Of a stretch of DNA of 64,000 nt, positions 1-64,000 are shown piece after piece (within the stretch, counting starts at the first letter, position 1; the number at the start of each line of letters is the position of its first letter). Position numbers and translations under genes: made by a program. Under the pieces are notes generated by a model. That model did no database searches and was not told the origin of the DNA. It was given only the letters and a program-made list of their open reading frames with translations. The stretch covers positions 5,580,001-5,644,000 of the forward strand of contig NZ_PEEU01000001.1 in assembly GCF_002754195.1 (NCBI RefSeq), read 5' to 3'. The DNA comes from Flavobacterium sp. 9. Lineage in GTDB: Bacteria > Bacteroidota > Bacteroidia > Flavobacteriales > Flavobacteriaceae.

Positions 1-2
1 AT

Positions 3-131
3 TCAGAATTGCCAAATGATGAGGTTTTCTGGGAGAATTGTAAATCATGCGTCAATTGCCCAATTTTAATGAGCAAAGAAAGAAAAAACTGTTTGTGTAC
101 GGCAATGTTATATGATCCGAAAAAGGCATAA
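3..131 (+). CDS. C-terminal fragment of a Cys-rich protein (cut by the left edge)
   Basis: An open frame enters from the left edge and stops at TAA 129-131, giving 42 C-terminal residues. Five cysteines lie in a short stretch (spacing C-x2-C-x2-C, then C-x-C further on), which suggests a metal-binding or disulfide-bonded tail. Codon use looks coding. The start and most of the protein lie outside the window. I do not recognise the family and assign no function. Confidence 0.5.
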   Translation, partial: SELPNDEVFWENCKSCVNCPILMSKERKNCLCTAMLYDPKKA

Positions 132-153
132 GTTTTGTATTATTTTGTAAAGT

Positions 154-186
154 GTAGTTTCTACGGGCAGTGTCATTAGGTTAAGG
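154..186 (+). repeat. Dispersed short repeat, copy 1
   Basis: This segment carries a variant of the core CAATGTCATTAAGTTAAG (here CAGTGTCATTAGGTTAAG), preceded by a GTAGTTTCTACGG-like stretch. Related copies lie at 1078-1117 on the same strand and at 36035-36068 on the opposite strand. All three are intergenic. Confidence 0.6.
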
Positions 187-230
187 AAAAACGCAATGGA
201 ACAATTTGTAAGGACAATAATTTATCACTT

Positions 231-454
231 TGTTTCTGTTCCATCGGAACATTTCATCGGTAGTAGCCCAATAAATGCGTCGTTTTTGCACGTTCCGTAG
301 GAACGTTTGGTTTTATGAATATTTGATTTTATAAATAATATTGATAAAAACAAATATGGATTACATATAGAATTTCTCAAACGTCCCAATGGGACGATGT
401 TTCTCTCGATGCATTTTTTTCTACCGATGAGTTGTTCCGATGGAACACAATCTG
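231..454. mobile_element. MITE-like palindromic element with nested palindromes and flanking direct repeats
   Basis: The outer arms 237-263 and 421-447 are inverted copies of each other with two mismatches, and each contains the sub-palindrome TGTTCCATCGGAACA. Inside lie two further sub-palindromes, CGTTCCGTAGGAACG near 290 and CGTCCCAATGGGACG near 382, which face each other in a weaker second pair of arms. The same 10 bp, TTTATCACTT, flank the element at 221-230 and 455-464, as a target-site duplication would. The right duplication covers the stop codon of the neighbouring isochorismatase-family gene. No transposase is present, so any mobility would need help in trans. Confidence 0.6.
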
Positions 455-458
455 TTTA

Positions 459-1001
459 TCACTTAATAAAGGTTTTAAGCACAATCTTAAAAAGTTCAGT
501 TTCTGCTTTTTCCAGCCATTCAAACGCAAGCATATCTTTGGTAATTATTTCAGCACCATTTTGCTGCATTCTTTGTAATGCTCTTTCTTTATCAATTGGA
601 TTTCGGGTTCCTACAGCCGAATCTAATATAAAAACTTTATAGCCTAATTCCAGAAAATCCAAAACTGTTTGTTGAACGCAAATATGAGCTTCGGTTCCTG
701 CGACAATAATTTGTTTTCTTTCTTTTTGGATATGTTCCAGAAGATTTCCTTCGCGAAATGCCGAAAAATAAGTCTTTGTGACAATGTCAATTTCTTCAAA
801 TTTCTCTCTGATTATCGCCGGTGTAGTTCCAATTTTCTCCGGACAATGTTCCGTTAAAAGCATTGGAATTCCAATTGTTTTAGCCAAATCTATTGCCCAG
901 ATTACATTTTTCATTACCTCTTGATTTTCATAAATCTTTGGCAATAATTTTTCCTGTACATCAATGACAAGCAACGTAGAATTTGATGGTAAAATCTTCA
1001 T
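459..1001 (-). CDS. Isochorismatase-family cysteine hydrolase
   Basis: The 180-residue protein has the fold signature of the isochorismatase/nicotinamidase-like cysteine hydrolases. The probable triad is Asp14 in VIDVQ, Lys76 in TKTYFSAF and Cys108 in AGTEAHICV. The length suits the single-domain, YcaC-like branch, which hydrolyses small amides or related compounds; the substrate cannot be read from sequence. No signal peptide is visible, so it is probably cytoplasmic. It stands alone on the minus strand. A MITE-like element ends at its stop codon, so the last few residues may have been altered by that insertion. A candidate -7 promoter element lies 30 bp upstream of the ATG. Confidence 0.85.
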   Translation of the reverse strand: MKILPSNSTLLVIDVQEKLLPKIYENQEVMKNVIWAIDLAKTIGIPMLLTEHCPEKIGTTPAIIREKFEEIDIVTKTYFSAFREGNLLEHIQKERKQIIVAGTEAHICVQQTVLDFLELGYKVFILDSAVGTRNPIDKERALQRMQQNGAEIITKDMLAFEWLEKAETELFKIVLKTFIK

Positions 1002-1030
1002 ATACTTTAGTTTTTAGAATGCAATTCAAC

Positions 1031-1038
1031 CAAATTTA
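1031..1038 (-). promoter_or_regulatory. Candidate -7 element for the isochorismatase-family gene
   Basis: Read on the minus strand this is TAAATTTG, an exact match to the Bacteroidota -7 consensus TAnnTTTG, 30 bp upstream of the start codon at 1001. I see no good TTTG -33 box at the expected spacing, so support is partial. Confidence 0.4.
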
Positions 1039-1077
1039 GTAAAAAAGTCGATTACTTCACTTACATTAATTAGTAAA

Positions 1078-1117
1078 GTATAGTCCCTGAAGGCAATGTC
1101 ATTAAGTTAAGCTTTTA
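1078..1117 (+). repeat. Dispersed short repeat, copy 2
   Basis: It contains the core CAATGTCATTAAGTTAAG exactly, preceded by GTATAGTCCCTGAAGG. It is the same family as 154-186 and 36035-36068, and it adjoins the palindromic element at 1123-1237. Confidence 0.65.
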
Positions 1118-1122
1118 GAAAA

Positions 1123-1237
1123 TAAAATTCGTTTTTATCCGCGTTTTCGCTTTAGCGAATCAGTAAAATCAGTGTCTAATTTTGACGCGGATAAAACAGA
1201 TTTACTTCGTAAAAACGCAGATAAAAACGGATTTTTC
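1123..1237. repeat. Imperfect palindrome of about 115 bp
   Basis: The left half carries TTTTTATCCGCGTTTTCGC. The right half carries the inverse of a close variant (GCGGATAAAACAGATTTAC and AACGCAGATAAAAACGGA). The transcript could fold into one long imperfect hairpin. No ORF is present. It looks like a dispersed intergenic palindrome rather than a terminator, since no gene ends next to it. Confidence 0.5.
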
Positions 1238-1575
1238 TAATTACTTTCTTAATTAAACTGTTAAGTGATCAAAATCAAGGATATCACGGGTGAATTTTAT
1301 GTCTTTTCGCGGAACGCATTTTTTTGTTATATATCATAAAAGGGAATAAAAATTAGCGAAATGTAGCGAGAAATAAAATATGTTTAAATGTTTAATGTGT
1401 TGATAATTAGTATTTTGTATATTTGGCTTAATGATTGCCTGAGTTTTCGAGATCGCAAAATTAAGGGCATAATTAGACTGATTTATTCTAAGAAATATCA
1501 GAGTAATAATTTGAACTTAAAAAAAACACATATCGTCATTGTCCATACTTTATTACTCATTAAATATTAAATCTT

Positions 1576-2346
1576 ATGACAAAATCAAAATCCATAATTC
1601 TTATTCACGGAAATTTTGTAAACGACCTTACCTGGACAAAATGGAAAACCCATTACGAACAAAAAGGATACACGGTTTACACACCAGCTAATCCGGGACA
1701 CGAAGGAGTTCCGGCAGATTTAAGAAATCAGGTTCATCCTGCGCTTACCAGAACAGGATTTATTGATATAATAAACAATCTTTTGGAACTAATTAAAACC
1801 TTGCCGGAAAAACCATTAGTTGTTGGACATTCTATGGCAGGAATGGCGGTAATGAAATTGTTAGAATTAGATAAAGTTTCTGCAGCAGTAAGTATTGACG
1901 GCGCACCGCCAAAGAATGTGTTTCCGCCACTTTCGACCTTAAAAGCAGCACTTCCTGCATTTGGTTTTTTTTCCAGCAAAAAGTACTTTTTGGGAAGCCG
2001 CGATTGGTACGATAAAAACTTTTTCAACACATTGCCGGAATCCGAAAGAGCAAAAGCTTATGATGCCGTTGCAGTGCCGGAAAGTTTTAAAGTAAACAGA
2101 GAATTGGTATTAAACTCTTTTTCTAACATTGATTTTAAAAAACCGCATCAGCCTATATTATTTATTGGCGGCGGAAGTGATAATATATTTTCGCCTGCAT
2201 TGACAACCACATTGGCAAATAAATATTCAGATAAAAATAGTCGTGTCGATTTGAAGATATTTCAAGGAAAAAGCCACTTTATTTGTGGTGAAAAAGGGTG
2301 GGAATCCGTTGCAGATTATATTTTAGATTGGTACGAAGGATTATAA
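1576..2346 (+). CDS. Alpha/beta hydrolase
   Basis: This 256-residue protein has the alpha/beta-hydrolase fold. The oxyanion-hole stretch is ILIHGN near residues 8-13. The nucleophile elbow GHSMAG puts the catalytic serine at Ser86; Asp202 (GGSDN) and His234 (GKSHF) complete a plausible triad. It lacks a signal peptide and is probably cytoplasmic. It resembles small esterase/EstA-like hydrolases, but the substrate is unknown. A second, different alpha/beta hydrolase starts 90 bp downstream on the same strand, so the two may be expressed together, perhaps in detoxification or ester metabolism (inference). Confidence 0.85.
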   Translation: MTKSKSIILIHGNFVNDLTWTKWKTHYEQKGYTVYTPANPGHEGVPADLRNQVHPALTRTGFIDIINNLLELIKTLPEKPLVVGHSMAGMAVMKLLELDKVSAAVSIDGAPPKNVFPPLSTLKAALPAFGFFSSKKYFLGSRDWYDKNFFNTLPESERAKAYDAVAVPESFKVNRELVLNSFSNIDFKKPHQPILFIGGGSDNIFSPALTTTLANKYSDKNSRVDLKIFQGKSHFICGEKGWESVADYILDWYEGL

Positions 2347-2436
2347 AACTTCACAAAACACTTTAGTTTAGAGAACAAAGTTAAGTAAGACAAATTCAAT
2401 TTTAAATCATTAATAAACCCATTAAACGAAATTAAA

Positions 2437-3258
2437 ATGAGCAAGTTTACAGTAAAAGACGGAACAGAGATTTATTACAAAGATTTGGGAACAGGACAGC
2501 CAATTTTTTTTCATCACGGTTGGCCATTGTCTGCAGACGATTGGGATGCACAAATATTTTTTTTCTTAGAGCAAGGCTATAGAGTAATTGCTCACGACAG
2601 ACGCGGACACGGCAGATCTACACAAACTGCGACAGGAAATGAAATGGATACTTATGCAGCTGATGTTGATGAATTGACAACATTTTTGGGCTTAAAAGAT
2701 GCAATACATGTTGGACATTCAACCGGAGGTGGAGAAGCAATACATTACGCAGCAAAATACGGAAAAAACAAAGTTTCGAAAGTTGTACTTATCAGTGCCG
2801 TAACGCCTTATATGATTGTTGATGACAATAATCCAAACGGAGTTCCATTGGCAGTTTTTGATGATATTCGTTTTAATACGGCCAATAACAGACACCAATT
2901 TTATATTGATATAACATTTCCGTTTTACGGATATAATAGAGAAGGAGCTGATATCAAAAAAGGAATTCAGGACAATTGGTGGCGTCAGGGAATGAATGGC
3001 GGAATTAAAGCGCATTATGATTGTATAAAAGCATTTTCGGAAACTAATTTTACCGAAGATCTTAAAAGTGTTGATGTTCCTGTATTGATATTGCACGGAG
3101 AAGACGATCAGATTGTTCCGTATGCAACGACCGCTTTGAGAGCAATTGATCTTTTGAAAAACGGAAAAATCATTACTTATCCTGGTTTACCTCACGGAAT
3201 GCCAACAACTCATGCCGCAACAATTAATGCAGATTTATTGGCATTTATTAAATCTTAG
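2437..3258 (+). CDS. Alpha/beta hydrolase of the non-heme chloroperoxidase/arylesterase type
   Basis: The 273-residue protein matches the non-heme (cofactor-free) haloperoxidase/arylesterase branch in length and motifs. It has HHGWPLS near residues 26-32 (oxyanion region), RRGHGRS near 55-61 and the nucleophile elbow GHSTGGG with Ser95. Asp224 (GEDDQIVP) and His253 (LPHGMP) complete the triad. Members hydrolyse esters and can form peracids with peroxide; the true substrate is unknown. No signal peptide is seen. A clear intrinsic terminator follows at 3312-3338, so the short unit of two hydrolases ends here. Confidence 0.88.
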   Translation: MSKFTVKDGTEIYYKDLGTGQPIFFHHGWPLSADDWDAQIFFFLEQGYRVIAHDRRGHGRSTQTATGNEMDTYAADVDELTTFLGLKDAIHVGHSTGGGEAIHYAAKYGKNKVSKVVLISAVTPYMIVDDNNPNGVPLAVFDDIRFNTANNRHQFYIDITFPFYGYNREGADIKKGIQDNWWRQGMNGGIKAHYDCIKAFSETNFTEDLKSVDVPVLILHGEDDQIVPYATTALRAIDLLKNGKIITYPGLPHGMPTTHAATINADLLAFIKS

Positions 3259-3311
3259 TAATCAAAATTTAAATAACATATAAGCGTTGTTATTTATTTT
3301 GGTAATATCAT

Positions 3312-3338
3312 AACCTCTTCATTCCGAAGAGGTTTTTT
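3312..3338 (+). terminator. Intrinsic terminator after the hydrolase pair
   Basis: AACCTCTTC and GAAGAGGTT form a 9-bp stem with a 5-nt loop, followed by a run of T. It lies 54 bp after the hydrolase stop codon. Confidence 0.85.
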
Positions 3339-3550
3339 ATTTTTGATTCTTCCACGAAAGTGAATTTTGATTTTAAGATATGATTTATTAAAGTATAATT
3401 TTCTGTTAAATAATTCTAGAATAAAATTTATTTCTGTTCTTTGCACCTTAGGATTTATTAAGAAAATGATTAAGGTAGTCTTAAGACGTCGTTTTTATAA
3501 TGCAATATTATAATAGACAATGAGTTTAGACTAATTATCATATTTAAGTT

Positions 3551-4072
3551 ATGGACAATAGAAAGTTTATATTAAGTTTAAAAAAAGGTAATGAGGCTTC
3601 TTTCAAGGAAGCTTACCTTAATTACTATGATAAACTGATCAATATTGCCAGACGATTTAACTTTACAGTACTTACTCCGCAGGATTTTGTTCAGGAAACT
3701 TTTTTAAGACTTTATAATAAAAGAGAATTGCTTAACGAAGACGTTTTGTTCGATAAACAATTGTTCACGATTTGCAAGAACATTATCATCAATCACGTAA
3801 ACCGCGAGAATAAAATCATTCAGCTTGATTCTTTTCACGTTCAAGCCGAAGAAGAAGACACAGAAACCGAAGTTTTTGAAGAAAGACAAGAAATATTATA
3901 TAATTTCATAAATCTTCTTCCGGAGCAACAACAAAAAATATATACACTACACAAACTGGAAAACCTTAGTTATAAGGAGATTGCAGCAATGACAGAGCTT
4001 TCTGAGAAGACAATTGCCAATCATATTTATCTCGCCAGTAAATTTATTCGAAAAAAAATCGAAAACCATTAG
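3551..4072 (+). CDS. ECF-type RNA polymerase sigma factor
   Basis: This 173-residue sigma-70-family protein has a region 2 in the first ~80 residues (including TPQDFVQETFLRLYNKR) and a region 4 helix-turn-helix at the C-terminus (LSYKEIAAMTELSEKTIANHI). Such ECF factors in Bacteroidota control TonB-dependent receptors and are held by a FecR-type anti-sigma factor. Both partners lie directly downstream: FecR at 4342 and the receptor at 5285. The arrangement implies a cell-surface signalling unit in which receptor occupancy frees the sigma factor (inference from the FecI/FecR paradigm). Confidence 0.9.
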   Translation: MDNRKFILSLKKGNEASFKEAYLNYYDKLINIARRFNFTVLTPQDFVQETFLRLYNKRELLNEDVLFDKQLFTICKNIIINHVNRENKIIQLDSFHVQAEEEDTETEVFEERQEILYNFINLLPEQQQKIYTLHKLENLSYKEIAAMTELSEKTIANHIYLASKFIRKKIENH

Positions 4073-4113
4073 GAACTTTTGTGATCTCGTTTGTTATATA
4101 TAAAAACGACATC

Positions 4114-4329
4114 ATGAAAACCAATATAGAAGCTTACAAAACAGATATTACAACCAAGGAAGACGCACGTTTTATTGTAAGGCTTCTTCAATTTGTTATT
4201 TCTGATTGTATCATGAATTTTGATTTAGAAGATTCTAATCATGTTCTAAAAATCGAAACCAACAGAGAAATTAAAGAAATGGTTTATGGTGTTTTTAATA
4301 AACAAGGATTTTATTGTCAGAAACTTTAA
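4114..4329 (+). CDS. Small conserved-type protein, unknown function
   Basis: I choose ATG 4114 (71 residues) over an upstream GTG at 4081, because the segment between them is not protein-like and ATG 4114 begins a natural MKTNIEAYKTDI start. The pattern 'TDITTKEDARFIVRLL...NFDLED...VLKIE' resembles short proteins I associate with Bacteroidota that look like a heavy-metal-associated (HMA)-like beta-alpha-beta fold without the metal cysteines. That resemblance is from memory and unproven. It sits between the sigma factor and fecR, separated from fecR by only 12 bp, so it is probably co-transcribed with them. Confidence 0.65.
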   Translation: MKTNIEAYKTDITTKEDARFIVRLLQFVISDCIMNFDLEDSNHVLKIETNREIKEMVYGVFNKQGFYCQKL

Positions 4330-4341
4330 TGCCCCAAAGAT

Positions 4342-5184
4342 ATGAGTGATAAAAAAATAGAAGACGAATTAAAAAAGATCTGGGACGAAGTTCCTATTTC
4401 GCACTCTGATAGTGAGAAAGAAGCTTCGTGGGAAGATTTTCAATCTAAAGCTTTTTCGGCAAAGAAGCCAAAATTTAAGATTTGGCGTTATGCGGCAGCA
4501 GCGGCAGTTTTAGTATTTGCATTGATTGGAACCGGACTTTATTTTAACAGAGATTCTGTAACGCAAAATACAATAGTTGCTACTAATGTAATTGAAAATA
4601 CAACATCGAAAATAAAAACTGTTTTCTTACCGGATAGTTCCAGAGTTGAGTTAAGTCCTAATTCTAAACTTTCATACGCTGATAATTTCCAAACCAACAG
4701 AAAAATAGAAATTGAAGGCGAAGGATATTTTAAAGTTCAAAAAGACAAAAAACATCCTTTTCAGGTTTTTTGCAAAGAAACAACAACAACAGTTTTAGGA
4801 ACTTCATTTACGGTAAAAGGAAGTTCAAAAAATAGTGTGAGTGTTTCTCTTTTTGAAGGAAGCGTTGAAATGAGCGTTAAAAATCAGGACAAAAAATGGA
4901 TTCTTGTTCCGGGCGAAACATTTACGTATGCAAACAATACGGCTGAAGTAACGGAGTTTAGCAGGTTTGTAGATTTTGACAACCAAAAATTAACCGATGT
5001 AAGCGTTTATATTCAGGAGAATTACGGTTATAAAGTGATAATTCCCGCAGAATATTCTAATCAGCGAATTACGGTAAGAATCAATAAAAAAGAAGATTTA
5101 AAAATAATTGTACAATTAATATCAGAAATGTATAACCTAAACTTTGAAATAAACGATGAATTAAAAGAAGTTACTTTTCAATAG
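4342..5184 (+). CDS. FecR-type anti-sigma factor
   Basis: The 280-residue protein has an N-terminal cytoplasmic part (residues 1-48), a single transmembrane segment near 49-67 (RYAAAAAVLVFALIGTGLYF) and a periplasmic FecR domain (about 90-190, with VFLPDSSRVELSPNSKLSY and EGEGYFKV). A small C-terminal DUF4974-like domain follows (about 210-280). It would hold the ECF sigma factor encoded at 3551 and release it when the downstream receptor signals through its N-terminal STN domain. It lies 12 bp after the small gene and about 100 bp before the receptor; a short stem-loop separates the two. Confidence 0.92.
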   Translation: MSDKKIEDELKKIWDEVPISHSDSEKEASWEDFQSKAFSAKKPKFKIWRYAAAAAVLVFALIGTGLYFNRDSVTQNTIVATNVIENTTSKIKTVFLPDSSRVELSPNSKLSYADNFQTNRKIEIEGEGYFKVQKDKKHPFQVFCKETTTTVLGTSFTVKGSSKNSVSVSLFEGSVEMSVKNQDKKWILVPGETFTYANNTAEVTEFSRFVDFDNQKLTDVSVYIQENYGYKVIIPAEYSNQRITVRINKKEDLKIIVQLISEMYNLNFEINDELKEVTFQ

Positions 5185-5192
5185 AAAAGAAA

Positions 5193-5223
5193 AGGATGCA
5201 CTAGCCGCGAAACTACACATCCT
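5193..5223 (+). promoter_or_regulatory. Stem-loop between fecR and the TonB receptor gene
   Basis: AGGATG and CATCCT can pair across a 19-nt loop, and a second weak hairpin (GGATAGT with ACTATTCC) follows at about 5235-5254. No T run follows, so this is not a typical terminator. It may mark a processing site or the receptor gene's own leader. Comparable stems sit in front of the other two SusC-type genes of this window. Confidence 0.35.
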
Positions 5224-5284
5224 CCTCATAGTAAGGATAGTATGAAACTATTCCATTTAATAATATTCAAAAATACAAAATTTC

Positions 5285-7897
5285 ATGAAGCATATAATTT
5301 CCGCATGCTTTTTTTTATTCGGTTTAAGTGCGTTTTCCCAAAACGTTACAGTAACGGTAGATAAAACGGTAGCTTTAAAAGAATTCTTTAAACAAATTGA
5401 AAATCAAACCGATTTTAAATTTGCCTTTACAGATCAGATTAATACAAGTCAGCATTATTTTACCCACCAAAAAACATATAAAAATATTGAAATAAAAGAT
5501 CTTGTTAATGAATTAAATAAAACTGCAACAGTTCAGTTTTCGATTGTTGGCAACAACATTTTTGTGAAGCAAAAAGCAACGAAAACAGCTAAAAAAAAAA
5601 ACAAGCTGACCGGACAGGTTTTTGACGATAATAACGAACCTATTATTGGCGCCAATGTTTATATAAAAGAACTGGAAACTGGTGTAACAACAGACAGAAA
5701 CGGAATGTTTGCTATAGACCTGGATAAAGGAAGTTATACGGTTGCGATTAGTTATATTGGTTTAAAAAATAAAGAAACGAAAATAGCTGTATCTGATGAT
5801 GCAAGGATAAATTTTACAATGGATTCTGACAGTCAGGAGCTGGAACAAGTGATCATAACCACCAGTAAAGCTGTTGATGTTAAGAATACTCAAATGAGTG
5901 TTAGTAAGCTTTCGATGGCTGAGATTAAAAGAATTCCGGCTGCTATGGGCGAGCCGGATCCTTTAAAATCATTATTGACATTGCCGGGAGTTACAAACGC
6001 CGGAGAAGCTTCGTCAGGATTTAACGTTCGTGGTGGTGCAGCAGATCAGAATTTAATTCTTTTGGATGGCGCTCCTGTTTATGGTGATTCTCATATGTTT
6101 GGATTCTTCTCTATTTTTAACGCAGATATTATAAGCGGAATAGAATTATACAAAGGTGGGATTCCTTCTAAATTTGGAGGACGTGTTTCTTCAGTTCTTG
6201 ATGTAACACAACAAACCGGAGATTTTGACGAGTATAAAGTTAACGGAGGAATTGGTTTAATATCAAGCCGACTTTTGGTACAGGGACCAATCCAGAAAGG
6301 AAAAGGTTCGTTTATAGTTGCGGGACGTACTTCGTATGCACATTTATTTTTGAAACTGGCAGATAACAGTAATTCAGCGATGTTTTATGATCTTAACGCC
6401 AAATTTAATTACCGTTTTAACGCGAATAACTCTATTGCGTTTTCAGGATATTTTGGGAATGATGTTTTTGATATCGATAATCGTTTTACGAGTACTTTCG
6501 GAAATACTATGGGAACCTTAAACTGGAAGCATAAATTTTCGGATAACTTAAGTACCAATTTATCCGTTTTCTATAGCGATTACAGATTTAATCTTGGCTT
6601 GCCTACAGAATTCTTTAAATGGAATAATAACATTCAGACTTCCGGACTTAAGTATGCCTGGAATCATACTGTATCAGAAAAGCTAAAACTAAATTACGGA
6701 ATCGACGGTCAATATTATAACTTCAATCCGGGAACGGTAGAACCTACCAACTCAGCTTCGCAGTTTAATTACAAGCAATTAGATAGAAAATATGCTTTTG
6801 AATCTTCGGTTTATTTAGACTTCGAACATCAGATTACAGAGAAACTGAATTTAAGATACGGACTTCGTTATAGTATGTTTTATCGTTTAGGAGGCGAAGA
6901 AATAAGCACGTATGAAAATGGGCAAGCGGTAGTTTACAATCCGTTATATCATATTTATGAAAAAGGAACTCCAACGGGAACTATCTCTTATAAAAGCGGA
7001 GAAACGATAAGTAAATTTGATAATCTGGAGCCACGTGCAGCATTGTCGTATGCTTTTAACGACAATACATCTGTAAAAGCAAGTTATAACAGAATGGCAC
7101 AATATATTCATATGTTGTCAAATACACAATCGCCATTGCCAATGACGATCTGGACGCCAAGCGGACCTTTTGCAAAACCACAGATTCTGGATCAGTACGC
7201 GGTAGGATATTTTAAGAACTTTAAAGACAAAGATTATTCTTTTGAAGGAGAATTGTTTTATAAGAAAATCCAAAACCGTATTGATTATATAGACGGAGCT
7301 GATATATTGGCAAATAATAATGTAGAACAGGTAATCCTGAATGGTAAAGCCAGATCATACGGTATGGAATTATCGTTGAGAAAGAATACCGGACGTTTTA
7401 CAGGATGGGTTTCGTATACTTTATCAAGAGCAGAGCAAAAAACACCAGGAAGAACTCCTGAAGAACCGGGTATTGCAAATGGAGAATGGTATTTGTCAGG
7501 ATACGACAAACTGCACAATTTGAGCATTGTAGGAAGTTACGAATACAGTCCTAAATGGTCTTTTAATGGTAATTTCACGCTTCAATCTGGTCAGCCGGTA
7601 ACATATGCAAACGGATATTATGAATTTGGCGGAATCAATATTCCTAATTTTTCTCTTAGAAATGAAAACCGTTTACCACTTTTTCATCACTTAGATTTGG
7701 CAGCGACTTATACGCCAAGACCGGACAAAAAGAAAGGATGGCAAAGTTACTGGGTATTCAGTCTTTATAACGTGTACAATAGAAAAAATGCTGCTTCAAT
7801 CACGTTTACAACAAATGATGATACAGGAGCAAATGAAACCAGAAGACTGTCAATTTTTGGCGTAGTACCTGGAGTTTCTTATAATTTTAAATTTTAA
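5285..7897 (+). CDS. TonB-dependent receptor with STN signalling domain
   Basis: The 870-residue outer-membrane protein starts with a signal peptide (MKHIISACFFLFGLSAFSQ). An STN/secretin-TonB short N-terminal domain follows (about 20-100), typical of receptors that signal to FecR. Then come a carboxypeptidase-regulatory-like beta-sandwich (about 106-190, LTGQVFDDNNEPIIGANV), a plug domain (about 205-330, LPGVTNAGEASSGFNVRGGAADQ) and a 22-strand-type barrel ending in ...VPGVSYNFKF. The ligand cannot be read from sequence. The partner is a DUF4249 lipoprotein 5 bp downstream rather than SusD, a pairing common in Bacteroidota. Confidence 0.93.
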   Translation: MKHIISACFFLFGLSAFSQNVTVTVDKTVALKEFFKQIENQTDFKFAFTDQINTSQHYFTHQKTYKNIEIKDLVNELNKTATVQFSIVGNNIFVKQKATKTAKKKNKLTGQVFDDNNEPIIGANVYIKELETGVTTDRNGMFAIDLDKGSYTVAISYIGLKNKETKIAVSDDARINFTMDSDSQELEQVIITTSKAVDVKNTQMSVSKLSMAEIKRIPAAMGEPDPLKSLLTLPGVTNAGEASSGFNVRGGAADQNLILLDGAPVYGDSHMFGFFSIFNADIISGIELYKGGIPSKFGGRVSSVLDVTQQTGDFDEYKVNGGIGLISSRLLVQGPIQKGKGSFIVAGRTSYAHLFLKLADNSNSAMFYDLNAKFNYRFNANNSIAFSGYFGNDVFDIDNRFTSTFGNTMGTLNWKHKFSDNLSTNLSVFYSDYRFNLGLPTEFFKWNNNIQTSGLKYAWNHTVSEKLKLNYGIDGQYYNFNPGTVEPTNSASQFNYKQLDRKYAFESSVYLDFEHQITEKLNLRYGLRYSMFYRLGGEEISTYENGQAVVYNPLYHIYEKGTPTGTISYKSGETISKFDNLEPRAALSYAFNDNTSVKASYNRMAQYIHMLSNTQSPLPMTIWTPSGPFAKPQILDQYAVGYFKNFKDKDYSFEGELFYKKIQNRIDYIDGADILANNNVEQVILNGKARSYGMELSLRKNTGRFTGWVSYTLSRAEQKTPGRTPEEPGIANGEWYLSGYDKLHNLSIVGSYEYSPKWSFNGNFTLQSGQPVTYANGYYEFGGINIPNFSLRNENRLPLFHHLDLAATYTPRPDKKKGWQSYWVFSLYNVYNRKNAASITFTTNDDTGANETRRLSIFGVVPGVSYNFKF

Positions 7898-7902
7898 TAA
7901 AT

Positions 7903-8748
7903 ATGCAAAGGATTAGAAAGTATAATTTTAAAAGTAAAGCGCTGTTTTTTTTAAGCCTTCTTTCTGTGATGTTTTTTTCATCTTGTGAAGATGTTGTAAA
8001 ACTTGATTTAGAAACCGGAGAAACAAAACTAGTTGTCGATGCAGAAATTATCTGGCAAAAAGGAACTACCGGAAATGTGCAAGTTATTAAAATCAGTAAA
8101 ACTGCACCATATTACAACAATACGACACCAAAGGTTTCTGGAGCACAAGTAAAAGTTGAAAATAGTAATGGAGACGTTTTTACTTTTAATGAAACCGAAC
8201 CGGGTTCTTATGTATGTAATAATTTTGTTCCAGTTCTAAACATGGATTACACACTTTCTGTAACCGCAGAAGGGCAAAGTTTTAAAGCGACCGAAAAGCT
8301 GACATCTGTAACACCAATTGATAGAGTAGAGCAGGAAATTCATAAAGATGCAGTAGGAGATGAGTCAATCGAAATTGTATTTTATTATAAAGATCCGGTT
8401 GATCAGCTCAATTATTATTTGACAGATTACAAAGCTGATTTCCTTTTGTATCCGGAATATACACTTACAGACGATGAATTTTATAACGGAAATGAGATAA
8501 ACAATCGATTCACCAACGACGACGACAAAATACAGCCGGGAAAAACGATTAATATTACACATCGCGGTATTTCTAAAAACTTCTATAATTATATGAACCT
8601 AATTTTAGAAATATACGGTGGAAGTCCATTTTCAATTCCTCCCGGAAACATCAGAGGTAATATCGTGAATACTACTGATTCAAATAATTTTGCTTTCGGT
8701 TATTTCAGACTTTGCGAAGCCGATAAAATAGCATACTTGGTAAAATAA
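7903..8748 (+). CDS. DUF4249-family lipoprotein
   Basis: The 281-residue protein has a lipoprotein signal with the lipid-bearing Cys28 (FFSSC). It then shows the DUF4249 pattern 'CEDVVKLDLETGETKLVVDAEI' and a beta-rich extracellular or periplasmic domain. It begins 5 bp after the TonB-dependent receptor stop codon, so the two are co-translated. DUF4249 proteins regularly accompany this kind of receptor and probably act as its surface-exposed partner, in the way SusD serves SusC (inference; no biochemistry is known to me). Confidence 0.85.
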   Translation: MQRIRKYNFKSKALFFLSLLSVMFFSSCEDVVKLDLETGETKLVVDAEIIWQKGTTGNVQVIKISKTAPYYNNTTPKVSGAQVKVENSNGDVFTFNETEPGSYVCNNFVPVLNMDYTLSVTAEGQSFKATEKLTSVTPIDRVEQEIHKDAVGDESIEIVFYYKDPVDQLNYYLTDYKADFLLYPEYTLTDDEFYNGNEINNRFTNDDDKIQPGKTINITHRGISKNFYNYMNLILEIYGGSPFSIPPGNIRGNIVNTTDSNNFAFGYFRLCEADKIAYLVK

Positions 8749-8793
8749 TAGACACTTAATTAAGTTTTTTTTTGACAATTATGACTTGAAAAA

Positions 8794-8859
8794 AATCTCG
8801 CAAAGTCGCAAAGGCGCCAAGTTTATGATCTCTTTGCGACTTCGCGACTTTGCGAGATT
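8794..8859. repeat. Dispersed inverted repeat (short form)
   Basis: AATCTCGCAAAGTCGC at 8794-8809 is repeated in perfect inverse at 8844-8859, enclosing a short spacer that itself contains CTTTGCGAC. The same arm sequence, extended to 33 bp, bounds the element at 35752-36018. It follows the DUF4249 gene but has no T run, so I read it as a dispersed repeat rather than a terminator. Confidence 0.65.
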
Positions 8860-8979
8860 CATTCGATACAGTATTAAAAACATACTTATATTTTGAATAG
8901 CTTACACAAAAAAGGTTTAATTGTACGTTGATTTGTAATTACATCTGGCATATAAATATTTATGTCAGATGTTTTTTAT

Positions 8980-9678
8980 TTACATAATTTCGAAATACTT
9001 ACTTGGAACAAAACCATCTTCATTTTTTTGAATTAATTCCATTTCTATTTTGTTTGAATTATATTTTTGACCTCTATAAATCCATCTGAAAATATTAGGA
9101 TATAGACTATTGTTTACAATATCTCGTTTATCTATAATTTTTTCTTCCTTCAAATCATAGACAAAACAAAGATTAGAAAATGCCTGAATAATTTGAATTT
9201 GCGTTGGATTGATAAAATACGCCCATTCGATGTCAATATCTTCAGTAAATTTTATTCTTTTCTTTTCTAAAGTTGCCAAATCGGTTACAACCAAACTCCT
9301 TTTATTGATTGTTAAATGAAGATCCGGATAAAAAAAACTTCCCACCAATGAATCCATAACCATAGATTTATCAACTCTGTGGTACGTATCTAAATTTGTT
9401 TTTTGATAAGTAGAAATGTTTATTAAAAAAGAACCAAGACTCCAAATAAATGCAAAATTTTTAGTTGGATGTTCAATTTCAACCTTTTCATCTATGGAAC
9501 ATTGAATTCTTTTTTCTCCAAAAATCTCCTGCGTTCGGTTAAAATCATCAATCAAAACAGCATAATAAAAAATTTCCAGACCACGATTAAGTTCTTCCCA
9601 ACCCAAATATTTCACTTGTACCCTGTTGTTTAGATTTTTGATTAAACTTAAACTTTCAATTTGTTTTACTTGTATCAT
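8980..9678 (-). CDS. Hypothetical protein, 232 residues
   Basis: I do not recognise this protein. It has no signal peptide or transmembrane segment and is rich in Asn, Ile, Lys and aromatic residues, suggesting a soluble cytoplasmic protein with mixed alpha/beta content. It is the last of three minus-strand genes (10935 to 8980) of similar character, 122 bp downstream of the previous one. Small, soluble, unrelated neighbouring proteins like these often turn out to be immunity or toxin-associated proteins in Bacteroidota. No toxin gene is visible beside them, so that is only a possibility. Confidence 0.7.
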   Translation of the reverse strand: MIQVKQIESLSLIKNLNNRVQVKYLGWEELNRGLEIFYYAVLIDDFNRTQEIFGEKRIQCSIDEKVEIEHPTKNFAFIWSLGSFLINISTYQKTNLDTYHRVDKSMVMDSLVGSFFYPDLHLTINKRSLVVTDLATLEKKRIKFTEDIDIEWAYFINPTQIQIIQAFSNLCFVYDLKEEKIIDKRDIVNNSLYPNIFRWIYRGQKYNSNKIEMELIQKNEDGFVPSKYFEIM

Positions 9679-9800
9679 TTATTTATGTCAGAAGGCTTTT
9701 GTGATTATAAAATTTATTTCTAAGAAGTTGATAATCTTAGTTTTGTGGATAGTTTTTAATTAAAGAATTTCTCCATAATGCCAGTAAACATAAGGAAAAT

Positions 9801-10322
9801 CTACATTTTTAACTTTGCAATTATCTCATCTGTTAATAAAGGATTTTCCCAAAAACCTAAAACGTACGTAATATTTTCGCCAAGCGAATCTTCCCCAGCA
9901 GATCTTGGTTGATATTCGAATTCCCATCGATTAAATTCGATTCTCAAATACTCTTTATCGTCTTCTTCAATGAAAATTATATCTGCAGAACTTGTATAAA
10001 GCGGATGAATTTTTAAAACACTGGTTAAATATCCTTCATACATATCATGTTCGACAATATCGAATTTATAGGTTTCCGAAAGAAAAAGAAATTCCTCTTT
10101 AGTAAAAGATTCATTTGAATAAGGATCCGGATTTGCCCGTAAAGTTTTTACAAAAAGCTTTCTATTTTTATTGGTTGTTATATCGCTATTTTCGCCAATA
10201 AGTCTAATTAACGGACGTTTTAATTCTTGTTTGACAGAAACGATTCCTTCCTCAACAATCTTTTCAGATCCATCGCCAAATCTTTCCGTTTGAATACAAT
10301 AAAATTGGTCTATTAGTTTCAT
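9801..10322 (-). CDS. Hypothetical protein, 173 residues
   Basis: I do not recognise this protein. It is acidic and soluble, with no signal peptide. The C-terminal half has alternating hydrophobic strands and a Trp-rich stretch (FNRWEFEYQPRS...YVLGFWENPLL). It lies 22 bp downstream of the 196-residue gene and is probably co-transcribed with it. An immunity-type or other accessory protein is possible, but the sequence gives no direct proof. Confidence 0.7.
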   Translation of the reverse strand: MKLIDQFYCIQTERFGDGSEKIVEEGIVSVKQELKRPLIRLIGENSDITTNKNRKLFVKTLRANPDPYSNESFTKEEFLFLSETYKFDIVEHDMYEGYLTSVLKIHPLYTSSADIIFIEEDDKEYLRIEFNRWEFEYQPRSAGEDSLGENITYVLGFWENPLLTDEIIAKLKM

Positions 10323-10344
10323 TTATAATTGGTTTATTGCTTTT

Positions 10345-10935
10345 TTATAAAGTTTCAAGAAAAGAATATTGCTTCATAATTTCATTGTATTTTAGAGAAG
10401 GAGTTAAACCTTCTAAAAGTAGTTTTTCCTTCATTATTACAATTTCCTGAAAAACTTTTAAATCATAAAAGTGTACAATATCTTCTATAAGTTCTCTTTC
10501 GTTGATGTAAAAACTATATTCTCCACGATGTTTGAAAAAGTCAAAAAGCAGTTTTTTTTCTTCAATCGTAAATTGCGGATTATTGAAAATATATTCAAAA
10601 GGATCAACACCAATAATTCCGTTTAATACTAAAATATCAGAGTAAGATCCAGAATTTATATCCTTAAAAGAATGTTTATTAAAATCTTCACGAGGAAACA
10701 TTTTCGTCATTAACAAAGTCCAGTCTTTTAGAAGGAAATCTTTCCATATATCTGGACAAGAAAGAATTAAAGATAAAATAAATCCTTTGTCATAGTTTTT
10801 AAAACAATAAACTAAGAGATCAATCTTTTCAGTGTTGGAAAATTTAGAAAATTCATTTTCAAAACTAACTTGAAATCCTTTCAGTAAAGGTTGTGATTTA
10901 TAAAGCCTATCTGCTAATAGTATTATTTTTTCCAT
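10345..10935 (-). CDS. Hypothetical protein, 196 residues
   Basis: I do not recognise this protein. It appears mostly alpha-helical, with many Leu, Phe, Lys and Glu and no signal peptide or membrane segment. It is the first gene of a three-gene minus-strand group. A run of small helical proteins without enzymatic motifs is consistent with immunity proteins of polymorphic toxin cassettes, but no toxin is adjacent. Confidence 0.7.
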   Translation of the reverse strand: MEKIILLADRLYKSQPLLKGFQVSFENEFSKFSNTEKIDLLVYCFKNYDKGFILSLILSCPDIWKDFLLKDWTLLMTKMFPREDFNKHSFKDINSGSYSDILVLNGIIGVDPFEYIFNNPQFTIEEKKLLFDFFKHRGEYSFYINERELIEDIVHFYDLKVFQEIVIMKEKLLLEGLTPSLKYNEIMKQYSFLETL

Positions 10936-11474
10936 TTAAGCACTTATAAATATAGTTTTAAGTTTTTTTTCTCCCAGATCATATCGGTTTTTATAGCCAA
11001 TATATGCAAACATATATATTTCTGATTACAAATTCTCAACAATAGTAAGACTTTAGAATTTTAGAGCGATTTAGAAACTTGGATTAGAAAAACAATGCAA
11101 TAATTAAAATAAGAAATAATTGGTGTAATTGAGGTTTTACGTAAGAAAAAGAATAATTTATTATTGATATTTGGCGAAAATTACAGCTAATTAGTATAAT
11201 TTATTGAGAATTCTGCAAGTAGGCTTTTAAGGAAAAAAGAACCATTTTGCCCTTATTTTATTAGCGTTTGCTCAAGAAAATAACGTTAACTCTTAGCTGG
11301 AAATGAGTTTTTTTAAGCAGTTAAATTTAATTTTTTTGGGTACAAAAAGGCTTACCACCTAACTATGGAATTTTGAAAAATAATACCAGTCCGTAATAAT
11401 TTGATCAGAAAATGGGAATCAGATTATCTCAAGGGCAAAAAATCTATTAATTATTTAAAACAAAAATTTATTAA
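10936..11474. other. Divergent intergenic region of 539 bp
   Basis: This is AT-rich sequence between the minus-strand hypothetical genes and the SDP-like operon. It must hold both promoters. I found no exact TAnnTTTG element at a sensible distance from either start, no hairpin terminator and no credible ORF. Confidence 0.5.
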
Positions 11475-12257
11475 ATGAAGAATTTCAGAAATCACGCAAG
11501 AAAAATCTCAGCAGTAATGGCGTTGAGTATTTTATTTGTAAGCTGTTCGACAAATGAAGATACTGCAGCAGCAGGATCTGCGCAACAAAGTGCTGTATCA
11601 AAACAGTATTCCGGTGAAGATCTTTTTAGAGGAATCTTTTTCTCTGAAGGAGTTGTAGCTTCAAAATTATCTAATTATGGAAAGTTTGAAGATGTAAAAG
11701 GCCAATTAAATGCAGAGCAGAAAAAAGAGCTTTTAACGCTGCAAAACGAATTAATTAGCTATATATCGAAAAATGATCCGACTTATTTTTCAAAATTTCA
11801 GAAATCGATGAACAGCGGTAATCCTGTTGTAATTCGTGCTGCAATCGCAGAATCGAAAGGCACTTTAAAGCAAGCAGTTTTAAAAATCACCAATGTTAAT
11901 TTGACCGATGTGGAGAAAAAAATTAATATGGAGAAAGCCAAAGGCGTGGTTGATTTAAATAAAATAAAGGATTTAAAAACGCAGCTTGGAAATAATCCTT
12001 ATAATTCTTCAAAAGAAGTTGCTGTTTTCCCAGTTTGGGCAGTTGCTGTAGTTGTTGCGGTAGTTGTAGCAGTTGCGGTATATGCTGATGTGGTATATTG
12101 GTCTGTAATTGAGCCAGTACCTTTAGATCCTGAAGATCCAATCATAGGACCAAGACCTATAGATCCAGAGCCAATATTTGTCCCTGAAGATCCGGGTCTT
12201 AGATTGGAAAAAGAGCAATTTGTTAATTCAATAATAGAATTAAATGCTATCCAATAA
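11475..12257 (+). CDS. sdpC: SdpC-like toxin precursor (SDP family), lipoprotein-type signal
   Basis: The 260-residue protein starts with a signal ending in a lipobox (FVSC, Cys24). Residues 45-56, YSGEDLFRGIFF, closely match the hallmark of Bacillus SdpC (FSGEDYFRGLLF, from memory). A helical middle follows, then an extremely hydrophobic Val/Ala segment at about 183-209 that corresponds in position to the mature 42-residue SDP toxin. Unlike Bacillus SDP, this segment has no Cys pair. The tail (212-245) is rich in Pro, Asp and Glu. SDP toxins collapse the proton motive force of sister cells. It overlaps the sdpA-like gene by 14 bp and is followed by SdpB, supporting the assignment. Confidence 0.78.
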   Translation: MKNFRNHARKISAVMALSILFVSCSTNEDTAAAGSAQQSAVSKQYSGEDLFRGIFFSEGVVASKLSNYGKFEDVKGQLNAEQKKELLTLQNELISYISKNDPTYFSKFQKSMNSGNPVVIRAAIAESKGTLKQAVLKITNVNLTDVEKKINMEKAKGVVDLNKIKDLKTQLGNNPYNSSKEVAVFPVWAVAVVVAVVVAVAVYADVVYWSVIEPVPLDPEDPIIGPRPIDPEPIFVPEDPGLRLEKEQFVNSIIELNAIQ

Positions 12258-12788
12258 AAAGAAAATCTTTATTCTTTTTAACCTTATTGGGTGGTTGTTT
12301 TTGGGCATTATCTTCTTTTATGGAGTAATGCCCGAAACTCCCATACATGTGGATAAAAATCTAAAGAAACAGATCACGATTATATTTCCTAACCGATGGA
12401 TTTTTTTTACCAAAGATCCCACGGAAGATTATCTCTATATTCTAAAAAAAACGCCTAAAGGATATGTTTTTCATGAGAATTTTCCAAACTCATCTGTATC
12501 AAACTATTTTGGAATATAAGCTATCAGAAGGCTTTAGGTCTTGAATATGGAATCATTGCCAATCAGATTGATGATAATTTATGGAGTGAAAACAATACCG
12601 GAAAAAGCTTATTTAATTTTGTAAATAAGGATAATATTAAAGTTTTGGAATTAAATAGAACAAAAGAAATGACAACATTAATTGGAGAATTTTTATTCAT
12701 TAAGATTGAGCCGGTTCCTTATTTGTGGAGAAATAAGATTCGTCCTTTTGAAATGCCTTCCAAATTTGTCAAAATTAAAATTAAGTAA
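12244..12788 (+). pseudogene. sdpA: SdpA-like maturation protein, interrupted by a frameshift
   Basis: The first frame (12244-12519, 91 residues) has one N-terminal membrane segment (FILFNLIGWLFLGIIFFYGV) and a domain with PNRWIFFTKDP. It stops at TAA 12517-12519. The remaining coding sequence continues in another frame to TAA 12786-12788, encoding SYQKALGLEYGII... and IEPVPYLWRNK. Removing two bases from the ATATA at about 12512-12516 joins NYFGI directly to SYQKALGLEYG, giving a ~181-residue product of SdpA-like shape. Bacillus SdpA with SdpB is needed to mature the SDP toxin, so the break would silence toxin production unless it is a sequencing error or phase-variable. Confidence 0.72.
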
Positions 12789-12790
12789 AC

Positions 12791-13696
12791 ATGAATAATT
12801 TTTTCTTAAATATCTATCATAAATCACAGGGAATTAATTATCATACAAATACATTAGGATTGGTAAGAAGCCTTCTTGCGTTTTCAACCTTGATTATATT
12901 ACTGGTAAATCCGGCGAGTCTTATTTTTCATACCGGACTTGGCGTTCCACAGATACCATACTGCAGCGATAGTTTCTTATCTAGAATTAACTTGTTTTGT
13001 GTTTTTTCAGAGCATCTGGTTTTCGGGCGAATTTTAGCCATAGTAATTTTACTGGCAACAATTTCCGGTTTTTTTCCAAAAATTACTGCACCATTGCATT
13101 GGTGGGTAACTTTTAGTGTCAATGCGGGTTTGGTAATCGTAGACGGAGGTTGTCAGGTAGCAGCAGTTTTAACCTTTATGATTATTCCGCTTGTGTTTAC
13201 AGATAATCGAACAAATCATTGGAGTATTTCTAAAAAGCATACAAATGAATACGCAAATATTACAGCTTATTTGGCTCTGCAAGCTTTAAAATTACAAGTT
13301 GCTTTTATTTACCTTGATTCGGCAATGTCTAAATTATCTGCACCTTGGTGGACGCAGGGAACGGCGCTGTATTATTTTATAAATGATCCAATTATTGGAG
13401 CCACTGGAATCAGACTTGAACTGTTTAATATGATTTTTAATTTTCCGGTTCTTTTAGTGTTTTTTACCTATTTTGTTATCCTGTTAGAATTTGCATTAGG
13501 ATTAAGTCCGTTGTATGCCAATAAAAAAAAGAAATCTATTCTTTTTAAACTCGGAATACTTTTTCATATATTGATTTTTCTTACATTTGGCATATTCACA
13601 TTTGTAGTAACCATGTTTGCAGCTCTAATTATTTTATTTCTGCCAATGGAAAATAATATCCGTCTTAATTTTAGAAAAAACGATGAACGAAAATAA
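12791..13696 (+). CDS. sdpB: SdpB-family multi-pass membrane protein
   Basis: The 301-residue integral membrane protein has about seven hydrophobic segments (for example LLAFSTLIILLVNP, LAIVILLATISGFF, ILIFLTFGIFTFVVTMFAALIIL). It shows the SdpB/HTTM-like pattern: an N-terminal YHTNTLGLVRSLLA, a central LQVAFIYLDSAMSKL, and W(W)TQGTALYYF. In Bacillus, SdpB together with SdpA processes or exports the SDP toxin. The gene starts 2 bp after the sdpA-like stop and overlaps the next gene by 14 bp, so the four genes form one tight operon in the order C-A-B-X rather than the Bacillus order A-B-C. Confidence 0.8.
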   Translation: MNNFFLNIYHKSQGINYHTNTLGLVRSLLAFSTLIILLVNPASLIFHTGLGVPQIPYCSDSFLSRINLFCVFSEHLVFGRILAIVILLATISGFFPKITAPLHWWVTFSVNAGLVIVDGGCQVAAVLTFMIIPLVFTDNRTNHWSISKKHTNEYANITAYLALQALKLQVAFIYLDSAMSKLSAPWWTQGTALYYFINDPIIGATGIRLELFNMIFNFPVLLVFFTYFVILLEFALGLSPLYANKKKKSILFKLGILFHILIFLTFGIFTFVVTMFAALIILFLPMENNIRLNFRKNDERK

Positions 13697-14147
13697 TATC
13701 CTTTACAAAAAAGTACAGTTTGCTTACTGGATTTTGGTGATCTTTTTAGTCGCAGGTTTAATGATTGGTTTGGTTGGTAAAAACGGTACATATTCAATTG
13801 CACCATTAATTATTCTGGTTATTGTCTTTTTCTTTTTTCATAAATTGACAATTGTAATAGATAATGATAAAATCGCCGCATATTTTGGATTTAATTTTTT
13901 CAGAAGAGAAATGACTTTTGAAGAAATAGATCCCGAAACCATTGAATCAGTTAAAATAAACTGGCTTACCGGAATTGGTATCAGAATCACAGGAAAAGGG
14001 ACTCTTTATAACGTAAAATACGGCAAAGCAATTCATATAAAATCAAAAAACAAATCTAAAACTTTCTATGTAGGAACAGACGATTTTGAAGAAATCAGAA
14101 AAATTTTGATAGAGCAAATTCAAAAAAATAAACAGGATAATTTATAA
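13683..14147 (+). CDS. Small membrane protein with PH-like domain; candidate SDP immunity protein
   Basis: The 154-residue protein has two adjacent transmembrane segments near residues 13-53 (YWILVIFLVAGLMIGLV and IAPLIILVIVFFFF). A soluble beta-rich domain follows, with VIDNDKIAAYFGFNFFRREMTFEEIDPETI and KTFYVGTDDFEEIRKIL, resembling small bacterial PH-like membrane proteins. It overlaps sdpB by 14 bp and ends the operon before a strong terminator. Toxin operons usually encode immunity, and nothing here resembles Bacillus SdpI, so this protein is the natural candidate. That is inference from position and topology only. Confidence 0.75.
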   Translation: MNENNILYKKVQFAYWILVIFLVAGLMIGLVGKNGTYSIAPLIILVIVFFFFHKLTIVIDNDKIAAYFGFNFFRREMTFEEIDPETIESVKINWLTGIGIRITGKGTLYNVKYGKAIHIKSKNKSKTFYVGTDDFEEIRKILIEQIQKNKQDNL

Positions 14148-14194
14148 AGTACCATTTAAATATTTTGGTATAGATTTCTTTAGTCCTATCACAT

Positions 14195-14235
14195 AAAAAA
14201 ACACTCAGTACAAATTTTGCACTGAGTGTTTTTTT
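14195..14235. terminator. Bidirectional terminator between the SDP-like operon and fabH
   Basis: AAAAAAACACTCAGT (14195-14209) pairs perfectly with ACTGAGTGTTTTTTT (14221-14235). The A and T runs make it work in both directions, serving the converging operon and fabH. Confidence 0.88.
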
Positions 14236-14266
14236 ATAAAACCTAAATATTAGACTTTAGTATAAA

Positions 14267-15250
14267 TTACCATTTGATGTACATACTTCCCCAAGAGAAT
14301 CCTGCACCAAAAGCAGTTACGATGATATTATCACCTTTTTTGAAATCATTTTTAAAATCCCAAAGACATAAAGGAATCGTCGCTGCGGTAGTATTTCCGT
14401 ATTTCTGAATGTTTATTTTAAACTTTTCAATACCAATACCAATATCCTCACTTACCGCCTGAATAATTCTCAGGTTTGCCTGATGTGGTATAACCCAGTC
14501 AACCATTTCAGGAGTTAAGGAAGCTTTTTCCATTAATTCCTTAGAAGTTCCACTCATGTTTTTTACAGCTTGTTTGAAAACAGTTCTTCCTTCTTGTTGT
14601 ACAAAATGCTGTTTGTTATGAATCGTTTCTTCAGAAGTCGAAAGTAGAGAACCTCCGGCACGAACCGTAAGATATTCAGCTCCTGTTCCGTCAGTTCTAA
14701 AAATGTTTTGTTGTATTCCTCGTCCTTCAGTATTTGGCTGTAAAAGTACTGCTCCGGCACCGTCACCAAAAAGAATACAGCTATTTCTGTCTTCATAATT
14801 AACGATAGAACTCATTTTGTCAGCGCCAATAACGATAACATTTTTATATCTGCCGCTTTCAACGAAACTTGCACCAACAGAAAGTGCGTACAAGAAACCG
14901 CTGCAAGCAGAGTTAAGGTCAAATCCCCAGGCATTTTTCAAGCCCGCTTTTTCGCATACCAAACTGGCTGCAGGAGTTAAAATACGATCTGGTGTAGAGG
15001 TTGCCAAAATAAGACAATCAATATCAAGCGGATCTATTGCGTAGTTTTCAATTAAATCTTTAACTGCAAAAGAAGCCATATCTGAGGTTGCCAAAGCAGG
15101 ATCATCAAGTATTCTTCTTTCTTTTATACCCGTGCGTGAAGTAATCCACTCATCTGAGGTATCTACCATTTTTTCTAAATCAGTATTGCTTAAAACCGTT
15201 TCCGGTACATATCCCCCAATAGCAATAATGGAAGCGTTAAGTGTATTCAT
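14267..15250 (-). CDS. fabH: 3-oxoacyl-[acyl-carrier-protein] synthase III (FabH)
   Basis: This 327-residue thiolase-fold enzyme condenses acetyl-CoA (or a branched acyl-CoA) with malonyl-ACP to start fatty acid synthesis in the cytoplasm. The catalytic triad is intact: Cys116 (NSACSGFLYAL), His256 (WVIPHQANLR) and Asn286 (KYGNTTAATIP). The ends MNTLNASIIAIGGYVPE and FGAGFSWGSMYIKW are typical. It stands alone; Flavobacteria often carry more than one FabH, so this could be the housekeeping or an additional copy. A candidate -7 element at 15505-15512 implies a leader of about 245 nt that includes an 8-bp stem-loop at 15294-15315. Confidence 0.95.
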   Translation of the reverse strand: MNTLNASIIAIGGYVPETVLSNTDLEKMVDTSDEWITSRTGIKERRILDDPALATSDMASFAVKDLIENYAIDPLDIDCLILATSTPDRILTPAASLVCEKAGLKNAWGFDLNSACSGFLYALSVGASFVESGRYKNVIVIGADKMSSIVNYEDRNSCILFGDGAGAVLLQPNTEGRGIQQNIFRTDGTGAEYLTVRAGGSLLSTSEETIHNKQHFVQQEGRTVFKQAVKNMSGTSKELMEKASLTPEMVDWVIPHQANLRIIQAVSEDIGIGIEKFKINIQKYGNTTAATIPLCLWDFKNDFKKGDNIIVTAFGAGFSWGSMYIKW

Positions 15251-15504
15251 TTATTTATTGTTTCTCTATTGTGTTTTTTTTTTATTTTGATTCCCTAAGC
15301 AGCATTTTGCTTAGGTGATTTCTCAAAGTCAGATAAAGAAACTGTGAAGTAAAGAGAAGTTTTTGTTTTTCTCTAATCAAAGTCATTCTTATAGTTATTT
15401 TTAATCAGGACAGTGAGAGGATTATTTCGAAGTAAAAATCAAAACGATTTTACCGGAAACAAAAAAAACTTTGACTTATAAAATGAGCCTTATTTTTTTG
15501 GTGC

Positions 15505-15512
15505 AAAGATAG
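15505..15512 (-). promoter_or_regulatory. Candidate -7 element for fabH
   Basis: On the minus strand it reads TATCTTTG, an exact TAnnTTTG match. An ATTG that could serve as -33 lies only 15 bp upstream, shorter than the usual spacing, so this is a moderate call. Confidence 0.45.
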
Positions 15513-15913
15513 AAATGTAGTAGGAGCAATCCTAAATTTATTTGTCTGTAGAGCTGCTTAACAGTATTAAAAAATTGTTAAACAAGCAAAATAATCGAAG
15601 TTCGGGATGTTTTGATCGACGTTTCAACTTTTATCCCTTATCCCGAAATCGATTTCTTAAAATGTTATTTTAACACTTTTGTTGTTTCAGAAAAAACTTA
15701 AAAGCAGTATTCGGAATTAATGAAATTACTAAAAAAACGTTTTTAGGAAAAGCATTTTTAAAGTTGAAAAGAATTATGGAATGTAAATTTTTTCAGCAAA
15801 GAAATTATTAATTATTGTTATTTCTACAAGTTTAGTAGAGTTTAAAGCCAGCGCAAAGAAGCAGAACCGGATTTCTTGTTTAACGTCAAATTAAATTTAT
15901 TGAATTATTTTAT

Positions 15914-15921
15914 TATGTTTG
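15914..15921 (+). promoter_or_regulatory. Candidate -7 element for the ECF sigma gene at 15953
   Basis: TATGTTTG matches TAnnTTTG exactly and lies 32 bp before the TTG start codon. No convincing -33 box precedes it. Confidence 0.4.
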
Positions 15922-15952
15922 CTCCAAATAGAATTATCCAAAAGAAAAGAAA

Positions 15953-16549
15953 TTGTTAAATCAAAGCTTAAACCAAGACACTATTCTCATAAATCGCCTG
16001 CGTAGCGGTGATGAGACAGCTTTGACAGAATTATACAATAGATTTTGGCAGGCATTATTTGTTTCTGCTTATAATGTTCTAAAAGACAAGGAATTGTGTG
16101 AGGATATTATTCAGGATATCTTCATGAATATATGGCACAATCGCGAAAAACTGGAGATAAATATTTCGCTAAAAGGCTATATGTATGCCTGTGCGCGATA
16201 TCAGGTCTTTAATCAATTCAAGAAAAATAAAGACAAAATTCATGTTGAACTTTTTCAGGAAATTGATAAACGTTTTCAGCATTCAACTCCCGAAACTTTG
16301 TTGATGCACGAAGAACTTGTGCATCAAATAAATGCAATAATTGAAACCCTTCCGGAGAAATGTCAGCAAGTTTATAAGCTGAGCAGAGAAGAACAATTAA
16401 CGCATAAGGAAATTGCTGAACGATTAAATATTTCTACAAAAACAGTCGAAAACCACATTACAAAAGCACTTCATGTTATCCGATTTTCTATGGGAAGCAC
16501 TGCAAGTGTGGCGATGGTTTTATGGCTTTCGAAAAATCTTTTCAAATAG
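15953..16549 (+). CDS. ECF-type RNA polymerase sigma factor
   Basis: This 198-residue sigma-70-family protein has region 2 near residues 20-90 (DETALTELYNRFWQAL and CEDIIQDIFMNIWHNRE) and region 4 near 130-185 (LPEKCQQVYKLSREEQLTHKEIAERLNISTKTVENHI). A short hydrophobic tail follows. The only fitting start is TTG 15953, after an AAAAGAAAAG purine run. It heads the large SusCD/protease locus and precedes fecR by 165 bp, so it most likely drives that locus in response to substrate sensed by the STN-bearing SusC. Confidence 0.9.
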   Translation: MLNQSLNQDTILINRLRSGDETALTELYNRFWQALFVSAYNVLKDKELCEDIIQDIFMNIWHNREKLEINISLKGYMYACARYQVFNQFKKNKDKIHVELFQEIDKRFQHSTPETLLMHEELVHQINAIIETLPEKCQQVYKLSREEQLTHKEIAERLNISTKTVENHITKALHVIRFSMGSTASVAMVLWLSKNLFK

Positions 16550-16653
16550 AAATGCATTATTCTGGATCATAGGATATTATTTGATTTTATAAGATAAAAC
16601 TTTTCCTATTTTTTAGATGAATTTCAAAAAAAAACAAAAAAAATCATATTTCG

Positions 16654-16690
16654 ACTAGGGGGTACAAGTCACTTTGTATACTTACTAGTA
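16654..16690 (+). promoter_or_regulatory. Candidate ECF-dependent promoter before fecR
   Basis: The segment carries ACTAGGGGGTACAAGTCACT followed by TTGTATACTTA, an unusually G-rich island in an A/T-rich gap 35 bp before fecR. I recall an AGGGGTA-type motif in front of fecR genes in Bacteroidota and read it as the autoregulatory ECF promoter. This is from memory and unproven. Confidence 0.35.
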
Positions 16691-16713
16691 TTATTCCCCG
16701 ATTAATATATTAA

Positions 16714-17868
16714 ATGAAAATGAAAAGAGAAGAATTTTTGGTGTTACTAAATAAATATCTTTCTGGTCAGACGAATGCCGAGGAGAATAAGTCATTATTG
16801 AATTATTACGAAAGTTTTCAGATCACATCAGATTGGGATGCAAATTTAGGTCCCAAAGAAGAACTTGAAAGCAGAATGAGAAATCGAATTCAAAATACTT
16901 TGGCATCAGAACAAGTAAAAGTTGTACCAATTAGTAAACCTTTCTATTCAAAAACAATATTCAGAGTTGCTGCTGCGGCAGTTGTTTTATTGTTTGTTTC
17001 AATTTCTGTATTCTATAATAACGATGTATTTAACAAACCCGAAAATTCGGTTATTATCAATAAAAAGATTTTGATAGGAAGTGATAAAGCAACTTTAACT
17101 CTAGAAGACGGATCTGTAATTGCGCTCGAAAAAGGAAAAACATACAAAACCGGAAACGTTTCGAGTAACGGAGAAAAATTAGTTTACAATTCAGAAAACA
17201 ATAAAAATACAATCGCCAATAACTTTTTGACGATTCCAAGAGGTGGACAATTTTTTGTGCAATTGGCAGATAGTACAAAAGTTTGGCTAAACTCAGAATC
17301 GCAATTAAAATATCCGGTTGAATTTGTAGATGGCGAAACGCGCCAGGTAGAATTGGTATACGGAGAAGCTTATTTTGAAGTATCGCCAAGTACCAAACAC
17401 AAAGGCTCGAAGTTTAAAGTAAAAACACAAATGCAAAATGTTGAAGTAATAGGAACGCAATTCAACATTAAAGCTTATAAAGACGAAACGAATATTTACA
17501 CCACTTTGGTAGAAGGAAAAGTAGCGATAAGCAATGCAAAATCGAGAGAATTATTAGCGCCAAGCGAGCAATCAAAAATAAGTCGTGATACTGATAATAT
17601 TCAAATTACGACGGTAGATGTTTACAATGAAACATCATGGCGAAAAGGACTTTTTGTATTTAAAGGAATGCCGCTAAAAGATATTGCAAAAGTCTTATCA
17701 CGCTGGTATGATGTTGATATTGAGTTTGCTGACCCGGCTTTAGGAAACGTGAAATTTAATGGAGTTTTGAATAAAAATCAAAAACTGGAAGATATATTAA
17801 CCACTATAAAGAATATTAATTTTATTACCGCCTATGAGATAAAAAACCACAAAGTAATAATAAAATAA
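16714..17868 (+). CDS. FecR-type anti-sigma factor
   Basis: The 384-residue protein has a cytoplasmic N-terminus (1-85), a transmembrane segment near 86-104 (FRVAAAAVVLLFVSISVFY), a FecR domain (about 165-265, FLTIPRGGQFFVQLADSTKVWLNSES) and a C-terminal DUF4974 domain (about 305-384, FKGMPLKDIAKVLSRWYDVDIEF). It is the partner of the sigma factor at 15953 and of the STN domain in the SusC at 17981. A terminator-like stem separates it from susC. Confidence 0.94.
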   Translation: MKMKREEFLVLLNKYLSGQTNAEENKSLLNYYESFQITSDWDANLGPKEELESRMRNRIQNTLASEQVKVVPISKPFYSKTIFRVAAAAVVLLFVSISVFYNNDVFNKPENSVIINKKILIGSDKATLTLEDGSVIALEKGKTYKTGNVSSNGEKLVYNSENNKNTIANNFLTIPRGGQFFVQLADSTKVWLNSESQLKYPVEFVDGETRQVELVYGEAYFEVSPSTKHKGSKFKVKTQMQNVEVIGTQFNIKAYKDETNIYTTLVEGKVAISNAKSRELLAPSEQSKISRDTDNIQITTVDVYNETSWRKGLFVFKGMPLKDIAKVLSRWYDVDIEFADPALGNVKFNGVLNKNQKLEDILTTIKNINFITAYEIKNHKVIIK

Positions 17869-17872
17869 AAAG

Positions 17873-17924
17873 AAAAGGGATTGAAGTTTAGACTTCCGAC
17901 GGTACCGCGCTTCATCCCTTTTTT
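17873..17924 (+). terminator. Terminator-like stem between fecR and susC
   Basis: AAAAGGGATTGAAG pairs with CTTCATCCCTTTT (13 bp with one bulged T), ends in a T run and lies 57 bp before the SusC start codon. It could end the sigma/fecR transcript, with susC having its own promoter, or act as an attenuator in front of susC. Confidence 0.65.
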
Positions 17925-17980
17925 GAGATTAATCAACTAATCGATTTTAACAACCAACCAACCAATTAACATGTAAATTT

Positions 17981-20900
17981 ATGAAATTTAAATTAACCGG
18001 AGTCTTTTTCTCTTTTAGAAAAAGGCTAATTATTAACATTATGAGAACCTTCATTTTCTTGTTTTGCACCGCAATTTTTGGTTTTACGCCAGGAAATATG
18101 TTTTCTCAAAATCTAAAAGTTGTGATTCCCGCTGATAAAACGGTGACCGTAGATGAAGTTTTTGATATTATTAAACAACAAACAAACTACACTTTTATTT
18201 ATCAGGAAGATTTATTTAAAAAATTACCTAAAGTACATTTAAAGAAAGGAAAAATCAGAGTAAACGATTTACTTGAAGCCAGTTTTCCTAAAAAAGATTT
18301 TGATTTTAGCTTTACCAATGGCAATACGATTTTAGTAAAAGAAAACAAGCTGGAGAAAGTAATTGTTCTTCAACAAGCCAAACCTATTGAAATCACTGGT
18401 ATTGTTACAAATCAAAAAAAAGAACCGCTGCCGGGAGTTAACGTAAAAGTCAAAGGAACAAACGCAACTGCGCAAACTGATTTTGACGGAAAATATACTA
18501 TTACAGCGCCAAATGACGGGATTTTACTCTTTAGTTATATTGGTCACAGATCTGAGATTATCGCTGTAAACAATCGAAAAGTAATTAATATTTCGCTTAA
18601 CGAAGAGACAAGACAATTAGAAGGAGTTGTTGTAAATACCGGAGTTACAGTTCGTAAAAAAGAACTTATTACCGGAGCCGTAACAACTTTTAGAGGAGAA
18701 GAATTAAGACAAATTTCGACTCAAAACGTTGTTCAGGGTTTAAAATCTTTAGATCCTTCGTTCATGGTTTTAAACAATAATATAACGGGTTCAAACCCAA
18801 ATGTTTTGCCAACGATAGAAGTAAGAGGACAAACGAGTTTATCTGCAAATCAGGTAGATAGTCAGTTTAGAGACGATCCTAATCAGCCGTTGTTTATCCT
18901 GGATGGATTTCCTACGACTTTGCAGCAAGTTGTTGATTTAGATATTAATAGAATCGCCAGCATTACATTATTAAAAGACGCCGCTTCGACAGCATTATAT
19001 GGATCTCGTTCTGCAAACGGAGTTGTAGTTATCGAAACCAACAAACCGGTTCCGGGAAGATTGCAGTTTTCTTATGTTTACAATTCGTCGTATGAATTAG
19101 CAGATTTAAGTGTTTATCATTTAATGAATGCCGAACAAAAACTGGAATTCGAAAGACTTTCAGGCGCTTATAATGCAGGTTTAAATCCAGAGTTGCAGTT
19201 TCAATGGGATCAGGAATACAACAAACGTTTGGCTGCAGTTCGTCGCGGTGTAAATACATATTGGCTGAACGAACCAATTCAAATGGGAATCACTTCAGGA
19301 CACAGTTTGTCTCTTGGTGGTGGATCTGAAGAGTTTAGATTTAATATTGCCGGAAACTACAAAACCCTTACCGGAACAATGAAAGGTTCTGAGCACAATA
19401 CCTGGGGATACAATACAACAATCGCTTATAGAAAAAACAGATTTAGCCTTAACAACAACTTTTTTGTTTCGGGAGGTAACAATCAGGAATCGCCATATGG
19501 TTCTTTTGAAACTTGGGCAAAAGCAAGTCCATATTATCCAAAAGTCAATGAGAACGGGATAATAACGCGATATCTCGATGGGACATCTTTGCCAATTCCG
19601 GCAAACCAATATACCATTGTTAATCACGCACCTAATCCGCTATACAATGTTTTTTTGCCAAGTTATAATAAAGGAATCGATTTTAATTTCACAAACAACT
19701 TTGCTTTAAATTATGATGTAAGCGAACATCTTAAAACTACAGGAGCAATTTCAGTTTCCAGAAATAGTACTATAGGAACTGTTTTTGTATCGCCGGATGA
19801 CACTAGTTTTATTACTGAAATCGCAACCAGAAAAGGAACATACGCCAGAAAAGAATCTTTAACCAATAAATGGAATGCCAATCTTGGAGCAACATATTCT
19901 AATGTTTTCAATGATGTACATTCTTTCAATTACACCATTAGAGCGCAGGCATTAGAAACAAAAAACAACTCTTATTTATCTGAATTAAGAGGTTTTCCGC
20001 TTGGTGTTCCCGGAAATCCGTCGTTTGCTTTTGGGTATGAACCCAATGAAAAACCAACGATTTATACGGAGTTAATTCGAAGCGTCGATTTAACCAATCA
20101 GATTAATTACGCTTACGATAAAAGATTTTTGTTTGATTTTACCCAAACAATTTCCGGAGCAACAAACTTTGGAACAAACAAAAAATATTCGCCATATTGG
20201 GGAGTTGGTCTTGGATGGAATTTGAATAACGAATTCAAAATGAATCAGGATATTGTCAACATCTTAAAAGTACGTGCGAATATTGGTCAAACCGGAAATC
20301 AGAATTTAGTAGGATATGCGTCTTATGATGTATATGCTTATGATGCCAACACGAATGTTTTTGGTCCGGGATTGGCAATTTCTCAAATCGCAAATCCTAA
20401 TTTAGAAGCACAACGTACCAAAGATTTATCAGTAGGATTAGATCTTGCCATGTTTAGAAACAGATTAACAGCAACATTAGGCGCTTATCGTCGTAGAACT
20501 TCGCCACAAATTGTTGCAATAGATCTTGCAGCTTCAACAGGAGTAAATGCTTATCCGTTGAACGTAGGTTACTTAACAACAGAAGGATTAGAGATTAAAA
20601 TAAACTACAACTTTATTTATGACCTGAAAAACAATTTTGTTTGGGGCGTAGGATTAATGTCTACATCTGGAGATAATAAATTGGGAGGTTTCAATAATGC
20701 ATTAGCTTCTTTAAACGAAGCGGCACAAAAAACAACCAGCTTAACAAGATTCTACGATGGCGCAAGCAGCAATGATCTTTGGGCAGTACCATCTTTAGGA
20801 ATTGATCCTGCAACCGGAAAAGAAGTTTTCCTTAAGAAAAACGGACAAACGACTTTTATCCTAGACAAAAAAGACGAGGTTGTAATGGGGAATTCCAGAG

Positions 20901-21361
20901 AAACTGCAACAGGAGTTGTTTCTACAAATATGAATTACAAAGGCTTTAGTTTTGGATTATACGTGCGTTACAGCTTTGGCGCAGACCGATTTAATAATGC
21001 ATTATATGATAAAGTAGAAAACATTTCTAAGGATAATATTTTTGATAATCAAGATGCAAGAGCTTTTACAGATCGTTGGACAACACCGGGACAAATTGCA
21101 CAATTTAAATCAATTGGATTAACAAACGCAACACCAATATCGTCAAGATTTATCCAGAAAGACGATTATATCTCAGGAGAATCTATTCGTTTTGGATACA
21201 GAGTAACAGACAGAGCCTGGCTAAAAAGAGCAGGACTTACAGCGTTAGCATTTAATGCATTAGGAAATGAATTTTTTAGAATATCTACTATAAAAGCTGA
21301 ACGAGGCATCGATTTTCCTTTTTCCAGAATCTACTCACTTAGTTTAAACTTATCATTTTAA
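17981..21361 (+). CDS. SusC/RagA-family TonB-linked outer-membrane transporter with STN domain
   Basis: The 1126-residue protein has a long signal region (about 1-43). An STN domain (about 45-115) for signalling to FecR follows, then a carboxypeptidase-regulatory-like domain (about 132-210, ITGIVTNQKKEPLPGVNVKV), the SusC/RagA plug (about 215-340, LKDAASTALYGSRSANGVVVIET) and a large barrel ending in RIYSLSLNLSF. With the SusD partner 5 bp downstream it would form the pedal-bin-type transporter that moves large ligands through the outer membrane using TonB energy. The neighbouring proteases and thioredoxins suggest a peptide or protein ligand rather than a glycan (inference). A minimal AUG-UAA lies 5 bp before the start. 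Confidence 0.95.
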   Translation: MKFKLTGVFFSFRKRLIINIMRTFIFLFCTAIFGFTPGNMFSQNLKVVIPADKTVTVDEVFDIIKQQTNYTFIYQEDLFKKLPKVHLKKGKIRVNDLLEASFPKKDFDFSFTNGNTILVKENKLEKVIVLQQAKPIEITGIVTNQKKEPLPGVNVKVKGTNATAQTDFDGKYTITAPNDGILLFSYIGHRSEIIAVNNRKVINISLNEETRQLEGVVVNTGVTVRKKELITGAVTTFRGEELRQISTQNVVQGLKSLDPSFMVLNNNITGSNPNVLPTIEVRGQTSLSANQVDSQFRDDPNQPLFILDGFPTTLQQVVDLDINRIASITLLKDAASTALYGSRSANGVVVIETNKPVPGRLQFSYVYNSSYELADLSVYHLMNAEQKLEFERLSGAYNAGLNPELQFQWDQEYNKRLAAVRRGVNTYWLNEPIQMGITSGHSLSLGGGSEEFRFNIAGNYKTLTGTMKGSEHNTWGYNTTIAYRKNRFSLNNNFFVSGGNNQESPYGSFETWAKASPYYPKVNENGIITRYLDGTSLPIPANQYTIVNHAPNPLYNVFLPSYNKGIDFNFTNNFALNYDVSEHLKTTGAISVSRNSTIGTVFVSPDDTSFITEIATRKGTYARKESLTNKWNANLGATYSNVFNDVHSFNYTIRAQALETKNNSYLSELRGFPLGVPGNPSFAFGYEPNEKPTIYTELIRSVDLTNQINYAYDKRFLFDFTQTISGATNFGTNKKYSPYWGVGLGWNLNNEFKMNQDIVNILKVRANIGQTGNQNLVGYASYDVYAYDANTNVFGPGLAISQIANPNLEAQRTKDLSVGLDLAMFRNRLTATLGAYRRRTSPQIVAIDLAASTGVNAYPLNVGYLTTEGLEIKINYNFIYDLKNNFVWGVGLMSTSGDNKLGGFNNALASLNEAAQKTTSLTRFYDGASSNDLWAVPSLGIDPATGKEVFLKKNGQTTFILDKKDEVVMGNSRETATGVVSTNMNYKGFSFGLYVRYSFGADRFNNALYDKVENISKDNIFDNQDARAFTDRWTTPGQIAQFKSIGLTNATPISSRFIQKDDYISGESIRFGYRVTDRAWLKRAGLTALAFNALGNEFFRISTIKAERGIDFPFSRIYSLSLNLSF

Positions 21362-21366
21362 TAATT

Positions 21367-22812
21367 ATGAAAAAGTACTTATATAAAATCACATTGACTT
21401 TTCTTCTATCTCTTGTAGCCGTTAGCTGCAGCGATTTTTTGGATGTTGTGCCACAAGACAAGATTTTAGAAGATCAAACTTATAGTTCAGAAACAGGAGT
21501 TCAAAATGTACATAACGGACTTTATCTGCAATTGGCGTCAAACTCACTTTATGGGAAACAATTGACCATGGATGCCGTTGAGATTTTGGGACAGCAATAT
21601 AATATGGGAGGATCGCACTCACAAGCCAGAATGGCAAGTTATTCTTATGCCGAAAAAACTCCAAAAGCAACCATTTCGGCAATTTGGGAAAAAGCGTTTA
21701 CCACTATTTTATCAGCAAATAAATTCATAGAAAGTATAGACGAACATCAAGGTGTAATCTCAACAGAAAAAGCAAATTTATTAAAAGGAGAAGCGATTGC
21801 CATTCGTGCCATGCTTCATTTTGATATGCTGCGTATGTTTGGACCAATTTATAAAAATGCTCCTTCAGATCCTGCAATCCCTTATTATGATGTATTTGTA
21901 ACTACAAATAATCCAATTTTGCCAGCAAAAGATGTTGTTGCAAAAATCCTTTCAGATTTAGATACATCTTTAAATTTATTGGCAAAAGATCCGGTACTTA
22001 CCGTTGGAAAATACGATACAGCAAATACTTTTGACGGTATTCCTTATTATGCCGGAAATCGCGGACAAAGAATGAATTACTTAGCCGTAAAATGTCTAAA
22101 AGCCCGTGTTCTTTTATATTCAGGCAATAAAACTGGCGCATCTGCAGTGGCAAACGAAGTAATTACTTTTGCAAAAACAACGACACTTTTTCCTTGGACA
22201 CCATTTCTGGAAGCTACAAATTCATCAAATCCGGACAGAACTTTTTCATCAGAAAATTTCTTTTCACTAAGCGATTATACTTTATATACAAAACAAGCAG
22301 ATTTGTTTGATTCAAGTCTTGCCGATGATAAAATATATGCGCCATTATTAAACAGATTAAATACAGTTTTTGAATCTAATGATAATGATTACAGAAGTTT
22401 ACCAAGTTGGAAAATTCCAATTATTGGAGGAAAAACACAAAAAACCTTTTTTAAATATCAAGATGTAAATGATAAAACCAAGCTTTTTCGTTTGCAGATT
22501 CCAATGTTTAAACTTTCAGAAATGTATTTGATCGCGGCAGAAACAGCAGCGACTCCAGCAGAAGGAATCGCGTACTTAAACACATTTCGCTTTAACAGAG
22601 GTTTATTGGATTTGGGACCAAAAGCAGTTTTAACAACAGAAATTACAAAAGAATACAGAAGAGAATTTATAGGCGAGGGGCAATTATTTTTCTATTATAA
22701 GAGAATTAATTCTGCAACAATTCCTAACGGTTCGGCATCATCAGGAAACATTTCGATGGGACCGCTTCAATATATTGTGCCGTTGCCGGATTCTGAGATT
22801 AATTTTCAATAA
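21367..22812 (+). CDS. SusD/RagB-family surface lipoprotein
   Basis: The 481-residue protein has a lipoprotein signal with Cys21 (VAVSC) and the SusD opening CSDFLDVVPQDKILEDQTY. A helix- and TPR-rich fold with EAIAIRAMLHFDMLRMFGP (about 141-160) follows, then the typical C-terminal RREFIGEGQLFFYYKRIN. It forms the substrate-capturing lid on the SusC barrel encoded just upstream. The gene spacing of 5 bp indicates co-translation. Confidence 0.95.
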   Translation: MKKYLYKITLTFLLSLVAVSCSDFLDVVPQDKILEDQTYSSETGVQNVHNGLYLQLASNSLYGKQLTMDAVEILGQQYNMGGSHSQARMASYSYAEKTPKATISAIWEKAFTTILSANKFIESIDEHQGVISTEKANLLKGEAIAIRAMLHFDMLRMFGPIYKNAPSDPAIPYYDVFVTTNNPILPAKDVVAKILSDLDTSLNLLAKDPVLTVGKYDTANTFDGIPYYAGNRGQRMNYLAVKCLKARVLLYSGNKTGASAVANEVITFAKTTTLFPWTPFLEATNSSNPDRTFSSENFFSLSDYTLYTKQADLFDSSLADDKIYAPLLNRLNTVFESNDNDYRSLPSWKIPIIGGKTQKTFFKYQDVNDKTKLFRLQIPMFKLSEMYLIAAETAATPAEGIAYLNTFRFNRGLLDLGPKAVLTTEITKEYRREFIGEGQLFFYYKRINSATIPNGSASSGNISMGPLQYIVPLPDSEINFQ

Positions 22813-22827
22813 TTTAAAAAAGTAAAC

Positions 22828-23601
22828 ATGAAAAAAATATTGATTTTAAGCATCATTCTTTTGTCTTTTTTAGGATTTACATCCTGTAATCAAGAAGAAA
22901 TAGAAACCTATAAAAGTACCGATAATATTTATTTTTCGCCATCCGTATTTCCAATTGCGATAGCTGGAGCAAAAGTTTTAACAGACAGCGTAGGATTAAG
23001 TTTTGGCTTGGAAAATCCGTCAATTATCGAAAAAACATATAAAATTCCAATAAGAGTACAAGGAAAACTAAGCGATACAGACAGAAAAGTAAAAGTAAGC
23101 GTAGATCCGTCAAGTACAGCTATTGCAGGAACACATTTTAAACTTCCAGACAATATTGTAATGCACGCCGGACAAGAAGTTGATACCATCGAAGTAAAGA
23201 TTTTCAGAACTCCGGACATGAAAAATAAAACGATGCTTCTGGTTTTGAACTTAGAACAAAATGAAGCATTTACCACAAAGATGAAAGACAAAGTGCTAAA
23301 TGTTTTGACGCAAAAAATGATGAGTTTTATAAGTTTCAAATTGTCATTTGATGATAAATTGACAGTTCCTCCGGGATGGTTTTCAGGATTTTTGGGAGAT
23401 TTTACAGCCAAAAAGTTCTTTTTGATGTGCGATTTAATGCATTTAGAACCGGCAATGTTCAATAATAAATTAGGAAGTACCGGATTATCGATTTCAGATA
23501 TACAGTACTATCAAAACTTTATGAAACGATATCTTAACGATCAAAAAGAACAAGGAAATATAATTTATGAAGAGGATGGAAGCGAAATGTTTTTTCCTTG
23601 A
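22828..23601 (+). CDS. DUF4843-family lipoprotein
   Basis: The 257-residue protein has a lipobox at Cys20 (GFTSC). It then shows the DUF4843 pattern 'YKSTDNIYFSP', a Calx-beta/Ig-like region with IPIRVQGKLSDTDRKVKV and STAIAGTHFKLP, and an alpha-helical tail. Proteins of this family are encoded beside SusCD pairs that take up peptides, as I recall for the Bacteroides BT2261-2264 system. They probably sit on the outer membrane as accessory binders. It follows susD by 15 bp. Confidence 0.82.
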   Translation: MKKILILSIILLSFLGFTSCNQEEIETYKSTDNIYFSPSVFPIAIAGAKVLTDSVGLSFGLENPSIIEKTYKIPIRVQGKLSDTDRKVKVSVDPSSTAIAGTHFKLPDNIVMHAGQEVDTIEVKIFRTPDMKNKTMLLVLNLEQNEAFTTKMKDKVLNVLTQKMMSFISFKLSFDDKLTVPPGWFSGFLGDFTAKKFFLMCDLMHLEPAMFNNKLGSTGLSISDIQYYQNFMKRYLNDQKEQGNIIYEEDGSEMFFP

Positions 23602-23634
23602 TAATTATTCATTTTTAATATAAAACATACGACG

Positions 23635-25131
23635 ATGTCAAAACATATAAAAATATTATTTACGCTTTTAGTGCTTCTTTCTTTAAGTTGGAGCTGTACA
23701 AACGACGAAGGTAATTATAGTTACAATGCTATAAACGAAATAAAAGCAAGCGGAATCGAAGAAACATATACGGCATATACCGGAGATAATTTTAAGATTA
23801 CGCCAAATTTAAATCCAACAATTGACGATGGCAGTAATCCGGATCGTTATAGTTATGAATGGATTGCGGTAAATCCTGTAAAACTTGCATTAGAATCAAA
23901 AACAACTATTGGAACAACAAAAAATCTTGACGGAACATTAAAATTACCGCCTGCAAAATACAATGTTTACTATTTTGTAAAAGACAAAGTAACAGGAGTA
24001 ACCTGGCAGCACGAACCTTTTGTGCTAAATGTAGTTTCGTCTATTTATGCAGGTTGGTTAATAGTAGGTGACGCAAACGGAAAACCACGCTTAGATATGG
24101 TTTCAATTTTGCCGGATGTAGCGCAACCGCGTATTATTACAGATGTTCTGGATGCAACAGGTTCAGCTCTAAAATTAACTGGAAAAGCGGTTGATGTTCA
24201 TTGTTTTAATCAGCCTTTTGTTACGCCGCTTATGTACGGAATTTACGTAACAACCACAGAAAATGGTACAGCAAGATTAGAGCAGGATTCATTTAGTTGG
24301 ACACAATCTCAAAACATTGCTTATGAAACAGTTGGAGGTTCGTTGCCAAGTAATTTTGGAGTAGATTTTATGGAATCTTATGGCAGTGGTGAAAATTTTA
24401 TTTACAGTAAAGGCAATATTTATTATTACATGAGAATAATGCAAATAAAATACGGTCTTCCTCAAAATATTGTAGATATAGAAAGTAAACCATTTTATGC
24501 AGCACCATTTATTGCCGAAAATATGGGATCTTTAGGAACACCGGTTTTTTATGATAAAGATGCGCGCCGTTTTTTACGTTATAGTTATTCAAGAGGAAAC
24601 TGTTCTGCAATGCCACCTTTAACGGGTTCACCAACAGTGTTAGACTGGAATAATACCAATAGTGATTTGGTTTTTATGGCATCAACAAATTACAATCAGG
24701 GAGAAAATTTTGCCGTATTAAAAAACATTTCTACAGGAAAGTATAGTTTACTTCGATTTAGTGTAGAATTGGCGCAGGTTTATTATAAAGAAATCCTGAA
24801 TGCACCGGATTTTGACAAAGCAACCAAGTTTGCTGTAAGTCCTGATACAGGATATTTGTTTTATGCTGTGGGAGGAAAATTATACGAGTACGATAACGGA
24901 ACTCAATCGGCTAAATTGATGTTGGACAAAGGAGCAGAAGAAATCACTTATATAGATTTTAATAGCAGATCACCAGTAGATTTTAGACAAAAACTAATCG
25001 TAGGAAGTTATAATGGAACCGCTGGAAAGATGGAATTATTTACAGTTCCGCCCGTAAATGGTGCTTTAATTCTGAATACGACTTACAACGGTTTATGCAA
25101 AATCGTAGACGTAGCTTACCGCTCGAGATAA
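23635..25131 (+). CDS. PKD-like family lipoprotein
   Basis: The 498-residue protein has a lipoprotein signal with Cys21 (LSLSWSC). The mature start is CTNDEGNYSYNAINEI, then a PKD-like Ig fold (about 35-130, with YEWIAVNP) and a large beta-rich domain that may be a propeller. Such PKD-like lipoproteins regularly follow DUF4843 genes in SusCD loci. They are thought to be surface-exposed binding proteins that contact the transporter. The conserved order SusC-SusD-DUF4843-PKD supports this role. Confidence 0.82.
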   Translation: MSKHIKILFTLLVLLSLSWSCTNDEGNYSYNAINEIKASGIEETYTAYTGDNFKITPNLNPTIDDGSNPDRYSYEWIAVNPVKLALESKTTIGTTKNLDGTLKLPPAKYNVYYFVKDKVTGVTWQHEPFVLNVVSSIYAGWLIVGDANGKPRLDMVSILPDVAQPRIITDVLDATGSALKLTGKAVDVHCFNQPFVTPLMYGIYVTTTENGTARLEQDSFSWTQSQNIAYETVGGSLPSNFGVDFMESYGSGENFIYSKGNIYYYMRIMQIKYGLPQNIVDIESKPFYAAPFIAENMGSLGTPVFYDKDARRFLRYSYSRGNCSAMPPLTGSPTVLDWNNTNSDLVFMASTNYNQGENFAVLKNISTGKYSLLRFSVELAQVYYKEILNAPDFDKATKFAVSPDTGYLFYAVGGKLYEYDNGTQSAKLMLDKGAEEITYIDFNSRSPVDFRQKLIVGSYNGTAGKMELFTVPPVNGALILNTTYNGLCKIVDVAYRSR

Positions 25132-25155
25132 CTTAAAAACCTTAACTATTAAAAA

Positions 25156-25186
25156 AGCCGAATGATTTTTCAGAAGTCATTCGGCT
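25156..25186. promoter_or_regulatory. Intercistronic stem-loop before the thioredoxin gene
   Basis: AGCCGAATGA and TCATTCGGCT pair perfectly (10 bp). On the plus strand it is followed by A, not T, so it would terminate only minus-strand transcripts. In the operon direction it may protect or process the mRNA between the surface and periplasmic parts. Confidence 0.5.
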
Positions 25187-25206
25187 ATAAAAAAACCTCA
25201 CATTTT

Positions 25207-26079
25207 ATGAAACGTATTTTTCAAATTGCAAGTGCATTTTTGCTGCTCGCCTGTCCAACTATTGCCTTAAAAGCACAGACACAAACCACAGATGAAAGTT
25301 GGGAATTGGTTAAAAAACAAGCTGTTGCCGAGAAGAAATTAATCTTCGTAGACCTTTATTTCACAGGTTGTATGCCATGCGCACAAATGGACAAAGAAGT
25401 ATTTCCAGATCCTAAAGTTGCTGCATTATTGAGCGCGGATTTTGTCACTTTTAAATCTGATATTATGAAAGAAGAAATCGGAAAAAAACTGTGCATGAAA
25501 TATGGCGTAACAGGATTTCCAACTTTCTTATTTGTAAATTCTGATGGAAAAATTATTGATGTTGCCGGAGGTTTTCAAGGCGTAGAGCAATTTACGGCAT
25601 TACTTCAAAACGCAAAAGAAGCTGCTGCAAAAGGAAATTTCAAAAAATACAGTCCGCAAATTCAGGAAAAAGATTATCCGGAGTTTTATCAGCAAGCGTA
25701 TATGGCAGGCAAACGCAATGTATCTTTTGACGTGATTGACGCTTATTTAAAAGCACAGCCATCATTATTGGCAGAAGTTCCGTTTGTGATCATTTCAGGA
25801 TTAAGAGTTGGAAAAGATTACGACGAGTTTTTCCTAAAAAACATCAAAACACTATATAAAGATTACGGAAGATCAAGCGTAAACGTTCACTTGTTTGACA
25901 TTTTGCAACGCAAGAAAAAAGAGTTCGAAAAAACCAATGATTTAGCGTCATTCAAAAAATTATTAGAAAGCTCAAAAGAATTTTATACACCACAAGAATG
26001 GACCAGATTTGAAGGCATTTTACTAAAAGATTTTGGAGGCACAAAAACAGCGGATAACCCGTATACATTGCAAAAATAA
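25207..26079 (+). CDS. Periplasmic thioredoxin-fold protein
   Basis: I choose ATG 25207 (290 residues), since the upstream extension to 25162 covers the stem-loop and the chosen start opens a clean signal peptide (MKRIFQIASAFLLLACPTIALKAQ). A thioredoxin-like domain (about 28-135) carries the redox motif Cys55-Met-Pro-Cys58 and the cis-Pro stretch VTGFPTFLF. A helical C-terminal domain of unknown role follows. It probably reduces or isomerises disulfides in the periplasm and may feed the proteases encoded next to it. The gap to the aspartyl protease gene is 6 bp. Confidence 0.88.
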   Translation: MKRIFQIASAFLLLACPTIALKAQTQTTDESWELVKKQAVAEKKLIFVDLYFTGCMPCAQMDKEVFPDPKVAALLSADFVTFKSDIMKEEIGKKLCMKYGVTGFPTFLFVNSDGKIIDVAGGFQGVEQFTALLQNAKEAAAKGNFKKYSPQIQEKDYPEFYQQAYMAGKRNVSFDVIDAYLKAQPSLLAEVPFVIISGLRVGKDYDEFFLKNIKTLYKDYGRSSVNVHLFDILQRKKKEFEKTNDLASFKKLLESSKEFYTPQEWTRFEGILLKDFGGTKTADNPYTLQK

Positions 26080-26085
26080 TTTCAA

Positions 26086-27561
26086 ATGAAAAAGATATTG
26101 ATGTTCTGGATATCGTTTACCGGATTATGTGCAAATGCTCAAAAAAACACAATTCCGCAAGTAATTAAAGCCTTTGAAGAATCATTTCAAAAGAAAGATT
26201 ACAACACTATAAAACAGCTTTTGGCGCCACAATTTAATGTTGGAGTTGGAGATTCGTCATCAAATGAATTTTATTTGAATGGGATTTTTAATGCATTTCC
26301 GGATTTAGATTCTTTGCAAGTTGGAAAATCTGTTACCGCCAAAAACGAAACTCGTGTTGCTGTAGATTTTTGCTTTCGCGGAAAAGAAAAGAAACCATCA
26401 GAAATTGTTTTTGACAAGGAAAACAAAATTCTATATGTGACTTTTTTCGACAAATTGTACAGAGTCGATCGCAATGCAGTCGTAAAAAAAGTAGCAACTA
26501 TACCTTTTGAAATAATCGAAAATGCAATTGCTATTAAAATAAAACTAAACAAAGCAGATCGCGAATTTTTAATGCTTTTTGATACCGGAGCCGATGGAAT
26601 GGCACTAAATCCGGACAGCGCTCACAAAGCGGGAGTTGTCGTAACGAGCAATAAATCAACATCTGTTGTGGGCGGAAATCAGCAAGTTCAGTATTCGGCA
26701 AACAATACAATTTATATTGGCGATCAAATAATACCAAATCAAGGATTGGTTATTTTTCCAAAAAGCAGTGTTTACGACGGATTGTTTGGCGCAAATTTAC
26801 TTCGCAATTACATCACAAAAGTCAACTTTGATACCAAGACAATTGAGCTTTATAATTTTGGAAATTATGTATATGATGGAAAAGCAAAACCGTTTGTTTT
26901 CGATTATAAAACAGGTTTACCGTTAGTAAAAATGGGATTAACCTTTGAAGATAAAAAAACGATCGAAGGCATATTCACTTTTGATACCGGAGCCGGTTAT
27001 AATTTGATCGCTTACGGACCTTTTAATCATAAACATAATTTGCAGCAAAATGTCAAAATAGATTTCAATTCGACAAATCACAGTTTAGGATATCAAACGC
27101 AAATTGTTGCGGAAACAATCCCGAATGTTTCGATTGACGGAAATAATTTTCCAGACGTAACAATTGCGATGCAGGAATATCAGGAAAACAATAAAAGCTG
27201 GGCTTCCGCAGATGGATCACTGGGAATTGATTTGATAAAACGTTTCAATTTTACGATCGATTTATTGCACAAAACTATGTATCTGGAACCCAATAAAAGC
27301 TTTAAGAAAATGGGCTCTTTTTATCTGTCAGGAATTGATTTAGAATTTGATGAGCAAGATAATCTAATTATAAAAAGCATCTTAAATACCGAAAACGAAG
27401 AGCTTAAAAAGATAAAACCAGGCGCCAAAGTAACGCAAATTAATGATTTTGAAATTGCCGATTTACGCAATCCGGAGAATATCAAAAAGCTAAGAAACAC
27501 CAAAGAAACTAAAGATTTTATAATAGAACAGAACGAACAATCTGTAAGGATTTCACTTTAA
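26086..27561 (+). CDS. Secreted aspartyl protease-like protein with NTF2-like and PDZ-like domains
   Basis: The 491-residue protein has a signal peptide (MKKILMFWISFTGLCANAQ) and an NTF2/SnoaL-like domain (about 22-130). Two retropepsin-like lobes follow, each with the active-site triad: Asp166-Thr-Gly (LFDTGADG) and Asp300-Thr-Gly (TFDTGAGY). A PDZ-like C-terminus (about 415-491, IKPGAKVTQINDFEIADL) ends it. Both catalytic Asp are present, so a single-chain pepsin-like active site is plausible. It is likely periplasmic and may cleave peptides brought in by the SusCD pair upstream (inference). Confidence 0.85.
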   Translation: MKKILMFWISFTGLCANAQKNTIPQVIKAFEESFQKKDYNTIKQLLAPQFNVGVGDSSSNEFYLNGIFNAFPDLDSLQVGKSVTAKNETRVAVDFCFRGKEKKPSEIVFDKENKILYVTFFDKLYRVDRNAVVKKVATIPFEIIENAIAIKIKLNKADREFLMLFDTGADGMALNPDSAHKAGVVVTSNKSTSVVGGNQQVQYSANNTIYIGDQIIPNQGLVIFPKSSVYDGLFGANLLRNYITKVNFDTKTIELYNFGNYVYDGKAKPFVFDYKTGLPLVKMGLTFEDKKTIEGIFTFDTGAGYNLIAYGPFNHKHNLQQNVKIDFNSTNHSLGYQTQIVAETIPNVSIDGNNFPDVTIAMQEYQENNKSWASADGSLGIDLIKRFNFTIDLLHKTMYLEPNKSFKKMGSFYLSGIDLEFDEQDNLIIKSILNTENEELKKIKPGAKVTQINDFEIADLRNPENIKKLRNTKETKDFIIEQNEQSVRISL

Positions 27562-27587
27562 CAAACAATCAAAAAACAAAAAACATC

Positions 27588-28973
27588 ATGAAAAAACAAA
27601 CCATTTATCTATTATTAATTGCCATTTTTATTGGGCAATTTGGTTTTGCTTCAGGCAATTCTGAATACGCTCTTATAACAGGAAAACTTTCAGGAATAGA
27701 AGAGAAAGTCAAAGAAATCACGATTCACAACGCCGTAGAAGGAAAACCGGAAATAGTTGCAACAGCAAAAGTAAATGCATTGGGCGAATTTGGTTTTATG
27801 CTGCCAATCACAACTCCGGGATTTTATTATATAGATTACGGACAATTTAAAAGCCGAAATCAATTAATTCGTTTGTATTTAGAACCAAAAACAGACTTAA
27901 ATCTTGTCATCAATAAAGACAATTATGTCTTGAGCGGAAAAAATGTTGGTCAAAATGCTTTAGTTCAAAAAGCAAATGAAATTTACAACGAATTTGCCGT
28001 TTACGCAAGATTAGGAGGAAACGTAACGTATCTGGATTTTTATCCGTGGCTTGATGGAGCAGTTGCAAAAGCAGACACATTTAGCAAAACAATCAAAACC
28101 AAAGATGCCATATTTAATAAGTTATTAAAACTTGCCGTAGCAACAGATGTTGAAGAATTAAGCTATACTTTTTTCAGAATGCCAAGAACAGCGTTTCCTG
28201 ACAAAGACGATCGTCCGGCAGTTATCAAAACATGGCAAACAGACAAAAAGTTCACAGATCCGGATTTATTAAAACTGGCAAACGGCGTTTCATTAATGTC
28301 AAATTACTTCTTTTATGTGACTATGAATAGTGGTACGGCACCAAAACGTCTGGACTTAGCAGAAGCAATCACACACATTACAGATCCGTTATTGATAGAC
28401 GCTTATTTGCATGACGGAATTGCAACATCACGTATGAAAATTGAAGAATACGAGAAAGTTGCACCAGTTCTTAAACCTTATTTAATTTCAGAAAACAGCA
28501 AAGCATTTATATTGGAATATGAAAAAGTATTGCATAAAAATGTAGGTCAAAAAGGAATCAATTTCACTTATAATGACGTTGAAGACAAACCAGTTTCATT
28601 CTCAGATTTCAAAGGAAAATATGTATATGTAGATTTATGGGCAACTTGGTGCGGACCTTGTAAAGCAGAAATTCCTCACATGAAAAAAATCGAAGAAGAT
28701 TATCACGGAAAAAATATTGTATTCGTAAGCCTTTCTTTAGACAAAGCAAAAGACAATCAAAAGTGGAAAGATTTCGTCAAAAAAGAGCAATTAAAAGGCA
28801 TCCAAATTATGGCTGATAAAGACTTTAACTCAGATGTAGCAAAGAATTACGACGTAAATGCCATACCAAGATTTTTATTATTTGATACAAAAGGAAACAT
28901 CATCAATTCAGATGCATTTCGCCCATCAAATCCTGAATTAAGAGAACAATTAGATAAATTATTAAAAGTATAA
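27588..28973 (+). CDS. TlpA-like thiol-disulfide oxidoreductase
   Basis: The 461-residue protein has a signal peptide (ending near FGFASG), a DUF4369-like beta-sandwich (about 25-120), a helical middle region and a C-terminal TlpA/redoxin domain (about 322-461). The active site is Trp-Cys355-Gly-Pro-Cys358, with the cis-Pro stretch VNAIPRFLLF. It is probably periplasmic and reducing, with electrons supplied by a DsbD-like protein such as the one encoded at 32234. It lies 26 bp after the aspartyl protease gene. Confidence 0.9.
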   Translation: MKKQTIYLLLIAIFIGQFGFASGNSEYALITGKLSGIEEKVKEITIHNAVEGKPEIVATAKVNALGEFGFMLPITTPGFYYIDYGQFKSRNQLIRLYLEPKTDLNLVINKDNYVLSGKNVGQNALVQKANEIYNEFAVYARLGGNVTYLDFYPWLDGAVAKADTFSKTIKTKDAIFNKLLKLAVATDVEELSYTFFRMPRTAFPDKDDRPAVIKTWQTDKKFTDPDLLKLANGVSLMSNYFFYVTMNSGTAPKRLDLAEAITHITDPLLIDAYLHDGIATSRMKIEEYEKVAPVLKPYLISENSKAFILEYEKVLHKNVGQKGINFTYNDVEDKPVSFSDFKGKYVYVDLWATWCGPCKAEIPHMKKIEEDYHGKNIVFVSLSLDKAKDNQKWKDFVKKEQLKGIQIMADKDFNSDVAKNYDVNAIPRFLLFDTKGNIINSDAFRPSNPELREQLDKLLKV

Positions 28974-29018
28974 GTAACTTTTTGGGGAAAGTGAGACTTA
29001 TAGGTTCGTTGTAGAGTT

Positions 29019-29240
29019 GCAAAGGTGAAAAGGTGCAAAGGAACAGAGGTGCAAAGGTGCAAAGGAACTAAGACACAAAGAAACTAAGACGCACAAAGTT
29101 TTTGTCATTTCGACGGAGGAGAAATCTCCACAAGAAGCTCGACAAAGATTGGATTTTCGGTGCGGAGTTACTTGCGGAGATTTCTCCTTCGTCGAAATGA
29201 CAAGATTGTGAAAAAACTTAGCGTCTTCGTGGCAAATCTT
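29019..29240. repeat. Compound repeat inside the protease/thioredoxin operon
   Basis: A purine-rich run of AGGTGCAAAG-like decamers (about 29019-29070) is followed by a long inverted repeat. Its arms at 29102-29129 and 29176-29203 (28 bp) match with one mismatch and start with TTGTCATTTCGACGGAGG. AAGACGC/GCGTCTT-type arm remnants lie outside. The same core occurs at 35783-35808. The element fills the gap between the TlpA-like and M16 genes. Confidence 0.7.
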
Positions 29241-29272
29241 TACCCAATTAGACAAAAAAAAAGAAAAATAAT

Positions 29273-32089
29273 ATGTTTTATAAACAAAAGTCTACACTAA
29301 TTTTTTTATTTATACTTGGAATATTTCAGGCGAATGCTCAGGATTTCAAGGCAAATGATCCAATTGCGGTTAATCAGAAAATAAAAAAAGGAGTTTTGCC
29401 AAACGGCATGACGTATTATATTTATCCAACAACCGTAAATAAAAATACAGCAAGTTATTATATCATTCAAAACGTAGGTTCGATTCTTGAAAATGACAAA
29501 CAAAAAGGTTTGGCGCACTTTCTGGAACACATGGCTTTTAATGGAACGAAGCATTTTGAAGGAAAAGGAATTTTGAATACACTTCAGAAACAAGGCGCTA
29601 TTTTTGGCAAGAACATAAACGCTTATACGAGTACAGACGAAACCGTTTATAATCTCGACAATATTCCGTCGAAAGAGGACGGCGTTGTTGATACTTGTTT
29701 ATTGGTTTTGCACGATTGGTCGAATTTTTTGTCCTTGACAAATGAGGAAATCGATGCAGAACGTGGCGTAATTACCGAAGAATGGCGCACGAGACAAAAT
29801 GCGTCACAACGTATTTACGATCAGCTTTCGCCTTATTATTACAACAATAGTTTATACGCAGATCGCAAACCAATTGGCGATATGCAAATCGTGAAAAGCT
29901 TTGATTATCAGGTTTTAAAAGATTTCTATAAAGATTGGTATCGTCCGGATTTGCAGGCAATCGCAATTGTTGGAGATATAAATGCTGCCGATATCGAAGC
30001 AAAAATCAAAAAGCTTTTTGCAGATATTCCAACGCCGGTAAATCCTAAAAAGCGTATTGAAATCGCGATTCCAAACAGTGATAAAGCAACCTTTAAACTA
30101 GCATTAGATAAAGAAGTTTCGGCATCAAATATTACTTTCATGATTCGTCATGATGCCGAAAAACCAACAACAACCTTCGCTGATTTAGAAAAGTCAACGC
30201 AACGTAGTATTGCCTTTTCACTAATCAATAACAGATTGGCAGAAATGGCGCAAAAAGAAGATTGTCCGTTTAAAGGCGCTCAAATTGGATATCAAAATTA
30301 CAGCCGTTTAAATGATGTTTTGTTTGCCAGTATTTCGCCTAAACCAAACCAGCAACAAGCCGCTTTTACAGCCGTAATGAATGAATGGATTCGTGCCGCT
30401 AAATTTGGTTTTTCTAAAGGAGAAATTGAAAGAGCTGTTGCCGAAAATATTGCCTATTATGAAGATTATCTTGAAAAGTTAAATGAGATTTCGCATAAAA
30501 GTGTGATTGGAATGGTGAAAGAAGATTATCTAAAACATGAAATCATAAGCGATCCCGTTGCTGAATTTGAAATGGAAAAGGTGATTTATAAAAATTTAGA
30601 TACAGTAATTCTGCAAAAGCAACTTAACGAATTATACACTGCAAACAATAGAGTAATTGGAGTTACAGGAGTAGAAAATGAAGACAATTTAACACAGGAA
30701 CAAGCTTTTGATATTATCAATAAAGCCGAAAATAATCCTGCTTTAAAACCATATGTAGACACATTTGTGGCTCAAACTCTTATGGGAGACACGGTTTTGG
30801 CGCCTGGAAAAATTGTGTCAGAACAAAAAACGGCAGCAATTGATGCAACGACTTATGTATTGAGCAATGGCGTAAAAGTACATTACAAATTTGCTGATAA
30901 AAACAAAAAAGAAGTATCACTGGTGGCCGAAAGTTTTGGTGGCGCTTCATTATACGAACCTGTAGATATTCCATCAGTTGATGGCGCTGCAACGTTGGCG
31001 ATGATGTCAGGTGTTGGATCACTTTCTAATACAGATTTAGAAAAAGTTCTGAAAGGGAAAACGGCATCAGCAAATGCGTCTATTTCTAATTTGACCGAAA
31101 AGATTCAGGCTAATACAAACGTAAAAGATATAGAAACCATGATGCAATTGGTTTATTTGCGCTTTATGAAACCAAGATTTGATCCTGAAATATATGCCTT
31201 GACAAAACAAAGAAAACAGAATTCTTTGAAGAATAAAGAGAAAAATATCAACGCAAAAATGTCTGATAGTTTAACGTATGCGGTTTACGGAAAAAACAAT
31301 CCGAAAATACGTCTAATGGACCAGCAATTTATCGATGATTTGTCTTTTGATAAAATGAAAGCAATCTATTTGGAGCGTTTTGGAGACATTGGAAATTTCG
31401 AGTTTTATATCGTGGGAGACATAACTCCGGAGGTTTTAAAACCATTATTAGAAAAATATATTGCAAGTATTACAGGAGCCAAAAGAAACGAAAAATTCAA
31501 GGATAATACCGTTAAATGGGTTTCGAATAAAATTCAGAAGAATATTTATCTAAAGATGGAAACGCCAAAGAGTTCGGTTAAAATCAAATATCAAAAAGAA
31601 TATGCTTATAACCAGAAAAATGTAATTGCAGCTTCGTTTTTAGGAGATATTTTAACCTTGAGACTAACCGAAAGTTTACGTGAAAAAGAAGGCGGAACTT
31701 ATGGTGCGCAAGTTGGAGCGAGTGTTGTAAAACTACCAAAACCTACAGCGACACTTGCTGTTGCATTTGATTGTGATGCTAACAAAGTCGATCATTTAGT
31801 GCCAATTGTTTATCAGGAAATTGATAAAATTAAAAAAGGCGAAATAGTAAAAGAAGACTTAGAAAAAACAAGAACCAATTACATAAAAGTTAAGCAGGAT
31901 CAGAAGGATTTTAATTATAACAGCATGGATTTGATTTATAATTATTTTCAGAATAATCTAAATATGGACGACCCAAAAAATTATCTGGACATTGTAAATG
32001 GTATGAAAGCAAAAGATATTCAAGATTTTGCAAATTCTTTCCTGAACAAAGCAGATTCATACGAAGTCGTTTTTAAACCACAATTATAA
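29273..32089 (+). CDS. M16-family zinc metallopeptidase (pitrilysin-type)
   Basis: The 938-residue protein has a signal peptide (MFYKQKSTLIFLFILGIFQANAQ) and two M16 halves. The first carries the inverted zinc motif His82-Phe-Leu-Glu85-His86 (GLAHFLEHMAFNGT) and the third ligand Glu163 (DAERGVI). The second half (about 520-938) lacks the motif and closes the clam-shell, ending with an R/Y-type region near LRLTESLREKEGGTYG. These enzymes degrade peptides small enough to fit the chamber. In this locus it would finish digestion of imported peptides in the periplasm (inference). A terminator follows at 32187-32221. Confidence 0.93.
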   Translation: MFYKQKSTLIFLFILGIFQANAQDFKANDPIAVNQKIKKGVLPNGMTYYIYPTTVNKNTASYYIIQNVGSILENDKQKGLAHFLEHMAFNGTKHFEGKGILNTLQKQGAIFGKNINAYTSTDETVYNLDNIPSKEDGVVDTCLLVLHDWSNFLSLTNEEIDAERGVITEEWRTRQNASQRIYDQLSPYYYNNSLYADRKPIGDMQIVKSFDYQVLKDFYKDWYRPDLQAIAIVGDINAADIEAKIKKLFADIPTPVNPKKRIEIAIPNSDKATFKLALDKEVSASNITFMIRHDAEKPTTTFADLEKSTQRSIAFSLINNRLAEMAQKEDCPFKGAQIGYQNYSRLNDVLFASISPKPNQQQAAFTAVMNEWIRAAKFGFSKGEIERAVAENIAYYEDYLEKLNEISHKSVIGMVKEDYLKHEIISDPVAEFEMEKVIYKNLDTVILQKQLNELYTANNRVIGVTGVENEDNLTQEQAFDIINKAENNPALKPYVDTFVAQTLMGDTVLAPGKIVSEQKTAAIDATTYVLSNGVKVHYKFADKNKKEVSLVAESFGGASLYEPVDIPSVDGAATLAMMSGVGSLSNTDLEKVLKGKTASANASISNLTEKIQANTNVKDIETMMQLVYLRFMKPRFDPEIYALTKQRKQNSLKNKEKNINAKMSDSLTYAVYGKNNPKIRLMDQQFIDDLSFDKMKAIYLERFGDIGNFEFYIVGDITPEVLKPLLEKYIASITGAKRNEKFKDNTVKWVSNKIQKNIYLKMETPKSSVKIKYQKEYAYNQKNVIAASFLGDILTLRLTESLREKEGGTYGAQVGASVVKLPKPTATLAVAFDCDANKVDHLVPIVYQEIDKIKKGEIVKEDLEKTRTNYIKVKQDQKDFNYNSMDLIYNYFQNNLNMDDPKNYLDIVNGMKAKDIQDFANSFLNKADSYEVVFKPQL

Positions 32090-32186
32090 TTTCTCTTTAA
32101 AGATTTTTATAAAAGTGATTAATTATTTTCCCTATAACTAAATATTTTGAATTAGTAAGCAAATAGATTTTTATAGTGGATTATAC

Positions 32187-32221
32187 GGAGGGTTGTTTGG
32201 CAATCCAACCCTCCTTTTTTT
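32187..32221 (+). terminator. Strong intrinsic terminator after the M16 gene
   Basis: GGAGGGTTG (32187-32195) pairs with CAACCCTCC (32206-32214), followed by a run of T. Its end is only 12 bp from the dsbD-like ATG, so no promoter fits between them: the dsbD-like gene must be expressed by readthrough or from a promoter upstream of this stem. Confidence 0.85.
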
Positions 32222-32233
32222 AAAATTTTAACC

Positions 32234-34276
32234 ATGAACAAAAACATACTTTTAGCGAGTTTTTTACTGTTGTTTTCGATAATGGTAAAAGCTCAAATTT
32301 ATAATCCAATTAAGTGGAAACCGAGCGTTCAGAAGATCTCGGATACAGAATATGAGTTGCAGATAAAAGCAATTATAGATTCCGGCTGGCATTTGTACAG
32401 TCAGAATGTGAGCGATGGCGGACCAATTCCAACGCATTTTAATTTCCCAAAAAGCCCCGATTTTCAATTGATTGGAGACGTAAAAGAAGAAAAAGGGAAA
32501 ACAATTCAGGATCCGGTTTTCAAAATGCCAATTAAGTTTTTCGAAAAAGAATCAGTTTTTAGACAACGCATTAAAGTGCTTTCTTCAAAACCATTTAAAA
32601 TCAAAACAGATGTTGATTTTATGGTTTGTAATGACGAAAATTGCTTGCCGCCAAGTACCGAAGAAATTGAATTTTCGGTAAAACCGACAACAGAGAAAAT
32701 CACAGAAAAAGCAGATCAAAAAACAGAAATTAATGCAGTTTCTACAGATTCGGCAATTGTTTCGACAACAACAGATTCGCTTGAAAATAAGGTTTTAACC
32801 AAAGAAATTAAAGAAGTCAAAAAGGAAGTAAGTAACCCAATTCAGAAAAAAAGCAAAAGCTTTTGGGGGATTTTTATAATTGCCTTTTTATCCGGATTTG
32901 CAGCTTTATTAACGCCTTGTGTTTTTCCGATGATTCCGATGACGGTAAGTTATTTCACAAAACAAAGTAAAACCAAAGCCGCAGGAATGAGAAACGCTTT
33001 GATTTACGGATTTTCAATCGTGATTATTTATGTTTTATTAGGATCAATTGTAACCGCGGTTTTTGGCGCAGATTCTCTAAATGCGCTTTCTACAAATGTG
33101 TGGTTCAACTTGATTTTCTTTCTTTTATTAGTGGTTTTTGCGTGCTCATTTTTGGGTGCTTTCGAAATAATGCTGCCAAATGCATTAGCCAACAAAGTCG
33201 ATTCTCAAGCCGATAAAGGGGGATTAATCGGTATTTTCTTCATGGCTTTGGCTTTGGCCATTGTATCATTTTCCTGCACAGGACCAATCGTAGGCACTTT
33301 ATTAGTCGAAGCAGCATCAAAAGGCGGAATTGCGCCAATTGTTGGAATGTTAGGATTTTCGATCGCCATTGCATTGCCATTTTCTTTATTTGCGGCTTTT
33401 CCGGGTTGGTTAAATGCGTTGCCAAAATCAGGTGGATGGCTCAATACTGTAAAAGTGGTTTTGGGCTTTTTAGAATTGGCTTTAGCATTCAAATTTTTAT
33501 CCAATGCCGATTTAGTTTTGCAATTGCATTTTCTGTCAAGAGAAGTTTTTCTAACGATTTGGATTGCCGTTTTTGGAATTCTGGCGCTTTATTTATTTGG
33601 AAAAATTACTTTACCGCACGATTCTCCTTTGCCACATATTTCTGTTGGAAGACTGACTTTTGGAATATTGGTTTTGAGTTTTACGATTTATTTAATTCCG
33701 GGACTTTTTGGAGCTCCGCTTAAATTAATTAGCGGTTTTCCGCCGCCAATGCAATATAGCGAATCACCTTATGGCGTTGGTTTTTCGAAAAATTCTGAAT
33801 CAACAACTAAATCTATTTTGCCCGAAGGAGCAGAATATGGACCGCAGGATATTATCACTTTTCATGATTATGACAAAGGAATGGAATTTGCCAAAAAAGC
33901 GGGAAAACCAGTTTTGCTAGATTTTACAGGATATGCCTGTGTAAATTGTAGAAAAATGGAAGAATTAGTTTGGTCTGAACCTAAGGTTTTAGGCGTTTTA
34001 AAAAAGGATTTGGTTTTGATTTCCCTTTATGTCGATGATAAAAAAGAGTTGCCTTTAGAAGAACAATATGTTTCTGAAACTACAGGCAAAAAAATAAAAA
34101 CCGTTGGTAATAAATGGAGCGATTTACAAATTAAAACATACAAAGCAAATGCGCAGCCTTTTTATGCTCTTGTCGATCATAACAACTCGAATTTGATAGA
34201 ACCATCCGCTTATAATCCGGATAGTGATGATTATTATAATTGGTTAAATACTGGAATCAGGAAGTTTAATTTGTAA
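32234..34276 (+). CDS. DsbD-like transmembrane thiol:disulfide interchange protein
   Basis: The 680-residue protein has a signal peptide. The N-terminal DsbD-alpha-type domain (about 22-150) carries Cys132 and Cys137, a central eight-helix DsbD/CcdA domain (about 207-500) carries membrane cysteines Cys229 (TPCVFP) and Cys348 (SCTGP), and the C-terminal thioredoxin domain carries Cys569-Val-Asn-Cys572. All three redox pairs of DsbD are present. It would carry reducing power from cytoplasmic thioredoxin to the periplasm, supplying the two thioredoxin-like proteins upstream. It is physically part of the locus but separated from it by a terminator. Confidence 0.92.
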   Translation: MNKNILLASFLLLFSIMVKAQIYNPIKWKPSVQKISDTEYELQIKAIIDSGWHLYSQNVSDGGPIPTHFNFPKSPDFQLIGDVKEEKGKTIQDPVFKMPIKFFEKESVFRQRIKVLSSKPFKIKTDVDFMVCNDENCLPPSTEEIEFSVKPTTEKITEKADQKTEINAVSTDSAIVSTTTDSLENKVLTKEIKEVKKEVSNPIQKKSKSFWGIFIIAFLSGFAALLTPCVFPMIPMTVSYFTKQSKTKAAGMRNALIYGFSIVIIYVLLGSIVTAVFGADSLNALSTNVWFNLIFFLLLVVFACSFLGAFEIMLPNALANKVDSQADKGGLIGIFFMALALAIVSFSCTGPIVGTLLVEAASKGGIAPIVGMLGFSIAIALPFSLFAAFPGWLNALPKSGGWLNTVKVVLGFLELALAFKFLSNADLVLQLHFLSREVFLTIWIAVFGILALYLFGKITLPHDSPLPHISVGRLTFGILVLSFTIYLIPGLFGAPLKLISGFPPPMQYSESPYGVGFSKNSESTTKSILPEGAEYGPQDIITFHDYDKGMEFAKKAGKPVLLDFTGYACVNCRKMEELVWSEPKVLGVLKKDLVLISLYVDDKKELPLEEQYVSETTGKKIKTVGNKWSDLQIKTYKANAQPFYALVDHNNSNLIEPSAYNPDSDDYYNWLNTGIRKFNL

Positions 34277-34318
34277 GATGTTTCAGCCTGATTTATTAGA
34301 AATTGTTTAAAGGAAAGA

Positions 34319-34352
34319 AAGTGCTAAATTGAAAGATTTAGCGCTTTTTTTT
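34319..34352 (+). terminator. Intrinsic terminator after the DsbD-like gene
   Basis: AAGTGCTAAAT (34319-34329) pairs with ATTTAGCGCTT (34336-34346) with one G-U pair, followed by a T run of eight. It ends the large SusCD/protease locus. Confidence 0.82.
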
Positions 34353-34358
34353 CATTCT

Positions 34359-34604
34359 TCAGGGATTTAGAATTTCACTAAAAAACATGAAATGATCTTT
34401 AAATATCAGATGAATTATTTGAAAAAATAGCCAGGCAGAAATCATGGAAACGCCCATAATTGTTACAAAATAAAAGACATTCGCAGTCCAGCTTCTAAAG
34501 TATCTGAAGTAAACAATTGAAGTGTTGAATTGGAAATCTATTTTAGTAATTGCAAAAGAAATTCCAAATAGAATTATCCAATAGAGAAAAATTGTAGTTT
34601 CCAT
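34359..34604 (-). CDS. Small membrane protein, unknown function
   Basis: An 81-residue open frame starts METTIFLYWIILFGISFAI and has two strongly hydrophobic segments (about 3-19 and 43-68), as expected for a small inner-membrane protein. It ends next to the terminator at 34319-34352. No family is recognised and no partner lies beside it. The coding call rests on length, the ATG start and the membrane-like pattern. Confidence 0.45.
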   Translation of the reverse strand: METTIFLYWIILFGISFAITKIDFQFNTSIVYFRYFRSWTANVFYFVTIMGVSMISAWLFFQIIHLIFKDHFMFFSEILNP

Positions 34605-34762
34605 TTAATCCTATGGGTTTAAAAACTAATTGAATAATGTAAAATTATAAAATTTAATCCATTTTTATTCAGTTGTTTAGTGAAGTTTACTTTATGATAA
34701 TGTTAACTTTTAAGACTGTTTCTATTTAGCGAATAGTAGGTCTTTCTTTAGAATTTTATTTT

Positions 34763-34770
34763 TAAATTTG
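34763..34770 (+). promoter_or_regulatory. Candidate -7 element for the DyP peroxidase gene
   Basis: TAAATTTG matches TAnnTTTG exactly. It overlaps an alternative TTG start at 34768, which argues that the real start is ATG 34798. Confidence 0.5.
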
Positions 34771-34797
34771 ATAGAAAATAACCAACAAATACCAAGT

Positions 34798-35733
34798 ATG
34801 AATCACTCGCAAAGCGTCACCGACTATCCAAATAATAATACCATTTTTATGGTTTGGAAATTTAAAAATGAGGCGGATATAAAACCTGCATTTGAGAAAA
34901 TTTGTGCATTGGTAAGTAATTTAAACAATTCTTATACGATTAGAATTCCCGACGGAAGAACCAGTTGTGTTATGGGAATTGGACATGATGCGTGGATAAA
35001 GCTTGGATTACCAACGCCTTTGCCTAAAGAATTGGTGAATTTTGAACCAATTGTAGGCGCTAAACATGCTGCAATTTCAACGGTTGGCGATCTTCATTTT
35101 CATTTAAGAGCTCAAAATGCAGCGATTTGTTTTGATATGGCAATGGCAATTTCAAATGTATTGGAATTAGTTGCAGAATGTCTTGAAGAAGTGCATGGTT
35201 TTAGATATTGGGATGGTCGTTCAATCATTGGTTTTGTTGACGGCACCGAAAATCCGATAGGCGAAGAAAGAGATTTTTTTGGTGTAGTAGGAGAGGAAGA
35301 TTCTGCTTATAAAGGAGGAAGTTATTTATTTGTCCAGAAGTATTTTCACAACATGAAAAACTGGGAAAATCTATCCACAGAAGATCAGGAAAAAGTTATT
35401 GGAAGATCTAAAATGAATGATATCGAAATGGCTGACGACGTAAAACCAACAAATTCGCATAGCGCACTTACCGCCATAACAGATGAAAATGGTGAGGATT
35501 TAAAAATTGTACGCGATAATATGCCTTTCGGAAATCCTTCAAAAGGAGAAGTTGGAACTTATTTTATTGCTTATGCAAGCAAATTCAGTACAACAAAAAA
35601 GATGTTAGAAAATATGTTTCTTGGTAATCCTCCAGGAAATTATGATCGAATATTAGATTTTAGTACAGCACAAACCGGAACGTTGTTTTTTGTACCAACA
35701 TTTGATTTATTAGATGATTATTCAGCGGAGTAG
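34798..35733 (+). CDS. DyP-type heme peroxidase (YfeX-like)
   Basis: From ATG 34798 the protein has 311 residues; an upstream TTG at 34768 is unlikely because a promoter -7 element covers it. It carries the dye-decolourising peroxidase signature GFVDGTENP (about 145-153, distal Asp148), the proximal heme ligand His221 (NSHSAL) and the distal Arg239 (IVRDNMPFG). No Tat or Sec signal is seen, so it is cytoplasmic or encapsulated; no encapsulin gene is nearby. DyPs oxidise porphyrins, dyes or other substrates with hydrogen peroxide; the physiological substrate is unknown. It is transcribed alone. Confidence 0.93.
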   Translation: MNHSQSVTDYPNNNTIFMVWKFKNEADIKPAFEKICALVSNLNNSYTIRIPDGRTSCVMGIGHDAWIKLGLPTPLPKELVNFEPIVGAKHAAISTVGDLHFHLRAQNAAICFDMAMAISNVLELVAECLEEVHGFRYWDGRSIIGFVDGTENPIGEERDFFGVVGEEDSAYKGGSYLFVQKYFHNMKNWENLSTEDQEKVIGRSKMNDIEMADDVKPTNSHSALTAITDENGEDLKIVRDNMPFGNPSKGEVGTYFIAYASKFSTTKKMLENMFLGNPPGNYDRILDFSTAQTGTLFFVPTFDLLDDYSAE

Positions 35734-35751
35734 TTGCTTTTGTCATTAATG

Positions 35752-36018
35752 AATCTCGCAAAGACGCTAAGTCGCAAAGTTTTTGTCATTTCGACGGAGG
35801 AGAAATCTTCGTGAGAAGCTCTGCAAAGATTGTCGATTTTGATTGCGAAGGATGGATTGAAATCCATCCCTACAATATAATTTGTTCCTCTGGAACGCTA
35901 TGATGAAAAAATCTCCTGCAAAGGCAAAGTCCTGAGGTTTATTAGGGAGTAAAGGTTTTGTCAGAAATGACAATATTGTGTTTACAAAAACTTTGCGACT
36001 TAGCGTCTTTGCGAGATT
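35752..36018. mobile_element. Nested palindromic element with perfect 33-bp terminal inverted repeats
   Basis: The arms 35752-35784 and 35986-36018 are perfect inverse copies (33 bp, beginning AATCTCGCAAAGACGC). Inside are a copy of the TTGTCATTTCGACGGAGG repeat (35783-35808), a GGATGGATTGAAATCCATCC hairpin (about 35850-35870), a TTGTTCCTCTGGAACGC palindrome related to the 231-454 element, and a TTGTCAGAAATGACAA hairpin. No ORF or transposase is present. The structure looks like several repeat families inserted within one another. Confidence 0.7.
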
Positions 36019-36034
36019 ATTTTTGTTTTCTAAA

Positions 36035-36068
36035 AGCTTAACTTAATGACATTGCTTGTAGAAGCTAC
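36035..36068 (-). repeat. Dispersed short repeat, copy 3 (inverted)
   Basis: Read on the minus strand it contains CAATGTCATTAAGTTAAG exactly, preceded by GTAGCTTCTACAAG. It is the same family as 154-186 and 1078-1117, and directly follows the 35752-36018 element. Confidence 0.65.
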
Positions 36069-36082
36069 AATAATGTACTCAA

Positions 36083-38446
36083 TTACAATCGACCTATTCG
36101 ATCATAAATTTTAGGATCGTGTTTTTTGATTTTAATCTTCACATATTTTGATGCCGGCATATTACTATCCTTCACAACATTATTAACCGAAACCAAAACA
36201 TTAGTTTCGGGAAAATAAGTAACCGTATTTTTCTCCGGTATTTGGTACGAAACAATTATAAACAAAGGCGCAATTCGTTCGATATTGTCATCATAATTGA
36301 ATAAATCGACTTTGTCACCGGCTTTAAATCCTGCCAGATCAATATCTTTTTGATTCATGAATATTACTCTGCGTTCGTTTTTTATACCGCGATATCGATC
36401 GTCTAAACCATAGATTGTGGTGTTGAATTGATCGTGCGTTCGTGTTGTTGCCATCATGTATTCGTCAGGCGAAAGTTCGTTGTTTGGAATTGTTGTTAAG
36501 GTGAAAGGCGCTCGATCGCCAAATCTTTTCGTAATAAATTGTCCGTGTCGTGCGGCATTTGGCAGATAAAAACCGCCTTTTTCGCGTACACGTTTATTAT
36601 AATTTTCAAAACCCGGAATACATTTTTCGATATCATCTCTTACTGCATCATAACTGTCGTGATAACGTTTCCAGTCAATTACAGATTTACTTCCTAAAGT
36701 TGCCATCGCCATTTTGCATACAATCTGAGTTTCGTTAATAAGGTTATCAGAAACCGGTTTGAGCATTCCTTTTGACGATTGTACGACGCCCATAGAATTC
36801 TCTGTGGTTATAAACTGTGCTTCGCCATTTACAATATCAAGATCACTTCGGGAAAGAGTGGGTAATATAAGCGCTTCTTGTCCGTGAATCAAATGACTGC
36901 GATTGAGTTTAGTAGAAACGTTAACCGTTAAATTAAGCTTTCTTAAAGCGCTCGCAGTATAAGTCGTATCTGGCGTTGCAGACAAAAAATTACCTCCCAT
37001 GCAAAACAGTAATTTCACTTTTTCTTCCTGCATGGCTTTAATAGCTCGAACGACATCATAACCATGACTTCTAGGCGGATTAAAACCATAAAACGCCTGA
37101 AGGCGATCAAGCTGTTCGTCTGTTGGTTTTTCGTCAATCATCATCGTTCTGTTTCCTTGCACATTGCTGTGGCCACGAACGGGACAAACTCCTGCGCCCG
37201 GTTTACCAATACTTCCTTTTAGCAATAAAATATTTAGAATTTCCCTGATCATTTCGACGCCGTTGGGTTGTTGTGTAAGTCCCATTCCCCAACAAACAAT
37301 AATTCGTTTTTTGAAAGCAATAATTTCGGCAGCTTCATAAATTGCTTCTTTCGAAACGCCTGAAAGCGAGACAAGATCATCAAGATTATAATCGTCAAAC
37401 TGTTTTAAAAACTCTTCATATCCAGTAGTTTTCTCTTTGATGAAATCATAATCAAAGACTTTTGCAGGGTTTTTATTTTCGAGTTCAAGTAATATAATTT
37501 CAAGAGCTTTTAGCAAAGCCATATCACCGTTTATTTTTACAGGCAAATAAAGATCGGCAAGTTTAACGCCGCTTCTAATAATACCATTAATTTCCTGCGG
37601 ATTTCGGAATCCCATTAATCCTGCTTCCGGTAACGGATTTATGGCAATAATTTTTGCTCCGTTCTTTTTACCTTTTGATAAAGCGCTCAACATTCGTGGT
37701 GCGTTAGTTCCGGGATTTTGCCCAATGATTAAGATAACATCTGTATCGTAAAAATCGTCTAATGTTACGGTTCCTTTTCCAATGCCAATTGTTGGTCTTA
37801 GAGCAGATCCAGAAGTTTCGTGGCACATATTCGAACAATCGGGCATATTATTAGTACCATATTCTTTCGCAAAAAGCTGATAAAGAAAAGACGTTTCATT
37901 ACTAGTTCTTCCTGAAGTATAAAAAGCAGCTTCATTGGGAGATTCTAAAGCATTAAGATGTTCTGCTATTTTTTTGAAAGCATCGTCCCAACTTATTGGC
38001 TGATAATGTGTAGCATTTTTAGGCAGATACATAGGTTCTGTCAAACGTCCCATTTTACCAATTTGATAATCGTCTAATTTGGCAAGATCGTAAACAGAGT
38101 TTTCTTTAAAGAATTCAGCTGTAACTTTTTTGGTAGTTGCTTCTTCTGCCAACGCTTTAGCACCGTTTTCGCAGTATTCGCCAAGCGGAGATCTCTCGTC
38201 ATCAGGATCAGGCCAGGCACAACTTGGACAGTCAAAACCACCAACCTGATTCATCTTAAATAATGCTTTTGTTCCTCTAACAAGCGTTTTTTCTTCGATA
38301 AGATCACTAAAAGCAGATATTACAGCAGGAACTCCTGCAGCCCAGTTTTCTACTTTTGTCAATTTCAGGTCTAAAAGTCTGTATGGATTTTCAGGATCCG
38401 GTAATTTTTGTGGGTCAGTATTTTTATCGTGTTGATCTTCTTTCAT
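36083..38446 (-). CDS. FdhF/YdeP-family molybdopterin oxidoreductase
   Basis: The 787-residue protein is a single-chain molybdopterin enzyme. It has the YdeP-type N-terminal motif GGFDCPSCAWPDP (Cys73, Cys76) instead of a full four-Cys iron-sulfur motif, the cofactor-binding core (NMCHETSGSALRPTIGIGKG, IIGQNPGTNAPRM, CPVRGHSNVQGNRTM) and a C-terminal molybdopterin dinucleotide-binding domain. No Tat signal is seen, so it is cytoplasmic. It resembles formate dehydrogenase alpha subunits, but YdeP-type proteins are linked to acid or stress tolerance and their reaction is unsettled. FdhD, needed to sulfurate such cofactors, is encoded immediately upstream. Confidence 0.93.
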   Translation of the reverse strand: MKEDQHDKNTDPQKLPDPENPYRLLDLKLTKVENWAAGVPAVISAFSDLIEEKTLVRGTKALFKMNQVGGFDCPSCAWPDPDDERSPLGEYCENGAKALAEEATTKKVTAEFFKENSVYDLAKLDDYQIGKMGRLTEPMYLPKNATHYQPISWDDAFKKIAEHLNALESPNEAAFYTSGRTSNETSFLYQLFAKEYGTNNMPDCSNMCHETSGSALRPTIGIGKGTVTLDDFYDTDVILIIGQNPGTNAPRMLSALSKGKKNGAKIIAINPLPEAGLMGFRNPQEINGIIRSGVKLADLYLPVKINGDMALLKALEIILLELENKNPAKVFDYDFIKEKTTGYEEFLKQFDDYNLDDLVSLSGVSKEAIYEAAEIIAFKKRIIVCWGMGLTQQPNGVEMIREILNILLLKGSIGKPGAGVCPVRGHSNVQGNRTMMIDEKPTDEQLDRLQAFYGFNPPRSHGYDVVRAIKAMQEEKVKLLFCMGGNFLSATPDTTYTASALRKLNLTVNVSTKLNRSHLIHGQEALILPTLSRSDLDIVNGEAQFITTENSMGVVQSSKGMLKPVSDNLINETQIVCKMAMATLGSKSVIDWKRYHDSYDAVRDDIEKCIPGFENYNKRVREKGGFYLPNAARHGQFITKRFGDRAPFTLTTIPNNELSPDEYMMATTRTHDQFNTTIYGLDDRYRGIKNERRVIFMNQKDIDLAGFKAGDKVDLFNYDDNIERIAPLFIIVSYQIPEKNTVTYFPETNVLVSVNNVVKDSNMPASKYVKIKIKKHDPKIYDRIGRL

Positions 38447-38527
38447 AGCTTTTCTATTTAATTAGCTCGGGAACAAAAGTGTTGAATAATGATGATTTTT
38501 TCGGGATGATGATCTTCAATATTTTTT

Positions 38528-39409
38528 TCAGTATTGATGCGAAGTTTCTATTATCACTTCATCGCTGGAATTATAGATATTAAAACGATCTTCTTTCAGA
38601 AATCCCAAAAGTGTGATATTAAATTCTTTTGCCAATTCTACCGCAAGACTTGACGGAGCACCAATTGCCGCGACAATCGATATTCCGGCCATAGCTGCTT
38701 TTTGAATTAACTCAAAACTGGCTCTTCCGCTAAGAAGTAAAATATGTTGGTTTAAAGGCAATAAATCTGAAGCCAAAGCGGCGCCAATTAGCTTATCCAA
38801 AGCATTGTGACGCCCTACATCTTCCTGCAAAAGCATAAGATTTCCTTCAATAGAAAAAAGGCCGGAAGCATGAATTCCTCCTGTTGAAGCAAAGTCGCTT
38901 TGGGCTAATCTTAATTTTTGTGGCAATTGATGTAAAATGTCTGTCGAAAGACTTAATTGAGGTCTGTTTGTGTGATTAAAAGAACTAACGGTTTTTATGG
39001 ATTCAATCGAACCTTTTCCGCAAACGCCACAACTCGAAGAAGTATAAAAATTACGATCTGCCTGCATTAAATGCGGAATAAAATCCTCTTTTAACTCAAT
39101 AAGAATATTATTTTTCTTTTCGAATTTACATCCGGTTTGTAAATGAAAAGCATTTTTTACAACATGATAAGACGATATAATTCCTTCGGTAAATAAAAAA
39201 CCTATGGCAAGTTCCGGATCATTTCCGGGAGTTCGCATAGTTACAGAAACGTTCTTTTGTATCCTTTGATTTTCAGGTCCGTATTCGATCTTGATTTCCA
39301 AAGGCTCTTCTACAGAAAGAATATCCGATACCGTTGAACTGTTGAAACCATTGACCTTTTTAATTAGTACTTCCTTAATGGAAACTAATTCCAAATTATT
39401 CATTTCCAT
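38528..39409 (-). CDS. fdhD: FdhD sulfurtransferase for molybdenum cofactor
   Basis: The 293-residue protein has the FdhD signature SSSCGVCGKGS, with the sulfur-carrying Cys127 and Cys130, the GFLFTEGII motif (about 70-78), and the cofactor-binding GRASFELIQKAAMAGI and FLKEDRFNIY near the C-terminus. FdhD passes sulfur from a cysteine desulfurase to the molybdenum cofactor of formate-dehydrogenase-like enzymes, here most likely the FdhF/YdeP protein encoded 81 bp downstream. The spacing and common strand suggest a transcription unit with the monooxygenase upstream. Confidence 0.95.
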   Translation of the reverse strand: MEMNNLELVSIKEVLIKKVNGFNSSTVSDILSVEEPLEIKIEYGPENQRIQKNVSVTMRTPGNDPELAIGFLFTEGIISSYHVVKNAFHLQTGCKFEKKNNILIELKEDFIPHLMQADRNFYTSSSCGVCGKGSIESIKTVSSFNHTNRPQLSLSTDILHQLPQKLRLAQSDFASTGGIHASGLFSIEGNLMLLQEDVGRHNALDKLIGAALASDLLPLNQHILLLSGRASFELIQKAAMAGISIVAAIGAPSSLAVELAKEFNITLLGFLKEDRFNIYNSSDEVIIETSHQY

Positions 39410-39504
39410 GTAAGTTGATTATAAAAAGCTTAGTAAATTTAAGAAAATAAATCCTTAAATAATAACTCTTACTTCTTATAATTGAATGTTACAGGAAGGA
39501 AATA

Positions 39505-40959
39505 TTAAGCGTCTTTTCGCTTTAAACAACGTCCTCGAGGTTCGTCGCCTTCATGAAGTACAATATCAGAATGTAGAAATTGAGCAGCATCGGCTGAATC
39601 TTTTACTTTGGTGGCGCTTCGTTTCAACATTTCGGCTTCAAATTCGGTTAAGACATTTTTTCTTATTCCGAGTTTTCTCCATTCAGATGAAGGTCTGCAA
39701 CCTTTTGAAATTCCGCGAGCGAGCATAAGTGCATCAAGTAAAGCCTGGTTTGCACCTTGCCCTTTAAACGGACTCATAGGATGTGCAGCATCGCCAATTA
39801 AAGTTATTGAACCAGCTTTTTCCAACAATTCCGGTTGAAGTAATTCGCGGTCATAAACAGGATATCCTGAAATTTGAGCTTCGGCAGTTGCCAATAAAAT
39901 TTGCGGAATCGGATCGTGCCATTGTGTTCTTAAACACGCTTCTTCTTTAAGTGCTTTTGGACCTTTGGCACTTAATGCTTTAGCTTCATCTTCCGGCATC
40001 GGAAAACTAAGTTGCCACATTACAGAATCTGCTTTATAAGGCATAATATAAATTCGTTCATTGCCATTTGCAGTTTGAAAAACCGTAGCAGAATCTAATA
40101 AAGAATTATCAAGATTTTCAAGCGCATTTAATGGACAAATACCCAAAATCACGATACAATCCAGATAACGTAAAGGAGCAGATTCTTCGCCAATTAGCAA
40201 GTTTCTGATCGAACTTCGAATACCATCGGCACCAACAACAAGATCGGTTTTGACGCTTTTTATTTCGCCATCAACTTGAAAGTTTAGTGCAATACTTTCG
40301 TCGTCACATTTGGTATAATCAATTAATTGATGTCCCCATTTTATGGCATCATGTCCGCCAAGTTGTTCCAATAATGCCAAACGCAGCGATTGACGCGCGA
40401 TATGCATATTAGAACGTTTCGTAGAAGTTTTCTCGTCAGACTGAATCCATTTTCGAATTCCCCATTCTCCAATAACCTTACCTTCAGTAGTATGTACCAA
40501 ATGTCTTGTTGAAATTACGCGGTCTTTTAGCGAAAAAATACCTAATCCTTCGATGGCTTTACTCGCTTGTTGCAAAGTAAGTCCGTAACCTTGAGATCTG
40601 GCGTCAAAACTAGTATCGCGTTCATAAATCGTAAAGGGAATTTTTCGGTGTAAACAAGCTACAGCCAGAGCAACTCCGCCAATTCCGCCGCCAATAATAG
40701 CAACGTGCGGGTAGTTTTCTGTATCTGCAACAGGAGGATTTTCAGAAGGAATCAATCCCGATCCGGAACATTTCGGGCAAATGTGTTGGTGTCCTTTTGG
40801 AGGAATTGGAGCGGTTGTTTCGCCATTTGTTTTTTCAAATTGGGCTAACGCATTTTGATAGCGAAGTTTTGCTTTTTTGGTAATTCCACGGCTTTTTTTA
40901 CCGCGTCCCTGACATTCTTCGCAAATGATCCAACTCGTTTCTTTATTTTCTACTTCCAC
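39505..40959 (-). CDS. FAD-dependent monooxygenase with N-terminal DnaJ-like zinc ribbon
   Basis: The 484-residue protein opens with two Cys pairs in DnaJ-like CxxCxGxG form (CEECQGRG near 13-20 and CPKCSGSG near 61-68), predicting a small zinc domain. A PHBH-type flavoprotein follows, with the FAD-binding GGGIGG motif near residue 90, DLVVGADGIRSSIR near 234-247 and LIGDAAHPMSPFKGQGANQAL near 387-407. Such enzymes hydroxylate aromatic or polyketide-like compounds with NAD(P)H and oxygen (TetX-type enzymes belong here). The substrate is unknown, and the zinc ribbon is an unusual addition. A near-ideal promoter lies at 41028-41058. Confidence 0.9.
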   Translation of the reverse strand: MEVENKETSWIICEECQGRGKKSRGITKKAKLRYQNALAQFEKTNGETTAPIPPKGHQHICPKCSGSGLIPSENPPVADTENYPHVAIIGGGIGGVALAVACLHRKIPFTIYERDTSFDARSQGYGLTLQQASKAIEGLGIFSLKDRVISTRHLVHTTEGKVIGEWGIRKWIQSDEKTSTKRSNMHIARQSLRLALLEQLGGHDAIKWGHQLIDYTKCDDESIALNFQVDGEIKSVKTDLVVGADGIRSSIRNLLIGEESAPLRYLDCIVILGICPLNALENLDNSLLDSATVFQTANGNERIYIMPYKADSVMWQLSFPMPEDEAKALSAKGPKALKEEACLRTQWHDPIPQILLATAEAQISGYPVYDRELLQPELLEKAGSITLIGDAAHPMSPFKGQGANQALLDALMLARGISKGCRPSSEWRKLGIRKNVLTEFEAEMLKRSATKVKDSADAAQFLHSDIVLHEGDEPRGRCLKRKDA

Positions 40960-41027
40960 TTTATTTTGCCTGATCCAGACTCTCGTTATTTATATTTCCC
41001 AATATTTTGCTGTTTGTCACGGCTGTG

Positions 41028-41058
41028 CAAATTTAAGGTAAAAGATTGCGAGTACAAA
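41028..41058 (-). promoter_or_regulatory. Promoter of the monooxygenase-fdhD-fdhF unit
   Basis: On the minus strand the sequence is TTTG (41058-41055), a 19-bp spacer and TAAATTTG (41035-41028). This is an exact match to the Bacteroidota housekeeping promoter consensus in both boxes and spacing, 69 bp before the start codon. Confidence 0.72.
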
Positions 41059-41101
41059 AACTACTTTCGAACGTAATTTTCTAAAGCTTCAGTAAATCTT
41101 A

Positions 41102-41109
41102 TATCTTTG
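41102..41109 (+). promoter_or_regulatory. Candidate promoter -7 element of the Crp/Fnr-type regulator gene
   Basis: TATCTTTG matches TAnnTTTG exactly, 46 bp before the start codon. A TTTT at 41077-41080 could serve as an imperfect -33 box with a 21-bp spacer. It is divergent from and 43 bp away from the monooxygenase promoter. Confidence 0.55.
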
Positions 41110-41155
41110 ATAGAGAAAATGAATAGTAGAAAAACCCTGAAAAGATTATAATAAT

Positions 41156-41728
41156 ATGTTTGAATCCCTTTTTAATTATTTAGAACTTTTTCAAAAAAGA
41201 CCTTCGGAAGATAAAAACAGTATTGAACAGATTTTAGAATATCGAACTGTAAAAGAAGGTGAAATTCTGTTTGAGGAAGGAAAAATTGCAAACGAAATTT
41301 TTTTTGTTTGTAAAGGTGTTTTGAAAATAGTAAGTATTAATGATAAAGGGAATGAAATTATCCATTTCTTTTTTAGCGAAAATCAGTTTTGTACGATTTT
41401 AAAAAGCTTTACTGAAAATACATTTTCAACAGATAGAATTCAAGCAGCATTTGATGCAGAAGTAATTGTTTTCAAGAAAAATAAATTAGAGCTTTTGTAT
41501 CAGGAATTGCCTTATTTCAAAAGCATTTTAGACAATATATTTCAACAGTCTTTGCTTAATAAAGTTGAATTGCGTAATTTTTATCTTGGTGAAGATGCAA
41601 CTTCGCGTTATCAAAAATTTATTGTTCGACAAGCTAATATTGCGTCGAGAATTTCACAAACCGATATTGCTTCTTATCTGGGAATTGCAAAACAATCTTT
41701 AAGCCGAATTAAAAAGAATACACTCTAA
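41156..41728 (+). CDS. Crp/Fnr-family transcriptional regulator
   Basis: The 190-residue protein has an N-terminal cyclic-nucleotide-binding-like beta-roll (about 20-115, VKEGEILFEEGKIANEIFFVCKG) and a C-terminal winged helix-turn-helix (about 155-187, ISQTDIASYLGIAKQSLSRIKK). No Cys cluster for an iron-sulfur sensor is seen, so it is not a classical Fnr; the ligand is unknown. It is divergent from the monooxygenase/molybdoenzyme unit and sits directly before the short-chain dehydrogenase gene, so it may control either side. A perfect 16-bp palindrome after its stop codon is a candidate binding site. Confidence 0.9.
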   Translation: MFESLFNYLELFQKRPSEDKNSIEQILEYRTVKEGEILFEEGKIANEIFFVCKGVLKIVSINDKGNEIIHFFFSENQFCTILKSFTENTFSTDRIQAAFDAEVIVFKKNKLELLYQELPYFKSILDNIFQQSLLNKVELRNFYLGEDATSRYQKFIVRQANIASRISQTDIASYLGIAKQSLSRIKKNTL

Positions 41729-41735
41729 TTTGCTT

Positions 41736-41751
41736 TTTAACAATTGTTAAA
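41736..41751. promoter_or_regulatory. 16-bp palindrome, candidate operator
   Basis: TTTAACAATTGTTAAA is a perfect palindrome lying between the Crp/Fnr-type gene and the dehydrogenase gene, just upstream of the latter's -7 element. Its place suits an operator for a dimeric regulator such as the neighbour. It has no T run and is not a terminator. Confidence 0.4.
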
Positions 41752-41772
41752 TCCTTTGTTTATCCCGCTTTC

Positions 41773-41780
41773 TACTTTTG
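41773..41780 (+). promoter_or_regulatory. Candidate -7 element for the short-chain dehydrogenase gene
   Basis: TACTTTTG matches TAnnTTTG exactly, 40 bp before the start codon. A TTTG at 41755-41758 is only 14 bp away, shorter than usual, so activation by a regulator at the adjacent palindrome would make sense. Confidence 0.5.
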
Positions 41781-41820
41781 TCCGACTAAAAAATAGTCAG
41801 GAACATTAAAAAAGTAAAAA

Positions 41821-42543
41821 ATGGAAAATCTAAAAGGCAAAAAGGTAGTAATTATTGGTGGAAGTTCAGGAATTGGCTTAGCTACAGCAAAATCAATTGC
41901 TTCAAAAGGAGGAAATGTAATTATTGTTTCGAGTAATCAAGGACGCATTGATAAAGCTTTACAAGAAATATCCGCTGAAAGTATAGGATATGCGGTTGAT
42001 GTAACAAACGAAATTCAGGTAAAAAATCTTTTCGAAAAAATTGGTTCATTTGATCATTTAATCTTTACTGCGGGAGAAAATCTTATTCTTTCAAATGTTG
42101 AAGATACTACTTTGGAAGATGCCAGAAATTATTTTAATATTCGTTATTGGGGCGCTTTTGCAGCTGTAAAATATGCAGCAAAATTTATAAATCCTAAAGG
42201 TTCTATTGTTTTAACAAGTGGTATTGCAAGTAACAGACCCAATAAAGGTTGGGCTTTGGGCGCGAGTATTTGTGCTGCTATGGAAGGCTTTACAAGAGCA
42301 ATGGCTATGGAATTAGCGCCAATAAGAGTAAATATTGTTTCTCCTGGAGTTGTAAAAACAGAACTTTGGGGCGGTATGTCAGAAAGTGACAGAGAAGCTA
42401 TGTACGCCAATATCGGAAATGCATTGCCGGTTATACGAGTGGGCGAGGCGGAAGATATTGCTAAAACATTCCTGTATTTATTAGAGCAGGAATATGGAAC
42501 CGGGCAAACATTAATTATTGACGGCGGCACTTCGTTAGTTTAA
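41821..42543 (+). CDS. Short-chain dehydrogenase/reductase-family protein, atypical active site
   Basis: The 240-residue Rossmann-fold protein has the cofactor loop GGSSGIGLA (about 13-21), TAGEN near 83-87, the active-site-type Ser133 (LTSGIAS) and the end motif VNIVSPGVVKT. In the place of the catalytic YxxxK stands LGASI (146-150), so both catalytic Tyr and Lys appear to be missing. I recall a branch of SDR proteins with this GWALGAS pattern. Function is therefore uncertain: a divergent oxidoreductase or a binding protein. A terminator follows at 42565-42588, so it is the last gene of a unit with the Crp/Fnr-type regulator. Confidence 0.88.
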   Translation: MENLKGKKVVIIGGSSGIGLATAKSIASKGGNVIIVSSNQGRIDKALQEISAESIGYAVDVTNEIQVKNLFEKIGSFDHLIFTAGENLILSNVEDTTLEDARNYFNIRYWGAFAAVKYAAKFINPKGSIVLTSGIASNRPNKGWALGASICAAMEGFTRAMAMELAPIRVNIVSPGVVKTELWGGMSESDREAMYANIGNALPVIRVGEAEDIAKTFLYLLEQEYGTGQTLIIDGGTSLV

Positions 42544-42564
42544 ACTGCATTGGGAATAAATCTA

Positions 42565-42588
42565 AAACAACCTTCGGGTTGTTTTTTT
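42565..42588 (+). terminator. Intrinsic terminator after the dehydrogenase gene
   Basis: AAACAACC-TTCG-GGTTGTTT is a perfect 8-bp stem with a stable UUCG tetraloop, followed by a T run. Confidence 0.9.
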
Positions 42589-42905
42589 ATAGTATTGAAT
42601 AGATGGATTCTATATGATTTTTATTATTTGGTTTTGAAAAAGAGAATCTACTATAATTGATGTTAATTTTTTTCCATATTCTTATTCTTAATGCTTAAAA
42701 ATGCAGACTTCACATCTATATTAATTCTTGATTTTTTATTTATTGTAAAATATTAATGTATTGATTTTTAGTGTTTTAATATAGCAAAAACGATATATTA
42801 ACCTCGATTTTTAATCTATATTTTTTATTTGCTCTTTTTTAAATCTAGTTTCGTTGTACCCTTTTTTTAGGAACTAACTTACTAATTTTAAAAAACCGAA
42901 AAATT
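42589..42905 (+). other. Upstream region of the glucanase gene (317 bp)
   Basis: This is very A/T-rich sequence with no ORF. It should contain the promoter of the GH87-type gene, but I found no TTTG/TAnnTTTG pair at correct spacing (only TTTG 42828-42831 with TAGTTTCG 42846-42853, spaced too closely). Confidence 0.4.
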
Positions 42906-45854
42906 ATGAAGAATCCATTACATTTTAATTTTTTTAGAAGAGAGAAATATTTCCATATCATATGGATTTGTTTTGTGCTCTTAACCTCAGGTCTGTATGC
43001 GCAACGAGGTTATTATGATGCGGCGTATAAAAGGTACGAAGCAAACGTTGGACAATTGTCTAATGGCGCTGCAACTACTTCAAAATCATACATTCAGTCA
43101 GATCTTCAATCGGAAGCGACAGATCAGCAATGTGTGAATATGTCTGCGACAAATGCTACAGTTCAATGGACGCTAACTGAAGCTGCAGACGGACTTGTAA
43201 TCCGATACAGCGTTCCTGACGGACAAACGGCGACTTTGGGCGTGTATAATGGGAATACAAAAATTACCACGTTAACCTTGACTTCAACCTGGTCTTGGGA
43301 ATATTTGTGGAGCAACGGAAATCCCAATAACAACGGAATCACGAATCAAAATCCTAGAATGCGATTTGATGAAGTACGTTATAAACTTCCGAGCAAAATC
43401 GCAGTTTCGGGAACTTTAAAACTGGTGCGTGAATCTGGGAATGTTCATGTAGATTTTGCTGAGATAGAACCAGTTCCAACAGCTATTACGGCTCCGTCTG
43501 GCGCTGTGACTTATACCGGAAACGGAAGCGATCTTCAGACTTTTATTGATGCAAACGGCGGTAAAAAGATTTTTCTTCCAACTGGTGTTTATAGCGTAAA
43601 TCGCGAATTGTATTTTGGTGCTGCCAATACTTCTTTGATAGGCGCGGGAATGTGGTATACTCAAATTAATTTTACGAATACGAGCAGCCTAAACGGAGGA
43701 TTGCGTGCTAATGCAGCAGGAATTTCATTTACGGATCTTTATTTGACTACAAATTCGGCGTCGAGAAGTAATTCTTATAAAGGTATAAATGGAGTATTTA
43801 CAGCTTCTTCGATTGTAAAAAATATTTGGGCAGAACATTTTGAATGTGGCGCCTGGATTGCACAATACAATACTGGAGGTCCAGCAATTGCTGATGGTTT
43901 TACGCTATCTCATTGTCGTTTTAGAAATAATTATGCTGATGGAATTAATCTTTGCAAAGGAACTGCAAATTCAATTGTAGAGCATTGTAATTTCAGAAAT
44001 AATGGTGACGACGATCAGGCGATTTGGTCTGCAGATGGATTGGAATGTATCAATAATACGTTTAGATACAATACTTCTGAAAATTGCTGGCGTGCTTGTG
44101 GACTTGCTATTTATGGCGGAAAAAATAATAAAGCTTACAATTTAATTATAAAAGACAATCTTGAAGCAGGTATCCGTGTTAGTAATAATTTTCCTGGAGC
44201 GCCATTTAACAATGATGGAATGCACGAAATTCATGATATCACGGTATCAACATGCGGAACTTTTAATGATACTTACAATAATCCTGTAGCTGCTGTAGAT
44301 ATTTTTAGTGCTACAAATGCGGGAAGTCAGGTCAAAAATGTTCAGCTTTATAATATCGATATTCTGGATTCAAGAAACGATGCAATTTCGATAAGCAAAA
44401 GATCGGGAGACGGTATTTATAACCTTAGTTTCAAAGACATTACGGTTAACGGAACAGGTAAGGAATATCCAAACAATAATGCGCTTAACAGAAACTGGGG
44501 AAGAGGATATTTTGTACTTATCGCGGGTTCTCCAGCCGGAAACGGAACGTATTGCAACATGAATTATTCAAATAGAGGAGGAAATGCTGCGGCAAATGAA
44601 GAAATCAGTGCAATTGGTACATTCTCTTGGACAGCAGGAAGTAATTGTTCGAGTACGCCAGTTGCAGTTACAGGAGTAACTATTTCGCCAACTACAGCGA
44701 CTTTAGGCGTTGGCGCAACCCAACAATTAACTCCAACTGTTGCTCCGGCAAACGCTACAAACAAAACGGTGAGTTATAGTTCTAATAATACTGGTGTAGC
44801 AACCGTAAATGGTTCAGGATTAGTTACTGCAATTGCTTCAGGATCTGCAACAATTACGGTTACAACTCAGGATGGAGCAAAAACTGCAACTGTTGTAATT
44901 ACTGTAAATTCATCAAATATTGCGGTAACAAGTGTAAGTTTAAGTCCAACAACAGCATCATTGGCAGTAGGAGCAACGCAACAATTAACGCCAACGGTTT
45001 TGCCTTCGAATGCAACGAATAAATCGGTTAGTTATGCTTCTAATAATACTGGCGTAGCAACTGTTAATGCTTCGGGTTTAGTGACGGCTGTTTCTAACGG
45101 AACGGCAACAATTACAGTAACAACTGTAGACGGAAGCAAAACAAGTACAGCTGCAATTACGGTTAGTACGGCAACAGGAAACTATTTTACAATCAAAAAT
45201 AAATGGACTGGCAATTATTTATATGATGCCGGAGCGAATGTAGGATATGGCGCAACTGTAGCAAATAATAACTACAAATGGGAAAAAGTTGCTGTTGATG
45301 CTACTTATTATATCCTAAAAAATGTAGGCACGGGAGATATCATGAATATTGAAAATTTGACTGGTGCGGTACAATGTAATGCCGGATCAACAGGTTGGTA
45401 TAGTGCACAATGGTCAACTGAAAATGTTGATGCTACATGGGTAAGAATTAAAAACAGATGGCAAACGGGAAGCATGATTCATATCGAAAATCTGAATGGT
45501 TCTGCTCAATATGCCGGAGGTCAAAACAACTGGGAAAGTGCGCAATGGCAATTTCAAAGTACTTCGACATCCAAAAGAGCAAATGGTATTGAAACAGCAG
45601 TAACGGTTGAGAATAATTCGCTGGTTAGTCTTTATCCAAATCCTTCGATCAATAATGAGTTTAATGTTGTTTTTCCAGATCTAAAAGCTGGTAATCAAGC
45701 AACAGTAACGGTTACAGATATAAACGGAAGAAAGGTTTTGGTAAACAAACTGAATACATCTGGAAAAATTGATCATCATTTGACTTCAGGAGTTTATATT
45801 GTTACCATTAGTTCTAATGAATTTAATGTGTCTAAAAAACTGATTGTGAAGTAA
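42906..45854 (+). CDS. T9SS-exported GH87-type alpha-1,3-glucanase (mycodextranase-like)
   Basis: The 982-residue protein starts with a signal peptide (about 1-32). A CBM6-like beta-sandwich (about 35-190) follows, then a right-handed parallel beta-helix (about 198-575). In the helix, Asp345 (NNYADGIN) and the pair Asp368-Asp369 (RNNGDDDQAIW) are spaced like the three catalytic Asp residues of GH87 alpha-1,3-glucanases (from memory). Two BIG2 Ig-like repeats (about 586-667 and 673-754), a ricin-type beta-trefoil carbohydrate-binding domain (about 758-890) and a type A T9SS sorting domain (about 905-982, LYPNPSINNEF...GVYIVTI) complete it. It probably cuts alpha-1,3-glucan of fungal walls or dental-type polysaccharide outside the cell. 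Confidence 0.83.
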   Translation: MKNPLHFNFFRREKYFHIIWICFVLLTSGLYAQRGYYDAAYKRYEANVGQLSNGAATTSKSYIQSDLQSEATDQQCVNMSATNATVQWTLTEAADGLVIRYSVPDGQTATLGVYNGNTKITTLTLTSTWSWEYLWSNGNPNNNGITNQNPRMRFDEVRYKLPSKIAVSGTLKLVRESGNVHVDFAEIEPVPTAITAPSGAVTYTGNGSDLQTFIDANGGKKIFLPTGVYSVNRELYFGAANTSLIGAGMWYTQINFTNTSSLNGGLRANAAGISFTDLYLTTNSASRSNSYKGINGVFTASSIVKNIWAEHFECGAWIAQYNTGGPAIADGFTLSHCRFRNNYADGINLCKGTANSIVEHCNFRNNGDDDQAIWSADGLECINNTFRYNTSENCWRACGLAIYGGKNNKAYNLIIKDNLEAGIRVSNNFPGAPFNNDGMHEIHDITVSTCGTFNDTYNNPVAAVDIFSATNAGSQVKNVQLYNIDILDSRNDAISISKRSGDGIYNLSFKDITVNGTGKEYPNNNALNRNWGRGYFVLIAGSPAGNGTYCNMNYSNRGGNAAANEEISAIGTFSWTAGSNCSSTPVAVTGVTISPTTATLGVGATQQLTPTVAPANATNKTVSYSSNNTGVATVNGSGLVTAIASGSATITVTTQDGAKTATVVITVNSSNIAVTSVSLSPTTASLAVGATQQLTPTVLPSNATNKSVSYASNNTGVATVNASGLVTAVSNGTATITVTTVDGSKTSTAAITVSTATGNYFTIKNKWTGNYLYDAGANVGYGATVANNNYKWEKVAVDATYYILKNVGTGDIMNIENLTGAVQCNAGSTGWYSAQWSTENVDATWVRIKNRWQTGSMIHIENLNGSAQYAGGQNNWESAQWQFQSTSTSKRANGIETAVTVENNSLVSLYPNPSINNEFNVVFPDLKAGNQATVTVTDINGRKVLVNKLNTSGKIDHHLTSGVYIVTISSNEFNVSKKLIVK

Positions 45855-45895
45855 TTTATTAAATATGCAATTAAGAGTTTAAAGTTTTTAATTCG

Positions 45896-46050
45896 TGCCG
45901 TTAGCCACTAAATGTTGGTAGAAACATGAATTGGAATAAATTTAGCGCGTGCCGTAGGTACGCAATAGTTATCGTTTTGTTGCGTACCTACGGCGCACCA
46001 ACGTATCTCGAATCTATTATAACTACCAATATATAGTGCCTAACGGCACA
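45896..46050. repeat. Long two-tier palindromic repeat
   Basis: Outer arms 45896-45922 and 46024-46050 (GTGCCGTTAG...TTGGTAG type) and inner arms 45948-45966 and 45981-45997 (CCGTAGGTACGCAA type) nest to form one large hairpin. The GCCGTAGGTACG style of the inner palindromes resembles the CGTTCCGTAGGAACG units in the element at 231-454. No ORF is present. Confidence 0.65.
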
Positions 46051-46085
46051 TTCTAAACCTTGATTCGCATTAAATGCTAAAACAG

Positions 46086-46116
46086 AAAATGCCAGACTTT
46101 TGATCTGGCATTTTTT
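46086..46116. terminator. Bidirectional terminator before the methyltransferase gene end
   Basis: AAAATGCCAGA (46086-46096) pairs perfectly with TCTGGCATTTT (46104-46114), with A and T runs on both sides. It serves the converging glucanase and methyltransferase genes. Confidence 0.87.
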
Positions 46117-46118
46117 AT

Positions 46119-47726
46119 TTATTTTCCTTTTAATAAATTGATACTTACCGTAGCGATATTAGCGTCAGGAAATTGTTTAGAAAAGGAGTTATCGGGAAAT
46201 AATCCTGCTTCTGCAGCAATTTTATTAAAAACAGGAAGCTCAACAATATATTGATCAGAAAAACCGTGTGTGGCGTCGTAAGCTGTTGCAGGAGTTTTTC
46301 CTAAATTATTGGCTGCAAGTTTTGGATCTATAGTATGCAATTCGATCAAAAGTAAACCGAATTTACGAACATATGGCGACCATTTTTGTAAATGCTCCAG
46401 AAGATTATCTTCGACCAAATTGTTGCTGATTCTTTTTCCTCGAAAGGCAAATGCGCCGGTAGATTTACTGATTCTTTCTTTGTGAATGTGTTCCGGATCT
46501 GTCCAAATTCGATTGTGATCTAGAAAAGTTCTCACGTTAAGCAAATCTTTTAAATCGATGTTATAATTTTCTTTCAAGTCATCAGAAAGTAAATCGGGAC
46601 GACCAATATCTCCCCAAATTACTTTTGCCCAAATATCTGCTTTTATAAGATTAGCTCTGGTTACTTTTAGTGCAGCCTGATTATAATCGGCTCCAACGAG
46701 AAATAGTGGATAATCATCGAGCATTTTTCCTCTTAAGGTTTGTCTTTCGATTACTTCAAAAATATGTTGCAGAAAAGCACCATTGCCGCAACCCATATCC
46801 AGGATTCCTTTTGGTTGTTGCTCAATTGGCAAATTAAAAAGACTTATAATAATTTCATCGACAACTTTAAAATAAGTATCGTGAGCACCGCCGCTTCCCC
46901 AAACATTCATTTCGCGATCAACATGAATTTCGTTTTCGCCATCGGCAATTGCTCTTAAAACGGTTGGATCACCAAAAATTAATTCCTCAATTTTGGCAAA
47001 TGTTGGTAAATACGAAACGGTAACGCCATAAGCACTGGCTCTTTTGGCAAAAAACAAACCGACTTCGGTAAATTGATAATTTCCATTTTTTTCAAGAAAC
47101 CATCCAAGATGAACAAAAAAGTCTAGTATTTTTTTGAAATTTTCAGGAGATTTATGAAACTCTTCTGGTCTGAAAGAAGTTTCCATAAAGTATTTGTGAA
47201 ACATTCCGTTCATCGCTAAACGAACGATTGTTGGACCAATTAAATATCCTTCAATGTGTTTTAAAACTTGTTCCTGAATATCATTTTTCAAAGGATTATC
47301 AGAAGGTTCGATTCCGTATCTTTTTTTATATTTTTCGAAAATAATATTGAGTTTTTCAAATGGAGCGTCATCAAAAAGGCGGGAATGAAACTGGGTAGAA
47401 AAATGGAGTAAATCAACCACATCCTGATAAAGATGAAACATTGAAAAAGCAATTTCTGTTTTTTCATTTACAGAAATCTTAATTTCCTGTGTTTCGTTAT
47501 TGACTTCGTATTCTAAAAAGTCCTGAGAAACCAAAATTCTTAAAGCAACATTCAGATAACCTTCATTTGCTTTAAAAACAGTTACAAGTTCAGATAAGTG
47601 AGTTTGCTTTTTTTCTAAGATAAATTCTAAAACGCCGTGATTTTTTAATGCAATTGCTACCGGAGCAACAGCTAAGCCGTCAAGATGTCTGAAAATGGAG
47701 CTTCGGAGTTGTGATTTATCTGTCAT
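46119..47726 (-). CDS. SAM-dependent methyltransferase
   Basis: I choose ATG 47726 (535 residues, MTDKSQLRSSIFRHLDG), because the upstream 22 residues to 47792 are not protein-like. The N-terminal part (about 1-230) is helical with a winged-helix/dimerisation look (HLDGLAVAPVAIALKNHGVLEFIL), as in O-methyltransferases. The C-terminal class I methyltransferase domain carries the SAM motif GILDMGCGNGAF and the following VGADYNQAAL. The large, two-part layout recalls methyltransferases of polyketide or nonribosomal peptide pathways, but no such pathway is visible here. The substrate is unknown. Confidence 0.82.
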   Translation of the reverse strand: MTDKSQLRSSIFRHLDGLAVAPVAIALKNHGVLEFILEKKQTHLSELVTVFKANEGYLNVALRILVSQDFLEYEVNNETQEIKISVNEKTEIAFSMFHLYQDVVDLLHFSTQFHSRLFDDAPFEKLNIIFEKYKKRYGIEPSDNPLKNDIQEQVLKHIEGYLIGPTIVRLAMNGMFHKYFMETSFRPEEFHKSPENFKKILDFFVHLGWFLEKNGNYQFTEVGLFFAKRASAYGVTVSYLPTFAKIEELIFGDPTVLRAIADGENEIHVDREMNVWGSGGAHDTYFKVVDEIIISLFNLPIEQQPKGILDMGCGNGAFLQHIFEVIERQTLRGKMLDDYPLFLVGADYNQAALKVTRANLIKADIWAKVIWGDIGRPDLLSDDLKENYNIDLKDLLNVRTFLDHNRIWTDPEHIHKERISKSTGAFAFRGKRISNNLVEDNLLEHLQKWSPYVRKFGLLLIELHTIDPKLAANNLGKTPATAYDATHGFSDQYIVELPVFNKIAAEAGLFPDNSFSKQFPDANIATVSINLLKGK

Positions 47727-48223
47727 AGTAAGATATTGAATGTTTACTAAAATTAGTGATTTTTTTCTAACAGAGAACAACATATTTTGCATTGCTGATT
47801 ATTTCATATTCCAAAAAACTCTTTGAATCTTTTATTGCTTTTTCTGATAAATGACTTCATTTTAAACCCCAAATTTTGACGACTATTTCGCTTTACAAAT
47901 AAAAAAACATCATAATAATTCGCATAAAATACAATTCATATTGTGAGTATTTGCAAAATGGATTAATCCAAAACTATGATGATTTCAGAAGAAATTTGGA
48001 GAAAATGGAGGTCAAATTATCATTTATTCAACAAAAAATGAGGTTCGTTTTATTAAATGCAGGTTTTAAAACAATAGATTTTTCTGGTTTAATCCTGTCA
48101 ATTTGCAAAATTTCTTACAGATGTTAAAAAAAGCGAATCGGCATTAACTCTTTTGTTTTTAGCGTTTTAAAGTTTTACTAAAATTTTAATTAACATTTTT
48201 TTTGCAAAAAAAACGATTAAACT
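47727..48223. other. Divergent intergenic region between methyltransferase and SusCD leader
   Basis: This is about 500 bp of A/T-rich sequence without a credible ORF. It should contain the methyltransferase promoter on the minus strand, but I found no exact consensus. The SusCD promoter lies at its right end. Confidence 0.4.
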
Positions 48224-48253
48224 TTTGGAGTTAATATTTTTAACATACTTTTG
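48224..48253 (+). promoter_or_regulatory. Promoter of the second SusCD pair
   Basis: TTTG (48224-48227), an 18-bp spacer and TACTTTTG (48246-48253) match the Bacteroidota promoter consensus closely. The start codon of susC lies about 390 bp downstream, so the mRNA has a long leader. Confidence 0.68.
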
Positions 48254-48493
48254 TTCTATCAAATTAGTAGGGTTTAAAAATAAAGTAAATAAAAAAAGAT
48301 TAAAGGTTAACAAATACAATTCATTTTTGAGCAGGCAAGAACCATTCGGTACTATATCCCTTCTGATTTTTCGGTGTTAAAAAAACTCTTCAATCTCTAA
48401 TTCATATAATTTTTTAATAAAGACGGACCTGAATTTTAGGGTCGAAATCTTATAAAGACAAAATCAAAATAATAATAATCAAAAAAAAAGAAA

Positions 48494-48520
48494 ATGAAAA
48501 AACGAATGCAATGCAGTTAA
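48494..48520 (+). CDS. Putative 8-residue Met/Cys-rich leader peptide
   Basis: ATG at 48494 opens an 8-codon frame encoding MKKRMQCS and a TAA stop, preceded by a purine-rich run that can serve as ribosome binding site. Three of eight residues are sulfur amino acids. It sits in the leader of the SusCD mRNA, 6 nt before a perfect stem-loop (48527-48552), the classic layout of translation-dependent attenuation. The ORF is too short for statistics; the call rests on position, composition and the hairpin. Confidence 0.5.
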   Translation: MKKRMQCS

Positions 48521-48526
48521 AAAAAA

Positions 48527-48552
48527 ACCATTTCTGTTGCAGCAGAAATGGT
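48527..48552 (+). promoter_or_regulatory. Perfect stem-loop after the leader ORF
   Basis: ACCATTTCTG (48527-48536) pairs perfectly with CAGAAATGGT (48543-48552) around a 6-nt loop. No T run follows, so it is not a plain terminator. A stalled ribosome on the leader ORF would overlap or free it, and a further AAGGA/TCCTT pairing lies just downstream (about 48582-48610). Confidence 0.6.
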
Positions 48553-48646
48553 GAAGCTTAAAGAAATTGTACATCTCTCTATAAGGAAAGTGGGAGTGGA
48601 GTAAATCCTTCCGGACTTGCCTTATTTATTAAACCAAAACAAAGTA

Positions 48647-51600
48647 ATGAAAAAAAAATTAAATAGATATGCATACCTATGCATTTTGTTGATTTCCATA
48701 GGGATTAAGGCTCAGGAAACCAAACCGTTAATTCAGTCCAAGCTAGAAGGTATAGTGATTGATGCTGCTACAAAGGAGCCGGTTATTGGAGCTTCAATAA
48801 ACATAAAAGGTACTACACACGGGGTTCAGACAGATTTTGACGGAAAGTTTTATTTCCAGACAGGACAAAAATTTCCTTATACTTTAATCGTAAGTTTTTT
48901 GGGATATAAAAGACTGGAAACTGTAGTGAATCAAAATTCGGTTGTAATTGAAATTACTCAGGAACAAAATGCACTTTCAGAAGTTGTAGTTACTGCTTTG
49001 GGTATTTCAAAAGAAAAGAAATCTCTGGGATATACCACTCAGGCAGTTAAAGGCAAGGATTTAGGAGAAACAAAAGAAACGAACTTCCTGAATAGTCTTA
49101 GCGGTAGATTGGCTGGTGTACGTATCACCAATTCTCAGGGAGATATGGGATCTTCGCGTATTGTGATTCGTGGAGAAACTTCAATCGCTGGAAATAACCA
49201 ACCCTTATTTGTGGTTGATGGAGTTCCTGTAGATAACTCGCAATTAGGAAGCGTTGGTGGAGCAACCCGTGATTTCAAAAATGCAATTGCAGATATTAAC
49301 CCACAAGATATTGAAACATTAACAGTATTGAAAGGTCCAAATGCTGCGGCACTTTACGGATCACGTGCTGCGCATGGTGTTGTTTTGATTACTACAAAAT
49401 CAGGTAAGAATCAAAAAGGACTTGGTATCACTGTTAATACTGGTATTACGGTTTCTCAGGTTACAACTTTGCCTCGTTTTCAAAACTCATTTGGTCAGGG
49501 ATCAAACGGAAAATTTAGTTTCGTAGATGGTAAAGGTGGCGGAGTTAATGATGGAGTTGATGAAAGCTGGGGACCAAAATTAGACGGACGCCTTATTCCT
49601 CAATTTAATTCAAATGGTGTAGCGGTTCCTTTTGTCGCGCATCCTGATAATGTGAAGGATTTCTTTAATACGGGACTTACTTATGATAACAGTATTTCTA
49701 TTGCAAAATCAGATGATAAATCAGATTTTCGTTTAGGAGTAAATAATCAAAAACAATTGGGAACTGTACCAAACAGTGAAGTAAACAAAACAAACTTTAC
49801 GGTTAATACGAATTACCAAATTTCAAAAGGCGTTAGAGTTGGTGTAAATGCGAACTATATTGTTACTGATGCTCCGGCACTTCCGGGTGGTCCGTCTGGT
49901 AACCGTGCTGCGGGTGTAATGCTTCAGTTTCTTTGGTTTGGACGTCAGGTAGATACTGAGGAACTTCAAAGAAACAGAAATGTAAACTGGAACAACAGCT
50001 ATTATAGTAATCCATATTGGAATGCTTATTACAATACAACAAGTCAACAACGTAACCGTTTGATTGGAGATATCCATTTGGATGCAAAACTTGCGGAAGG
50101 ATTTAATTTTAAATTCCGTACAGGAATTGATTATTACAATGATCGTAGAAAATATGAGATTAAATATGGTACAAACGGAACTCCTTTTGGATCGTATGCT
50201 GAAGATGCTTATACTGTAAGCGAACAAAATACTGAGGGTATTTTTACTTATACTAAAAAATTAAATGATGATTTTAGTTTAGACGCTCTTGCAGGATTCA
50301 ACGTTCGTACACATAGTGATGCAAACAATTATCAAAAAGCGCCGCGTCTTGCTGTTCCGGATTTATATACTTTGACGAATTCACGTGATCCGTTAACTTC
50401 ATCAAATATTTATTCAAGATTAAAAGTTTATAGTGCATATGCTTCGGCACAATTTGGTTTTAGAAACTATGCATTTTTTAACGTAACTGCTCGTAACGAC
50501 TGGTCATCAACATTGCCAAGTAATAACCGTTCTTATTTTTATCCTTCTATTAATGGAAGTGTGATTTTAACAGACGCTTTGAATTTGAAAAGCAATACAC
50601 TTGATTTCTTAAAATTACGTGGTGGTTGGTCTGAAGTTGGTAATGATGCTGATCCGTATCAATTGTCTACAGTTTACAATTTTCAAACGGCATTTGACGG
50701 AAATCCAATTCAAACTTCTTCTCAAAAGAAACTTAACGATAACCTGAAACCAGAAACTACACGTTCTACGGAAGTTGGTTTAGAAGCTTCTTTTTGGAAA
50801 AACAGACTTCATTTTGATTTTGCTTATTATAACACAAACAGTTTAGACCAGATTTTAGAAATTAAAACGACTGCTGCGAGTGGATATAATTCACAATTAA
50901 TCAATGCAGGAAAAATAAACAATCATGGTGTAGAGATTCAATTGGACGGAAATCCTGTTCAAACAGAAAATTTCAAATGGAATGTTGCTGTAAATTATGC
51001 AAAGAACATAAGCAAAGTTGAGATTCTTGATTATGATAAACAGATTCAAAACTACACAATTGGTACTTCTGGAGGTGTTGATGTATTGGCATCTGTAGGT
51101 CAGGCTTACGGAGCGCTTTATGGAACTGCTTATTTACGTGACGCAAACGGAAACATTGTAGTTGGTGCAAATGGATTGCCAAAAGCAGATCCGCAAAAGA
51201 GAGTATTAGGACATTATACTCCGGATTATACAGGTGGTGTTACAAACACATTAACATACAAAAATCTTGAACTTTCGTTTCTTGTTGATGCAAGTGTAGG
51301 TGGACAGATTTTCTCTGGAACGAACAGAACTGGTAATTATACAGGAGTATTAGATCAAACAATGCCAGGTCGTGATGCAGCAAATGGTGGTTTAAGTTAC
51401 TATGTAACTGGTACTACAAAAACTTTATTACCTGCAGGAGCAACTGCTCCGGGTGGTGCACAAGTATACGATGATGGAATGATTTTTAAAGGAGTATATG
51501 CTGATGGAACTCCAAATAATACATTACTTAGCGCGCAGGAATATTACAAAGCATCTTACAATATTAGTGAAGCTTATCTTTATAGTTCAACTTACGTGAA

Positions 51601-51829
51601 ATTAAGAGAAGTAAAGCTTACTTATAATGTTGATAAAAAACTAGTTAAGAAATTGGGATTAGCCGGAGCAAGTTTTACTGCTGCAGGTCGTAACCTGTTC
51701 TTTATTTACAAAGACGCACCAAATATCGATCCTGAATCGGCTTTTAATACTGGAAATGCACAAGGTTTAGAGAGTTTGTCTCTGCCAACTACCAGAAGCG
51801 TCAGTCTTAATGTTAATCTTAAATTCTAA
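48647..51829 (+). CDS. SusC/RagA-family TonB-linked outer-membrane transporter
   Basis: I choose ATG 48647 (1060 residues, MKKKLNRYAYLCILLISIGIKAQ, a clean signal peptide) over the open-frame start at 48617. A carboxypeptidase-regulatory-like domain (about 33-115, LEGIVIDAATKEPVIGASI) and the SusC plug (about 120-235, LKGPNAAALYGSRAAHGVVLITT) precede the barrel, which ends SLPTTRSVSLNVNLKF. Unlike the other SusC here it has no STN domain, matching the absence of sigma/FecR genes. Control is more likely through its own promoter and long leader. The partner SusD-like gene starts 12 bp downstream. The ligand is unknown. Confidence 0.94.
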   Translation: MKKKLNRYAYLCILLISIGIKAQETKPLIQSKLEGIVIDAATKEPVIGASINIKGTTHGVQTDFDGKFYFQTGQKFPYTLIVSFLGYKRLETVVNQNSVVIEITQEQNALSEVVVTALGISKEKKSLGYTTQAVKGKDLGETKETNFLNSLSGRLAGVRITNSQGDMGSSRIVIRGETSIAGNNQPLFVVDGVPVDNSQLGSVGGATRDFKNAIADINPQDIETLTVLKGPNAAALYGSRAAHGVVLITTKSGKNQKGLGITVNTGITVSQVTTLPRFQNSFGQGSNGKFSFVDGKGGGVNDGVDESWGPKLDGRLIPQFNSNGVAVPFVAHPDNVKDFFNTGLTYDNSISIAKSDDKSDFRLGVNNQKQLGTVPNSEVNKTNFTVNTNYQISKGVRVGVNANYIVTDAPALPGGPSGNRAAGVMLQFLWFGRQVDTEELQRNRNVNWNNSYYSNPYWNAYYNTTSQQRNRLIGDIHLDAKLAEGFNFKFRTGIDYYNDRRKYEIKYGTNGTPFGSYAEDAYTVSEQNTEGIFTYTKKLNDDFSLDALAGFNVRTHSDANNYQKAPRLAVPDLYTLTNSRDPLTSSNIYSRLKVYSAYASAQFGFRNYAFFNVTARNDWSSTLPSNNRSYFYPSINGSVILTDALNLKSNTLDFLKLRGGWSEVGNDADPYQLSTVYNFQTAFDGNPIQTSSQKKLNDNLKPETTRSTEVGLEASFWKNRLHFDFAYYNTNSLDQILEIKTTAASGYNSQLINAGKINNHGVEIQLDGNPVQTENFKWNVAVNYAKNISKVEILDYDKQIQNYTIGTSGGVDVLASVGQAYGALYGTAYLRDANGNIVVGANGLPKADPQKRVLGHYTPDYTGGVTNTLTYKNLELSFLVDASVGGQIFSGTNRTGNYTGVLDQTMPGRDAANGGLSYYVTGTTKTLLPAGATAPGGAQVYDDGMIFKGVYADGTPNNTLLSAQEYYKASYNISEAYLYSSTYVKLREVKLTYNVDKKLVKKLGLAGASFTAAGRNLFFIYKDAPNIDPESAFNTGNAQGLESLSLPTTRSVSLNVNLKF

Positions 51830-51841
51830 AAACACGAAATC

Positions 51842-53266
51842 ATGCTAAAAAAAATAGCTTATATAACTCTATTTGCATTGTCGCTGACTTCTTGCAGCAA
51901 CGATTTGGATGAAATAAATAAAAATCCAAATGCAACCGAAACGCCATTGGCACCTTACCTGTTAACAGGATCATTAAAACAAGGCGCAGACTTATATTGG
52001 GGTTCAACAAATAACTTTGATTCGTCTTTATTATTTGTTCAGCATTGGGCTAAAATTCAATATACTGAACCGGACAGATTTGATGTATCTAACACGTCTT
52101 TTACGACTTTGTGGAATACAGGATATGCAACTTTAATCACGGATTTGAACACAATTCTGAATTTCTCTGATCAACAGGCAAATTCAAATTATAAAGGAAT
52201 TGCACTAACATTGCGTTCATGGACATTTTTGCTGTTGACAGATGCTTACGGAAGTATTCCTTATAAAGATGCAGGTCTAAAAGTGACACCAACTTATAAT
52301 ACTCAAAAAGAAGTTTATACAGGATTACTTGAAGATTTGAAAAAAGCGCAGTCTTTACTTGCTACAACAAATGGTACTGTAACTGGTGATTTAGTTTACA
52401 AAGGAGATATTCTAAAATGGAAGAGATTGGTAAATTCACTTCGTTTGCGTATTGCGTTGAGAATTTCTGACAGAGAACCTGCTTTGGCTAAACAAGCTGC
52501 AATTGATGCAACAACAGATCCTGCAGGAGTTTTGAGCAGCAATAGCGATACTTTTCAATTTGTTTACATCAGTTCGCCACAACAAAATCCAGCTTCGGCA
52601 TGGTTTGAAACGAGAGATGATTACCGTATTTCAAAAACATTAGTAGATAAATTATATGCATTATCTGATCCGCGTTTGCCAGTTTATGCACAATTACCAT
52701 CTGATGCAACTGTAGGTAAATATGTTGGCGGAGCTAACGGATTATCAAATAGTGATGCTAATAGTCAAGGTTTTGCCAAAACATCGAAACCGGGTAAATA
52801 TTTCTTAACGTCAACTTCTCCGGCTGTAATTGCTTCTTATTCTGAAACATTATTCAATCTTTCTGAAGCTGTAGCACGTGGTTTTATTCCAGGAGATGCA
52901 GAGCAATTTTACAAAAGTGCAATTACTGCTTCATTAAATCAATTTGGAATTAACGATGCGACAGTTGTTTCGAATTATCTTAATCAGGCTACTGTAAAGT
53001 ACGATGCTACAAACTATGCGAAATCAATTGGTACTCAAAAATGGATTGCATTCTACGGACAAGGTCTCGATGCTTTTGTAGAGTGGAGAAGACTTGATTA
53101 TCCAGTATTAACAGCTGGTCCGGCTACAGTTTTGGACGGACAGATTCCTTCGCGTTTCTTTTATCCGGGTACAGAGCAATCGTTAAACGGAACTAGTTAC
53201 CAAGCTGCAATAGCAACTCAAGGAAAAGATTTATTGACTACAAAACTTTGGTTTGATATAAAATAA
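51842..53266 (+). CDS. SusD/RagB-like lipoprotein (SusD-like_2 type)
   Basis: The 474-residue protein has a lipoprotein signal with Cys18 (LSLTSC). The mature start is CSNDLDEINKNPNATE, typical of the SusD-like_2 branch, followed by a helical substrate-binding fold (YKGIALTLRSWTFLLLTDAYGSIPY near 116-140) and WIAFYGQGLDAFVEWRRLDYP near 400-420. It should cap the SusC barrel encoded 12 bp upstream. A strong bidirectional terminator follows at 53324-53368. Confidence 0.93.
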   Translation: MLKKIAYITLFALSLTSCSNDLDEINKNPNATETPLAPYLLTGSLKQGADLYWGSTNNFDSSLLFVQHWAKIQYTEPDRFDVSNTSFTTLWNTGYATLITDLNTILNFSDQQANSNYKGIALTLRSWTFLLLTDAYGSIPYKDAGLKVTPTYNTQKEVYTGLLEDLKKAQSLLATTNGTVTGDLVYKGDILKWKRLVNSLRLRIALRISDREPALAKQAAIDATTDPAGVLSSNSDTFQFVYISSPQQNPASAWFETRDDYRISKTLVDKLYALSDPRLPVYAQLPSDATVGKYVGGANGLSNSDANSQGFAKTSKPGKYFLTSTSPAVIASYSETLFNLSEAVARGFIPGDAEQFYKSAITASLNQFGINDATVVSNYLNQATVKYDATNYAKSIGTQKWIAFYGQGLDAFVEWRRLDYPVLTAGPATVLDGQIPSRFFYPGTEQSLNGTSYQAAIATQGKDLLTTKLWFDIK

Positions 53267-53323
53267 TATCGATTCAAACGAAATACACTCGATTTTAGTG
53301 CTTACTAATAAATCACATTAATG

Positions 53324-53368
53324 AAAAAATCCGCAAATGTCTATTAATGACTTTGCGGATTTTTTTTA
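53324..53368. terminator. Bidirectional terminator after the second SusCD pair
   Basis: AAAAAATCCGCAAATGTC pairs with GACTTTGCGGATTTTTT (17 bp, one bulged T), with a T run of eight. It separates the converging SusD-like gene and the small membrane protein gene. Confidence 0.9.
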
Positions 53369-53395
53369 TGTTTTTCAGATGATAAATTATAGTAG

Positions 53396-53845
53396 TTATA
53401 ACTGAATTAACCAATCTACAGAAAAAGCAATAATGATAAAAATATTGTGTACAAATACAAGTTGCAGATAATACCCTTTAAAGTTTTTAGTATGAGTTGA
53501 TGGTATAATTTCAACGAGAAAAGTCCAGCTAATAATTCGGATTAAACCATTAATGAAACCAATAATAATAGTTGTTGTCCATGAAATTTCTGCAAATTCA
53601 TTATACCAAAGCAAATAATAAATGGTAGCAAAACAAAGTCCGAAGCTGTGATGCAAGATCTTTCCGGCTTTTAATTTCGCTTTAAGCGGTAAATTTATAT
53701 TAATAGCAAAAAGAAGGCTTGTTAGAAGAGTAGGTTCACGATAAAATTCATTGTCTGAGTTTGATAACGCTGTGTTGAATATTTTGAGAATACAACAGGT
53801 TAACAACCAGGAAATCAGAATTTGAAAAAGTAGGTATAAGATCAT
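53396..53845 (-). CDS. Four-helix membrane protein, unknown function
   Basis: The 149-residue protein has about four hydrophobic segments (residues 2-22, 67-82, 90-108 and 128-147), as expected for a small polytopic inner-membrane protein. Conserved-looking polar residues lie between them (KILHHSFG, NEFAEISW). I recognise no family. A -7 element and an 18-bp palindrome lie just upstream, so it is probably transcribed alone and may be regulated. Confidence 0.75.
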   Translation of the reverse strand: MILYLLFQILISWLLTCCILKIFNTALSNSDNEFYREPTLLTSLLFAININLPLKAKLKAGKILHHSFGLCFATIYYLLWYNEFAEISWTTTIIIGFINGLIRIISWTFLVEIIPSTHTKNFKGYYLQLVFVHNIFIIIAFSVDWLIQL

Positions 53846-53851
53846 AAAGGG

Positions 53852-53879
53852 GCGTAAAATTTTTTACGCGGCAAAGATA
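53852..53879 (-). promoter_or_regulatory. Candidate -7 element with adjacent palindrome
   Basis: On the minus strand 53879-53872 reads TATCTTTG, an exact TAnnTTTG match. Between it and the start codon lies the palindrome GCGTAAAATTTTTTACGC (53852-53869; 8-bp arms), which may be an operator. No clear -33 box was found. Confidence 0.4.
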
Positions 53880-53960
53880 AGCATGAAAGTGATAAGAATA
53901 AAATTAAAATGGTTAGAATGACCTTTTCCTTTAAATATTCAATTAAACTAACGTCTTATT

Positions 53961-56519
53961 TTATTGGCATGAAGTACTAAAAATCACACCAGAATCTTTG
54001 AACCATCTCGAAGAAGGAAAATCCACTTTATCAACCTGAATGCATTTGAGATTTTCATTTTTAAGAGCAGAAACATAGGATATTGTGCTATTATTTCCGT
54101 TTTTGAGATTAAGAGAAGTCAATTCATTCGAAGAACAAATTAAATCAAGTAATGCTGTGTTATTGGATAAATCGAGGGTTTTCAATTTGTTTTTTTCGCA
54201 TGAAACTCTGGTTAATTGCAGATTGTGAGACAGCTCTAAATTTTCCAGTTTATTTTGCTGACAACGAAATTCTTGCAAAGCTGTATTTTTAGTGATATCC
54301 AAAGTCTTCAATAAATTAGAGTGGCATTCAAGATACATTAAAAGAGTATTTTGACTTGGATTCAAATTAGTCAGTTTATTTGAACTACAATTAAAATACC
54401 ACAAAACGGTGTTTTTAGACACATCCAAAGTCGTTATTTGATTCGATGCGCAGCTAAAATTACGTAGTATTGTATTTGAACTTACATTAAGTTCTTTTAA
54501 TTTATTCTCATTGCAATACAGCGTGCTCAGGTTTTTATTTTTAGAAATATCCAGATTTGTCAATTGATTATCGGCACACTCAAGTTTTTCTAATTTTGGG
54601 TTCAGACTTATGTCTAAAACAGTTAAGAGATTATGACTGCAAAATAACTCATCTAAAATTACATTTTTAGATAAATCCAAAGTTGTCAATTTATTGTCAT
54701 TACATCGTAAAATTGTCAAAGCAGTGTTTTTGGAAATATTTAAATTCTCCATTTTATTAGACTGACAATCAATGTAATCCAAACGCACATTTTTAGACAA
54801 ATCCAGGTTTGTTATTTGATTTGCATAGCAGCCCAATTCGATTAAAGAAGTGTTTTTACTAACGTCTAGCTCCGTTAATAAGGCATTGTCACAATATAAA
54901 GTAGTAAGTGCTTTGTTTTTAGATAATTTCAAAGATTTCAAATCGTTGTAACCACAGCTCAAATTTAGTAAAGCTTTATTTTGGCTAACATCTAAAGAAG
55001 TCATATGATTATTTTCGCAATTTAAAAAAGTAAGTGCTTTATTGTGAGAAACATCTAAATCGATACTATTCACTTCACAATTTAATTCTTTTAAAGCCTT
55101 ATTTGTAGAAATATCCAAAGTAGTAAGCCAATTTTCCTGACAGTAAAGCGCAGTCAGATTTTTATTATTGCTTACAGTTAAGTAGCTCATTTGGTTTTTA
55201 GTACAAGTAAGTTTTGTCAAGGCTTTACATTCGGTAATATCAAGATTTTCAATTTGATTTTTAGAGCAATCCAACGTTTTTAAAGCGATAAAAGCTTCCA
55301 AACCTTTTAAGTCTTTGATTTGGCTATTCGAAACATCCAAATCTGTAATAGTGGCAATATTTGCGGTAAAGACTCTTCCGTCCGGTTCACCAGAATCATA
55401 TTTCAGTGCAATTAAAGCTTTCTCAAAATTAACATCAGGAATCACCGTATATCCAGGTTCGAGTTCTATACATATTATTTTGCATTTTGAAAAATCAGAC
55501 ATACCACTCCCATCATAAGGTTTACCATCAAAATCTGCACTAATACATTTTAGATCAGGATTCTCTTCGGCAAACATATAACTTATACGAGGACAATTCT
55601 TAATGTTCAAATCAGTTAATTGATTTGCGGAACAATCAAAACCTTTTAGAGAAAGACTGTTTGATAAATCCAATATTTTTAACTGATTCCCTCGACATCC
55701 CAAATCTATCAAAGCTTTGTTTGGACTAAGATCCAATTCAGTCAATTGATTGTTGAAACAGTTTATATAAGTAAGGATATTATTTTTTGAAAAACTTATA
55801 GAGGTTAACTTATTTTCATAACATTCTAAAGAAGCCAGATTAATGTTCTGAGTTAAATTCAATTGAGTTAATTTATTATCTTGACATTCTAAAGTAGTTA
55901 AATTTTTATTTTGGCTTAAATCCAGCGAAGTCAGTTCATTATTAAAACACTGCAAATATTGTAAAGCAATATTCTGATGCAAATTCAAAGAAGTTAACTG
56001 ATTTTGAAAACAAAATAATTCTATTAAAAGACTGTTTTTACTTACGTCTAAAGTTTCTAATTTGTTGCTGGAGCAAAATAACTCACTTAGCTTTGTATTC
56101 TGTGTTACATCTAATGCTGTTAATAAATTATTGTAACAACGTAAATAAATTAGGGCTGTATTTTGGGTTATATTTAATGATTTCAGCCTGTTATCAAAAC
56201 AATCTAAATTAGTCAAAGCGGTGTTTTTGCTAAGATCGAGCCTCGTTAATTTATTTCCGCCACAGAACAATTCAGTTAATGACTCAAAATCTTGTATGCC
56301 AGTTAAATCTGAGATGTTTTTTTTCGAAATATCCAATCTTTTTACATTGACAATAGTAGCAGTCAATACTTTTCCGTCAGGTTTACCAGAATCATATCCC
56401 AGATCGATTATACATTTTTCGAAATTAGAGTCGCGGATTAAAGTATATCCGGTTTTGGCTTGCGAAAACAAATTATTTGACGCGCAACAAAGCAAAATAA
56501 CAAATAGTATTCTTTTCAT
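53961..56519 (-). CDS. Secreted leucine-rich-repeat protein with Cys ladder, two modules
   Basis: I choose ATG 56519 (852 residues, MKRILFVILLCC signal peptide); the open frame extends 17 codons upstream, but its ATG at 56570 overlaps a promoter-like -7 element. The body is about 30 repeats of roughly 21 residues with the pattern LxxLxCxxNxLxxLDLSxNxxL, in which a Cys takes a Leu position. Two modules are visible: each opens with a GYT-I-D-NFE header containing YDSGxPDGxV and closes with an LKCI trailer. The first has about 11 repeats, the second about 19. No T9SS sorting domain is present. Such solenoids usually bind proteins or surfaces; the function is unknown. Confidence 0.9.
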   Translation of the reverse strand: MKRILFVILLCCASNNLFSQAKTGYTLIRDSNFEKCIIDLGYDSGKPDGKVLTATIVNVKRLDISKKNISDLTGIQDFESLTELFCGGNKLTRLDLSKNTALTNLDCFDNRLKSLNITQNTALIYLRCYNNLLTALDVTQNTKLSELFCSSNKLETLDVSKNSLLIELFCFQNQLTSLNLHQNIALQYLQCFNNELTSLDLSQNKNLTTLECQDNKLTQLNLTQNINLASLECYENKLTSISFSKNNILTYINCFNNQLTELDLSPNKALIDLGCRGNQLKILDLSNSLSLKGFDCSANQLTDLNIKNCPRISYMFAEENPDLKCISADFDGKPYDGSGMSDFSKCKIICIELEPGYTVIPDVNFEKALIALKYDSGEPDGRVFTANIATITDLDVSNSQIKDLKGLEAFIALKTLDCSKNQIENLDITECKALTKLTCTKNQMSYLTVSNNKNLTALYCQENWLTTLDISTNKALKELNCEVNSIDLDVSHNKALTFLNCENNHMTSLDVSQNKALLNLSCGYNDLKSLKLSKNKALTTLYCDNALLTELDVSKNTSLIELGCYANQITNLDLSKNVRLDYIDCQSNKMENLNISKNTALTILRCNDNKLTTLDLSKNVILDELFCSHNLLTVLDISLNPKLEKLECADNQLTNLDISKNKNLSTLYCNENKLKELNVSSNTILRNFSCASNQITTLDVSKNTVLWYFNCSSNKLTNLNPSQNTLLMYLECHSNLLKTLDITKNTALQEFRCQQNKLENLELSHNLQLTRVSCEKNKLKTLDLSNNTALLDLICSSNELTSLNLKNGNNSTISYVSALKNENLKCIQVDKVDFPSSRWFKDSGVIFSTSCQ

Positions 56520-56563
56520 AAATGTCTCTTTTATACCAATGGGAATTACCGAATATGATTTTT

Positions 56564-56571
56564 CAAACATA
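56564..56571 (-). promoter_or_regulatory. Candidate -7 element for the leucine-rich-repeat gene
   Basis: On the minus strand it reads TATGTTTG, an exact TAnnTTTG match, 45 bp before ATG 56519. No good -33 box was seen. Confidence 0.4.
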
Positions 56572-56599
56572 AACAGATATAATAATTTTTGATGCTAAT

Positions 56600-58594
56600 T
56601 TATTTCTGAATAATGAATGGAGTAGTATAAGCACACCTTACTGTTTTTCCTTTTATCTGTCCCGGAATCCATTTTGGCATTTTATTCAGGACTCTCAAAG
56701 CTTCTGCGCCGGAACCATAACCATAATCTCTCATTACTTTTTGATTCGTAATTGTTCCGTCTTTTTCTATTACAAAATACAAATAAATTTTCCCTTGAAT
56801 TTTTTCTCCTTCGTCTTTTGGTGCCTTAAAGTTTTTATCTATAAACTTATTTCTTGCGGCCATTCCTCCGTTATAATCTGGCAGTACATCTAGGTCTACT
56901 GTATTATAAATCCAATTTTCGAGTATAGTTTCAGGTGTGATTATTGCTGGAGGAGTATATAGAGTACCAATATTTCCTGTACCTTTAATTGGTTTATTTC
57001 CTAAATATTTAATCTTAACTGTATCTGAAATTAGAGCAAGCCAATGTCCTTCATCATTTTTAAGAAAATAATAATCAGATGAAGGAGTTTTATCTAAACC
57101 ACAACCGGGTCTGTTTCCTGTTATAACCGCTAATATTTCGGTATTCTTATTTTTTATTACTTTATTGACGCCACTGTAGATATAATCTTTGTCGGCCAGA
57201 AAATTAAAAAATGGCTTAACGCTTTGTGCATCAATTCCTTTTATAGGAATAAGCTTGTCACTTCTATAATAAGTGTAAACATTATTTTTGTCTTTATAAG
57301 AATTCAGAATTCTTTCAAAAGTTTCAGCATCTGCAGTTGTTTCTTTGCCATTGATATAAATTTTCTTATCAGATTCATACAACTGATATTCGTAAAGTTT
57401 CTTTCCTGCTGAATTGAAGATGTCTTTTTTAGCGTTTTTTGCTGCATTGATTTGCGTCTGAGATAGATTTTTATACATTTTCTTTTTAGAAAGATCGTAA
57501 GCCTGATTTTCATATATCAAATAGCGATAGGATTGGCCAAGAAAAGTATTTTTGGACGAGACTTTTTTAGTATAAACAAATGGGAATTTTTTAGATTCAG
57601 ATTTTTGCGTTTTTTCGTTCCATACACGTTCATAAATTCCATTTTTATCAAAGTACCAATCTGAAAACGGAATCATTCCAAAAGTTTTAGCGTCAACTTC
57701 AGGAAATGGATATTTTGCACCCGCATAAACCATTTTTCCATCAGAAATAAATCGGCTGTTTTCCTGATCCCAAGCTTTTATATTTTCTGGATTTTTTGCT
57801 GTCAGTATAGTTTTTTCGCCATCATAATACACAAAATTCTTATCTATAGAATAATGTCGAGACAATGGTCGAATGGTATTTGCATCAATATTTGGAACAA
57901 CAATCCAGTGGGTTAATGTCAATACTTCTTTTGAAGTTTTCATTAAATAATCATTTACAGAACGAAGCGTATCGCCATTATGCAGACCAATCTCGCCATT
58001 TATATAAACATAGTTTTTGTCATACATAATAGCTTCAAAAGTTTCTGAAAGTGAATTTACATCAGCGTTTTTTATCTTTTTAAAATTGTAATAAAGATGA
58101 TTTTTGTCTTTAAAATAAAGTGTTGAAGAATAACTGGCTGATCTGAAACTTTCGATATCAATATCTTCTGTAATCTCGATATTGTTTTTAAAAAGTTTAT
58201 ACTTTGTTTTCCATACCAAATCCGGGCGACCAAGGTATTCTGTATTCCTGATTTCGGCCAGGATTTTAAATCCGGTTGTATCAGTTGCTATAAAATCTCC
58301 ATTATAATAAACACCATTTTTATCTAAAGCAAAAAGGCCATTGTCATTATATCTTGGAAATGTAAAAGATTCAACATCTGCGTCTTTTAGAATTTTTCGT
58401 TCACTCGCATTTTTTTGAAAAACAATATAATTTTTGTTTTTGATGTAAAGCGGAGCCATATAACCAGCACTTGGATATATTGCAAAAGTAGAATCTACAA
58501 CAGGATCTATTACCGAAAAAGAATCCGGAGTTTGTGCACAGCTTAAATTTGAAAGCAATATAATTGATAATACTAAGAAGTAATATTTATTCAT
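56600..58594 (-). CDS. DKNYY-repeat lipoprotein with C-terminal TonB domain
   Basis: The 664-residue protein has a lipobox at Cys19 (LSNLSC). Most of it (about 40-480) consists of DKNYY-type repeats (DKNYVYINGE, DKNFVYYDGE, DKNNVYTYYRSDK) of about 25-60 residues. The last ~75 residues are a TonB C-terminal domain (IYLYFVIEKDGTITNQKVMRDYGYGSGAEALRVL...). TonB_C domains normally contact receptors, but here there is no N-terminal inner-membrane anchor, so it cannot energise transport in the usual way; periplasmic binding or outer-membrane contact is more likely. It ends about 80 bp before the leucine-rich-repeat gene on the same strand. Confidence 0.85.
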   Translation of the reverse strand: MNKYYFLVLSIILLSNLSCAQTPDSFSVIDPVVDSTFAIYPSAGYMAPLYIKNKNYIVFQKNASERKILKDADVESFTFPRYNDNGLFALDKNGVYYNGDFIATDTTGFKILAEIRNTEYLGRPDLVWKTKYKLFKNNIEITEDIDIESFRSASYSSTLYFKDKNHLYYNFKKIKNADVNSLSETFEAIMYDKNYVYINGEIGLHNGDTLRSVNDYLMKTSKEVLTLTHWIVVPNIDANTIRPLSRHYSIDKNFVYYDGEKTILTAKNPENIKAWDQENSRFISDGKMVYAGAKYPFPEVDAKTFGMIPFSDWYFDKNGIYERVWNEKTQKSESKKFPFVYTKKVSSKNTFLGQSYRYLIYENQAYDLSKKKMYKNLSQTQINAAKNAKKDIFNSAGKKLYEYQLYESDKKIYINGKETTADAETFERILNSYKDKNNVYTYYRSDKLIPIKGIDAQSVKPFFNFLADKDYIYSGVNKVIKNKNTEILAVITGNRPGCGLDKTPSSDYYFLKNDEGHWLALISDTVKIKYLGNKPIKGTGNIGTLYTPPAIITPETILENWIYNTVDLDVLPDYNGGMAARNKFIDKNFKAPKDEGEKIQGKIYLYFVIEKDGTITNQKVMRDYGYGSGAEALRVLNKMPKWIPGQIKGKTVRCAYTTPFIIQK

Positions 58595-58937
58595 GTTGTG
58601 GTATCTTTTATGGTTTTTCGGTTCTCTTTATTATATAGATACATTAAAATCTAAAAAGGTTGGGAGGGGAGAAACTTTTTTTATTCTATCAATTATTGCA
58701 CTGTTAAAAATGCTAATATATAGATTAGTTTGCGATAGTTTATGGTTTAATTTGGTAGTAATGAAAGTTAAAAAGTGAGAAATGATTTTATGAGGTTTTT
58801 AAATTCCTGAAAGCTTTAATTTTTAATTTTAGTAGTACAGATAAACTATAAACTGACTTATATTTGGGTGAAAAATAAAGGTTGTTTTTGATATTACTGT
58901 AAGTTGACAATCTATAACTGTTTCTTAAAATTATTTT
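58595..58937. other. Divergent intergenic region of 343 bp
   Basis: A weak promoter candidate for the SBBP gene is TTTG (58863-58866), 16 bp, then TGTTTTTG (58883-58890), one mismatch from consensus. A 61-codon frame at 58593-58778 overlaps the divergent gene start and was not accepted. Nothing else is seen. Confidence 0.4.
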
Positions 58938-60449
58938 ATGAATTTAAAAACTAGATTTTTACACAGATTACTTTTACCAATGTTTCTTTTTATATTCATG
59001 CCTGTTATTCAGGCTCAAACTTCGCTGCAATTGAATTGGATTAATCCATTAGAATCTAATGCGCTATTTTCTGTTAAAGCTAAAAGCGTAAAAACCGATG
59101 CTTCAGGGAATATCTATCTTGTTGGTAACTTTACCGGAACAACCGATTTTGATCCAAGTGAAGGAATAGCCAATTTGACGAGTGCCGGCGAAGAAGATGT
59201 TTTTGTAGCAAAATACGATATCAACGGAAAATATATATATGCCTGTGCTTTAGGCGGAATCGAATATGATAATTGTAACGCACTTGCTGTTGACCGTTAT
59301 GGGAATGCCTATATTACCGGAAGCTTTAAAGATAAAGCCAGTTTTAATTCTAAGAAAAAAATAATAAAAAAGGCTAGTGCAGGTGATTTTGATATTTTTA
59401 TTGCTAAATATGATCCTGACGGAAGATTACTTTATGCGAATACAATAGGCGGAAAAGAGCGTGATTATGGACAAGCTATTACAGCAGATGATAATGGAAA
59501 CGTATATGTTACGGGTTATTTTGCCGGAATCTGCGATTTTGATTTAGGAAAAGGAACTGCTAATCTCTCCAGTCAAGATGGCGTTCATTTATTTTTTGCC
59601 AAATACGATGCAAATGGTGAGTATGTATATGCAAAAAACATAAATGGCAACAGTTCCGGAATTGCCAATGATGATAAAGGCAACATTTATCTTACCGGAT
59701 ATTATGAAGGTACTGCAGATTTTGATCCCGGAAAAGGAGTTGAAGTTATGAAGAGTATTTATGATGAGAATATTTTCTTTGCAAAATATGATTCTTATGG
59801 GAATTTCGTTTTTGTAAAAAATATAGGAAGCGAAAGATCAAAAGACGAAAGTAGAGCTATAGCTCTTGATCGTGACAATAATATCTACCTTACCGGATTT
59901 TTTGAAGACGATGCAGATTTTGATCCCGGAATAGGAACCGCAATTTTATCTACACCCGAACCATGCGGAATGTTTCTCGCCAAATATAATGCAGAAGGAG
60001 ATTATATTTATGCCAAAAGTATGTCTGGCGGAAGAGGTGTAATTGGCAATGCTATCGCTGTAGACAGCACAGGAAATGCATATGTTACGGGCTATTTTGA
60101 AGGTACTGTTGATTTTGACCCAAGTGCAGAAATTGCCAAGCTGACAAGTCCAGGGCAAACAAAAGAATCTACAGGTTATGAAGCTGATATTTTTCTGGCG
60201 AAATATGACACTAAAGGCAATTATATTTACGCCAAATCTATGGGAGGCAAGGATTATGATAAAGGACATGGTATTGCACTTACAACAGACGGAAGGATAT
60301 ATCTTGCGGGAACATTTGAGAGTCCGACAAATTTTGATCCGGTGAATAATACCAATTTTGTCAAATTAAAAAAGGCTATTTATGGTGCTTTTCTAGCTTC
60401 CTATAGTGAATGTAATGTCAATGAAAATGAGATAATAAAGACCAATTAG
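58938..60449 (+). CDS. SBBP-repeat beta-propeller protein, secreted
   Basis: The 503-residue protein has a signal peptide (ending near PVIQAQ). About seven SBBP-type repeats of 55-65 residues follow, with the pattern NxYxTGxFxGxxDFDPxxGxAxLxS and DxFxAKYDxxGxYxYAKxxGG, which together should form a beta-propeller. It ends in an unremarkable ECNVNENEIIKTN tail with no T9SS sorting domain, so it is periplasmic or surface-attached through a partner. The function is unknown; propellers of this kind usually bind ligands. The BatD-like gene starts 80 bp downstream. Confidence 0.88.
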   Translation: MNLKTRFLHRLLLPMFLFIFMPVIQAQTSLQLNWINPLESNALFSVKAKSVKTDASGNIYLVGNFTGTTDFDPSEGIANLTSAGEEDVFVAKYDINGKYIYACALGGIEYDNCNALAVDRYGNAYITGSFKDKASFNSKKKIIKKASAGDFDIFIAKYDPDGRLLYANTIGGKERDYGQAITADDNGNVYVTGYFAGICDFDLGKGTANLSSQDGVHLFFAKYDANGEYVYAKNINGNSSGIANDDKGNIYLTGYYEGTADFDPGKGVEVMKSIYDENIFFAKYDSYGNFVFVKNIGSERSKDESRAIALDRDNNIYLTGFFEDDADFDPGIGTAILSTPEPCGMFLAKYNAEGDYIYAKSMSGGRGVIGNAIAVDSTGNAYVTGYFEGTVDFDPSAEIAKLTSPGQTKESTGYEADIFLAKYDTKGNYIYAKSMGGKDYDKGHGIALTTDGRIYLAGTFESPTNFDPVNNTNFVKLKKAIYGAFLASYSECNVNENEIIKTN

Positions 60450-60529
60450 AATATTTTTATTTGATGGAGAACAGCTTTAGACATCATACTTTTATTATTA
60501 TAAAACCAACCAAAAACCAAATTACCCTT

Positions 60530-61702
60530 ATGAAAGTAAAAATTTCATTGCTTATTTTTTTTGCCTTTTTTACCGTAACTGCTTTTTCGCAAGATATTAC
60601 CGTTCGCACTAAAGTTTCCACAGACATTATTGGCTACTTTGATATCTTGAGAGTTAGTTTTGAGGCAAATAGTAATGAAGTCACACTTAGAGAACCTTAT
60701 TTTGAAGATTTTACAATTTATAAGGGTCGGGATACAAAAATAGAACAAAGTTATCTAAATGGTAAAACGACCTCTAAAACGATTATTTCTTATCTTTTAA
60801 AGCCTAAGAGAACAGGTGAATTAACTATAGATAGGGCAGTTTTTGAATATGACGATAAAGTTTTTGCAACAGATCCGGTTACCATAATAGTAAAAGGAGA
60901 TACCTTGACAAACGATCCTTCAAAAAAAGACAGTAAGATTTTTGTTTTTGCTCAAGTTTCCAATTATACACCGTTTTGTTATCAGCCAGTAATGATAGAA
61001 TACAAATTGTATTTTGATGCAGATATAAAACCTTCAACGATTGGCTTTGATTTTAAGAAAGAATACACTGATGATTTTTTAATTTATGCTATTACTTCAG
61101 GTGAATCAGTTAATACAGAGGTAATTAATGGGAAAAAGTTTAATAGTATTGTTATAAAGAAAGACGTCATTCGATTTAAAAACCAAGGCGAAATTTCTAT
61201 TAATAATAATGTAGTGGTTGAGTATAAAACAAGTAAACCAACGAAGGACGATGAAAACGCTGACCAAATTTCGGAAAAAAGTCTGCCAGTAGTTTCAAAT
61301 AAAATTAAGTCGAAAAAAATGGAGAAAACGCCCAATTTTCCTCATGATATTCAATCGTATGGCGATTATAAATTAGATGTGTTTTTTCCTGAATACACAA
61401 TAATCAAAAAGAATAAAATTTTCGAAATTACTGTACAACTTTACGGAGAAGGCTATATAGAAGATGAAATTTTACCACAACTTAACATTCCCAAAGGATT
61501 TGAAGTTATTTCGAATACAATCGTAAATGATCCTGTTATGGAAGACGAAAAAATAAAATCTGTAGCCACAAGAACCTATAAAATAAAGCCTTTAGCGATT
61601 GGTAGTTATAAATTTCGCCCCGTTAGTTTTTATTTCTATAATGAAAAGATAAAACAAAGAAAAGCCGTTTCGTCTAAAGAATTTACACTTACAGTGAAAT
61701 AA
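60530..61702 (+). CDS. Short BatD-like protein
   Basis: I choose ATG 60530 (390 residues), which opens a clean signal peptide (MKVKISLLIFFAFFTVTAFSQ); the frame extends to 60461 with non-protein-like sequence. The mature protein shows the BatD/oxygen-tolerance pattern: Ig-like domains with FEANSNEVTLREPYFEDFTIYKGR, TISYLLKPKRTGELTIDRAVFEYDDK and YKIKPLAIGSYKFRPVSFYFYNEK. It ends after the second domain, without the C-terminal membrane helix and cytoplasmic part of typical ~580-residue BatD, and no other Bat genes are adjacent. It is probably a periplasmic stand-alone relative. Confidence 0.82.
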   Translation: MKVKISLLIFFAFFTVTAFSQDITVRTKVSTDIIGYFDILRVSFEANSNEVTLREPYFEDFTIYKGRDTKIEQSYLNGKTTSKTIISYLLKPKRTGELTIDRAVFEYDDKVFATDPVTIIVKGDTLTNDPSKKDSKIFVFAQVSNYTPFCYQPVMIEYKLYFDADIKPSTIGFDFKKEYTDDFLIYAITSGESVNTEVINGKKFNSIVIKKDVIRFKNQGEISINNNVVVEYKTSKPTKDDENADQISEKSLPVVSNKIKSKKMEKTPNFPHDIQSYGDYKLDVFFPEYTIIKKNKIFEITVQLYGEGYIEDEILPQLNIPKGFEVISNTIVNDPVMEDEKIKSVATRTYKIKPLAIGSYKFRPVSFYFYNEKIKQRKAVSSKEFTLTVK

Positions 61703-61730
61703 AACAGACTTTGATAATTTGATAAAAACA

Positions 61731-61765
61731 AAAAAGTTTATGCTTTATGGGCATAAACTTTTTTA
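61731..61765. terminator. Bidirectional terminator between the BatD-like gene and pgl
   Basis: AAAAAAGTTTATGC (61731-61744) pairs perfectly with GCATAAACTTTTTT (61752-61765). It works in both directions for the converging genes. Confidence 0.9.
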
Positions 61766-61789
61766 ATATAAGGGTATAAAAACAATTTC

Positions 61790-62506
61790 TTAGTTTGTTC
61801 CCGCAGCGCTTTTATCCACAAGGAATAATAATTCTCCTGAAACAGGTTTAATCAATTGCATTGGGTAAGTTTCAGGATTATAACTTCCTGTTGTAACTTC
61901 CTTTAAAGCATGTGCTTTTTTCTCTCCAAAAGCTACAACTACGATATTTTCGGCTTTGTTTATTAACGGTGCCGTAAGCGTAATTCGGTGCATTTTTTGA
62001 GGTTCAAGATAATAAGCATCAACCCATTTTGTTTGTTCTTTTAATACTTCTTGTCCTGGGAAAAGAGAGGCTGTGTGTCCGTCATCGCCCATTCCTAATA
62101 AGATAAGATCAAATTTTCCTTCATCGCCCAAAACTTTTCGAATAGATTGTTCGTAAGAAGCTGCATAATCTTCTGGTGTAACACCATCTTTGTACATTTC
62201 AAAGATATTTTTCTTCGGAACAGGAACGTGGCTTAATAATGACGCATAAGACATTTTTGCATTGCTTAAATCATCATTTAAAGGTACCCAACGTTCATCA
62301 CCCCAAAATACAAAAACTTTACTCCAGTCAATTTTTGTTTTGTAAGCATCAGAAGCTAATAATTTGTAAATCCCTGCAGGAGAAGAACCTCCCGTAAGTA
62401 CAACGGTAAATTTGTCTTTCTCTGCAATTGCTTTTTGTGCAGCTGTTACGAAAATATCGGCAGCTGTAGTATTAATTTCTTCTGTATTATTGTAAATCTT
62501 TATCAT
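61790..62506 (-). CDS. pgl: 6-phosphogluconolactonase
   Basis: The 238-residue cytoplasmic enzyme hydrolyses 6-phosphogluconolactone to 6-phosphogluconate, the second step of the oxidative pentose phosphate pathway. It is of the DevB/SOL type, with GGSSPAGIYKLL (about 40-51), VFWGDERWVP (about 66-75) and LGMGDDGHTASLFPG (about 136-150). Its start overlaps the end of zwf by 20 bp, so the two consecutive pathway enzymes are translationally coupled. Confidence 0.96.
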   Translation of the reverse strand: MIKIYNNTEEINTTAADIFVTAAQKAIAEKDKFTVVLTGGSSPAGIYKLLASDAYKTKIDWSKVFVFWGDERWVPLNDDLSNAKMSYASLLSHVPVPKKNIFEMYKDGVTPEDYAASYEQSIRKVLGDEGKFDLILLGMGDDGHTASLFPGQEVLKEQTKWVDAYYLEPQKMHRITLTAPLINKAENIVVVAFGEKKAHALKEVTTGSYNPETYPMQLIKPVSGELLFLVDKSAAGTN

Positions 62507-64000
62507 CTAAAATTTCTTCTTTCGTTTGTATGTTTGGAATCCATTTGTGACCCTGACGTGCTAAAAGTTCGTCAGCTTCTTCAGGTCCCCAGCTTCCTGC
62601 TTTGTAATTAGGGAAATTGGTTGGCGCCGTAGTTTTCCAAACTTGTTGAATCGTATCAATTGCATCCCAAGCTTGTTCTACCTGATCCCAACGCATAAAT
62701 AGAGTAGGATCTCCCGCCAAAGCATCGGCGATAAGCGTTTCATAAGCTTCCGGTGACATTGTAGAGCAAGAGAAATAATCAAATATCATTTCTGCAGGTC
62801 TTAATGAAAGTGACAGTCCAGGTTTTTTGGTCATAAACTGCAACTTGATATCCATTGCCGGCTGAATATTGATAATAAGTCTGTTTGGCGTCATTCCTTC
62901 TTTTCCATAAGAAAATGCAGAATGCGGAACTGGTTTAAACTGTATAATTATAGAAGATTGTTTTTCTTTCATTCTTTTTCCGGTACGCAAATAAAACGGA
63001 ATTCCCTGCCATCTCCAGTTATCCAGATAGATTTTCATGGCAACGTAGGTTTCGGTATTAGAATCCGGAGCAATTCCTTTATCTTCACGATATCCTACAA
63101 CTGGTTTTCCTTTTATCAATCCTGCATCATATTGACCGCGAACAATATAGTGATCAACTTCATCAGGTTTAATGCGGCGAATTGATTTTAAAACATCAGC
63201 TTTACGGTTTCTAATATCATCTGCTTCTAGTGAAGCCGGAGCTTCCATAGCGGTCATACATAAAATTTGAAGCAAATGGTTTTGAATCATATCTTTTAAT
63301 GCACCAACGCCTTCATAAAAGCCACCGCGTTCTTCAACACCAACTTCTTCGGCAACTGTTATTTGAACAAAATCAATAAAATTACGGCTCCATAAAGGTT
63401 CAAACATTGAGTTTCCAAAACGAAAAGCCAAAATGTTTTGTACCGTTTCTTTACCTAAATAATGATCGATTCTATAAATTTGTTCTTCTTGAAAAGTCTG
63501 CGAAAGCATTGCATTCAATTCAATTGCAGAAGTTTTATCGTAACCAAAAGGTTTTTCGATAATAATACGATCTTGTTTTGGATTAGCTGCAAGACCAATT
63601 TTTTTAATATTACTTGAAATTGTAGTAATAAAAGAAGGCGTAATCGAAAGGTAAAATAAACGATTGGCACGTTCTCCAAACGCTTCATCGATACTGTTTA
63701 TCTTGTCGTTTAAACTTTGATAAGATTCTTCTTTGTCAATATCAAGACTGTGATAACTTATATGTGAAAGAAATTTTTGAGTTTCAGGATCCGAAAGTCC
63801 TTTTTTTCTCGAAAAGGTTTCCAGATTTTCTAAGACATAACTACGGAATTCTTCGTTGCTTTTTTCGGCTCTTCCCAGTGCAATAATCTCAAACTTATCA
63901 GACATACGTCCGTCAAGATAAAGATTTTGAAATGCAGGAAAGAGTTTTCTTTTCGCTAAATCTCCGGTTCCTCCAAAAATCACAATGATTGTTGGATTTA
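62487..64000 (-). CDS. zwf: Glucose-6-phosphate dehydrogenase (cut by the right edge)
   Basis: The visible 503 residues cover nearly the whole enzyme, which oxidises glucose 6-phosphate to the lactone and makes NADPH. The cofactor motif FGGTGDLAKRKLFP is at the N-terminus. The substrate motif RIDHYLGKETVQNILAFRF and EKPFGYDKTSA lie further in. The frame stays open to the window edge (NPTIIV precedes the motif), so the true start, probably about ten residues further, lies outside. An internal GTG at 63983 is not the start. It is followed by pgl with a 20-bp overlap. Confidence 0.96.
   Translation of the reverse strand, partial: NPTIIVIFGGTGDLAKRKLFPAFQNLYLDGRMSDKFEIIALGRAEKSNEEFRSYVLENLETFSRKKGLSDPETQKFLSHISYHSLDIDKEESYQSLNDKINSIDEAFGERANRLFYLSITPSFITTISSNIKKIGLAANPKQDRIIIEKPFGYDKTSAIELNAMLSQTFQEEQIYRIDHYLGKETVQNILAFRFGNSMFEPLWSRNFIDFVQITVAEEVGVEERGGFYEGVGALKDMIQNHLLQILCMTAMEAPASLEADDIRNRKADVLKSIRRIKPDEVDHYIVRGQYDAGLIKGKPVVGYREDKGIAPDSNTETYVAMKIYLDNWRWQGIPFYLRTGKRMKEKQSSIIIQFKPVPHSAFSYGKEGMTPNRLIINIQPAMDIKLQFMTKKPGLSLSLRPAEMIFDYFSCSTMSPEAYETLIADALAGDPTLFMRWDQVEQAWDAIDTIQQVWKTTAPTNFPNYKAGSWGPEEADELLARQGHKWIPNIQTKEEILDDKDLQ

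Follow-up and report, generated by a model that had tools for sequence, protein, structure and literature searches.

A predicted two-helix membrane protein with a putative PH-like domain is a candidate immunity protein at an SDP-type bacteriocin operon of Flavobacterium sp. 9

The genome of Flavobacterium sp. 9 contains an SDP-type bacteriocin operon, recognized by profile searches and gene coordinates, in which sdpC, sdpA and sdpB are followed by a gene for a small membrane protein, here called X (Table 1). SdpI is a known immunity protein, and from the genomic context we consider it reasonably probable that X, as a candidate, replaces SdpI as the immunity protein of the producer. Many phyla contain SDP-type operons, and the immunity proteins named in the accessible parts of the cited literature are two Bacillus proteins, SdpI and YitQ. 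In our survey, the slot next to the core genes lacked an SdpI-type gene at 68 of 86 sdp loci. A PH-type immunity class, if true, would fill part of this gap and would connect SDP toxins with the PH proteins known from leaderless bacteriocins. Similar swaps for the usual immunity gene in unrelated bacteria suggest a second kind of SDP self-protection. A search of the open-access literature by title or abstract start returned no paper on PH-type proteins encoded with SDP toxins.

Table 1. Features of the sdp operon and of protein X in the window (the whole stretch of 64,000 nucleotides that was analyzed).
Feature	Position	Strand	Description and evidence
sdpC	11475-12257	+	SDP-type toxin precursor, 260 aa; TIGR04032 E 1.2e-20
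Cys24 of SdpC	11544-11546	+	predicted lipobox FVSC ending the signal sequence; lipoprotein-type precursor; from sequence
Hydrophobic segment of SdpC, residues 182-200	12018-12074	+	presumed toxin region; hydropathy
sdpA, first piece	12244-12519	+	91 aa, early stop; TIGR04034 positions 3-68, E 4e-9
sdpA, second piece	about 12522-12788	+	other frame; TIGR04034 positions 71-157, E 1.5e-6
sdpB	12791-13696	+	SDP maturation membrane protein, 301 aa; TIGR04033 E 8.6e-61
X	13683-14147	+	candidate immunity protein, 154 aa; two predicted membrane helices, then putative C-terminal PH-like domain
Predicted membrane helices of X, residues 13-31 and 41-59	13719-13859	+	hydropathy
Putative PH-like domain of X (roughly residues 60-145)	13860-14117	+	hhalign profile-profile comparison
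GxGxR motif of X (GIGIR)	13971-13985	+	alignment of X-type proteins
Terminator hairpin closing the operon	14193-14237	+	fold -21.4 kcal/mol, z -8.0

The initial annotation of this region proposed an SdpC-like precursor and an SdpB protein, and both identifications were upheld. SdpB exceeds the curated cut-off of its family profile (206 bits vs. 178.4). SdpC matches TIGR04032 over positions 4-152 of 172, although its 74.1 bits lie below the curated cut-off of 99.2, and, judged by its sequence, it is a divergent member of the SdpC family. Cys24 is the sole cysteine of the protein. The lipobox rule, which was fixed only after the SdpC data had been looked at, matched 31 of the 43 SdpC proteins from Bacteroidota vs. 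none of the nine from Bacillota. By analogy with SdpC of B. subtilis, residues 182-200 are presumed to be the toxin region.

An SdpA-like protein had also been predicted; the family is correct, but the gene is not a single open frame, and its split into two pieces had been overlooked. Each piece taken singly scores below the TIGR04034 cut-off of 53.1, and jointly they cover positions 3-157 of the model except two. Within 60 nt of the junction, there is no start codon for the second piece. When the whole window was scanned for such junctions (same-strand overlapping open frames of at least 70 codons with no start codon within 60 nt), only sdpA and position 56590 were returned. The latter was set aside as a second frameshift because it runs antisense to a large open frame, and the sdpA split is therefore isolated in the window. 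Either the gene has mutated recently or the assembly contains one error at this point. A codon-score frameshift scan of the window flagged nothing, sdpA included, and the first sdpA piece scored near zero. Given the frameshifted sdpA of the assembly, Flavobacterium sp. 9 probably does not mature the toxin.

The genes overlap or nearly touch, as first described: overlaps of 14 nt occur at sdpC/sdpA and again at sdpB/X, and 2 nt separate the second sdpA piece from sdpB. The strong terminator reported at the operon end was also recovered, with none of 200 shuffles folding equally well; this hairpin is absent from the list of a simple consensus terminator scan. The operon shares with sdpABC-sdpIR of B. 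subtilis the SdpC, SdpA and SdpB families and an accompanying gene for a small membrane protein. It differs in its gene order, in the predicted lipobox of SdpC and the lack of cysteine in its hydrophobic segment, in the absence of PF13630 and PF07853 from the genome, and in the absence of any regulator-family match among the four scanned genes that flank the operon. The order C-A-B does depart from the A-B-C order of Bacillota (nine of nine surveyed loci), but it is not the oddity that the initial annotation supposed. It was found in 42 of the 51 surveyed Bacteroidota loci and is the usual arrangement outside Bacillota in the locus survey, which rules it out as a novelty.

The two helices ascribed to X are supported by hydropathy, and its domain is called PH-like from profile-profile comparison. 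With hhalign, profile A3 of X aligned to four slot proteins that have curated bPH matches at a probability of 88% (E 3.1e-6), and profile A2 aligned to the bPH-matching slot proteins at 67%. None of the curated Pfam bPH models, including bPH_2, bPH_4 and bPH_5, matches X at E up to 1, and the X protein of genome G111 matches bPH_5 at E 0.025 only. In an alignment of 44 X-type proteins, every one has the G, G and R of the GxGxR motif. X falls in no known family of NCBIfam or PADLOC, and the best match in a PDB sequence search, a TATA-binding protein at E 0.15, was taken as chance. In Pfam, DUF7823 matches X weakly and below its cut-off (E 0.0018). DUF6141 (PF19638) matches a Sediminibacillus X-type protein above the cut-off (E 9.9e-14) and nine of the 44 X-type proteins at E 0.01, but it does not match X of Flavobacterium sp. 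9. The view that X is not SdpI-like was borne out, and X as an SdpI homologue was ruled out: neither PF13630 (SdpI) nor PF07853 (DUF1648) matches X or, at E 0.001, any protein of the whole genome.

The main evidence for X as an immunity protein comes from the slot beside the core genes at other sdp loci. From 100 loci, 86 non-redundant loci were kept, with the window not counted; L077, which lacks an SdpB frame, and 13 loci whose SdpB was more than 90% identical were dropped. One set of 80 loci comprised the best 80 of 174, and the sample therefore leans to relatives of SdpB from Flavobacterium sp. 9. The slot contained a PH-type protein at 15 loci, an SdpI/DUF1648 protein at 18, both at none and neither at 53, as counted with profiles that were partly seeded with slot proteins and, for the SdpI-type calls, purpose-built, with only some members confirmed by Pfam. 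Scored as neither were L096 (X after sdpC with a gap of more than 200 nt), L042 (X on the opposite strand) and L074 (an SdpI-type gene on the opposite strand). The probability of no overlap between the two slot types is 0.02 for all 86 loci and 0.009 for the 51 loci of Bacteroidota alone, where PH-type and SdpI/DUF1648 slots number 11 and 16. The remaining PH-type slots belong to Actinomycetota (two), Deinococcota (one) and Bacillota (one). Curated Pfam models, which are independent of the purpose-built profiles, score above their cut-offs on several slot proteins: bPH_5 on those of Calidithermus, Longimycelium, Owenweeksia and genome G142, and bPH_4 on that of Paenibacillus. Because 53 of the 86 loci have neither protein, an sdp locus does not require such a gene. 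Among the 15 PH-type slot proteins, one (L044, 321 aa) may, judged by a profile match at E 0.011, carry a DUF1648-like part, which, if real, would blur the clean alternation. In Cryobacterium, a weak DUF1648-like part (E 0.011) and an X-type part may be fused in one protein adjoining sdpB.

We propose that this is an SDP-type bacteriocin operon in the Bacteroidota arrangement whose fourth gene would provide self-protection to the producer. SdpC would be exported as a lipoprotein-type precursor, from which SdpA and SdpB would produce a short, mature hydrophobic peptide damaging to the membrane of neighbouring cells. X would sit in the inner membrane by its two helices, with the PH-like domain in the cytoplasm, and it may block, perhaps as an oligomer, the insertion or action of the peptide in the producer's own membrane. 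In Flavobacterium sp. 9, X may be retained as a defence against relatives in which the toxin is still made. An immunity membrane protein unlike SdpI has a parallel in yitPOM-yitQ of B. subtilis, which also encodes an SDP-type toxin: the accessible text of PMC6818787 describes YitQ as the anti-toxin protein for the paralogous YIT toxin, without similarity to SdpI, although yitQ lies upstream in a separate operon. Other B. subtilis strains, according to the same text, have unnamed membrane-protein genes downstream of sdpABC homologues 2 and 4. In the accessible part of PMC11580447, the PH proteins of leaderless bacteriocins are said to serve both immunity and transport.

The main alternative, which we consider unlikely, is that X is an export or maturation helper passing the SdpC-derived peptide across the inner membrane, the kind of role reported for DdE and DdF with enterocin DD14. 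By the partial accounts that we cite, YdbS/DdE-type PH proteins have a length of about 140-160 aa and two membrane helices followed by one PH domain, which agrees with the length and the predicted build of X; DdE itself has 141 aa, two membrane helices and one PH domain and is encoded together with a membrane-active peptide (PMC8657885, accessible part). According to the accessible part of PMC9865063, the bacteriocin, enterocin DD14, stays intracellular in mutants without DdE or DdF, and X overlaps a maturation gene, sdpB. Unlike these proteins, X has no bPH_2, bPH_4 or bPH_5 match, and the toxins are unrelated; DdE is reported in export. Moreover, sdpABC of B. subtilis suffices for active toxin in an sdpA-sdpR deletion background, as stated in the accessible text of PMC6818787. 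The slot also alternates between PH-type proteins and SdpI, an immunity protein, which argues against an export helper, as do X-type genes that adjoin SdpI-type genes away from sdp genes, since they have no SDP toxin there to export.

Among 299 genomes of the host's bacterial family, X-type proteins occur in 105, mostly with neighbours other than sdp, and an X gene is near an SdpI gene in four places (expected 0.05). Three of the five nearest X relatives by tree path (L195, L196 and L197; 41-47% identity) adjoin SdpI genes and have no sdp gene within the stretches examined, and the X genes of L209 and L225 adjoin DUF1648-type genes. The nearest relative of all, L214, adjoins neither sdp nor SdpI, and the same is true of L212 and of five rows in the 11-row tree group around X (SH-aLRT 81).

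The initial annotation would have given up its proposal if homologues of X lay mostly outside sdp operons, and literally they do, at 114 of the 118 places in these genomes; the X family therefore has a wider role. SdpI is distributed likewise, with two of 109 places at sdp loci and 107 outside, so this count does not discriminate. Four of eight sdpB loci have X no more than 3 kb from sdpB (expected 0.016), or three of seven without the window, as found with survey profile A2, which contained three rows from sdp loci (the window, L003 and L014). The eight loci have SdpB at E < 1e-20; seven of 15 genomes, with weak SdpB (E 1e-4 to 1e-10), were dropped. A general envelope-stress or membrane-remodelling protein, placed in the operon for its value to cells that make any membrane-active agent and conferring unspecific tolerance rather than cognate immunity, would fit the wide occurrence of X, and B. 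subtilis YdbS has the two-helix and PH build predicted for X; the YdbS partner YdbT carries an antibiotic-resistance annotation that lacks experimental proof (PMC8657885, accessible part). We regard this explanation as quite improbable: X is overlapping and co-directional in the operon, and it recurs at sdp loci far above expectation. Furthermore, three sdp-located X proteins and one other form a four-row group with support of 99/84, although no group that surrounds X is strongly supported in the larger tree.

Immunity as the role of X is thus strengthened by the recurrence of PH-type proteins in the slot, the lack of co-occurrence with SdpI there, and the X-SdpI gene pairs elsewhere. The absence of PF13630 and PF07853 from its own genome and the intact X in the decayed G111 locus also speak for it. 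Against it, we count the places outside sdp loci, the slots with neither protein, the neighbours of L214 and L212, the lack of a bPH match to X itself and the export role reported for DdE/DdF. A broader proposal, which seems plausible to us if somewhat short of probable, is that PH-type membrane proteins, mostly with two helices, form a second general SDP immunity class, that they and SdpI are interchangeable at this place in the operon across at least four phyla, that they were recruited on more than one occasion, and that outside sdp operons they are paired with SdpI in toxin-free resistance modules.

It is very improbable, in our judgement, that the operon is a remnant, already dead or on its way there, in which X has no current role. 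The sdpA split would fit such decay, as would two other genomes: G111 retains sdpC and sdpB remnants, no sdpA was found at its locus, and its X is an open frame of 156 aa, and in G105, sdpC is interrupted beside an X-type slot gene. However, in Flavobacterium sp. 9, sdpC, sdpB and X are open over their full length, the sdpA pieces together still span profile positions 3-157 except two, and the split may be an assembly error; moreover, a remnant here would have no bearing on the role of X in intact operons. That slot genes outlive toxin genes was not adopted as a general rule, converse cases being uncounted, and the instances are kept as examples. A slot gene stands beside damaged toxin genes in the window, G111 and G105, where it is X-type, and in G301 and the second G066 locus, where it is SdpI-type.

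The plus-strand unit sdpC-sdpA-sdpB-X, in which X denotes the 154-residue product of the fourth gene, sits between two minus-strand neighbours in a genome of 6.33 Mb assembled as a single contig. The identification of the third gene as sdpB was confirmed by profile search, with a TIGR04033 match of 206 bits over a cut-off of 178.4. The proposed SdpC is clearly similar to TIGR04032 (E 1.2e-20), although its 74.1 bits fall under the cut-off of 99.2. The SdpA-like protein named in the initial annotation is nearly whole in content, its two pieces resembling positions 3-68 and 71-157 of TIGR04034 (both under the cut-off), yet it is divided by a frame change and does not occupy a single frame. A frame-overlap scan of the window yielded one candidate besides sdpA, and because that candidate lies antisense to a large open frame, an assembly full of errors throughout is unlikely; the sdpA split itself may still be one isolated assembly error. 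The strong terminator described at the operon end was recovered by folding.

Features of the sdp operon and other genes in the window
Feature	Position	Strand	Evidence or remark
Three unnamed proteins	8980-10935	minus	232, 173 and 196 aa; neither Pfam nor NCBIfam matched at E 0.01
Nearest left neighbour gene	10345-10935	minus	
sdpC	11475-12257	plus	TIGR04032 match
sdpA, two pieces	12244-12788	plus	TIGR04034 matches
sdpB	12791-13696	plus	TIGR04033 match
X	13683-14147	plus	open frame
Terminator hairpin ending operon	14193-14237		-21.4 kcal/mol, z -8.0 (folding)
Right neighbour, FabH-type gene	14267-15250	minus	
Large open frame	53961-56594	minus	877 aa; repeated leucine-rich-looking units

The C-A-B gene order, initially regarded as a peculiarity, is the ordinary one in Bacteroidota (42 of 51 loci in the non-redundant set), whereas all nine Bacillota loci have A-B-C, one of them with sdpB across two frames. 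Eight of the nine remaining Bacteroidota loci have one or two core genes undetected in place, and the ninth carries an SdpB-type gene where sdpC was expected.

X consists of two hydrophobic helices and, C-terminal to them, a domain whose GxGxR motif is unchanged in all 44 aligned X-type proteins. No family of Pfam, NCBIfam or PADLOC reaches its cut-off with X. We call it PH-like because a ten-member X-type profile could be aligned over 111 columns (probability 88%, E 3.1e-6) with one built from four proteins that bear curated bPH_4 or bPH_5 matches and are encoded in the slot, that is, by genes adjoining the sdp core on the same strand with gaps below 200 nt. To survey this slot, 20 fetched loci were mapped together with the 80 best of 174 SdpB loci in named genomes; removal of one without an SdpB frame and of 13 near-duplicates left 86, the window excluded. 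The slot held a PH-type protein in 15 loci, an SdpI/DUF1648 protein in 18, both in none and neither in 53; for the 51 Bacteroidota loci the counts were 11 PH-type, 16 SdpI/DUF1648 and 24 neither. The probability of zero overlap is 0.009 in Bacteroidota and 0.02 in all loci, assuming independent loci, which they only partly are. Among 649 background open frames from these loci, six gave PH-type and three SdpI-type matches. Because slot proteins were among the seeds of the profiles used for these counts, the cleanest evidence is the family-genome counts and the curated Pfam matches, which are to bPH_5 in Calidithermus, Longimycelium, Owenweeksia and genome G142 and to bPH_4 in Paenibacillus. One of the 15 PH-type proteins (Cryobacterium, L044, 321 aa) joins an N-terminus weakly similar to DUF1648 (E 0.011) to an X-type C-terminus. 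Sediminibacillus, scored as neither, has the order A-B-C-X, with an X-type protein after sdpC at a gap of more than 200 nt.

In single-sequence searches of 121 genomes of the genus, X-type proteins were found in seven and SdpB in eight, the two together in the window's genome and G111; a more distant X-type protein adjoining sdpB in G105 was seen on reading the locus and later by profile. Across 299 genomes of the family, 118 places in 105 genomes matched the X profile, and 109 places in 96 matched SdpI (PF13630). Eight SdpB loci were counted at E < 1e-20, seven weaker genomes being left out. X lies within 3 kb of four of the eight (chance expectation 0.016), or of three of seven without the window, being downstream of sdpB in the window's genome and G271 and upstream of sdpC in G296 and G348; SdpI is found at two of the eight. 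The association of X homologues with sdp operons thus holds as enrichment but not as exclusivity, 114 of 118 places being outside, as are 107 of 109 for SdpI. Both families are chiefly away from sdp loci, and both are strongly enriched there.

Away from sdp genes, X in some places keeps company with SdpI. Measured by tree path, the window X has its five closest relatives in L214, L195, L196, L212 and L197. In L195, L196 and L197 (42%, 41% and 47% identity), X is a neighbour of an SdpI-type gene, and the stretches read contain no sdp gene; inspection by eye also showed kinase- and response-regulator-like genes in these runs and, in two, a hydrolase-like gene. Neither SdpI nor sdp genes were found at L214 (43%) or L212. 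Five places in four genomes of the genus have X in a run with SdpI near hydrolase-like genes, joined in three by DUF3784, and X adjoins a DUF1648-type protein in G226 and G178. In a tree of 44 X-type proteins, the window X groups with two further sdp-located proteins and one orphan (support 99/84); in a tree of 128, no group around it is strongly supported. The 12 sdp-located rows of the former require five changes, two forced by well-supported branches, and the 13 rows of the latter require ten, one forced. These counts suggest that X was recruited to sdp loci repeatedly, and a single origin is still conceivable.

Because the family alternates with SdpI in the slot and pairs with it elsewhere, X is most simply read as another self-protection protein. 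YitQ of the Bacillus subtilis YIT toxin is a precedent for non-SdpI immunity to an SDP-type toxin, and two further sdpABC homologues are reported to have unnamed membrane-protein genes downstream (PMC6818787). Leaderless bacteriocins offer a precedent for two-helix PH proteins that serve membrane-active bacteriocins. They also supply the main rival, that X may act in export, because an export role is reported for the enterocin DD14 proteins DdE and DdF (PMC8657885, PMC9865063, PMC13262744), and the discussion that credits such proteins with both immunity and transport (PMC11580447) cites the export paper. If X is a self-protection protein, it would guard, if anything, against kin, because the broken sdpA makes an active toxin in the window strain doubtful.

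The window SdpC has a predicted lipobox, FVSC, at Cys24 (codon 11544-11546) and no further cysteine. Under a rule fixed after a first look at the data, and among SdpC proteins of at least 150 aa, a lipobox was counted in 31 of 43 from Bacteroidota, 4 of 4 from Myxococcota, 0 of 14 from Actinomycetota and 0 of 9 from Bacillota. With the lipobox at the signal end, Bacteroidota SdpC resembles a lipoprotein precursor; the predicted spread is consistent with a diderm precursor form and could mean another processing route in diderms. Small DCC1-like (thiol-disulfide oxidoreductase) genes occur in or near the sdp loci L043, L054, L055, L056, L075, L076, L089 and L175, that of L056 being the one confirmed by Pfam, and the window operon showed none; they are perhaps tied to the cysteines of many toxin segments. 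At a second locus of G066 (L017-L019), this genome's second sdpB has decayed into pieces that contain stops, and the SdpI-like gene next to it is open. L175 (G652) combines a single sdpA-sdpB pair with five same-strand SdpC-type genes, whose products of 201-241 aa differ in their hydrophobic segments.
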